Assembly (NCBI GenBank): GCA_937128475.1
Contig: CAKZML010000107.1
Span: 1-41,277, forward strand
Source: an uncultured Chromatiales bacterium
GTDB taxonomy: Bacteria; Pseudomonadota; Gammaproteobacteria; Steroidobacterales; BM003
Direction of reading: 5' to 3'
DNA length: 41,277 nt
Shown here: positions 1-41,277 of the stretch, piece by piece
Numbering within the stretch: position 1 is the first letter of the stretch
Layout of the letters: each line of letters starts with the position of its first letter
Program-made: the position numbers and the translations under genes
Notes under the pieces: generated by a model
Database searches by the model: none
The model's input: the letters and a program-made list of their open reading frames with translations, nothing else
Told to the model about the DNA's origin: nothing

Positions 1-77
1 TCCTCTCCAGAGCATAACTAATGAACACCCAAAAAGGAAAGAGTCGGTGACGACATATATATGGGAAAAGTTGAACA

Positions 78-92
78 GCGCAACCGGTGCGC
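78..92 (-). terminator. Weak candidate terminator hairpin after the FAD oxidase gene
   Basis: A perfect 5-bp stem with a 5-nt loop lies about 28 bases past the stop of the minus-strand operon. On the minus strand a short T tract follows it after roughly ten bases. The stem is short and the T tract is distant, so this is a weak candidate. The rest of 1-119 holds no gene that I can support. Confidence 0.2.
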
Positions 93-119
93 GTCAGGGC
101 GTCCGATGGGGAACTGGTG

Positions 120-1541
120 TCAAAGCACCTTGCCGGGATTCATGATCCCCGAAGGATCCAGGGCAGCTTTGATCGTCCTCATCAACTGAATCTCCGCCTC
201 ACTTTTGTACACAGCCAATTCATCGCGCTTGAGACGACCAATGCCGTGTTCGGCCGAAATACTGCCACCGTAACTGGCAATCACTTCATGCACCGCGTGA
301 TTTACGCGCTTGGCCTGCTCCAAAAACACCGGATCGCGATCACCTTCCGCAGGACTCAGGTTGAAATGCACATTGCCATCTCCCAGGTGCCCGTAGGAGA
401 CAACCCGACACCCTGGAACCAGTTCTTTGACCAGGGTCGTGGCCTCGCGGATAAAAGCCGGCATACGACTCACCTGCACGGACACATCATGCTTGATGCT
501 CGGCCCTTCGTGGCTCTGGGCCTCGGGAATATTCTCCCGCATGCGCCACATCGCCTCACGCTGGGCGCCGCTGTTGGCCAATGCGGCATCCTGGATAACT
601 TCTGATTCCAGGGCCTCACCTAACAGGGTCTCCAGCAACTCCTGCGTCTGGGCCTCATCCGTGGCACATGATAATTCCATCAAGGCGTACCAGTCGTATG
701 GCTGGTCCAGCGGATCTTTCACCCCGTCGATGTGACGGCAAGCCAGTTCCATGGCCAGGCGAGGTATCAATTCAAAAGTCGTTACCGCGTCACCACTGCG
801 CTCTCGCAACATGGACAACAGTTCCACCGATGCGTCCAGGTCTCTCAGCGCGACCATCGCCGTGCCGTAGGAGCGCGGGGTCGGAAACAGCTTCAGCACG
901 GCCCCGGTAATAATCCCCAGGGTCCCTTCTGCGCCAATAAACAGGTTCTTCCAGTCGTAACCGGTGTTGTCCTTACGTAAACCCTTGAGGTTTTCGACAA
1001 TGCGCCCATCAGGCAGCACCGCTTCGATGCCCAACACCAGGTCACGGGTATTTCCATAGCGAAGTACGGCAGTACCGCCGGCGTTCGTAGACAGGTTTCC
1101 ACCCAGGTGACAGGAGCCCTCTGCACCCAAACTCAGGGGGAAAAGACGCTGCACATGCTCGGCCGCTTCCTGCACCTGCACCAGGGTGCAGCCGGCATCC
1201 GCGGTCAAGGTGTAGTTCATCGGATCAACGCTGCGAATCTTGTTCAGCCGAGCAAGGCTCAAGACAATCTGTTCACCAGACTCATCCGGTGTCGCTCCGC
1301 CGCAATACCCCGTATTGCCACCGGCGGGCACCACGGCGGTGCCGGTTTCGGAGCAGAACTTCATGATCTGTGAGATCCGCTCAGTACTATCCGGTCGCAG
1401 CACCAGGGGTGTTGCGCCCTTATAGAGCTTACGGAAATCGACCTCGAAAGGTTCGACGTCTACGCGATCCTCGAGATAACCGCCCGGGCCTGCCAAATCC
1501 TTCAATCGAGACAGAATTTCATTACGCGTCAGCGTTGTCAT
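120..1541 (-). CDS. FAD-linked 2-hydroxyacid dehydrogenase (GlcD / D-2-hydroxyglutarate dehydrogenase family)
   Basis: This 473-aa flavoprotein probably oxidises a D-2-hydroxyacid such as D-lactate, glycolate or D-2-hydroxyglutarate to the 2-oxoacid, with FAD as cofactor. An N-terminal FAD_binding_4 (PCMH-type) domain shows PAGGNTGYCGG at residues 72-82 and the glycine-rich HLGGNLSTNAGG around 145-156. The C-terminal FAD-oxidase domain carries GHLGDGNVHFN at 384-394 and AEHGIG at about 430-435, the signatures that line the active site in this family. No Fe-S domain is fused, so electrons probably pass to a separate acceptor. The ATG start lies 21 bp after the purA stop on the same strand, so the two are probably cotranscribed. 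Family assignment is firm; the exact substrate cannot be read from the sequence. Confidence 0.88.
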   Translation of the reverse strand: MTTLTRNEILSRLKDLAGPGGYLEDRVDVEPFEVDFRKLYKGATPLVLRPDSTERISQIMKFCSETGTAVVPAGGNTGYCGGATPDESGEQIVLSLARLNKIRSVDPMNYTLTADAGCTLVQVQEAAEHVQRLFPLSLGAEGSCHLGGNLSTNAGGTAVLRYGNTRDLVLGIEAVLPDGRIVENLKGLRKDNTGYDWKNLFIGAEGTLGIITGAVLKLFPTPRSYGTAMVALRDLDASVELLSMLRERSGDAVTTFELIPRLAMELACRHIDGVKDPLDQPYDWYALMELSCATDEAQTQELLETLLGEALESEVIQDAALANSGAQREAMWRMRENIPEAQSHEGPSIKHDVSVQVSRMPAFIREATTLVKELVPGCRVVSYGHLGDGNVHFNLSPAEGDRDPVFLEQAKRVNHAVHEVIASYGGSISAEHGIGRLKRDELAVYKSEAEIQLMRTIKAALDPSGIMNPGKVL

Positions 1542-1562
1542 AACAGGCCCAGCTACCAGGTC

Positions 1563-3084
<1,522 letters not shown>

Positions 3085-3146
3085 ACATTTCCACGCACAG
3101 GATTATCCGGTGTCAGGGGTTTCCCTGGCCGGCAGTATCCTGTGAG

Positions 3147-4016
3147 CTATTTACCGTCCGCGGACTTCAGGAAGCGGAAAAAGTCGCTATCCGGCTTGAT
3201 CACCAGCAAGTCCTGGTCCGTTCCCACTGACTGACGATAGGCCTGGAGACTGCGGTAGAAGGAATAGAAATCCTCATCCTTCTTGTATGCCTCGGCATAT
3301 ATAGCCGCGGCACTTCCATCACCCTCACCACGAATCCGCTGAGCGTCACGATAGGCTTCCGCCAGCATCACGGTACGCAGGCGATCCGCTTCGGCGCGAA
3401 TCTTCACGCTCATCTCCGCACCCTCGGCACGGAACTGCTTGGCAATACGAACACGCTCCTGGCGCATACGTTCAAACACTGAACCACTGACTTCGTCAGG
3501 AAGATCGATACGCTTTACCCGTATGTCCACGATGATGATGCCCAACTCAGCCGCAACCGACCGTGCACGAGCCATCATTTCATCCATCAATTCGCCACGC
3601 TCTCCTGCCACGACCTCCTGGATCGTGCGCTTGGCAAATTCTTTCCGAAGACTATCGGTGATGATCGCAAACAAACGTTGGGATGCCATCAACTCATCGC
3701 CGGCAGTGGAAATATAGAAACCGGTCACGTCGCTGATACGCCACTTGACAAAGAAATCCACCAGCACGAACTTGCGCTCACTTGTCAGGTATCGCTCGGG
3801 GCGATTATCCAGGGTCAGTATCTGGTCAGAAAACTTGATGACGTTATTAACAAATGGAACCTTGAAATGCAGTCCCGGCTCGAAGTCCGCGCGGATGATT
3901 TCACCAAAGCGGAACTTGATGGCCTGTTCGCGCTCGTGAACCACGAACACCGACATACTCAATACCAGGAACAGTGCGCCCAACACGGCCAGCAATCCGT
4001 ATAAACGTGTTTGCAT
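3147..4016 (-). CDS. hflC: FtsH protease modulator HflC (SPFH/band 7 family)
   Basis: HflC assembles with HflK into a large inner-membrane cage around FtsH and tunes degradation of membrane proteins. The 289-aa protein has one N-terminal membrane anchor (residues about 5-27), then a band 7/SPFH domain, and a long charged helical region rich in Arg, Glu and Ala (about 165-240), as expected for periplasmic SPFH proteins. It is shorter than E. coli HflC (334 aa). Its ATG overlaps the hflK TAA by one base (TAATG), a sign of translational coupling and equal stoichiometry. Confidence 0.95.
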   Translation of the reverse strand: MQTRLYGLLAVLGALFLVLSMSVFVVHEREQAIKFRFGEIIRADFEPGLHFKVPFVNNVIKFSDQILTLDNRPERYLTSERKFVLVDFFVKWRISDVTGFYISTAGDELMASQRLFAIITDSLRKEFAKRTIQEVVAGERGELMDEMMARARSVAAELGIIIVDIRVKRIDLPDEVSGSVFERMRQERVRIAKQFRAEGAEMSVKIRAEADRLRTVMLAEAYRDAQRIRGEGDGSAAAIYAEAYKKDEDFYSFYRSLQAYRQSVGTDQDLLVIKPDSDFFRFLKSADGK

Positions 4017-5143
4017 TATCTGGTCCCCCTGCTGCGACGATCACTTCCACTTCGTATCCCGGGATTTTCAGGGATCGCTTCCGCGGACTCTACGCTGTCG
4101 GTCGATCCGCCCATAGAACGGCCTCGTGATTCCAACAACTTATCCATGGGCAGGTAGATCAGGTTTCCGCTGCCATCGGTATCGACGATGACCTTGGACG
4201 CATTACCCAGAACTTCCTCTATCGTTTCCAGGTAAAGACGCTCACGGGTGACCCCGGGGGCCTTCTGGTACTCGGTCAGAACCGCCAGGAATCGATGGGC
4301 GTTACCTTGTGCCTCGGCGATCATCTCTTCCTTGTATGCCTGGGCTTCTTCCAATTGCCGCTGTGCAGCGCCTCGCGCCCTGGGCAGTATGTCATTCGAA
4401 TAACCTTCTGCTTCCAAACGCAGGCGGTCACGATCCTCACGAGCCTTGGTGGCATCATCCACCGCAGCCAGCACCTGCTGAGGCGGCTTGGCGTCGATCA
4501 GGTTCAAAGACGTGACTTCGATGCCTGAACCATATTCGTCCAGCGTCAGCTGAAGCAGGTCCTTGGCCTTGACCACAAGTTCCTCGCGCCCTTCGCCCAA
4601 CACGAGTTCTGCATTGGCCTTACCCACCACTTCCCTGATGGCGCTTTCGCTCACATCCTGGAGGGTCTGGCTGGGATTACGAATATTGAACAAGACTTTG
4701 TTGATGTCGGCATAACGGAACTGCACGCTCATGGCGATATCCACGATGTTTTCATCCGCGGTCAGCATCTGGGTCTTGTAGTCAAAGCGCTGGATGCTCG
4801 ACACATTAACCTTTTCGACAGTTTCAATGGGCCATGGCCGCCAGTGCAGGCCGGGCATTGTTGTCCGGTTTGCCGCGCCAAAGCGCAGCACGACGCCCCG
4901 CTCCGATGCATCCAGCGAGTAAAACCCACCAGCAATCCAGGCGACCAGCAACAGGCCAAGGATGACAAGCACGCCTTTGCCGCCGCTATTCTTTCCCTCT
5001 CCGGAGCCTGATCCACCACCGCCAAAAATGGCGCCGAAGCGCTTCTGGAGATTACGGACGATTTCATCCAGGTCTGGGGGTCCTTCCTGACCACGGGGCT
5101 TGCCCCACGGATTCTCATCTTTTCCCGGTTCATTCCAAGACAT
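4016..5143 (-). CDS. hflK: FtsH protease modulator HflK (SPFH/band 7 family)
   Basis: HflK is the partner of HflC in the FtsH-associated membrane complex. The 375-aa reading starting MSWNEPGKDENPWG has the usual cytoplasmic N-terminus with PWG and a glycine-rich tract (residues about 44-58), one membrane helix (about 61-79), then the SPFH domain and a helical arm. An open frame extends 46 codons further upstream, but the ATG at 5143 matches known HflK N-termini and has GGAAGAAG in front. The C-terminus is rich in Ser, Gly and Arg. It lies 37 bp after hflX. Confidence 0.95.
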   Translation of the reverse strand: MSWNEPGKDENPWGKPRGQEGPPDLDEIVRNLQKRFGAIFGGGGSGSGEGKNSGGKGVLVILGLLLVAWIAGGFYSLDASERGVVLRFGAANRTTMPGLHWRPWPIETVEKVNVSSIQRFDYKTQMLTADENIVDIAMSVQFRYADINKVLFNIRNPSQTLQDVSESAIREVVGKANAELVLGEGREELVVKAKDLLQLTLDEYGSGIEVTSLNLIDAKPPQQVLAAVDDATKAREDRDRLRLEAEGYSNDILPRARGAAQRQLEEAQAYKEEMIAEAQGNAHRFLAVLTEYQKAPGVTRERLYLETIEEVLGNASKVIVDTDGSGNLIYLPMDKLLESRGRSMGGSTDSVESAEAIPENPGIRSGSDRRSRGTR

Positions 5144-5180
5144 AAATAATCTTCTTCCACTGATTGTATGGAGTACTGGT

Positions 5181-6518
5181 TCAGGCGCTGCCTGTCTGAA
5201 CCCCCGATTGTAGGAAGCTGAGGTCTGCGGTACAAGGCGCAATATCAAATCGCTGGGGATCCAGGCCCTCCTTGCTGACAAGACGGGCCAGTTTGCGCCT
5301 TGGAATCACTACCTGTAGCGTCCAACCGCCCTCTTCCAGTTCGGTTTCACCCTGGATGGCCGACAAGTCATACAGCAGGGCCCTAATTCGACCCTCTCCC
5401 GACTCCAGGTGTAAATCGCCCCTGAGCAATTCCCCACCCAGGCGCTCGTGCAGCGCCTGGAGAAGCAAATCGAGGCCCTCGCCGGTCACCGCCGAGACAA
5501 ATACGCTGCGCACCTGTCCCTGGCCATCCCGCTCAAGGCGCGGTTCATCACCAGAGAGGTCAATCTTGTTGAACACCAGGAGCTGATCCACGCTCTCTGC
5601 GCCGATATCCTCAAGCACTTCGTCCACCTGGCCGATTCTTTCTCTGCGCTCGGGATCATGGGCATCCACCACGTGCAGCAACAAGGTCGCGTCACGGGTC
5701 TCAACCAGGGTGGACTTGAACGCCGCGACCAGCTCATGGGGCAGGTCCCGGACGAAACCCACCGTATCCACCAGCACGGTTTCCAGCCCCGGGGCCAGCT
5801 CCAGCTTGCGCAGTGTAGGGTCCAGGGTGGCAAACAGCTTGTCCGCCGCGTAGACCTCTGAGTTGGTCAAGGCATTAAACAAGGTGGACTTGCCGGCGTT
5901 GGTATAACCAACCAGGGAAATAGTCGGTACTTCAGCTTTCTTGCGGGTGCGACGGCCCTGCTCTCGTTGCTTGTCCACTTGCTCCAGGCGCGCGTTCAGG
6001 GTGCGAATACGATTGCCCAGCAATCGCCTGTCGGTTTCCAGCTGGGTCTCACCCGGACCGCGCAATCCGATACCGCCTTTTTGCCGTTCAAGGTGAGTCC
6101 AGCCCCGGACCAGCCGGGTGGACAGATGGCGCAACTGAGCCAATTCAACCTGCAGCTTACCCTCGTGAGAGCGGGCACGCTGGGCAAAGATATCCAGAAT
6201 CAAGCCGGACCGATCCAGCACCCGGCATTCCAGGTGACGCTCCAGATTTCGTTCCTGGCTGGGAGAAAGGGAATGGTTGAACAGCACCAGTTCCGCGCCG
6301 AGCTGCTTTACGGCAGCTTGAATTTCATCGGCTTTGCCTGTGCCAACAAAAAAGCGGGAATCCGGGCGGTGTCTGACGCAGGCGATGGTCTCAAGGGGAT
6401 CAGCACCGGCTGAACGCGCGAGCTCTTCGAACTCGTCCTGAACATCCTTCGGTACCGCCTCACCCAGCCCAAGGTGAACGAGCAGTGCGCGCTCGCCACT
6501 ACGAGGACGTTCAAACAA
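5181..6518 (-). CDS. hflX: Ribosome-splitting GTPase HflX
   Basis: HflX is a GTPase that binds and splits stalled or idle 70S ribosomes, notably under heat stress. The 445-aa protein has the N-terminal HflX nucleotide-binding-like domain (residues about 10-130), the linker motif GGIGLRGPGETQLE at 148-161, then an Obg-type G domain: G1 GYTNAGKST at 204-212, DTVGF at 251-255 and NKID at 317-320. It follows hfq by 26 bp in the usual hfq-hflX-hflK-hflC order. E. coli HflX is 426 aa, so the length is normal. Confidence 0.96.
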   Translation of the reverse strand: MFERPRSGERALLVHLGLGEAVPKDVQDEFEELARSAGADPLETIACVRHRPDSRFFVGTGKADEIQAAVKQLGAELVLFNHSLSPSQERNLERHLECRVLDRSGLILDIFAQRARSHEGKLQVELAQLRHLSTRLVRGWTHLERQKGGIGLRGPGETQLETDRRLLGNRIRTLNARLEQVDKQREQGRRTRKKAEVPTISLVGYTNAGKSTLFNALTNSEVYAADKLFATLDPTLRKLELAPGLETVLVDTVGFVRDLPHELVAAFKSTLVETRDATLLLHVVDAHDPERRERIGQVDEVLEDIGAESVDQLLVFNKIDLSGDEPRLERDGQGQVRSVFVSAVTGEGLDLLLQALHERLGGELLRGDLHLESGEGRIRALLYDLSAIQGETELEEGGWTLQVVIPRRKLARLVSKEGLDPQRFDIAPCTADLSFLQSGVQTGSA

Positions 6519-6544
6519 TTGGGCTCTCCCGGGGCAGAAAGCCC

Positions 6545-6790
6545 CTAGTCAGCCTCGACAATTTCTTCGTCGCCCATAGGAACGCGGACATTCCGCGCAG
6601 GAACAACAGTAGAAATAGCGTGCTTATAGACCATCTGGCTGACCGAGTTACGCAGTAACACCACGAACTGATCAAATGATTCGACCTGGCCCTGCAACTT
6701 GATGCCATTGACAAGGTAAATTGACACTGGAACTTTTTCTTTACGCAGGGCGTTCAAAAAAGGATCTTGCAGCGATTGACCTTTGGCCAT
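6545..6790 (-). CDS. hfq: RNA chaperone Hfq
   Basis: Hfq is a hexameric Sm-like protein that pairs small RNAs with mRNAs and binds poly(A) tails. The 81-aa protein begins [15 protein letters not shown], nearly identical to E. coli. It contains the Sm1 region and the Sm2 signature YKHAIST near residue 55. The C-terminal tail is short and acidic (GDEEIVEAD at the end) rather than the long E. coli type, close to the Pseudomonas length. The ATG is preceded by AAGGAGACAACG, a strong ribosome binding site. The open frame runs upstream but without resemblance to any protein. Confidence 0.97.
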
Positions 6791-6884
6791 CGTTGTCTCC
6801 TTGATAGTTAACATACTCAGTATCCCCGGGGCAGCTGAGTTCAATTCTATCGATCGGTCATTACTTCCCGCCGACCGGACAGGA

Positions 6885-6893
6885 ATTGTATCA
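6885..6893 (-). promoter_or_regulatory. Extended -10 promoter candidate for hfq
   Basis: In the 137-bp gap between miaA and hfq the minus strand reads TGATACAAT, that is TG, one base, then TACAAT (five of six matches to the -10 consensus). Extended -10 promoters need little -35 sequence, and no good -35 is seen. Transcription would start near 6878 and give an 88-nt leader before the hfq ATG. An hfq promoter downstream of miaA is plausible because E. coli hfq also has its own promoters in this cluster. Confidence 0.4.
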
Positions 6894-6927
6894 CAGGCTT
6901 GGACATCACCATCTACTAATATGGGGT

Positions 6928-7872
6928 TTATATGGCTTTTCCAGCCATTCCCACTGCGCGGTAAACCTGCTCGCGAGCCGCCGGATCCAGTGCGTCCAGG
7001 CAAACCAGATTCTGCTGGGATCGCATCCAGGTATATTGCCGCTTGGCCAGCTGCCGGGTGGCGGCCAATGCGCTGGCACAGGCATCATCCAGACTCTTGC
7101 CACCGCTCAAATGCTCCAACAGCTGCCGGTAGCCCACCGCCCGCATGGACGGAAGATCTGGCGAGAACCCGGGACGGGCCGCCAGCCCCCGCACTTCCTC
7201 AAGAAACCCCTGCTCCATCATCTGCTCAAATCGCTGGGCAATCAGCCGGTGCAACAGCTTCCTGTCCTCCAACCAGAGGGCAAATTTCCTGACCTCAAAT
7301 GGCAAGACCTGGGATTCAGCCCTGGCGTGCAGGTCGGTCAAACTCTCACCACTGAGGTGATGAACCTCCAGGGCCCGTTGGATACGCTGAGAATCTGCAG
7401 GCTGAATTCTTTGGGCCGACTCGGGATCAACCTTGGCCAACTCTGCATGCAAGACTTCCCAGCCCTGGCCGGCAGCTCGCTCATCCAGTTGCCGCCGGTA
7501 GTCGGGATCTGCCTGGGGCAAGGGGGCGATCCCCTGCTCCAGAACCCGGTAATACAGCATGGTTCCGCCCACCAGCACAGGCACTTTTCCGGCCCGGTGG
7601 ATGTCATCGATTGCCTGCAGGGCGTCCCGCCGGAACTCACCAGCGGAATAACTTTGCTCCGGATCCCGGATATCAATCAATCGATGGGGGGCACGAGCAA
7701 GGGTCTCAGCATCGGGTTTCGCGGTACCTATATCCATCCCCCGGTACACCAGGGCTGAATCCACACTGACAAGCTCGCAGTCGTGTTTCTCTGCCAGGTC
7801 CACCGCCAGGCTGGTCTTGCCCGAGGCCGTCGCACCCATGAGAAAAATCACCGTCGGACGCGAATCATCCAT
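6928..7872 (-). CDS. miaA: tRNA dimethylallyltransferase
   Basis: MiaA transfers a dimethylallyl group to N6 of A37 in tRNAs that read codons beginning with U, the first step of ms2i6A synthesis. The 314-aa protein has the P-loop GATASGKT at residues 13-20, the following [18 protein letters not shown] segment where the Asp and Ser contact substrate, the VGGTMLYY motif near 105-112, and the C-terminal [12 protein letters not shown] tRNA-binding stretch. It starts two bases after the mutL stop, so it is very likely cotranscribed with it. Confidence 0.97.
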
Positions 7873-7874
7873 TG

Positions 7875-9689
7875 CTAGCGTCCGCGCAGGAACAACTTGT
7901 CCATCTCAGCCATGCTTATCTGGGTCCAGGTTGGCCTGCCGTGATTACACTGATCGGCCCTGTCTGTAGTCTCCATTTCTCTGAGCAAGGCGTTCATTTC
8001 ATCCAGACTTAAACGACGATTAGCCCTGACCGAGCCATGGCAGGCCATGGTGGATAACAGCTCGTTACTCGCCTCTTCCAGGCGCCGGGTCTCTCCGTGT
8101 TCAGTCAAATCTGCCAACACATCCCGGACCAGTTGATCGACATCCACATCCCGTAACAGCGCCGGCACCTGCCGGATCGTAATACTGGATGGGCCAGTCC
8201 TGCCTACCTCAAATCCCAGCTCTGCAAACCATTCAGCCCGCTGCTCTGCCAGGTCCGCCTCGCGCTCCGAGACGGCAATGGCCAGCGGCACCAGCATGGG
8301 CTGCGCCTTGATCGCCCCCTCTGCCATGGATCGCTTGAGCCGCTCGTAAGTGATGCGCTCATGGGCCGCATGCATATCCACCACCACCAGGCCCGACTGG
8401 TTTTGCGCCAGGATATAGACCCCGTGCAACTGGGCAACCGCGAAGCCCAGGGGATACTCGGACTGCTCCGGGGGAGCAGCCACGTCCGGACCCTGGGCGG
8501 AGGGATGAAGATTTGCATAGGCGCGTATTTGCTCCCGCACCGAGGTACTTCCCCGGTGGCCAGCCTGGGGCGCCTGGCCACTGCCAAGCAAAAGACTCAT
8601 TGGTTGCTGGGATGTCGGCACAGATACCGACTCGCCCTCAAACATCCGGGTAGGCGACTGCATGCCCGGGGACTCCGGAGCCTGAGATCCCGGTCTCGTC
8701 TGGGCCAGGGCCTGCTCGGCGGTGCGATACAGGAATCCATGCACCATGCGGCTGTCCCTGAAACGCACCTCTTGCTTGGTGGGATGGGCATTCACATCCA
8801 CCAGCGCAGGATTCATTTCAATAAACAACACATAGGCCGGCTGACGACCGTGGAACAACACATCCCTGTAGCCCATTTTCAGGGCATGAGAGACCAGCTT
8901 GTCCCGAATCATTCGGCCGTTCACATAGACGTGCTGCAAGTCAGGCTGACTTCGAGAAAACGTGGGCAACCCCAACCAGCCCCACAGGCGCATTCCTGCC
9001 GCCTCGTGATCCACAAACAGGCACTGCTCGGCGAAGGCGCTGCCGCATACATCGGCGACCCGTTGTTCCCTGGCCGCCTGGTCCAGTGCGGCGGGCAATC
9101 TCAGCACCGGCTTACGCTGATGCAGCAGCCTGAATTCAACCTCGAAATTACCCAGGGCAAGTCGCCTGATCAACTTGTCAATATGGCCGAACTCGGTGCG
9201 CTCGGTACGCATGAACTTGCGCCTGGCGGGTACGTTGTAAAACAGGTCCTGGACGTCGATGGTGGTTCCCGGTGCATTCGCATCGGGCACCGGTTCGCTG
9301 ATCACACCCTGGTCAGCCGACACTTTCCATCCATGCTCGGCGTCGGCCTGCCTGGAGGCCAGGCTCAATCGGGCAACCGAGGCAATACTGGGCAGCGCTT
9401 CTCCCCTGAACCCCAGGGTCAACACCTGCTCCAGGTCTTCCATGCTGGCGATCTTGCTGGTCGCGTGCCTGGCCAATGCCATGGCCAGCTCTCCCGGGGC
9501 GATGCCAATTCCATCATCGCGAACCCGGCACAGGCGCATTCCGCCCTGCTCAATCTCGACCTCTACCCTGGAGGCGCCTGCGTCCAGGCTGTTTTCAACC
9601 AACTCCTTAATCACCGATGCCGGGCGTTCAATGACCTCGCCGGCAGCGATCTGGTTTACAAGTTGGGAAGGGAGTTCTCGGATAAACAT
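7875..9689 (-). CDS. mutL: DNA mismatch repair protein MutL, endonuclease-motif type
   Basis: MutL links mismatch recognition by MutS to strand removal. This 604-aa reading has the GHKL ATPase motifs in order: ELVENSLDAG at residues 29-38 (catalytic Glu29), DDGIGI at 58-63 and GFRGEAL at 93-99. The C-terminal domain contains DMHAAHERITYE at 438-449, fitting the metal-binding D-Q-H-A-x2-E-x4-E pattern except Met for Gln, with ACH at 549-551 and CNHGRP at 581-586. These are features of MutL proteins that nick DNA themselves and are absent from E. coli MutL. The ATG at 9689 (MFIRELPSQL) matches family N-termini; a TTG four codons earlier is also open. No strong ribosome binding site is seen. Confidence 0.96.
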   Translation of the reverse strand: MFIRELPSQLVNQIAAGEVIERPASVIKELVENSLDAGASRVEVEIEQGGMRLCRVRDDGIGIAPGELAMALARHATSKIASMEDLEQVLTLGFRGEALPSIASVARLSLASRQADAEHGWKVSADQGVISEPVPDANAPGTTIDVQDLFYNVPARRKFMRTERTEFGHIDKLIRRLALGNFEVEFRLLHQRKPVLRLPAALDQAAREQRVADVCGSAFAEQCLFVDHEAAGMRLWGWLGLPTFSRSQPDLQHVYVNGRMIRDKLVSHALKMGYRDVLFHGRQPAYVLFIEMNPALVDVNAHPTKQEVRFRDSRMVHGFLYRTAEQALAQTRPGSQAPESPGMQSPTRMFEGESVSVPTSQQPMSLLLGSGQAPQAGHRGSTSVREQIRAYANLHPSAQGPDVAAPPEQSEYPLGFAVAQLHGVYILAQNQSGLVVVDMHAAHERITYERLKRSMAEGAIKAQPMLVPLAIAVSEREADLAEQRAEWFAELGFEVGRTGPSSITIRQVPALLRDVDVDQLVRDVLADLTEHGETRRLEEASNELLSTMACHGSVRANRRLSLDEMNALLREMETTDRADQCNHGRPTWTQISMAEMDKLFLRGR

Positions 9690-9756
9690 GGCGGACAGCA
9701 ATCAGGCTAAAAGGGCATGATGCCCCAAGGGAGTGTCGCCGCCAAACCGAACCGGA

Positions 9757-11076
9757 TCAGGTGGTGGGAATGCTCAGCACCTGGCCCACTCGAATCCGGT
9801 CATTGCGCAAGCCATTGGCGCTACGCAGGTTGCGAAGGCTCACGTTGTAACGATAGGCAATACCGGAGAGCGTATCTCCGCGCGCAATGACGTGTTTCTG
9901 GGAACCACCTGCAGGTCCCTGCACCTTCTGGGGGCCTTTCTGGGCCAGCAAGGTACCTTCAGGCGGCGCCTTGTTGAAGTAGTCCACCACGCCTCTGAGG
10001 ATTGCGTCGGCCACCTTCTGCTGATGTGCGCTGGAACGCAGGTTCTTCTCATCGGTGGGATTGGAGATGAAAGCCGTCTCTACCAAAATGGAGGGCACGT
10101 CAGGTGACTTGAGCACCACGAATCCGGCTCGCTGGACCTCCGAGCGATGTAGCTTGCCAACCCCGCCCAATTCCTGCAAAACCTCTTTGCCCGCTTTCTC
10201 GGCTCCGGCTTCCGTCAAATCCCGGTACATGTCCAGCAAGGCCTGGGCCACCATGTCCTCTTGATCACCCAGGTTCACACCGCCCCTGAGATCTGCAGCG
10301 TTCTCACGATCCGCTAATAATTTGGCCGCTTCGCTGGTAGCGCCTTTGTCAGACACCACATACACCGAGGCACCCCGGGGCTGGGCACTGTCCACCGCAT
10401 CCGCGTGGATGGAAATAAACAAGTCGGCGCCATTGTTTCGCGCCCTCACCATCCGGTCCCGCAGATTCAGGAATATATCGCCGTCCCGGGTAAGCACCGC
10501 TTTCATGCCAGGCTGCTCGTTTACCCGCTTGGCCAACTTGCGTGCGATCGCCAGCACGACATCTTTTTCTCGAGTGCCCTTGCGGCCACTGGCACCGGGG
10601 TCTTTACCCCCATGGCCGGCATCAATTGCAACAACTACATCACGACCAGCGCCCGCAGCTTCTGTGAATGTCTTCCTGGCAGTACGCTGGGACGAGGTGG
10701 ACAGGTCAAACAACAAGCGATGTCCATAGCCGCCACCGGGAGCCAGGCGTGACTCGCTGGCCTTGGCGGTCTCACTCAGGTCCAGCACCACCCTCAGATC
10801 TCCATTGGCCTGGGTAGCGGTACGAATAGATCTGACAACGCCCCTACCGGTGGCGATCTTTGCATTGGACGCTACCGAGAATCCGGGCAGGTCAATTACC
10901 AGGCGATTGGGATTACGCAGGGTCATCAACTTGGGCTTGGCCGAAGCGGTCATATCCAGCACCACCCGGGTCTTGCCCTCATGGTCGGAAAGACGGACAC
11001 CATCAAGCTGTCCACCGGCCCAAACCGACGATGGAACAAGACAACAGAAGAGGATTCCCGCTAAAACGCTACGCAT
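9757..11076 (-). CDS. amiB: N-acetylmuramoyl-L-alanine amidase with AMIN and LysM domains (AmiB-like)
   Basis: This is a periplasmic zinc amidase that cuts the stem peptide from MurNAc during septal cell-wall splitting. The 439-aa precursor has a signal peptide with likely cleavage after the WA at residue 20, an AMIN domain (about 24-120) that directs such enzymes to the septum, an Amidase_3 catalytic domain (about 155-380) and one C-terminal LysM (about 394-438). Zn-ligand motifs are visible: DAGHGG, REKD, SIHAD and VETAF. In E. coli the active site is blocked by a helix until EnvC activates it; an insert rich in Ala and Glu lies in the equivalent place here. The ATG at 11076 is chosen because it starts the signal peptide; the open frame extends 11 codons further. 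Confidence 0.94.
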   Translation of the reverse strand: MRSVLAGILFCCLVPSSVWAGGQLDGVRLSDHEGKTRVVLDMTASAKPKLMTLRNPNRLVIDLPGFSVASNAKIATGRGVVRSIRTATQANGDLRVVLDLSETAKASESRLAPGGGYGHRLLFDLSTSSQRTARKTFTEAAGAGRDVVVAIDAGHGGKDPGASGRKGTREKDVVLAIARKLAKRVNEQPGMKAVLTRDGDIFLNLRDRMVRARNNGADLFISIHADAVDSAQPRGASVYVVSDKGATSEAAKLLADRENAADLRGGVNLGDQEDMVAQALLDMYRDLTEAGAEKAGKEVLQELGGVGKLHRSEVQRAGFVVLKSPDVPSILVETAFISNPTDEKNLRSSAHQQKVADAILRGVVDYFNKAPPEGTLLAQKGPQKVQGPAGGSQKHVIARGDTLSGIAYRYNVSLRNLRSANGLRNDRIRVGQVLSIPTT

Positions 11077-11110
11077 GTGATCCGACCCACTAATCACGGA
11101 ATATGACAAA

Positions 11111-11279
11111 TGTAACTAACCTAACGGGAAGAAATCAAGAATAAATCCTATTAAATTAGCAAGATATGCGGATTACCTAGAATTTTTTGAATAATCGCCC
11201 CTAACATTCAACTTCATTGAGAGAGAATCCCGCATTTTTGCAGAAAATCCAAAAAATAAAGTTTATTCAGTTAGTTACA
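11111..11279. repeat. AT-rich segment bounded by inverted repeats between tsaE and amiB
   Basis: The gap between amiB and tsaE is about 31% GC by direct count over 11101-11280, against high fifties for the genes around it. It is bounded by TGTAACTAAC at 11111-11120 and its reverse complement GTTAGTTACA at 11270-11279. The match extends to 12 of 14 bases. The right copy contains the tsaE stop codon. No open reading frame of note lies inside. This could be a small non-autonomous element (MITE-like) or an ordinary AT-rich promoter region for amiB. No flanking target duplication was recognised. Confidence 0.4.
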
Positions 11280-11778
11280 ATCCAAGTGCCCGGGCCTGGC
11301 GAGCCACGGTCTCAAGCCAGCGCCTGCCCGGCTCACTGAAGGGAAGCACCTGCAACTGCCTGCCATCACCCTTGTAGGAGAACCGTAATTCCAGGTCAGG
11401 AGACGGCAGGACACCCTCTCCCCGCTCCGGCCATTCCGCGCAAATGATGGTCAACGGAGCAACCATGTCTTCCAGACCCAGGAATTCCAGCTCACCCGGA
11501 TCCGAGAGCCGATACAAGTCCAGGTGCAGCACCGTGAACTCGCCAACGCTATAGGGCTCCAGCAGCGTATAGGTCGGACTGACCACCCTGCCCACGTACC
11601 CGGAACTCTGGATCATGGCTCTAACCCAGCTGGTCTTGCCCGCCCCGAGTTCGCCCTGGAGGGCAACACAAATAGGCCCTTCGCGACTCAATTCCATCAA
11701 CGACCCAGCCACGGCACTGGCCAGCCTGTCGGTATCTTCAGGTCCCGGCAGGAACCAGGTGTTGTCAGTCTCGCTCAT
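11275..11778 (-). CDS. tsaE: tRNA threonylcarbamoyladenosine biosynthesis ATPase TsaE
   Basis: TsaE is the ATPase that works with TsaB and TsaD to install t6A at position 37 of ANN-decoding tRNAs. The 167-aa protein shows the Walker A GELGAGKTS at residues 42-50 and the VSPTYTLLEPY segment (about 62-72), both typical of the YjeE fold. The ATG at 11778 gives the usual family length; an upstream in-frame start nine codons earlier is less likely. The gene overlaps the end of nnr by 14 bp, which points to coupled translation. Its stop codon lies within the right inverted repeat of the AT-rich segment that follows. Confidence 0.95.
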   Translation of the reverse strand: MSETDNTWFLPGPEDTDRLASAVAGSLMELSREGPICVALQGELGAGKTSWVRAMIQSSGYVGRVVSPTYTLLEPYSVGEFTVLHLDLYRLSDPGELEFLGLEDMVAPLTIICAEWPERGEGVLPSPDLELRFSYKGDGRQLQVLPFSEPGRRWLETVARQARALGL

Positions 11779-13276
11779 TCCGATCGTCCATTTTGACAAG
11801 GCCATTGAGCCACTTCCTCAGCGGCATCATCAAATCTCGTGCAAGCAGTCCTCGCTCTCCCCTGACCGCCGCCAAATCCCCGGCACAGGCATGAGCCAAC
11901 ACGCCCAGGCGTGCGGCCGCATCCAGGTCCTTGCACTGGGCGGCAAGTCCGGCGATCACCCCGGCAAGCACATCACCCATACCCGGTGCAGCCATTCCCG
12001 GGTTACCTCGATCGCATATCCAGGGATGCTCCCCGGCCTGGCTTACCAGGGTTCCGGCGCCCTTGAGAACCGCCACACCACCATAAGACTCGGCGATGCG
12101 CTGCACTGCCACCAGCCGGTCGTTCTGCACGATAACTCCGGAGGTGCCAAGCAGCCTGGCCGCTTCACCCGGGTGCGGGGTCAGGACCCAATGACTGCGC
12201 CGCACCGGTTGTTTCGCCAGCAGGTTCAGGGCATCGGCATCCAGAACCAGCGGCAAGCCCGAGGCCAATGCCGCGTTATACATCTGCTGGGACCATTCAT
12301 CCTGACCAAGACCCGGCCCCGCCACCACCACATCAGCCTTATCCAGGGCCGCTTGCAAGTCCTTGTCCTTGCGCACACCCAGACACATAAGTTCCGGACG
12401 TCCGGAGAGCACGACAGGCACGTGCTCAGGCAAGGTGGCCACCGTGACCAGGCCGGCGCCAGAACGCAGCGCCGCCTCGCCAGCCAGGCACACCGCACCG
12501 GGCATACCCGGCCCGCCGCCGATAACCAGCACCCGGCCGTTATCACCCTTGTGAGCGGTACGCTGTCTTGGCGGTAACACCTGGCGGCGCAAATCAGGGG
12601 AAATTAACCTGGCAATAAAGCTCGAGTCCTCAAGCACCTTCTTGGGCACCTGCAGATCCGCAAACAAGTAGCGTCCCACACAGTCCGCGCCATTACCCAG
12701 GTGAAAACCCACCTTGCGTCCGACAAAGGTCACCGTCATGTCAGCCTGCACCGCGACCCCCATCACGGATCCGGTGTTTGCATTCAATCCAGTCGGGATG
12801 TCCGCTGCCAGCACTGGTCTTGAGCCGGCATTGATCGCCTCTACCACTTCCCGGAACAAACCCTCCAGGGGCCGCTCCAGCCCGGTACCCAGGATGGCAT
12901 CCACGACCAGGTCGCACTGGTCGAGCGCCTCCGCACTCCAACCCTGGACCCTGCCGCCGTCTTTTTGCCAGTCATCGTAGGCTTCCCTGGCATCACCCTT
13001 GAGCAATACCGGATCACTAAGGGTAATAACTTTGACCCGGTAGCCACTGCGCCTGGCCAGGCGCGCCATCACGTACCCATCGCCAGCATTGTTGCCGGCA
13101 CCGCAAATCACCAACAGGCTCCTGACCTTGGGGAAGTGATCAACCACCGCCTCCAACAGGGCCTGACCGGCGCGGCACATCAAGGTGTAACCGGGAATGC
13201 CGAATTCATCGATAGCGCGACGATCCAGCCCGCGCACCTGGTCGGCAGAAAATATTTTTTCTCCAGCGGATATCAT
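11765..13276 (-). CDS. nnr: Bifunctional NAD(P)H-hydrate repair enzyme (epimerase/dehydratase)
   Basis: The enzyme repairs hydrated NADH and NADPH: the N-terminal epimerase interconverts R and S forms and the C-terminal ADP-dependent dehydratase regenerates NAD(P)H. The N-terminal half (residues about 1-215) shows the YjeF_N motif GAGNNAGDGYVMARL. The C-terminal half (about 225-495) shows GRVLVIGGGPGMPGA, the VVAGPGLG segment, LDADALNLLA, LTPHPGEAARLLG and the GMGDVLAG active-site loop. The start is uncertain: ATG codons at 13276 and 13285 are both possible, and the longer open frame upstream is not conserved. It is divergent from queG across fewer than 50 bp. Confidence 0.94.
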   Translation of the reverse strand: MISAGEKIFSADQVRGLDRRAIDEFGIPGYTLMCRAGQALLEAVVDHFPKVRSLLVICGAGNNAGDGYVMARLARRSGYRVKVITLSDPVLLKGDAREAYDDWQKDGGRVQGWSAEALDQCDLVVDAILGTGLERPLEGLFREVVEAINAGSRPVLAADIPTGLNANTGSVMGVAVQADMTVTFVGRKVGFHLGNGADCVGRYLFADLQVPKKVLEDSSFIARLISPDLRRQVLPPRQRTAHKGDNGRVLVIGGGPGMPGAVCLAGEAALRSGAGLVTVATLPEHVPVVLSGRPELMCLGVRKDKDLQAALDKADVVVAGPGLGQDEWSQQMYNAALASGLPLVLDADALNLLAKQPVRRSHWVLTPHPGEAARLLGTSGVIVQNDRLVAVQRIAESYGGVAVLKGAGTLVSQAGEHPWICDRGNPGMAAPGMGDVLAGVIAGLAAQCKDLDAAARLGVLAHACAGDLAAVRGERGLLARDLMMPLRKWLNGLVKMDDRNERD

Positions 13277-13283
13277 GCTGACC

Positions 13284-13289
13284 ATTATA
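13284..13289 (-). promoter_or_regulatory. Perfect -10 hexamer in front of nnr
   Basis: The minus strand reads TATAAT here, overlapping the upstream ATG candidate of nnr. A start about seven bases downstream would fall at or next to the ATG at 13276, so the nnr message could be leaderless or nearly so. No good -35 box is visible 16-18 bp upstream, which keeps confidence low. Confidence 0.3.
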
Positions 13290-13323
13290 CTTGCCCCGAG
13301 GCTTGCCGGATTCGAATACTGCA

Positions 13324-14394
13324 ATGAAATTTCAAGACAACACCAATTTACACCGCCTGGTCGAAAAAATTCGACTCTGGGGTGAGCAATTGGGCTTTCA
13401 GCAGATCGGCATTGCCGACATCGACCTGGGTGAGCACGAAGATCGCCTGAACCAGTGGCTTGAACAAGACATGCACGGCGACATGGACTACATGCAGCGC
13501 CACGGCACCCTGCGCAGTCGCCCCGAGGAACTGGTTCCCGGGACACTCCGGGTTATCTCCGCACGGATGGATTACTTGCCTGGCAAGGGCGCCGATCCGG
13601 AAGAACTGCTGCTGCAGACGGACAAGGCCTATATCTCTCGTTACGCCCTTGGCCGGGACTATCACAAGCTCATCCGAAAGCGCTTGCAACAACTGGCCGC
13701 CAGGATAGAACAGGAGATCGGCTCCTTCGGCTATCGCGTCTTCACCGACTCCGCCCCGGTCCTGGAAAAACCCCTGGCCAACAAGGCTGGACTGGGCTGG
13801 CAGGGCAAGCACACCAACCTGATAAATAAAAAATCCGGCTCATGGTTTTTCCTTGGGGAGCTGTACACGGACCTGCCCCTGCCGGTCGATGAGAAAGCCG
13901 ACGATCATTGCGGCAGTTGCCGGGCATGCATTGATGTCTGCCCTACCGGCGCCATCATCGCTCCCTACCAGTTGGACGCCAGGCTGTGCATTTCATACCT
14001 GACTATTGAGCATCACGGCAGTATTCCCGAGAACCTGCGTCCCATGATGGGCAACCGGATCTATGGATGTGACGACTGCCAGATTTTTTGTCCCTGGAAT
14101 AAATTTGCCCAGCCAACGCCGGAAAATGACTTTTCCCCAAGGCATTCGCTGGACTCACCTGAGCTGGTGGAACTGTTCGCCTGGGACGAGGAAACCTTCA
14201 TGGCAAGAACCCAGGGAAGCGCCATCCGTCGCATAGGCCATGATCGATGGTTGAGAAATATCGCCGTTGCCCTGGGAAACGCCCCGGCCAGCCAGCAAGT
14301 GACAGATGCACTAGAATCAAGACGGGAACACACTTCAGCGATGGTCAGAGAACATGTGGAATGGGCCCTGGATCGCCACGCGACAACAGATTGA
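13324..14394 (+). CDS. queG: Epoxyqueuosine reductase QueG
   Basis: QueG reduces epoxyqueuosine to queuosine in the wobble position of tRNAs with GUN anticodons, using cobalamin and two [4Fe-4S] clusters. The 356-aa protein has an N-terminal cobalamin-binding reductase domain. It is followed by the ferredoxin-like cluster motif CGSCRACIDVCPTG (residues about 196-209) and CDDCQIFCPWNKF (about 249-261), giving the expected set of cysteines. The ATG at 13324 matches family N-termini; a TTG at 13291 is open but would overlap the divergent nnr promoter region. No strong ribosome binding site is seen. E. coli has the same queG/nnr divergent pair. Confidence 0.96.
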   Translation: MKFQDNTNLHRLVEKIRLWGEQLGFQQIGIADIDLGEHEDRLNQWLEQDMHGDMDYMQRHGTLRSRPEELVPGTLRVISARMDYLPGKGADPEELLLQTDKAYISRYALGRDYHKLIRKRLQQLAARIEQEIGSFGYRVFTDSAPVLEKPLANKAGLGWQGKHTNLINKKSGSWFFLGELYTDLPLPVDEKADDHCGSCRACIDVCPTGAIIAPYQLDARLCISYLTIEHHGSIPENLRPMMGNRIYGCDDCQIFCPWNKFAQPTPENDFSPRHSLDSPELVELFAWDEETFMARTQGSAIRRIGHDRWLRNIAVALGNAPASQQVTDALESRREHTSAMVREHVEWALDRHATTD

Positions 14395-14405
14395 GCGGTC
14401 GAAAA

Positions 14406-14430
14406 CCAGGGTGTGAGATCAACACCCCGG
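14406..14430 (+). terminator. Hairpin downstream of queG, possible terminator
   Basis: A 6-bp perfect stem GGGTGT/ACACCC with a 7-nt loop lies 12-33 bases past the queG stop. It extends to eight pairs with one A-C mismatch. No T tract follows, so it would be at best a weak or factor-assisted terminator, or a stabilising 3' hairpin. The remaining DNA up to the next gene is non-coding; a TACAAT hexamer at about 14503-14508 has no convincing -35 partner. Confidence 0.3.
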
Positions 14431-14540
14431 CCTTGCTTATGTTAAAAAGTGAGACTGGATACACACTTTATTGTGCTTACGCCAAGTATTCTCAGCTTAA
14501 GATACAATGACGGCCGAGCATAATCGGCAACCAGGATGGT

Positions 14541-15572
14541 GTGCACCCAATGCAGGGAAGTTCAAAAAGGGACGAGTTGGATACAGGCGCAATGACTGAT
14601 AACAGCCCGACCGACCAAGTAGCCTCTACACAGAGCGAAGCTGCCCTGTTCGCGGGCCTGCGAATGTTTCGTGGGGTTGAGGAATACCTGGTGGCATCCT
14701 GCCTGGCCAGGACTACCCGTCGCGATATTGGCGAGGGAGAGACCCTGCTCTCGCCCGAGATCCCCAATCAATTCGTCTACCTGATCCTGTCAGGCCAAAT
14801 GCGGGTTCACCTGGAATCACCCGATTCCCAGGCGTTTTTAACGCTGGAGGCTGGCGATTGCGCCGGTGAAATGTCCATCATCGAGGAAAAGGATCCTTCT
14901 GCCTGGGTGATTGCTGAAAGTGAATGTCACCTGATGGTGCTGGATAAAAAAATGCTATGGGAACTCATCGAGACATCCCATGCGTTTTCTCGAAACATAT
15001 TGCGCGTACTCTCCTCCAGGCTACGCAATGATAACCAGGCGATTGCCGGCAGTTCCGACATGATTCGGGAATACCAGCGCAATGCCGTCACCGACGCACT
15101 GACCGAATTGCATAACCGTCACTGGATGGAAGATATGTTCCGGCGCAGGTTGACCCGTATGCAGGATGACGGTGTTCAAGCAACCTTCATGATGTTGGAC
15201 GTGGACTACTTCAAGAACTTCAATGACCAGCACGGACACCTGGCCGGTGACCACGCGCTTTGCCACGTCGCGTCAGCATTGAGAGAGCATTTCCGACCCA
15301 GCGATATGATCGCCCGTTACGGGGGGGATGAATTTGCTGTGCTACTTCCGGAAACCGATATGGAAGAGGCTTTCTCCATCGCGGAACGCGTGCGCAAGGC
15401 AGTGCATGAGAGCCTGGACACCGACGCAGGGAGCGACGGCAAACCACCGATTACCATTTCTGTGGGAATTGCCTGCATGAAAGCCGCACATACTCTGGAA
15501 TCGCTACTGAATGACGCAGATTCAGCGCTGTACCGGGCAAAACTTCAGGGCCGTGACAGAGTCTGTAGCTAG
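14541..15572 (+). CDS. Diguanylate cyclase with N-terminal cNMP-binding-fold domain
   Basis: A 343-aa cytosolic protein predicted to make cyclic di-GMP. The N-terminal part (residues about 37-150) has the cyclic-nucleotide-binding beta-roll pattern, including GEMSII. The usual Arg of the phosphate-binding cassette is replaced (DPSAWV where PRSA-type sequence is expected), so cAMP binding is doubtful. The C-terminal GGDEF domain (about 180-343) has an intact active site GGDEF at 261-265 and an inhibitory I-site RPSD at 252-255, exactly five residues before it, predicting product inhibition. The start is uncertain: GTG 14541, ATG 14550 and ATG 14592 are all in frame and none has a clear ribosome binding site. 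It converges on panC with an 8-bp gap. Confidence 0.9.
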   Translation: MHPMQGSSKRDELDTGAMTDNSPTDQVASTQSEAALFAGLRMFRGVEEYLVASCLARTTRRDIGEGETLLSPEIPNQFVYLILSGQMRVHLESPDSQAFLTLEAGDCAGEMSIIEEKDPSAWVIAESECHLMVLDKKMLWELIETSHAFSRNILRVLSSRLRNDNQAIAGSSDMIREYQRNAVTDALTELHNRHWMEDMFRRRLTRMQDDGVQATFMMLDVDYFKNFNDQHGHLAGDHALCHVASALREHFRPSDMIARYGGDEFAVLLPETDMEEAFSIAERVRKAVHESLDTDAGSDGKPPITISVGIACMKAAHTLESLLNDADSALYRAKLQGRDRVCS

Positions 15573-15580
15573 AACGCTGG

Positions 15581-16441
15581 TTACACCCGGTCGATAGCCA
15601 GGTTATCGATAAGTCTTACGGAGCCCAGGCGAGCCGCCACCAACACCACAAGATCTGAATCCGATGAAGACGGCGACGCAAGGCCATGTCGCTCGCGGAT
15701 TGAAAGATAATCAGGCACAAAACCCAATTCCTCGAGCTGCCCCTTGCCCCAATCTTCAATGTCTTCCAGCGCGTCATCATCAGATTGAACTCGCTGGGCG
15801 ACTTGCTGCAAAGTGGCATACAAACCTGCAGCAACCGGCCTTTGCTCCGGACTCAGGTAGCGATTACGAGAACTCATGGCCAGCCCATCATCCTCACGGC
15901 GTGTCGGAACCGACACTATCTGAACGGGAGAATTAAGATCTTCAACCATTCGACGGATGATGAACAACTGCTGGAAATCCTTCTCTCCAAACACCGCAAC
16001 GGTAGGCTGGATAATATTAAACAGCTTGGTGACAACGGTCACGACGCCGACGAAATGCCCACTACGGTGTGCACCGCAAAGCACATCGGATATTCCTGGC
16101 ACTTCAACAACCGCAGTTCCTTCCTTGCCATCGGGATACATTTCCTCAACCGAAGGCTCGAACAATAAATCCACATCAGCTACGTCAAGCAACTCCTGGT
16201 CTTGTTCCGGGGTGCGTGGGTAAGCAGCGAAATCTTCACTGGGACCAAACTGCAGGGGATTTACAAATACACTGACTACGACGCGATCGGCCAGGGCCCT
16301 GGCGCGATGCACAAGACTCATGTGGCCGGCGTGGAGATTTCCCATGGTGGGAACCAGGACAACACTTTCACCAGATGCGAGCCACTGCCTGATGACTTCC
16401 CTGGCCCCCGAGATGGTGTGCTGAATTTGCAAGGAGCTCAT
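15581..16441 (-). CDS. panC: Pantothenate synthetase
   Basis: PanC condenses pantoate and beta-alanine with ATP to make pantothenate, the vitamin B5 precursor of CoA. The 286-aa protein has PTMGNLHAGHMSLV at residues about 31-44 with the HxGH adenylate-forming motif, FGEKDFQQL near 150, and the KMSKS-equivalent MSSRNRYL near 189. It lies 40 bp after panB on the same strand, in the usual panB-panC order. An aspartate decarboxylase (panD) is not in the window. Confidence 0.97.
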   Translation of the reverse strand: MSSLQIQHTISGAREVIRQWLASGESVVLVPTMGNLHAGHMSLVHRARALADRVVVSVFVNPLQFGPSEDFAAYPRTPEQDQELLDVADVDLLFEPSVEEMYPDGKEGTAVVEVPGISDVLCGAHRSGHFVGVVTVVTKLFNIIQPTVAVFGEKDFQQLFIIRRMVEDLNSPVQIVSVPTRREDDGLAMSSRNRYLSPEQRPVAAGLYATLQQVAQRVQSDDDALEDIEDWGKGQLEELGFVPDYLSIRERHGLASPSSSDSDLVVLVAARLGSVRLIDNLAIDRV

Positions 16442-16481
16442 ACTTTTATTCCGGCAATGGCAACAGGGCCATGGTAGTCAA

Positions 16482-17312
16482 TCAGGAAAAACAGTGCTCT
16501 GGAGCAGGGTATGTTCCCGCCTTCACTTCAGCACAAAAGGCCTCCATGGCGCCCAGGGGACTGCCCCCCTCTATCATGAAGTTCTTCACAAAGCGCGGCT
16601 TGCGCCCGGGGGTAATATCGAGGATGTCGTACAGCACCAGGATTTGGCCGTCCACATCAGGGCCAGCACCAATTCCGATCACCGGCACATGCAGGTCCTT
16701 CGCAATCTGTGCGCCCAATTCCGAGGGGATGCACTCCAGCAATACAATGTCAGCACCTGCGTCCTGCAACATCTTGGCATCGCGACGCATGGCCTCGGCC
16801 GCTTCGTTTTCGCGACCCTGTACCTTGAAGCCACCAATCTTGTGCACCGACTGGGGCTTGAGTCCAAGGTGAGCGCACAGCGGAATATCATGTGAAGCCA
16901 GGTATCGAACTACTTCTACCTGACCGGCTCCACCTTCGAGCTTGACCATCTGCGCCCCGCCTTCCTGCATCATGCGAACCGCATTGGTCAGTGCTTGCTC
17001 GGGGGTCGAATAACTCATAAATGGCATGTCTGCCACGAGCAACGGCCTTACCAGCGTGCGGGCAACCGCACGGCTGTGATAAATAATGTCATCTACGGTC
17101 ACCGGCACCGTGGTGTCGTAGCCCTGGATCACCATGCCCAGGGAATCACCCACCAGGACAAGGTCCACTCCGGCCTCGTCCACCAGGATTGCAAAACTGG
17201 CGTCGTAGCACGTCAAACAAGAAATCTTCTCGCCCTTGTTCTTCATACGCGCCAGGGTAGATACATTCACAGGGGGGCGTTCTGTGCCGCGTTGTTGAAG
17301 TTGCTTATACAT
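16482..17312 (-). CDS. panB: 3-methyl-2-oxobutanoate hydroxymethyltransferase
   Basis: PanB adds a hydroxymethyl group from methylene-THF to 2-oxoisovalerate to give ketopantoate, the first step of pantothenate synthesis. The 276-aa reading has the conserved LTCYDASFA near residue 30, VGDSLGMVIQGYD (metal and substrate contacts) near 54-66, and a GIGAGPDVDGQILV segment near 200. The ATG at 17312 is preceded by GAGGCCTCTA, a good ribosome binding site; the open frame continues 15 codons upstream without family similarity. It is placed between a deoxynucleoside kinase gene and panC. Confidence 0.97.
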   Translation of the reverse strand: MYKQLQQRGTERPPVNVSTLARMKNKGEKISCLTCYDASFAILVDEAGVDLVLVGDSLGMVIQGYDTTVPVTVDDIIYHSRAVARTLVRPLLVADMPFMSYSTPEQALTNAVRMMQEGGAQMVKLEGGAGQVEVVRYLASHDIPLCAHLGLKPQSVHKIGGFKVQGRENEAAEAMRRDAKMLQDAGADIVLLECIPSELGAQIAKDLHVPVIGIGAGPDVDGQILVLYDILDITPGRKPRFVKNFMIEGGSPLGAMEAFCAEVKAGTYPAPEHCFS

Positions 17313-17377
17313 TAGAGGCCTCGGTGAGAGCCGGCAGAATGAATCAACGGACAGCAAGATGCAACATCACTCATCGG

Positions 17378-18031
17378 CTACACCAGTGACCTGGTACCCG
17401 GGTTGAAGTAATGTCGCCCACCATCCACTTTGCATATTACGTCAAAGAGTTGTTCGTAGTCAGTTTCGTTCCTGACAAGGTCGATTTCTCCGGCGTTGAC
17501 GATCAGTAACGGTGACCGATCGTAATCGTGGAAGAATCTTGAATAGGAATCCATCAGACGCTCCAGATAATCGCGCTTGATGCTTTGCTCGTATTCGATT
17601 CCGCGCAGGGTTATGCGCTCAAGGAGAACGTCCACAGACGCTTGCAGGTAAATCACCAGGTCCGGCTCGGGGGCATCAATTGCCAGCCGTTCGAATACCT
17701 GCTCGTAAAGCAGGTACTCGTCATTATCCAGATTCATCCGGGCAAACAGACGATCCTTGTCCAGCAGGAAATCTGAAACCCAAACCGGCTTGAACATATC
17801 CCCCTGACGCAATTCAGCCATCTGTCTTGCTCGCTGGAACAGGAAAAAGAGCTGGGTGGGGAAAGCGCCGTAACCCGGGTTTCGATAAAACTTCTCCAGG
17901 AACGGATTCTCTTCTGCCTGCTCCAGCAGAAGATCACTGCCAAAACTCGCCGACAGGCGCTTTGCCAGGCTGGTCTTGCCGACCCCAATCGGGCCTTCAA
18001 TGACAATATATTTGCCAGTCTTGGAATCCAT
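17378..18031 (-). CDS. Deoxynucleoside kinase (deoxyadenosine/deoxyguanosine kinase family)
   Basis: A 217-aa kinase predicted to phosphorylate deoxynucleosides for salvage. The P-loop GPIGVGKT is at residues 13-20, followed by the EENPFLEKFY segment near 40-50 that contacts the nucleoside, an acidic LDKDRLFARM stretch in place of the DRS-type motif, and the arginine-containing lid ERITLRGIEYEQ near 137-148. The family match is by motif order; substrate preference (purine or pyrimidine) cannot be decided. Its ATG overlaps the folK stop by one base (TAATG), so translation is probably coupled. The location between folK and panB is familiar from other gammaproteobacteria but absent from E. coli. 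Confidence 0.9.
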   Translation of the reverse strand: MDSKTGKYIVIEGPIGVGKTSLAKRLSASFGSDLLLEQAEENPFLEKFYRNPGYGAFPTQLFFLFQRARQMAELRQGDMFKPVWVSDFLLDKDRLFARMNLDNDEYLLYEQVFERLAIDAPEPDLVIYLQASVDVLLERITLRGIEYEQSIKRDYLERLMDSYSRFFHDYDRSPLLIVNAGEIDLVRNETDYEQLFDVICKVDGGRHYFNPGTRSLV

Positions 18032-18543
18032 TAAATCAGGCTTTCTTCCAGGCGATGGAGATCATCTCCGGGGACCGCTGCGCGCAGCGACTCGACACTA
18101 GCGAGACCGGGCACTTTCAGCGAGGGCGCTATATCCGCGAGAGGATACAGGACAAAACTGCGTTCATGAATACCGGGGTGAGGCAAAACCAGTCTTTCGC
18201 CATTCATGACCACGCCAGCAAATACTAGCAGGTCCAGGTCTATGACCCTGGGGCCCCAGCGTTCCCCATCCCTCACCCTGCCCATCTGGTTTTCAATGCC
18301 TTGCAGGGCGTCGAGCAATTCCAGCGGCTCCAGAGTGGTCACCAGGCCTGCCACCGCGTTGACATAGTCAGGTTGATCCTGGGGACCCATGGGTCGCGAA
18401 CTGTATGCAGGTGATACAAATACCAGGCGGGCATCGTTAACAATGCCCAGCAAGCTAACTGCTTTTCGCAATTGCTCCACGGGCTGATCCAGGTTCGCGC
18501 CCAAACCGACGTATGCGGGCGACCATCTCCGAGAACTAGGCAT
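18031..18543 (-). CDS. folK: 2-amino-4-hydroxy-6-hydroxymethyldihydropteridine pyrophosphokinase
   Basis: FolK transfers pyrophosphate from ATP to 6-hydroxymethyl-7,8-dihydropterin in folate synthesis. The 170-aa reading has the N-terminal YVGLGANL motif near residues 11-18, the signature RVIDLDLLVF near 91-100 with the metal-binding Asp pair, and LPHPGIHERSFVLYPL near 109-124. The ATG at 18543 overlaps the 3' end of pcnB by 8 bp, the same pcnB-folK coupling seen in many gammaproteobacteria. Upstream codons in the open frame are pcnB sequence read in another frame. Confidence 0.96.
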   Translation of the reverse strand: MPSSRRWSPAYVGLGANLDQPVEQLRKAVSLLGIVNDARLVFVSPAYSSRPMGPQDQPDYVNAVAGLVTTLEPLELLDALQGIENQMGRVRDGERWGPRVIDLDLLVFAGVVMNGERLVLPHPGIHERSFVLYPLADIAPSLKVPGLASVESLRAAVPGDDLHRLEESLI

Positions 18544-19885
18544 CGTTAGAAGGTGTGGCAGCCTTGCGAGGACGTCTGCGACGCCTGCGCTTGCGAGTTG
18601 CACCGGCTGGCTTATCGCCCCCGGACCCAATTTCCTTGCCTTGCTGCTCGGGATTTTTCGTCTGGATCTCCGTCCACCACTGGGCAGTTTCGGCATCCAC
18701 CTCACCGGCCTGGGCTCTCAACAACATGAAGTCATACGCGGCACGAAAGCGCGGATGCCCCAACAGTCGCGAGGCGCGTTTTCCCTGCCTGTTCAAAAAA
18801 CGGGGCTGCATTGCCAGCATCTCACGCATCGGAATGAAGAAACGGCGTGGGATTGAAACAAACGCCTGCTGGGCCGCGATCACTTCATCGCCTGCCTCGT
18901 TCAGGGCGGCGAACTCACTCATGCCACTGGCCAGCTTGGCCTGGGCCAATTCCCGGATGGGGCCCCAGAGCAGCACCGCAAACAGGAAAGTCGGGGTTAC
19001 CGGCAATCCCTCGGCGATACGCGCGTCGGTGTTATTCAGTGCCTGCTGGATAAGGATACGGAAATCTCCAGCCTGCTCCTCGCCAAGCACCCGATCCGAC
19101 TCGGGAAACAATACTTTGAAAAGGCCAAAGTGCTGCAGCAAATCGAAGGAAGCTGCGGCATGGCCGGATTGGAATAGCTTGAGAACCTCTTCAAACAACC
19201 TTGCCGGAGGAACCTGTTCTATCAGCGAGGCCAGCCTGTGAACCGGCTCCTCGGTGGCCGGATCCAGCCTGAATCCCAGCTTGGCGGCGAAACGTACCGC
19301 CCGGAGCATCCTCACCGGATCCTCGCGATAGCGGGTTTCCGGATCGCCAATTAACCGGAGTATCCCATCCCGGACATCCTGGGCACCGCCGCAATAATCC
19401 CAGATGGAGAAATCGGCGATGTTGTAATACAGCGCATTTGCAGTGAAATCACGGCGCCAGACGTCTTCGTCAATGGTCCCGTAAACATTGTCCCGGATAA
19501 TCCGGCCGCCATGATCCAACTGGTGGTCAGGATCGGTTTCCTCAATGTCGTCGGCATTCGCCCTGAATGTGGCGACCTCGATATATTCACGTCCAAAATG
19601 CACATGAGCCAGGCGGAATCGGCGCCCGATCAGCCGGCTGTTGCGGAACAACTGCTTTACTTGTTCCGGATGCGCATTGGTAACCACGTCGATATCCTTG
19701 GGCTCACGCCCCAGGAGCAGGTCACGCACACCACCACCGACCATGAACGCCTGGTAGCCTGCTTCCTTGAGGCGGTACAAGACCTTCAACGATTCTCTTG
19801 ATATACCGGCCCGGGAAACATTGTGTTCGGGCCTTGGAATGACGACGGGGTTTACTCGCCCGGTGTCAGGTTGCTCAGACTGCAA
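18536..19885 (-). CDS. pcnB: Poly(A) polymerase I
   Basis: PcnB adds 3' poly(A) tails to RNAs and so promotes their decay. The 449-aa protein has the class II nucleotidyltransferase core MVGGGVRD at residues 48-55 and the catalytic DID at 64-66. These are followed by RRFRLAHVHFG, RRDFTANALYYN and the DPVRMLRAVRFAAKLGF neck motif. The last 30 residues include a run of arginines (TRKRRRRRRP), probably RNA-binding. The start codon is TTG; it has GTGGAG 8 bases upstream and gives an N-terminus of plausible length, so it is preferred over internal starts. Rare-codon initiation is also used by E. coli pcnB, where it keeps expression low. Confidence 0.95.
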   Translation of the reverse strand: MQSEQPDTGRVNPVVIPRPEHNVSRAGISRESLKVLYRLKEAGYQAFMVGGGVRDLLLGREPKDIDVVTNAHPEQVKQLFRNSRLIGRRFRLAHVHFGREYIEVATFRANADDIEETDPDHQLDHGGRIIRDNVYGTIDEDVWRRDFTANALYYNIADFSIWDYCGGAQDVRDGILRLIGDPETRYREDPVRMLRAVRFAAKLGFRLDPATEEPVHRLASLIEQVPPARLFEEVLKLFQSGHAAASFDLLQHFGLFKVLFPESDRVLGEEQAGDFRILIQQALNNTDARIAEGLPVTPTFLFAVLLWGPIRELAQAKLASGMSEFAALNEAGDEVIAAQQAFVSIPRRFFIPMREMLAMQPRFLNRQGKRASRLLGHPRFRAAYDFMLLRAQAGEVDAETAQWWTEIQTKNPEQQGKEIGSGGDKPAGATRKRRRRRRPRKAATPSNDA

Positions 19886-19899
19886 TATGACGGCTCCAC

Positions 19900-19927
19900 T
19901 TGAGCTTATTAAGAAGGACCGTATAAT
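19900..19927 (+). promoter_or_regulatory. Sigma-70 type promoter of tRNA-Glu
   Basis: The -35 box TTGAGC (19900-19905) and a perfect -10 TATAAT (19922-19927) are separated by 16 bp. Transcription would start near 19934, leaving a leader of about 40 nt that contains a small hairpin (CCGCA/TGCGG, 19936-19948). The -35 box adjoins the pcnB ribosome binding site on the other strand. The same AT-rich hexamer region reads TATTAT on the minus strand (19923-19928), so it may fire both ways. Confidence 0.75.
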
Positions 19928-19974
19928 AGCAGCCGCCGCACCATGCGGTACGATTCTTTAAAGCAATCGTCTGC

Positions 19975-20049
19975 GCTCCCTTCGTCTAGTGGTTAGGACT
20001 CTGGCCTCTCACGCCGGCAACAGGGGTTCGAATCCCCTAGGGAGCGCCA
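19975..20049 (+). tRNA. tRNA-Glu, anticodon CTC
   Basis: A full cloverleaf can be drawn: acceptor stem GCTCCCT (19975-19981) pairs with AGGGAGC (20039-20045), followed by discriminator G and an encoded CCA (20047-20049). The anticodon stem CTGGC/GCCGG encloses the loop CTCTCAC, which puts anticodon CTC at 20008-20010 and reads GAG. The D-loop and the T-arm GTTCGAATC closely resemble E. coli tRNA-Glu, supporting glutamate identity. It has its own promoter. A T run follows directly (20050-20055) without a separate hairpin. Confidence 0.95.
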
Positions 20050-20320
20050 TTTTTCCCTCTTCCGTGTTTTGCTGCCAGTCCGGCCAGACCGACTTGATGC
20101 TGCCCCCAAAGCATTTTGACCGGCGTCCTATCCCGGACTGCCTTCTGCCGATGCCCACCTGGCCGCCCTCGTTCCAGCCCCTGTGCCCCGTCCTCGCCGA
20201 ACCCACCGGGCAACCTGCTGTATCGAACGAAACACGATGTATGACCAGGCGCAGCTGGTGAGCCTGTCAGTGGGAGACACTGGTAAGCAAATCAGGACCC
20301 ACCACAACAGGACTGGAATA

Positions 20321-20536
20321 ATGCATCCGCTAAACAGCAAAGACCTCACAATCAATGAGCGTGAACACCTGGATGAACGGGCCGCCATCCTGGAGTTCGA
20401 CGCGGGCTGGCCAAGAGTGATTGCAGAAAGTGAGGCCGGTCGGGCCATCGCTCGCCAGCGATGGTTGCAAGACCAGGCTGGCACTAACGGCTGGATTCTC
20501 CCACCGTCAATAACAGCTCATATTGAGCCCGGATAA
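20321..20536 (+). CDS. Small hypothetical protein, 71 aa
   Basis: An ATG-initiated frame whose central part reads DERAAILEFDAGWPRVIAE. From memory, short proteins with an ER-AAI-EFDGG-SR-AEAE pattern are common in mobile elements, often beside primase or relaxase genes, and this resembles them. That is a recollection of a pattern, not a search result. The ribosome binding site is weak (GGAAT directly before the ATG). There are no mobility genes nearby, so if it derives from an element it may be a remnant beside tRNA-Glu. The 271 bp between the tRNA and this frame show no convincing gene. Confidence 0.45.
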   Translation: MHPLNSKDLTINEREHLDERAAILEFDAGWPRVIAESEAGRAIARQRWLQDQAGTNGWILPPSITAHIEPG

Positions 20537-20927
20537 TCACTTGCCCGGTTATCCAAACGCGCCACAAAATTTTCGGCAAACCCACCTCCTCCAGCTGGCC
20601 GGATAACAACGGTACTGAGCTGCACAGCACTGCCGAAAATTCCGAGACCAGGGACGCAAGCATGCGACATAACACCCGCCCCGGCATGCCCCGGGTATCC
20701 AGGACTTCTCCCTGGGCATCAGACTAACTCCAAATTTATAGTCTGCAAAAAACTTGCGTTTTCAGTGAGTAAGGATTAATAAGTGGTGTAGATTATGCAG
20801 CGACGTCGATAGGCCTGTGAGAAGTGAATCTTCATAAAGGCTCAACGAATAGAGCCGCGAACAAGCTAAGAAGACATTGAAATAATAAAGCTATAACTTA
20901 CTGATTTATAATATAAAAAAACCTCTC
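20537..20927. other. Gene-free interval with inverted repeats and hairpins
   Basis: No convincing gene lies in these 391 bp. A perfect 11-bp inverted repeat AATTTTCGGCA (20568-20578) and TGCCGAAAATT (20631-20641) encloses a second pair GTTATCC/GGATAAC-type repeat partly overlapping it. Further on are the palindromes CGACGTCG (20801-20808) and AGGCCT (20811-20816) and a hairpin GGCTC/GAGCC (20839-20856). The last 150 bp are AT-rich. A perfect TATAAT (20907-20912) lies 15 bases before the next ATG, without a clear -35. Possible explanations include a structured leader, a small RNA or the scar of an integrated element. Confidence 0.45.
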
Positions 20928-21236
20928 ATGGCTAAGAATCTGGAAAAACTTTACCTGGCGACCCGCACGCTTGTGGGACCCGGCCCCATTAAGCAAAGGC
21001 TCGCTGAAGCATTTGAGGCCAATCTCGAAGACCTGGATATGGGTGAACTTCCAGAACCTATCCACAATGAATTCAAAGAGTTATTTGATGAACTTCATAG
21101 CATTTCTCCAATAAATGGGGAAAGTGTTATCTGGGCGAGCGTTCGCAAAATGTCCGACAAGGATGCGGATCGCTGTGCGGAAAAAATCGTCTATCTTTAT
21201 GCCTCGGTGACCAGTCCCGGCACCGCCGTAGCCTGA
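20928..21236 (+). CDS. Conserved-looking hypothetical protein, 102 aa
   Basis: A soluble, largely helical 102-aa protein starting MAKNLEKLYLATRTLVG, without cysteine-pair, signal or membrane features. Its composition is balanced and protein-like (amphipathic helices, charged turns, YASV near the end). From memory it resembles short proteins of unknown function in beta- and gammaproteobacteria with a LY-ATRTL N-terminus and a VRKMS motif. No function can be assigned. The ATG lacks a recognisable ribosome binding site, and a TATAAT ends 15 bases upstream, so the message may have a very short leader. Base composition is more AT-rich than that of the neighbouring housekeeping genes. Confidence 0.7.
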   Translation: MAKNLEKLYLATRTLVGPGPIKQRLAEAFEANLEDLDMGELPEPIHNEFKELFDELHSISPINGESVIWASVRKMSDKDADRCAEKIVYLYASVTSPGTAVA

Positions 21237-21379
21237 TTCGAAAACACACTGTGCGGTCGGCGCCAACGCCAATTCAGATGCGCGCGCTCCTTCTCAACTG
21301 ATACCATACGAGTTCGGTTCGGACCGGACCGCATTCGCCCTCAATCTGCTCCGCCCGACTCCACCCGGAGACTCGACAA

Positions 21380-21853
21380 TTGCCTGACCACCTCGCCCAA
21401 CCACTCCACCCTGTCGTTAAATTTCCCCGTCGACTGGGAGCGCTGCTATACGACAGCCTGGTGCTTGCCGCCCTGTGGATGCTGGCTACCGCCCTCCTGC
21501 TCGCCCTCATCATCCTGACCGGTGGCGAGAGCATCGAGCAGGGCGCCCCATGGTTCCAGCTCTACCTGATGATTATCGCGGGGGGATTCTTTTGCGGGTT
21601 CTGGACCCACGGAGGGCAAACCCTGGGCATGCGCGCCTGGCGAGCGAAACTGGAGACCGACGACGGGCAGGCGGTGAACTGGTCAAAGGCAGGCATCCGC
21701 TTCCTTGCAGCGCTGCTTTCTATCGCTCCTTGCGGAATGGGATACCTGTGGGCATTGGTGGACCGGGACAGGCTGACCTGGCACGACCGGATTAGTGGAA
21801 CCCGGGTGGTCCTGATTACCGTCGCCGATATGGAAAAAGCAGCCCGAGGCTGA
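21380..21853 (+). CDS. RDD family membrane protein
   Basis: A 157-aa inner-membrane protein with three or four hydrophobic segments (residues about 24-47, 60-78 and 108-127). The family name refers to conserved Arg and Asp residues; here LGALLYDSLVL in the first helix, GQTLGMRAWRAKL after the second, and the C-terminal LVDRDRLTWHDRISGTRVV match the pattern well. The function of the family is mostly unknown. The start is TTG, chosen because GGAG lies 9 bases upstream and no ATG or GTG fits. It converges on lptG with a 16-bp gap. Confidence 0.88.
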   Translation: MPDHLAQPLHPVVKFPRRLGALLYDSLVLAALWMLATALLLALIILTGGESIEQGAPWFQLYLMIIAGGFFCGFWTHGGQTLGMRAWRAKLETDDGQAVNWSKAGIRFLAALLSIAPCGMGYLWALVDRDRLTWHDRISGTRVVLITVADMEKAARG

Positions 21854-21869
21854 CCAGGAACCAGGCCAC

Positions 21870-22937
21870 CTAGCGAATACGGGATATCCCGATCACCGTA
21901 ACCAGCATCAGTACAAGGGACGGTATGCTTGCCACCAGGATGGGGTTCAGGTCGAACACCTGGCCACTGCTGGCCAGGGTACGGTTGGCAAGGAAATAGA
22001 GCGCACCAATCATTATGCCGATGAGCAGCCGCACGCCTCCTCCGGAACTGCGCAGGCTGCCGAACACAAAGGGCACGGCCAGCGTGGTCATCACGAATAT
22101 CGACAGCACTCCCGCCACTCGAAACCACATGATGATGTCGTAGCTCTTGGCGTCCAGGTCATTCGCCCGTAAATAATTAGCGTAGCTGTGCAGGTCCTGG
22201 GTCGACATGGTCTGGGGACGCACCTCGGACAGGTCCAGCAACTCGGGACTCAGGCCGGGACCAAGCGGCCGGATCTCTTCCAGGCTGGCCACCACGGAAC
22301 CCCCGTCAAACCTGGATTCAGCCAGTTGATCGAGGTGCCAGCGCCCATCCGGACTCAGGCTGGCCCCTTCTGCACGCCCCATGCTGGTTAGATTTCTATC
22401 CTGGTCAAAACCGAATACAAAAACGCCACCTTCCCAGTTCCCGTCGGAACGGGTTCGGGCATTGATAATTTGCCCCTCATGCTTGATCCAGACGCTTTGA
22501 CGATTATCAAACTGGACATCTGCGTGCTTGGCGATGGTCTTCTGTGCCAGGGCGTAATGCTCCAGCGGAGGAGCAATAAACTCACCCAGCGCGCCGGTGA
22601 ACACGGTCAGGATTACTCCAACACCGAATGCAGACAAGGCCAATCGCCATGGCGAGACTCCGGCAGCACGCATCACGGTTAGCTCGCTTTGCGCCGCCAG
22701 GCGACCCAGGCCCATCAAGCTCCCCATCAAGGCTGCCACCGGCATCATGTCGAAAGTCTGGGTCGGCAACATCAACAGCGAGTAGGAAACTGCGTTCCAT
22801 ACGCCAAACGATCCCTTGCCCACATCGTCCAGTTCTCCAAGGAACACCACGAATCCGGTAAGGGCAATCAGCACTCCCAGCACAAGGAAACTGGCTCCGG
22901 TTATGGCCTTGAGAATGTAGCGATCGAGAATATTCAT
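21870..22937 (-). CDS. lptG: LPS export ABC transporter permease LptG
   Basis: LptG pairs with LptF in the inner membrane, with the LptB ATPase, to extract lipopolysaccharide and pass it to LptC and LptA. The 355-aa protein has the usual plan: membrane helices 1-3 in the first 125 residues, a periplasmic beta-jellyroll (about 130-260) and helices 4-6 in the last 90 residues. It begins MNILDRYILK, the typical N-terminus. Its ATG overlaps the lptF stop by 4 bp (ATGA), so translation is coupled. LptB and LptC are not encoded here. Confidence 0.96.
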   Translation of the reverse strand: MNILDRYILKAITGASFLVLGVLIALTGFVVFLGELDDVGKGSFGVWNAVSYSLLMLPTQTFDMMPVAALMGSLMGLGRLAAQSELTVMRAAGVSPWRLALSAFGVGVILTVFTGALGEFIAPPLEHYALAQKTIAKHADVQFDNRQSVWIKHEGQIINARTRSDGNWEGGVFVFGFDQDRNLTSMGRAEGASLSPDGRWHLDQLAESRFDGGSVVASLEEIRPLGPGLSPELLDLSEVRPQTMSTQDLHSYANYLRANDLDAKSYDIIMWFRVAGVLSIFVMTTLAVPFVFGSLRSSGGGVRLLIGIMIGALYFLANRTLASSGQVFDLNPILVASIPSLVLMLVTVIGISRIR

Positions 22938-24034
22938 GCCGCCACCGGCCTGGCCCGCCGCTTGAAAAGCCTCTGGAATATCCGGGACTGGTTAGCCAGC
23001 ATAAGCACTCCCACGCCAGCCATCAGTACATGCACCCAGATCATGCCGAGCAACGGATGTATCCGACCATCCTCCATCCAGGAGCGGGAAACGCCCAGCA
23101 TGTTCGAGTACAGCATGTAGACCAGGATGGCTAACAGAATCTTGGCATACCGGCCTTGCCGCGGGTTGGTACGCGCCATGGGTACGGCCAGCAGGGTCAG
23201 CACAAATATCATCACCGGACCGGAAAGTCTCCACTGCAACTCGGCCATGAGTACCGGGTCATCACTGCCCAGCAACTCACTGAATGGCAGCATTTCAGTC
23301 TTGTCCAGCTTGGCCTTGGAGATGGCTGGACGCAGGGGCACGCCCTCCTCGGCAAACTCCATCAGATTGAATTCCGGCGACCCGGGAACCCCTTCGTAGC
23401 GTTTGCCATCGAACAGCAACATGGTGCGCCAGCCGTTTTCATCGGCCGGGGTCAGTTTGCCCTGGCGGGACACCGACACCTCGACACGATCTTCGTTGCG
23501 GCGCTGAATAAACACATTTGACAGGGTACCGTCCTCAGCCACTGCCTCGGCGAAGAAGACCGTCTTGTTGTCTCCATCTGAATGGAATCGTCCCGGCTCC
23601 AGGCTACCGAACTCCATGGTTTCCTGGGCTGAATAGCGGGTAATCTCCGCCAGGCGCAGGGACCAGGGCGTCACGGTCGTCGCCAGCCAGCCAATCGTCA
23701 TCGCCAGAACCGCAGCCAGCAGGATCAGGGGACGATACAAGCGAATGGGCCCAATGCCGCAGGCAAGCACCGCAACCATCTCGCTATCCCGGTACATTCG
23801 GCCGAGTCCCAGCATGATTGCCAGCATCAAGGCCACCGGAATCAGCACTGTCAGGAACTGGATAGAGGTCAGACCCAGCAGCACCGCCACCGCATCACGA
23901 GGCAGCTCACCAGTGGCTGCTTTACCCAAAACCCGGGCAAACTGATTGGTCAACAGGATGAAAAGCAACACCACTGTTACCGCAATCCAGGTGAGTAACA
24001 CCTCACGCAGAATGTAGCGATTAAGGATTTTCAA
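22934..24034 (-). CDS. lptF: LPS export ABC transporter permease LptF
   Basis: LptF is the second transmembrane subunit of the LptB2FG exporter. The 366-aa protein begins MKILNRYILREVL, shows the coupling-helix region GLGRMYRDSEMVAVLACG near residues 76-93, a periplasmic domain (about 125-265) and three C-terminal helices. It ends with a basic tail. It is the first gene of the lptFG pair and divergent from pepA across 213 bp, exactly as in E. coli. Confidence 0.96.
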   Translation of the reverse strand: MKILNRYILREVLLTWIAVTVVLLFILLTNQFARVLGKAATGELPRDAVAVLLGLTSIQFLTVLIPVALMLAIMLGLGRMYRDSEMVAVLACGIGPIRLYRPLILLAAVLAMTIGWLATTVTPWSLRLAEITRYSAQETMEFGSLEPGRFHSDGDNKTVFFAEAVAEDGTLSNVFIQRRNEDRVEVSVSRQGKLTPADENGWRTMLLFDGKRYEGVPGSPEFNLMEFAEEGVPLRPAISKAKLDKTEMLPFSELLGSDDPVLMAELQWRLSGPVMIFVLTLLAVPMARTNPRQGRYAKILLAILVYMLYSNMLGVSRSWMEDGRIHPLLGMIWVHVLMAGVGVLMLANQSRIFQRLFKRRARPVAA

Positions 24035-24080
24035 GCCTCAAGCCCCATATTCGCCCTTCGCCCGTAGGCCCTATTGAAGT

Positions 24081-24112
24081 AAACTAGCGGTCTTTCGCGG
24101 CACTGCTGTCAA
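24081..24112 (-). promoter_or_regulatory. Candidate promoter for lptF-lptG
   Basis: On the minus strand a perfect -35 TTGACA (24107-24112) is followed after 20 bp by TAGTTT (24081-24086), a poor -10 at a longer than normal spacing. Transcription would start near 24074, 40 bases before the lptF ATG. The perfect -35 stands out, but the weak -10 and spacing keep confidence low. On the plus strand pepA has a GAGG ribosome binding site 8 bases before its ATG; no clear pepA promoter was identified. Confidence 0.3.
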
Positions 24113-24247
24113 TTCTGAGCAACCCGTTTCGCGTCGGCCTGCAATATTCGGCAAGTTTAGCGGCTCCGGGTTTCTCATGAAACAAGAAAGCAGAAAAGCG
24201 CCCATATATCAGTAGGCACGACAATAACAAGACATGAGGTTTGAATT

Positions 24248-25741
24248 ATGAATTTCTTTGCCAAGAGCGGTTCTGCTGCCAAGCAGCGTACCGGCTGCGC
24301 CATTGTAGGCGTGTACGCCAAAGGTAACCTGACCGAGGCCGCAGCGGAGCTGGACAAGGCGAGCAAGGGATTAATCTCAAACCTGTGCAAAAGCGGAGAT
24401 TTCTCTGGCAAGCCCGGTGAGACCCTGCTGGTTACCAACCTGGTGAAAATGCCTTGCGCTCGCTTGCTGCTGGTAGGACTGGGCCCCAAGGCCAAGCTGG
24501 ACAAGCGCACCCTGACCACCGCATTGAACGCCGGCATCGCCGCCGCTTCAAAAACCGGCGCCGCAGATGCCATCAGCTACCTGACCCACGGGACCGACGC
24601 ATTGGTCGCACCGCTGTACGCAGGACGAATGACCGCTGAGGCATGGCATAAAGCCAGCTACCGCTTCCTCGCTCACAAGACTGGGCCAAAGCCCCCAGCA
24701 CCGAAGACCAAGCGCCTGGGTATCGGCATGGACAGTCGTGGAGCCGCCAACGCGGCACTGCGCGGCGCCGAACAAGGCCTGGCCATCACCCAGGGCATGG
24801 CCCTGACCCAGGACCTGGCCAATACCGCTGCCAACGTCTGCACCCCGTCGCACCTGGCCCGTGAAGCCCAGAAGCTGGCGCGTGAGCACAAGAGCCTGAC
24901 AACTGAAGTAATGGGCCCGGCAGAAATTCACAAACTCAAGATGGGCGCGTTTGAATCAGTCGCTCGTGGCACCGAAGAACCCGCACGGCTGATCGTCATC
25001 AAGCACAAGGGTGCAGCCGCGTCGAAGGCACCCGTGGTCCTGGTTGGCAAGGGCATCACCTTTGACACCGGCGGCATCTCGCTGAAGCCGCCGCCTGCCA
25101 TGGACGAGATGAAGTACGACATGAATGGCGCTGCCTCAGTGATCGGCACCATGCGCGCCGTGGCCCTGCTGAACCTGCCAATCAATGTGATTGCGGTGGT
25201 TCCGTCCTGCGAAAACATGCCCAGCGGCAGAGCCACCAAGCCTGGAGACATTGTCACCAGCATGTCCGGCAAGACCATCGAAATTCTGAACACCGATGCC
25301 GAAGGCCGCCTGATCCTGTGCGACGCACTTACCTACGCCAAGCGCTTCAAGCCCAGCGAGATCATCGACGTCGCCACCCTGACCGGTGCCTGCGTAATTG
25401 CCCTTGGTCCGTTCCTGACCGGCCTGATGGGTAATGACGACGAGTTGGCCGGCGAATTGCTGGCTGCCGGCAAGCGCGCTGGAGACGAAGCGTGGCACCT
25501 GCCCATCGGCAAGGACTACGAAGAAACCCTGAAGAGCAACTTTGCGGATTTCTCGAATATGGGCACCCGTGAAGGCGGCGCATTGATTGCCGCCTCCTTC
25601 CTGTCCAAGTTCACCCAGGGTCAGCGCTGGGCGCACCTGGATATCGCCGGAACAGCATGGAAGAGTGGCGCTCAGAAAGGCAGTACCGGACGTCCGGTTC
25701 CGCTTCTGATCGACTTCCTGTTGAACAAGGCTGGCATATAA
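24248..25741 (+). CDS. pepA: Leucyl aminopeptidase (cytosol aminopeptidase, M17 family)
   Basis: PepA is a hexameric two-metal aminopeptidase that removes N-terminal residues, preferring Leu; in E. coli it also binds DNA in Xer recombination and carAB control. The 497-aa protein has an N-terminal macro-like domain (residues about 1-160) and the M17 catalytic domain: KGITFDTGG at 268-276, Asp291 in KYDMNGA, and the signature NTDAEGRL at 348-355. Lys268, Asp273, Asp291, Asp350 and Glu352 fit the metal ligands. The ATG has GAGG upstream. It is followed 13 bp later by holC, as in E. coli. Confidence 0.97.
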   Translation: MNFFAKSGSAAKQRTGCAIVGVYAKGNLTEAAAELDKASKGLISNLCKSGDFSGKPGETLLVTNLVKMPCARLLLVGLGPKAKLDKRTLTTALNAGIAAASKTGAADAISYLTHGTDALVAPLYAGRMTAEAWHKASYRFLAHKTGPKPPAPKTKRLGIGMDSRGAANAALRGAEQGLAITQGMALTQDLANTAANVCTPSHLAREAQKLAREHKSLTTEVMGPAEIHKLKMGAFESVARGTEEPARLIVIKHKGAAASKAPVVLVGKGITFDTGGISLKPPPAMDEMKYDMNGAASVIGTMRAVALLNLPINVIAVVPSCENMPSGRATKPGDIVTSMSGKTIEILNTDAEGRLILCDALTYAKRFKPSEIIDVATLTGACVIALGPFLTGLMGNDDELAGELLAAGKRAGDEAWHLPIGKDYEETLKSNFADFSNMGTREGGALIAASFLSKFTQGQRWAHLDIAGTAWKSGAQKGSTGRPVPLLIDFLLNKAGI

Positions 25742-25754
25742 GCGTGGAGTCAGA

Positions 25755-26186
25755 GTGACCCGGGTCGATTTTTACATTTTGGCTGAACAGGCTTCTGGAG
25801 ATGGTGTTCGCACAGCCTGCAGGATTGCCGAGAAAGCCTATCGCCTGGGTCAGCGGATCTTCCTGCACACGGATTCTGCGCAGTCCGCCGCCTCGCTGGA
25901 TGATCAACTATGGACGTACCGGGATGGCAGCTTCGTCCCCCACGCCATAGTTGGCTCGGAGGCCGCTGCGAATTCGCCGGTGATCATTGGCCAGGGAGAA
26001 GAGCCGGACCCGGAACATCGCGACCTGCTGATAAACCTTGCTGAGCAGGTGCCGCTGTTTTTCAGCCGGTTCGAACGGGTTGCCGAAATCGTGGGTGGCA
26101 ATGAAACCACCCGGAAACAAGCCCGGGAACGCTTCCGCTTCTACAGGGATCGCGGGTATCCAATGAACACGCACGAGTTGGGCTAG
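25755..26186 (+). CDS. holC: DNA polymerase III chi subunit
   Basis: HolC (chi) bridges the clamp loader to single-strand DNA binding protein during replication. The 143-aa protein starts VTRVDFYIL (GTG codon), the typical N-terminus, with the ACRIAEKAYRLGQRIFLHTD helix-strand and the LDDQLWTYRDGSFVPHA segment (residues about 49-65) that matches the chi-psi region. The C-terminal RERFRFYRDRGYPMNTHEL is also typical. The GTG start has GGAG 5 bases upstream. The gene order pepA-holC-(small gene)-valS supports the call. Confidence 0.94.
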   Translation: MTRVDFYILAEQASGDGVRTACRIAEKAYRLGQRIFLHTDSAQSAASLDDQLWTYRDGSFVPHAIVGSEAAANSPVIIGQGEEPDPEHRDLLINLAEQVPLFFSRFERVAEIVGGNETTRKQARERFRFYRDRGYPMNTHELG

Positions 26187-26189
26187 GCC

Positions 26190-26654
26190 ATGTCGAAACG
26201 CAAAAACAAAGGGCGCGACAACAAGGCTGCAAAACGTATTCCCATACTTACCGACACGGTAGTAATTCTGCCCCATGCAGTTGAATCCATGCTCCAGGCC
26301 GAGGTGGCCAGCCAGGCACAGGCCCAGTCGGAATCTGAATCCGGATTCGAGTTTGACCCCGACGTCCTGGACGACATAGGCAGCGAGACACCTGAGGCAG
26401 CCAATGAATCATCCGAGGCGATCAGCGAACCGGCCTGGCCCAGCGAGCAGACCCTGGAAGAACTGCGTTCCAACCTGACGACCCAGACCATCGACCTGGC
26501 CAGCCAACTAATGCATGGTGCCGTGAGAGAAATGGAAGCTGCCCTGCTGGAGCAGGTGCTTGACCGCCTTAAGGAACAACTGCCTTCACTGATCGACGAC
26601 GTATTGAATGAACAACTGGCTGCAAACGCCAGCCAGACAGAAGAATCGAACTAG
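26190..26654 (+). CDS. Hypothetical protein between holC and valS, 154 aa
   Basis: An acidic protein with a lysine/arginine-rich N-terminus (MSKRKNKGRDNKAAKR), a short conserved-looking IPILTDTVV at residues 17-25, a low-complexity acidic linker of Ser, Glu and Gln (about 40-85), and an amphipathic helical C-terminus (about 88-145) containing LMHGAVREMEAALLEQVLDRL. The layout resembles small proteins near holC/valS in other proteobacteria (possibly DUF2486-like), but I recall only the IP-LTD motif and cannot confirm the family. It starts 3 bp after the holC stop, so it is in the same operon. No function is assigned. Confidence 0.75.
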   Translation: MSKRKNKGRDNKAAKRIPILTDTVVILPHAVESMLQAEVASQAQAQSESESGFEFDPDVLDDIGSETPEAANESSEAISEPAWPSEQTLEELRSNLTTQTIDLASQLMHGAVREMEAALLEQVLDRLKEQLPSLIDDVLNEQLAANASQTEESN

Positions 26655-26699
26655 TCACCCACCCCAATCCGGACCGCCCCGGCACGTGTGAATCAAGAA

Positions 26700-29465
<2,766 letters not shown>

Positions 29466-29471
29466 TAATCC

Positions 29472-29507
29472 AAGGCCCGGTCTGCCAAAATCAGTCCGGG
29501 CCTTTTT
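29472..29507 (+). terminator. Intrinsic terminator after valS
   Basis: AAGGCCCGG and CCGGGCCTT form a stem of at least eight GC-rich pairs, with an inner CTG/CAG extension across one mismatch, followed by a run of five T bases. It ends the pepA-holC-valS transcript and separates it from the moxR cluster 38 bp later. Confidence 0.92.
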
Positions 29508-29544
29508 CTATCAGGGACACTACCGGGCAACAGGGAACAGATCT

Positions 29545-30495
29545 ATGAGTCAGGAAAACACCGGGGCGGTTAATCCCGCCGAGAACCTCGCGCTACTTAA
29601 CAAGGCGCTGGAAACCCTGAATCGGATTATCCTCGACAAGGACCGGCAACTACGTCTTGCGGTGGCCTGCCTGCTGGCCCGTGGCCACCTGCTGATTGAA
29701 GACATGCCGGGAGTAGGCAAGACCACCCTCGCCCACGCACTGGCACGGATCATGGGGCTGAGCTATCAGCGAATTCAGTTCACCAGCGACCTGTTGCCCG
29801 CCGACATTCTCGGCGCATCAATTTTTGAGCAGGACTCCCAGCGTTTTCGTTTTCACAAGGGCCCGGTGTTTACCCAGCTAATGCTGGCCGATGAGATCAA
29901 CCGCGCCACGCCCAAGACCCAGAGTGCCTTGCTGGAGGTGATGGAAGAACACCAGGTCACCGCCGATGGCGAGACCTACCCGCTGCCGGAGCCATTTTTT
30001 GTAGTCGGCACCCAGAACCCAACCAGTCACATCGGCACCTTCCCCCTGCCCGAGTCCCAACTGGACCGTTTTCTCATGCGCATCAGCCTGGGATTCCCGG
30101 GTCAGGCGCTAGAGCGCGAACTGCTCAGGGGCAACGATCGCCGGGAGATGATCGCGGAAACCGCCCCGGTGCTAAAAACCGAGCAACTCCTGGCACTGCA
30201 AAAACTCGTACCCGGGGTTCACGTTTCACCGGCCTTGCTGGATTACTTGCAGGCACTGGTATTGCATACCAGGCAGCTACCCCAGCTGGCGCCGGGGATG
30301 AGCCCAAGGGCAGCCATTGCCTTGATGCGCGCCGCCCAGGCCTGGGCAATGATTCACGGTGAGAGCGCGGTGCTACCTGAGCACGTGCAGGCTGTATTCC
30401 CCGGAGTCGCCATGCACCGGATGGCGGTGACCGATTACAGCGCCTCGCCGGATGAACAAGCCCGGGCAATCATTGAAGCGGTCGCTATTCCCTGA
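29545..30495 (+). CDS. MoxR-family AAA+ ATPase
   Basis: A 316-aa AAA+ protein, thought to act as a chaperone for a partner encoded nearby. Walker A GVGKTT lies at residues 56-61, Walker B LADEINR at 114-120, and the sensor segment VGTQNPTSHIGTFPLPESQLDRFL near 152-175 is characteristic of the MoxR group. The C-terminal lid domain follows. It is the first gene of a three-gene set with a DUF58 protein and a TgpA-type transglutaminase, matching the arrangement in Pseudomonas aeruginosa. Clients of this subfamily are not established from sequence. Confidence 0.93.
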   Translation: MSQENTGAVNPAENLALLNKALETLNRIILDKDRQLRLAVACLLARGHLLIEDMPGVGKTTLAHALARIMGLSYQRIQFTSDLLPADILGASIFEQDSQRFRFHKGPVFTQLMLADEINRATPKTQSALLEVMEEHQVTADGETYPLPEPFFVVGTQNPTSHIGTFPLPESQLDRFLMRISLGFPGQALERELLRGNDRREMIAETAPVLKTEQLLALQKLVPGVHVSPALLDYLQALVLHTRQLPQLAPGMSPRAAIALMRAAQAWAMIHGESAVLPEHVQAVFPGVAMHRMAVTDYSASPDEQARAIIEAVAIP

Positions 30496-30505
30496 GTCAT
30501 CCGGG

Positions 30506-31519
30506 ATGCTCCGCGTATTCAGCACAGCACTTAACGCCACGCGGACCCGTTTCCGGGGCCTGGTAGCGGGCTGGGCCCGACGCCGCCAGGGCACTGACAG
30601 CCTGCCCCGCACCCTGCTTCGCAACCGGCTGTATATCCTGCCAACCAAGGTTGCGATGGTGTTTGGCGGCATCCTGTTTGTGATGCTTCTTGGCTCCATG
30701 AATTACAGCAACAGCATGGGGCTTGCACTGACATTCATGCTCACCAGCCTCGGCCTGATTGCGATGCATAACTGTCACCGCAACCTGCTGGAGTTGGTGG
30801 TGCATAGCGTGTCCGCTGCCCCGGTATTCGCCGGAAATACCGCTCACTTTTGCGTGCGCATCCGCAACGCCTCTCCCCGCAAGCGCTACCAGGTTCGTGT
30901 GCGCATCGGCGATCATTCCAGTGACGTGCAGGACATCCCCTCTGCCAGCACCTCGGATTTCATTGTCCAGGTGCCCGCCCAAAAGCGTGGTGTGCTGCGA
31001 GTTGGACGACTCAGCGTCACCAGCACTCATCCGTTTTCATTCTTTCGCTGCTGGACCTGGATGCACATGGACATGGAGTGCCTGGTCTACCCGCAACCGG
31101 CCGCGGCGGGCATCGCCCCACCCCAGACCGATGTGGACGTTGGCGGCGCCTTGCATGAAGGCCCCGGTAATGAAGATTTTGCCGGACTGCGCCCCTATCG
31201 ACCCGGAGACTCTCCCAGGCATATCGCCTGGAAAGCCTTTGCCCGTGACAACACCTTGCTGGTTAAGCAGTTCACCGGCACCTCCCTGACCACCCGCTGG
31301 CTGGACATGGAGCACGCGCCTGGCCGGGACGTGGAGCAGCGACTGTCCCTGCTGTGCCGCTGGGTGCTGGCAGCCGAGGCCCAGGGATTTAGCTATGGAC
31401 TGCGCTTGCCGGGCCTGGCCGTGGAGCCTGGCTGTGGTCGTGGACAACAAGCGCGCTGCCTGGAAGCCCTGGCCCGTTATGGCGACCCTGCACGAGGTGA
31501 CCTCAATGTCCGTCACTAG
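30506..31519 (+). CDS. DUF58 domain membrane protein
   Basis: A 337-aa protein with a basic N-terminus, two close membrane helices (residues about 48-92), and a DUF58 domain near 200-280 with the signature FAGLRPYRPGDSPRHIAWK followed by LLVKQF. Such proteins accompany MoxR ATPases; some carry a vWA-like fold. The start is uncertain: ATG 30506 leaves a 10-bp gap after moxR, while an in-frame ATG at 30452 would overlap moxR by 44 bp; neither has a strong ribosome binding site. The 3' end overlaps the next gene by 14 bp. Confidence 0.88.
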   Translation: MLRVFSTALNATRTRFRGLVAGWARRRQGTDSLPRTLLRNRLYILPTKVAMVFGGILFVMLLGSMNYSNSMGLALTFMLTSLGLIAMHNCHRNLLELVVHSVSAAPVFAGNTAHFCVRIRNASPRKRYQVRVRIGDHSSDVQDIPSASTSDFIVQVPAQKRGVLRVGRLSVTSTHPFSFFRCWTWMHMDMECLVYPQPAAAGIAPPQTDVDVGGALHEGPGNEDFAGLRPYRPGDSPRHIAWKAFARDNTLLVKQFTGTSLTTRWLDMEHAPGRDVEQRLSLLCRWVLAAEAQGFSYGLRLPGLAVEPGCGRGQQARCLEALARYGDPARGDLNVRH

Positions 31520-33497
31520 GCAGCAATCAACCGGACCGCAAGCCCTGGAATCCAGCGCCATTGCCTGGGTGATTGGCGCCCTGTGTATGACCCTGCTGCC
31601 CCACGCACCTTACCTGCCGGTGTGGACCCTGCCCATGTTCCTGCTCACCTCGGGTTGGCGTTTCTGGCTGGCACTTAAAGGCGGCGAACTTCCCTCGCGC
31701 TGGATCCGGCTGGTACTGGCCACCGGTGGATTTATCCTCGTATATACCAGCCAGCGAGGAATCAACGGGGTCGCCGCAGGCACAACCCTGCTGGTGGTGA
31801 TGATCGGGCTGAAGATGCTGGAGACACGCACCCGACGGGACAGCATCTTGTTACTGGTGCTAGCCTATTTTCTTATCCTTGCCTCCTTCCTTCGTGAACA
31901 GGGCCCGGTGCTGGCCGCCTACGAAGCGCTGGCCACCTGGGCTGTCACCAGTTCGCTGCTGCAGGTAACCCGCTATGGCAGGCTGCTGCCACCACGCGAG
32001 ACTCTGAGGATCGCCGGCCAACTCATGCTCCAGGCCCTGCCGGTCATGCTGATCCTGTTCCTGCTGTTTCCGCGGATACCCGGGCCGTTCTGGGCGCTGC
32101 CCAAGGCCTCAAGCTCAGGCGTCAGCGGTTTGAGCGAGGAGATGAGTCCCGGCACCCTGGCCCAGCTTTCGCTTTCCGATGAAGTGGCCTTCCGGGTGAA
32201 TTTCGTTGGCAAGGCCCCGCCCTCCAGTCGCCTGTACTGGCGCGGTCCAGTGCTGGATAAATTCGATGGTCGCAGCTGGAGCAGATCCAACTGGTCGGCC
32301 CTGCCCGCGGACATGTCCAGCCTGGCCTATCAAGGGCCGGCTACCGACTACACAGTCAGCCTGATGCCCAACGGCAAGCCCTGGCTACTGGCTCTGGACC
32401 TGCCATCCCAACCGCTGCCGCCCAACGCACGCTTGAACCGGCAACTCCAGCTGGTCAGCCTGAAACCGGTCAATGACAGACTCAGTTACACGCTGAGCTC
32501 CTACCTGGATTACCAAACCCTGGGGCCGCTCAGCAAGCGCGAAACCAACGCCTACACCTACCTGCCCGATGGCAGCAATCCACGCAGCCAGGCCCTGGCC
32601 AGGCAAATGCGAGGGCAAGCTGCCAATGACACCGAATTCATCCAGGCGGTGCTACGCAAATTTAACCAGGAACCCTATGTTTACACCCTGGCCCCCAGGC
32701 TGCTGGACATGCGTAACCCCAGTGATGACTTCCTGTTCAACACCCGGGAAGGCTTTTGCGAGTATTACGCCTCGTCCTTCGCGGTACTGATGCGCGCGGC
32801 AGGCATACCCACCCGGATCGTGACCGGCTACCAGGGCGGCGAGGCCAATCCCTTTGGCGACTACATGGTGGTGCGCCAATCCAGCGCCCACGCCTGGACC
32901 GAGGTCTGGCTGCAGGGACAAGGCTGGATCCGGGTAGACCCTACCGCGGCGGTGGCCCCGGAACGCATTGAACTGGGCCTGCCTGATTCCCTGAGACTGG
33001 GAGATCCGATGCCCGGTGGGCTGATGCGAAGTGTGGCGATCCTGGCCGACATACGCATGGCCTGGGACCTGGCCAATGCCAGGTGGGACGAATTCGTACT
33101 GGGCTATGGCCCGGAACTGCAGATGGATCTGCTCTCGAAGTTCGGGTTGAACATGCCCAGTCCAGTGCAACTGGTATTAATCATCTTCGCCCTGGTCGGC
33201 GGATTCCTGCTGTTGCTCACCCTCTACCTGGCCCGCCACTACCGTCCGCAAACCCGGGACCAGGCACTGGTGCTGTACAGACGCTTTATCAAGAAGCTGG
33301 CAAGAGCCGGCTATGACGCGCCGATGTACGAAGCACCCAAAGACCTGGCCAGCAGGATTGGCGCGCAACAGCCGTCCATACAGAGCCAGCTGAACCTTGT
33401 TGTGGACAGTTATTTGATAGCCCGGTATCGAAAGACCGAGCGCTATGAATTGGCGCTGGAACAATTACGCAAGGCCGTCCAGGAATTCAAACCCTGA
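31506..33497 (+). CDS. TgpA-type membrane transglutaminase-like protein (DUF3488)
   Basis: A 663-aa inner-membrane protein with an N-terminal block of membrane helices (residues about 15-190, DUF3488), a large periplasmic region with a transglutaminase-core fold, one more helix (about 556-578) and a cytoplasmic tail (DUF4129-like). The catalytic triad is visible: Cys418 in EGFCEYY, His462 in SAHAWTEVW and Asp478 in VDPTA. P. aeruginosa TgpA, encoded with moxR and DUF58 genes, is essential there; its substrate is not settled. The ATG at 31506 has GAGGTG about 6 bases upstream and overlaps the DUF58 gene by 14 bp, so translation is coupled. Confidence 0.92.
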   Translation: MSVTRQQSTGPQALESSAIAWVIGALCMTLLPHAPYLPVWTLPMFLLTSGWRFWLALKGGELPSRWIRLVLATGGFILVYTSQRGINGVAAGTTLLVVMIGLKMLETRTRRDSILLLVLAYFLILASFLREQGPVLAAYEALATWAVTSSLLQVTRYGRLLPPRETLRIAGQLMLQALPVMLILFLLFPRIPGPFWALPKASSSGVSGLSEEMSPGTLAQLSLSDEVAFRVNFVGKAPPSSRLYWRGPVLDKFDGRSWSRSNWSALPADMSSLAYQGPATDYTVSLMPNGKPWLLALDLPSQPLPPNARLNRQLQLVSLKPVNDRLSYTLSSYLDYQTLGPLSKRETNAYTYLPDGSNPRSQALARQMRGQAANDTEFIQAVLRKFNQEPYVYTLAPRLLDMRNPSDDFLFNTREGFCEYYASSFAVLMRAAGIPTRIVTGYQGGEANPFGDYMVVRQSSAHAWTEVWLQGQGWIRVDPTAAVAPERIELGLPDSLRLGDPMPGGLMRSVAILADIRMAWDLANARWDEFVLGYGPELQMDLLSKFGLNMPSPVQLVLIIFALVGGFLLLLTLYLARHYRPQTRDQALVLYRRFIKKLARAGYDAPMYEAPKDLASRIGAQQPSIQSQLNLVVDSYLIARYRKTERYELALEQLRKAVQEFKP

Positions 33498-33525
33498 TCC
33501 GGGGCTTCTCTCCCATCCATTCCCC

Positions 33526-34782
33526 CTAGGAGGAATGCACCACTTTCACCCGGGTCAACACGGCAGCACCGATCAGGAACAACGGCAGGATGGCAAGAAT
33601 AGACAGCCTGGGGTTATGGCTTAACAACGCCACCACACCAACGAAAACCGGACCCAGCACCGAGGCGAATTTCCCAAGCATGTTGTAGAAGCCGAAAAAC
33701 TCGCCGGTTTTATCCGCCGGGATAATACGTGCGTATAAAGAACGACTGAGGCTTTGCACCCCGCCCTGCACCAGGCCGATGACAATGGCGAGGCCGAAAA
33801 ACTCCCAGACCTCGACAATCCTGGACGCCCAGATGGTAGTCAGCATGTACACCGACAGGGCAATCAATATGCCTCTCTTGACTCCAACATACTTGGCGGC
33901 CCAGCCGAAGAACAACGCCGAGGGGAACGCCACGAACTGGACCAGCAATAGAGCCAGCACCAGTTGAGAGGATTCAAAGCCCAGCCGTATTCCGTAATCC
34001 ACAGCCAGCTTGATGATGGTGTAAACACCGTCGATATACAGCCAGTACGCACACAGGAAAATCAGCACGGGCTTAAGCTCACCAATCGCCCGGGCAGTAT
34101 CCATCAATTGCTGGAACCCCGCTCTAACCGCCCCAAGTGCGGGTTTTTGGTCCACCGTGGGCGCCTCTTCCACCCACAACAGCAACGGCACGGAAGCGAC
34201 CAGCCACCAGATGGCGACGGTCAAAAAGGACACCTGCACCGCCTGGGTGGCATCGGCAAGCCCAAACCAGGCCGGCTGCAAGGTCATGAGCACATTCACC
34301 GCAAACAAAATGCCACCGCCCAGGTATCCCAGTGCGTATCCATAGGCTGAGACCATATCGAACTCATCGGGCTTGGCCACGTCCACAATCATGGAGTCGT
34401 AGAAAACATTGGAGCCGGCGAAACCTACCGTGGCGCAGACGTAAAGCAGTACCGCCACCGCCCAGTTACCCTGTTGTACAAAATACAGGCCGCCACTCAT
34501 GACGATACCCAGGGCGGCGAACACGAACAGGAATTTCTTACGGCTGCCACCGCGATCTGCAATCGCACCAATAATCGGCGCCAGCAGGGCGACCACCAGG
34601 CTGGCGATGCCATTGGCAAAACTCAGCCGCGCCGTGGTCAGGCTGCCATCAGCGCCGACACTCCAGAACCCATTGAAGAACACGGGGAAAAACCCCGCCA
34701 TCACGGTGGTCGCGAAAGCCGAGTTGCCCCAGTCGTACAACGCCCATGACAGCACGGGCCGACGGGTAAAGACCGAGCTCAA
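33526..34782 (-). CDS. MFS transporter, UMF1 (Atg22-like) family
   Basis: A 418-aa inner-membrane protein with about 12 predicted helices. The N-terminal LSWALYDWGNSAFATTVMAGFFP and the loop ADRGGSRKKFL are typical of the UMF1 family, related to yeast vacuole effluxer Atg22. A central NLSRSLYARIIP-type motif (here QSLSRSLYARIIPADKTGEFFGF near residues 345-367) is also characteristic. The substrate is unknown; some relatives are linked to amino-acid efflux. The start is a TTG with only a weak ribosome binding site. It is convergent with tgpA and stands alone. Confidence 0.88.
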   Translation of the reverse strand: MSSVFTRRPVLSWALYDWGNSAFATTVMAGFFPVFFNGFWSVGADGSLTTARLSFANGIASLVVALLAPIIGAIADRGGSRKKFLFVFAALGIVMSGGLYFVQQGNWAVAVLLYVCATVGFAGSNVFYDSMIVDVAKPDEFDMVSAYGYALGYLGGGILFAVNVLMTLQPAWFGLADATQAVQVSFLTVAIWWLVASVPLLLWVEEAPTVDQKPALGAVRAGFQQLMDTARAIGELKPVLIFLCAYWLYIDGVYTIIKLAVDYGIRLGFESSQLVLALLLVQFVAFPSALFFGWAAKYVGVKRGILIALSVYMLTTIWASRIVEVWEFFGLAIVIGLVQGGVQSLSRSLYARIIPADKTGEFFGFYNMLGKFASVLGPVFVGVVALLSHNPRLSILAILPLFLIGAAVLTRVKVVHSS

Positions 34783-35118
34783 GCGAAATGTCTCGCCGCC
34801 AGGAGTTTCCCTGTCGACAATCGTGAGGCAAGCAATACACCCATGAACTCACACTCCATTTTCGATCCTTGTGCTGGAAGGCGTCCGGTCGGAAGTCTTG
34901 TGACACGTCGACGCCAGATTGAATGAGTTCCGAGTGTACCCTTGCACCGGGCTTTAATCACTGGCGATTCATCCAGGCTAATCGGTCGCCCTCGAAAACG
35001 GCAATAGCCCGCTGGAAATGTGCGACCACTTTCCACCAGGACCAGACTGAAAGAAATCGCTTTATTATCAAGATTCCAGACGGCCACGCTGATGAGGCGG
35101 TTATCCGGCGGCCTTCAA
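34783..35118. other. Intergenic region without a supported gene
   Basis: These 336 bp separate the MFS transporter from the PAS-domain protein, both on the minus strand. A 102-codon open frame (34779-35087, minus) overlaps the transporter start, resembles no family I know and has an unusual composition, so it is not called. No hairpin with a T tract and no convincing promoter was recognised. Confidence 0.5.
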
Positions 35119-35937
35119 TTAGAAATCACGAAAATGCCGTTTGCCATCCAGCGCCTTTTGATACTCGTTTTTGCTCAATATGTTCTCGCCTAACTGCATG
35201 TCGGTTTTACAAATCGATTTTATGAAAGCCTCCATGTTTTCAGTACTACTTAATACCTCATCAGTAAGGTAGTTAACATCCACGTTGATGCAGACCGCTG
35301 CAACAAGACCATCGGGGTCCCGAAATATTGGAATCGTCGTACATTTGAATTTGCGTGCGCCAATATTGAGTTCGTAATTCAGTTTGTCCTGCTTCAATTC
35401 TCTTCGAGTCTTCAAATCAAGCACCAAATTGGTAGCAGGCGCCCCAATTTCTCGACCCGTGACGTTGTTCCTGATGCACGAAAGCGCGTGCATAGGATTC
35501 GTAAGATCATGCAAAATAATCTCGATCCCGGTGTCCGGAAAGCTTTCTCCAATAAGCCTTACAATCCGATCAAAATTCCTCAGAAACTTATCTCTGTCAT
35601 TTTTGATCTTGGCGCCGTCATAGCGGTTGTATAGCTTCTTGTAGCGACGCTTTGCGACAGCTGATAATTTGTTCTCAACATCACTCTGATTCCCAACCAG
35701 AATGAGTTGGCGGGCAGCAATATTATTGCGATGCTTCAGCAGGTAATCTACAGCCCGGAGAAATTTCACGTCATCGAAAAAGACGGATTTCGTCTCATCT
35801 ATCCCAAACGGATAGAAGTCGTACTCTTCCAGGTTTTGCCCGTTCTGTGACTGCCGTTCGCGGTAGATTCCCCAAAGGTAGCCACCGGCCACCAATACTG
35901 CAGAAGCAAGTAGATTTATCGCGAGTTCGGCAAACAT
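35119..35937 (-). CDS. Membrane-anchored protein with a YheO-type PAS domain and an unassigned N-terminal region
   Basis: A 272-aa protein with one N-terminal membrane helix (residues about 4-24), an unassigned segment (about 33-115) starting EEYDFYPFGIDE and rich in Lys, Arg and Asp, then a YheO-like PAS domain (about 120-225). The PAS part shows GIEIILHDLTNP, VTGREIGAPATNLVLDL and a final strand AVCINVDVNYL, all typical of YheO/DadR-like sensors, yet no helix-turn-helix follows as it does in YheO. The C-terminus ends GKRHFRDF. The ATG at 35937 has GGAG 9 bases upstream; an upstream TTG frame is less likely. GC content of sampled lines is 35-47%, lower than the flanks. Role unknown; a ligand sensor at the membrane is an inference. 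Confidence 0.8.
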   Translation of the reverse strand: MFAELAINLLASAVLVAGGYLWGIYRERQSQNGQNLEEYDFYPFGIDETKSVFFDDVKFLRAVDYLLKHRNNIAARQLILVGNQSDVENKLSAVAKRRYKKLYNRYDGAKIKNDRDKFLRNFDRIVRLIGESFPDTGIEIILHDLTNPMHALSCIRNNVTGREIGAPATNLVLDLKTRRELKQDKLNYELNIGARKFKCTTIPIFRDPDGLVAAVCINVDVNYLTDEVLSSTENMEAFIKSICKTDMQLGENILSKNEYQKALDGKRHFRDF

Positions 35938-36220
35938 AAGTCGGGTCTCCACTAAACAATACTGAACCGAAGTTCGAAAAGTTATGGGTTCCGGCCCTTT
36001 CCCATCATGTGTCAAAATCGGACACTGGAATCAGTCTAGTACAGTATTGCAGGAATGTCCGCTTTGGGTCGTAAGCCGGCACTCGCGTTAATGCTCTCCA
36101 AGCTCGATGACGCGTCGCCTCAGACGCCCAACTGTCCTGCATCGAATCACAGGCACTGGATATGGATGCCAATTCTTGTGACTTCGTTACAATGCTCGAA
36201 AGTCACTCAGGATCACCGAT
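35938..36220. promoter_or_regulatory. Divergent intergenic region between the PAS protein and the DapA-like gene
   Basis: This 283-bp region should hold both promoters. On the plus strand a TACAAT hexamer lies about 24 bases before the DapA-like ATG, with AGGA 8 bases before the start codon serving as ribosome binding site. No matching -35 was found at normal spacing. On the minus strand a TTGACA occurs about 80 bases upstream of the PAS gene without a good -10. These are weak candidates only. Confidence 0.3.
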
Positions 36221-37129
36221 ATGTCTCAGCCTGTTCCCCAGGTTCTCGCTGCAAGTCTTACGCCACTGACTGCGGACAAGTCGATAGACAATGATCGCTA
36301 CGCAGGTCACGTGAACGCGTTGTTGAAAAACGGCTGCGATGGCGTGTTGTTGTTTGGTACAACCGGAGAGGCAAACTCCTTCACGGTAACCGAACGCCAG
36401 GCAGCCCTGGAGTCTTTGCTTGAGGCAGGCGTTGCACCCTCGACGCTGATGGTTGGCACGGGTTGCTGTGCCCTGCCGGACACCCTTTCCCTGACCCGTC
36501 ACGCGCTTGAGCTAGGCGTGCACCGGGTACTGGTGCTGCCACCGTTTTATTACAAGAACGCCAGCGAAGACGGCCTATTCAATACCTTCGCTGCATTGAT
36601 CGAACAGTTGGACAACCCTGCCCTGCGACTGTATCTGTACCACTTTCCCAAGATGGCAGTGGTGGCATTCACACCGGAGCTGATTGCCCGACTGGCAGAA
36701 CGTTTTCCAGAGCAACTGGCCGGCATCAAGGACTCCACTGGAAATCGCGAGCACACCATGATGCTCAACTCCCGCTTTCCGTCACTGGAGGTGTTCGCCG
36801 GAAGCGAGATGTTCTTGCTGGAATACCTGCGCGCCGGGGGTGCCGGCTGTATCTCGGCTACCACAAACCTGACCGCGGGCCTGGCGGCAGTGGTGCGTGA
36901 CCACTATCACTTGCCTGATGCGGAATTAGACCAGCAACAGTTAAGTGCAGTGCGTAGCGTGTTTGAACGCTATCCCATGATTGGTGCGTTAAAAGGTCTA
37001 CTGGCGATGCAGACCGGGGACAGCGGGTGGGAACACCTGCGGCTGCCACTGTCGAACCTGGACAAGGACAGCGTGGCGGAATTACGCCACGCCTTGTCGG
37101 AACTTAACTTCCCTGGTCAGGCAGATTGA
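36221..37129 (+). CDS. DapA/NanA-family aldolase (dihydrodipicolinate synthase family)
   Basis: A 302-aa (beta/alpha)8-barrel lyase of the class I aldolase group. GTTGE lies at residues 46-50, Tyr111 in PPFYYK, Tyr140 in LYHFP (the position of the catalytic Tyr in YNVP-type motifs) and the Schiff-base Lys170 in GIKDSTGN. The family covers dihydrodipicolinate synthase, N-acetylneuraminate lyase, 2-keto-3-deoxygluconate aldolase and hydroxyproline-pathway enzymes. The YHFP variant and the lack of lysine-pathway neighbours argue against a housekeeping DapA, but the substrate cannot be decided. It converges on prfC with 4 bp between. Confidence 0.9.
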   Translation: MSQPVPQVLAASLTPLTADKSIDNDRYAGHVNALLKNGCDGVLLFGTTGEANSFTVTERQAALESLLEAGVAPSTLMVGTGCCALPDTLSLTRHALELGVHRVLVLPPFYYKNASEDGLFNTFAALIEQLDNPALRLYLYHFPKMAVVAFTPELIARLAERFPEQLAGIKDSTGNREHTMMLNSRFPSLEVFAGSEMFLLEYLRAGGAGCISATTNLTAGLAAVVRDHYHLPDAELDQQQLSAVRSVFERYPMIGALKGLLAMQTGDSGWEHLRLPLSNLDKDSVAELRHALSELNFPGQAD

Positions 37130-37133
37130 TCGG

Positions 37134-38726
37134 TCAGGCCCAGTCGGCGTGATCCCGGGTGTCGCTGAAGGTCACATCGGGCCAGCGCTCCTGGGTCAAT
37201 GACAGGTTGACCTGGCTGGGGGCGATATAAACCAGTTGTTGCTTGTGGTCCAACGCCAGGTTGTCATGGGCTTTGCGCTTGAACTCGGCAAATATCTTGG
37301 GATCATCGCATTCCACCCAGCGGGCCCGGTTCACAGGAACACTTTCGAATATGCATTCCACGCCGTACTCATTGCGCAGGCGGAAAGCCACCACTTCAAA
37401 CTGCAACGGTCCCACAGCGCCAAGAATCAGGTTGTTATTGCGCAGTGGGCAAAACAGCTGGGTCGCACCCTCCTCACACAATTGCTCCAGGCCCTTGCGC
37501 AGTTGCTTCAGGCGCAACGGGTCCTTGAGCACCGCACGGCGGAATAGTTCGGGTGCAAAATCCGGGACTCCCTGGAAGGTCAGTCTCTCGCCCTCGGTGA
37601 AAGTATCCCCCACGTTGATGGTGCCGTGGTTGTGCAGCCCGATAATGTCACCGGCATAGGCTTCCTCGGCATTCTGCCGATCAGAGGCCAGGAAGGTGAT
37701 CGCATCCCCTACCCTGATTTCCTTGCCCAGGCGCACATGCTGCATGCGCATGCCCTGGTGATAGCGTCCCGAGCAAAGGCGCATGAAGGCGATGCGATCC
37801 CGGTGAGCCGGATCCATATTCGCCTGGATCTTGAACACGAAGCCGGTCATGGCTTCCTCGGTGGGCAACACTTTGCGCTGGATGCTTTCCCGCGGCTCTG
37901 GCGAGGGCGCCTCGGCGGCGAAGAAATCCAGTAACTCACGCACCCCGAAATTACCCAGGGCGGAACCGAAAAATACCGGGGTCTGCTTGGCAGCCAGGTA
38001 GGCTTCACGATCGTAGTCCGGACATACCTCGGCAACCAGTTCGATTTCCTCGCGCAGGTGAGCTTCCCGATCACCCAGCAATGCCTTTGCCTCCGGTGAG
38101 TGCAAGTCCTCGATGATGGTTTCCTCACCAAGACGGCCCTCCAGGCCCTCCTTGTACTGAACCATGCAATTACGGTGCAAGTGCATCACGCCTTTGAGAT
38201 CGCGGCCCATGCCCAACGGCCAGGTGACCGGGGTACAGCTGATACCCAGCACCTGCTCAATCTCATCGAGCAATTCCAGGGGTTCGCGGCCTTCCCGGTC
38301 CAGCTTGTTCACAAAGGTAATAATCGGCGTATCACGCAGGCGACAGACTTCCATCAGCTTGATGGTTCTGGCCTCTACGCCCTTTGCGCAGTCGATCACC
38401 ATCAAGGCGGCATCCACCGCGGTCAGGGTGCGGTAGGTATCCTCGGAGAAATCCTCATGCCCGGGGGTGTCCAGCAAGTTGAACACGCAATCCGCATAGG
38501 GGAACTGCATGACCGAGGTGGTCACGGAGATGCCTCGCTGCTGCTCCATGGCCATCCAGTCAGAGGTCACGTGGCGGGTAGCCTTGCGTCCCTTGACGGT
38601 TCCGGCCAACTGGATAGCACCACCGAACAACAACAATTTTTCGGTAAGCGTGGTTTTACCAGCATCCGGGTGAGAGATGATGGCAAAGGTCCGGCGGCGT
38701 TTAACTTCCTGCCCAATATTTGGCAT
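37134..38726 (-). CDS. prfC: Peptide chain release factor 3
   Basis: RF3 is a translational GTPase that removes RF1 or RF2 from the ribosome after peptide release. The 530-aa protein matches E. coli RF3 (529 aa). Its G domain shows SHPDAGKTT at residues 18-26, the switch region [24 protein letters not shown] near 93-100 and NKLD near 147-150. The ATG at 38726 ([14 protein letters not shown]) aligns with family N-termini; the open frame continues 104 codons upstream across the intergenic region and antisense to the rimI end, without family similarity. Confidence 0.97.
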
Positions 38727-38796
38727 GTGGGTTCCGTGCAAAAGCGGGGATTCTACCGAATATCGCCTGCTCACTGCGAGCGATAGAGGTGTGGGG

Positions 38797-39270
38797 TCAG
38801 GCCAGAACAAGGTCCCTGGCGAGAATAAGAGCGTCTTCACGATCGCCACTGGAGCGATAGTAGTCCTTACGAATGCCGATTTCGACAAACCCTTCGGATT
38901 CGTACAAGGCAATGGCCGCCTTGTTGCTGGGACGGACCTCAAGAAAGACCGTCTCCGCCTGTTCTGCCCGGAACAAGGCCATGGCATGGCGCAATAACTG
39001 CCGACCAAGGCCCCTGCCGCGCAGCTTGTCGGCCACACACAGGTTCAGCAGATGTCCCTCGTGAACGGCCACCGACACCATGTAATACCCCTGGATGCCG
39101 TCCTCGGTCTCCAGCAGGAAACCGTAGTAACCCATGCGCAGACAGTCGCTAAAGACTAACGGGGTCCAGGGAAAGGCATAGCTGGCTCGCTCCAGTTTCA
39201 CCACCGCTTCCACGTCCTCGGCGGTCATGGGGCGCAAGCTAAGTATGTCCTCGCTACGTACCGCGCTCAC
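38797..39270 (-). CDS. rimI: Ribosomal protein S18-alanine N-acetyltransferase
   Basis: RimI is a GNAT enzyme that acetylates the N-terminal Ala of ribosomal protein S18. The 157-aa protein has the acetyl-CoA loop [10 protein letters not shown] near residues 84-93, [12 protein letters not shown] near 33-44 and the [20 protein letters not shown] block typical of RimI. The start is GTG and overlaps the preceding glycosylase stop by 4 bp (GTGA), so translation is coupled. It lies 70 bp upstream of prfC. Confidence 0.94.
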
Positions 39271-40082
39271 GAGGCAGGCTCACTGCATGACATAGCCAGG
39301 CGCAAATCATCCCATGACTTGCGCTTCTCGCTGGGTTTACGCATCAAGTAGGCGGGATGATAGGTGACCACCACGGGAATAGAGGTGGCGGCGTGCACAT
39401 GGCGTATGCCGCGTAATCTTCCCACTGGAATATCCGTCTCCAGCAAGTGGTGGGCCGCCACGCGCCCCACCGCCAGGATCAGGCTGGGCTTGATCAATTC
39501 GATTTGCCGGACCAGGTAAGACGAACAGGCTGCCAGCTCATCCTTGTGCGGATCCCGATTTTCCGGCGGACGGCACTTGAGCACATTAGTGATAAACACC
39601 TGTTCCCGGGTATGGCCCGCGGCCTTGAGCATGGCGCTGAGCAATTGCCCTGTCGGACCCACAAATGGTTCGCCCTGCTGATCCTCGTCAACTCCGGGAG
39701 CCTCACCCACCACCAGCCATCGCGCCTGCTTGTCACCCACTCCGAATACTGTCTGGGTGCGACTTTCGCACAAGGTGCACTGGCGACAGCCAGCCACTTC
39801 CTCGCGAAAGGAAGTCCACTCGACAGGCTCGCCGTCGTTTCGAACCACTTTGAGCTCGGGTGGTTTCGCAGGTGCCTTTGCCCGGCGTGCCGGAGCAGTC
39901 GCCTCAACAGGGGTGACCGGCAAGGTTACCGGCGCTGGGGCAGGTTCGGGTGTCGGCCGGGGTGTTGGCTCGGGGGCCAGGGACTCCGGAATTTCTTCGG
40001 CCTGGGCAGACCCCTGCCTGGGGACCCAGGCGCGAATTCCCATCGCGTCCAGGTAGGCCAACCGATTGGACGGTCCGGCCAC
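39267..40082 (-). CDS. Uracil-DNA glycosylase, family 4 (Fe-S type)
   Basis: This glycosylase removes uracil from DNA to start base excision repair. The 271-aa protein has an N-terminal helix (RLAYLDAMGIRAWVPR), a long Pro/Ala/Glu-rich linker (residues about 28-75), then the catalytic domain. Cluster cysteines are visible in CRQCTLC (about 98-104), KCRPPENR (about 168-175) and CSSYL (about 185-189). Catalytic-site motifs are GEAPGVDEDQQGEPFVGPTG and the HPAYLM loop near 242-247. The start is GTG with GGAG upstream. It follows pssA by 5 bp and overlaps rimI by 4 bp. Confidence 0.93.
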   Translation of the reverse strand: MAGPSNRLAYLDAMGIRAWVPRQGSAQAEEIPESLAPEPTPRPTPEPAPAPVTLPVTPVEATAPARRAKAPAKPPELKVVRNDGEPVEWTSFREEVAGCRQCTLCESRTQTVFGVGDKQARWLVVGEAPGVDEDQQGEPFVGPTGQLLSAMLKAAGHTREQVFITNVLKCRPPENRDPHKDELAACSSYLVRQIELIKPSLILAVGRVAAHHLLETDIPVGRLRGIRHVHAATSIPVVVTYHPAYLMRKPSEKRKSWDDLRLAMSCSEPAS

Positions 40083-40087
40083 CGGAG

Positions 40088-40870
40088 CTACTGCTCCGAA
40101 TCAGCGGGTGCGCCGCGCTTGCGATTTCGGCGAATCAGCCAGAATATCGGACCCACAGAAGCAAACCCGCCAAACAGGCAGAACAACACCAGCGGCGGGT
40201 TAACGGCGATCAACATGAATATCGCGGGAACCAGCAACAAGGTGGCAAAGGGTACTTTGCCCCCCATGTTGATGTCCTTGAAGCTGTAGTACTTGAAGGT
40301 GCTCACCATCAAGGCGCCGGCCGCAGCGGTGATGAAGAACGCCAGGGCCAGGGCGCCAAGTCCGCTGAGTTCCAGGTCATAGGACAACCACACCATGGCT
40401 GCCACGACACCGGCAGCCGACGGACTGGGTAATCCTTCAAAGTATCGCTTGTCTGCAATCCCCACCCGGGTATTGAAACGCGCCAGCCTCAAGGCTGCGC
40501 CAACGGTATAGAAAAATGCGGCCAGCCAGCCCAGCTTGCCCCAGGCCCAACCATACTCTGCCAGCCGGGCAAGACCCCACTGGTAGACCACGATGGACGG
40601 CGCCAGCCCGAAGCTCACCATGTCAGCGAGGCTATCGTATTCCTTGCCGAAATCACTCTCGGTACTGGTCATGCGGGCAACCCGCCCGTCCAGGCCATCC
40701 ATTACCATGGCGACAAAGATAGCCACGGCGGAATTAGCGAAATTGCCATCTACTGCCGCGATAATGGCGTAAAAGCCCGCGAACAGCCCTGCGGTGGTTA
40801 GCAAATTGGGCAGAAGGTAGATGCCTTTGCCTCGCGCGGCCGAACCATTGTTTTCAGTTTCTTTACTCAT
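40088..40870 (-). CDS. pssA: CDP-diacylglycerol--serine O-phosphatidyltransferase
   Basis: PssA makes phosphatidylserine from CDP-diacylglycerol and serine, the precursor of phosphatidylethanolamine. The 260-aa integral membrane protein has about eight helices and the CDP-alcohol phosphotransferase signature DG-x2-AR-x8-G-x3-D-x3-D, seen at residues 61-83 (DGRVAR, then GKEYDSLAD). This is the membrane-embedded type found in Gram-positive bacteria and many proteobacteria, not the E. coli phospholipase D-like PssA. The ATG at 40870 is preferred to a TTG two codons upstream. It is divergent from proS across 180 bp. Confidence 0.95.
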   Translation of the reverse strand: MSKETENNGSAARGKGIYLLPNLLTTAGLFAGFYAIIAAVDGNFANSAVAIFVAMVMDGLDGRVARMTSTESDFGKEYDSLADMVSFGLAPSIVVYQWGLARLAEYGWAWGKLGWLAAFFYTVGAALRLARFNTRVGIADKRYFEGLPSPSAAGVVAAMVWLSYDLELSGLGALALAFFITAAAGALMVSTFKYYSFKDINMGGKVPFATLLLVPAIFMLIAVNPPLVLFCLFGGFASVGPIFWLIRRNRKRGAPADSEQ

Positions 40871-41050
40871 AGGCAATCATTTTGCCACGCAAAGCCAACA
40901 TTTGGCAGGAAAAGATAGCCCTTTTCCTGGCCCCCGGGCGAGCCCGGGTCAAGACCCTCCCCGACCGGGGATGCTCACCGCGCTGGAGACAACAGCCGTT
41001 GGGCGGATACAATAAGCTCTTTTACCGTCAGCCGGAGCCTAGTCTCGCCC

Positions 41051-41277
41051 ATGCGCTTTTCCCAATTCCCCCTGAACACCCTGAAAGAAGTCCCGGCCGA
41101 TGCCGAGATCATCAGCCACCAGTTAATGCTGCGAGCTGGCCTGATCCGCAAGCTGGCATCCGGCCTGTACAACTGGATGCCCCTGGGCGTTCGGGTATTG
41201 CACAAGGTTGAGCGCATCATTCGCGAAGAAATGAACCGAGCCGGCGCCCTGGAATTATTGATGCCTGCCGTGCAGCC
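41051..41277 (+). CDS. proS: Prolyl-tRNA synthetase, 5' part
   Basis: The first 75 codons of ProS run off the window. The translation [15 protein letters not shown] followed by [20 protein letters not shown] and an [12 protein letters not shown] segment aligns closely with the E. coli ProS N-terminus, including class II motif 1 ([23 protein letters not shown]). The gene is not truncated by mutation; it is cut by the window edge. The start ATG is unambiguous. The upstream 180 bp hold the promoters of proS and pssA, but no clear hexamers were recognised. Confidence 0.95.

Follow-up and report, generated by a model that had tools for sequence, protein, structure and literature searches.

A membrane-tethered PAS_6 protein with a conserved C-terminal tail, and its relatives with fused cyclase or ATPase domains

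What does a YheO-like PAS domain do in a protein that is anchored to the membrane and has no DNA-binding domain? The family of this domain, PAS_6, has been described in five architectures, of which PAS6-HTH is the most abundant, and the signal that it senses is unknown (PMC4519771). The question is raised by a gene in a 41,277-nucleotide stretch of DNA from an uncultured Chromatiales bacterium (the whole of which is called the window here). A first-pass annotation had suggested that the YheO sensor fold may serve another purpose here, for example as a membrane ligand sensor or in a fragment of a larger signalling protein that had lost its effector domain.

An intact gene of a membrane-tethered lineage

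The gene (35119-35937, minus strand) is complete, with an ATG start and a TAA stop, and encodes a membrane-tethered PAS_6 protein of 272 residues, as judged from the open reading frame and the alignment of homologues. The ATG is preferred over a TTG that would extend the reading frame to 36015, because homologues begin at the ATG methionine and share its first residues and because an RBS-like GGAG (35947-35950, minus strand), read from the sequence, precedes it by 9 nt; the longer version finds no support. Scans for promoters and terminators around the gene gave nothing exceeding chance. Its GC content (45.3%) and GC3 (50.7%) are the lowest among the 24 long ORFs of the window, the others having values of 52-62% and 55-75%, respectively. 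The low GC is compatible with horizontal acquisition.

The protein begins with a transmembrane helix (residues ~5-24; 35866-35925, minus strand), which is apparent from the sequence, lies within a predicted AlphaFold2 helix of residues 2-31 and is common to the homologues. Directly after it stands a basic YRER, and by the positive-inside rule the remainder of the protein is therefore predicted to be cytoplasmic. A conserved N-terminal region with a LEEYDFYPF motif and helices (residues 36-118; 35584-35832, minus strand), defined by alignment and yielding no relative in Pfam or PDB searches, leads into the YheO-like PAS domain (residues 119-225; 35263-35583, minus strand), which is matched by the PAS_6 profile of Pfam with an E-value of 4.5e-19 (68.9 bits versus a curated cut-off of 27) and shows a PAS fold in structure comparison. 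Beyond this domain the reading frame continues for 47 residues, made up of a linker found to be weakly conserved when identities are compared by segment (residues 226-244; 35206-35262, minus strand) and a conserved C-terminal motif (residues 245-271, the TDMQLGENILSKNEYQKALDGKRHFRD region; 35125-35205, minus strand), which in relatives directly precedes a cyclase or an AAA ATPase. No helix-turn-helix family was found by Pfam or NCBIfam, the latter giving no match at all. The layout that the first-pass annotation had read, with one membrane helix, an N-terminal region of about 80 residues (here ~83), a YheO-type PAS domain and a GKRHFRDF end without a DNA-binding domain, is thus upheld.

The AlphaFold2 model (31 rows, mean pLDDT 78) consists of the long N-terminal helix, two short strands and four helices, and then the PAS fold. 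In a structure comparison against the PDB, residues 112-233 resemble PAS and CACHE-type sensor domains, including sporulation kinase D (Z 9.3) and the Aer2 PAS domain (Z 8.3), matches that indicate the fold only. Structure prediction and profile searches matched the N-terminal region to no known family or fold: across 31 relatives, no Pfam match to residues 36-118 rose above noise, and for residues 36-135 nothing significant was returned by Pfam, a PDB sequence profile or Foldseek (best E 2.3), the best VIA-align Z being 5.9. This absence of a fold assignment is not proof of a new fold. None of the profile searches placed the protein as a whole in a characterised family.

With the YheO/Cj1387c-type PAS_6-HTH regulators the window protein shares the PAS_6 domain, in which H143, G161-R162, T169, Y188, K198 and the CIN-D motif are conserved, but it differs from them in having no helix-turn-helix and in possessing the membrane helix, the extra N-terminal region and the conserved tail. 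PAS_6-HTH matches set in only at about residue 100-140, and searches found the N-terminal region in the membrane-tethered lineage alone, not as an ordinary part of YheO proteins.

One scan of 84,980 genomes returned 47 loci, most of them full-length. Full-length homologues (47-68% identity) agree with the window protein in their start, their N-terminal region and a GKRHFxD end, and are distributed over Gamma- and Alphaproteobacteria, Verrucomicrobiota, Bacteroidota, Actinomycetota and Acidobacteriota (at least five phyla). Invariant in the 31-row alignment are Y39, F41, Y42 and P43 of the N-terminal motif, the PAS core, and E251, L254, E258, G265 and H268 of the C-terminal motif. The window protein combines the transmembrane helix, EEYDFYPF region, PAS_6 domain and ENILSKxEY..GKRHF tail, as do the members of a clade with fused effectors described below. 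Both its architecture and its family membership are well supported; the gene is an intact member of a PAS_6 family distinct from the YheO transcription regulators, and not a fragment.

The distribution of this family is patchy. Within the window's order it was found in 11 of 346 genomes (three decayed copies and eight full-length ones, that of the window among them), and elsewhere in 1 of 345 genomes of one Bacteroidota class and in 2 of 236 of one Verrucomicrobiota class; it was not found in two other searched species of the window's genus, and the window genome holds no second PAS_6. Together with the low GC, this spread suggests repeated transfer and loss of the gene. The three decayed copies (L064:7600-7850, L100:650-1141 and L101 near 4266-4499) have all kept the C-terminal end, and their decay implies that the gene is dispensable in the window's order. 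The copy in L064 shows a clean deletion of residues ~96-221. A defence or phage origin was rejected: PADLOC yielded no more than a weak match to Cas13Nterm (E 0.0025), PHROGs and viral contigs gave none, and phage records matched only in PAS_6 stretches.

Effector domains beyond the conserved tail

The sensor module of the window protein continues into a class III cyclase domain in relatives from Acidimicrobiia and from one Acidobacteriota genome, and the nucleotide cyclase that had been suggested as a C-terminal effector of homologues is thus present in relatives. In a set of 247 genomes, comprising the Acidimicrobiia (class of G436) and the Acidobacteriota genome, 10/10 copies are longer than the window protein, eight by a terminal class III cyclase and two (L071, L073) by a terminal AAA ATPase. 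Cyclase fusions were located at L035, L036, L038-L040, L042, L072 and L074-L076; Guanylate_cyc was identified by Pfam in L036 and L039 and AAA in L071, the remaining fusions being judged by alignment or by their ends. Both effector types start past one GKRHFLDEAIR junction, and the window protein stops where the effectors begin. At L071 and L073, the AAA ATPase stands in place of the cyclase after an identical GKRHFLDEAIR sequence. The metal, base and transition-state residues of six aligned fused cyclases (FSDIV, LKxxGDG, GDVxGDGVNxASR) are invariant; in adenylyl cyclases these residues bind metal, recognise ATP and stabilise the transition state. The Acidimicrobiia and Acidobacteriota relatives are accordingly class III adenylyl cyclases with N-terminal sensors and intact catalytic residues, whereas the window protein is without a Guanylate_cyc catalytic domain by Pfam and is therefore not a cyclase.

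When a distant plasmid clade served as outgroup of the tree, the effector-fused proteins came out as a single clade (100/100) within the stand-alone ones; the nesting is weaker in a reduced tree (86/63 and 81/70). Because the fused clade is nested in this manner and the outgroup has no fused effector, the effectors were more probably gained than lost. The window protein is most improbably a relic, that is, the sensor half of a fused cyclase drifting after deletion of its effector: the low GC and the three decayed copies in the window's order would agree with such an origin, but the window copy is intact and matches the conserved sites throughout, and it ends at a position common to dozens of stand-alone homologues. 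The first-pass interpretation is therefore retained in part. A different use of the YheO fold, membrane-anchored and without DNA-binding domain, and the existence of cyclase-bearing homologues are supported, while the fragment with a lost effector is not, the stand-alone forms being widespread and conserved.

Also significant is the conservation of the tail itself. Compared with the effector-fused proteins, the window protein is 43% identical in the N-terminal region, 64% in the PAS domain, 24% in the linker and 67% in the last 27 residues, and compared with stand-alone proteins these last residues are 76% identical; across both comparisons, the PAS domain is 64-65% and the linker between PAS domain and tail 24-33% identical. 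Since the tail is conserved like the PAS domain, and lies beyond a poorly conserved linker, it is selected even with nothing behind it, and this conservation is the main argument that stand-alone members may still signal through it.

Gene neighbourhoods and candidate partners

The window gene is solitary, flanked by an MFS/Atg22-like transporter gene at a distance of 337 bp and, on the other strand, by a DHDPS-family gene; beyond the latter, a GTPase resembling peptide chain release factor 3 (RF3) was read from the sequence. A comparison of neighbourhoods showed no conserved neighbour among the loci of the window's order. No RidA/L-PSP gene adjoins the window gene, unlike in the cj1387c orthologues, where such a gene is adjacent (PMC4519771).

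In Chthoniobacterales (Udaeobacter and relatives; L006, L008, L009, L012 and L018-L032), the PAS gene lies within a tetrahydrobiopterin (BH4)/phenylalanine-catabolism cluster that comprises HPPD, a homogentisate-dioxygenase-like gene (weak NCBIfam match), FolE, PTPS, SDR, the PAS gene and a convergent phenylalanine hydroxylase gene, with GTP cyclohydrolase I, PTPS, SDR and PAS forming a same-strand run. The PTPS protein of this cluster carries three PTPS domains in a single chain. The adjacency of the PAS gene to SDR or PTPS in 24/24 loci having upstream context, and the overlap by 19 bases of a Streptomyces plasmid relative with a TauD dioxygenase gene, would fit a metabolite-binding accessory protein, one that takes up an aromatic amino acid or a pterin at the membrane in order to regulate or assemble the enzymes nearby, rather than to signal. 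Such a role is unlikely, however, given that the Verrucomicrobial loci are close kin and not independent, that gammaproteobacterial, Bacteroidota and Actinomycetota loci are without the cluster, and that the fused effectors point to signalling. Moreover, no biopterin hydroxylase was found in the window genome, and the BH4/phenylalanine link is therefore not general. TolB and TPR proteins (near L005 and L096, and in Verrucomicrobial upstream cyclase-TPR genes) were dropped as partners, and their proximity was not used as evidence, because such genes are numerous in these genomes.

A distant clade (~30% identity), most of whose members are carried by conjugative plasmids of Betaproteobacteria, shares the layout of transmembrane helix, N-terminal region and PAS_6, and profile comparison with the window's family gave E-values of 6e-39 for the whole protein and 7.3e-15 for the N-terminal region. 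On most plasmids examined, the PAS_6 gene is followed by genes for DUF1805, a histidine kinase and a LuxR-type regulator; a hybrid kinase follows it in a Marinobacter relative, and on the Azospira plasmid pAZI09 (L104) a restriction-modification-like locus replaces DUF1805 and the kinase. Proteins of this cassette (e.g. Acidovorax sp. JS42 pAOVO01, Ajs_4191-4188) resemble the window protein in the transmembrane helix, the homologous N-terminal region, the PAS_6 domain and the absence of a helix-turn-helix, but differ in their C-terminal tail and in having a kinase in trans next door, no DUF1805 or histidine kinase gene adjoining the window gene. At L056, L057, L058, L103 and L105, membrane PAS_6, DUF1805, histidine kinase and an opposing LuxR-type regulator lie near transfer genes of conjugative or mobilizable plasmids, and control of transfer is a possible function of the cassette. 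In the Streptomyces plasmid relative (L060:7000-8705), whose start overlaps the TauD/TfdA dioxygenase gene, a Rid family gene is nearby.

The cyclase is the commonest fused partner, and class III cyclases were found in 18/19 other family-carrying genomes (fused forms included) as well as in the window genome. The tail might thus dock on a stand-alone class III cyclase and control in trans how much cAMP it makes, in the way that the fused form acts in cis. This is nevertheless a doubtful proposition: co-occurrence is weak evidence where, as in these groups, many genomes encode class III cyclases, none is adjacent in the window's order, and none was found in G429, a MAG with a stand-alone copy. 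The two in the window genome (G000) lie on other contigs and carry their own sensors, being CHASE2- and FHA-linked as read from the sequence.

Proposed signalling and its significance

The best reading of the window protein, to which we assign a probability of roughly 0.5, is a membrane-tethered cytosolic ligand sensor that signals in trans through its C-terminal tail. The N-terminal helix would anchor the protein to the inner membrane, and the EEYDFYPF/helical region and the PAS domain would form the input unit, the PAS pocket probably binding a small metabolite, to judge from its fold. The conserved tail (ENILSKDEYxxALxGKRHFxD) would serve for output: in relatives the chain runs on from it into a class III adenylyl cyclase or an AAA ATPase, and stand-alone members, the window protein among them, probably use it to contact a separate, putative effector. 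Signalling is favoured by the single junction serving different effectors and by the distant clade with a histidine kinase in trans. Against the best reading count the solitary position of the window gene in neighbourhoods that are not conserved in its order, the location of both class III cyclases on other contigs, the stand-alone copy of G429, a MAG in which no cyclase was found, and the three decayed copies. A further, tentative reading is that of a 'plug-in' sensor moving between phyla, in which the tail would be a universal output handle, coupled either in cis, to a cyclase or an AAA ATPase, or to a partner in trans, and the window protein would be the free docking form.

Literature searches for links of YheO to adenylate cyclases, of PAS_6 to cyclases and of DUF1805 to PAS domains, in which coverage of journals was partial, returned nothing relevant. 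The membrane-tethered PAS_6 architecture with optional effectors is not described in the literature searched, while the sensor domain itself is known. In the literature found, PAS_6 appears almost only as PAS-HTH, and the present family adds a second lineage that is membrane-bound and without DNA binding. As cyclase and ATPase outputs are swapped onto one junction, the signal-transfer element becomes directly testable by cutting or grafting the tail. The cAMP output of the fused relatives is a possible read-out for the PAS_6 ligand, for which the Verrucomicrobial gene cluster supplies candidates in pterins and the catabolites of phenylalanine and tyrosine.
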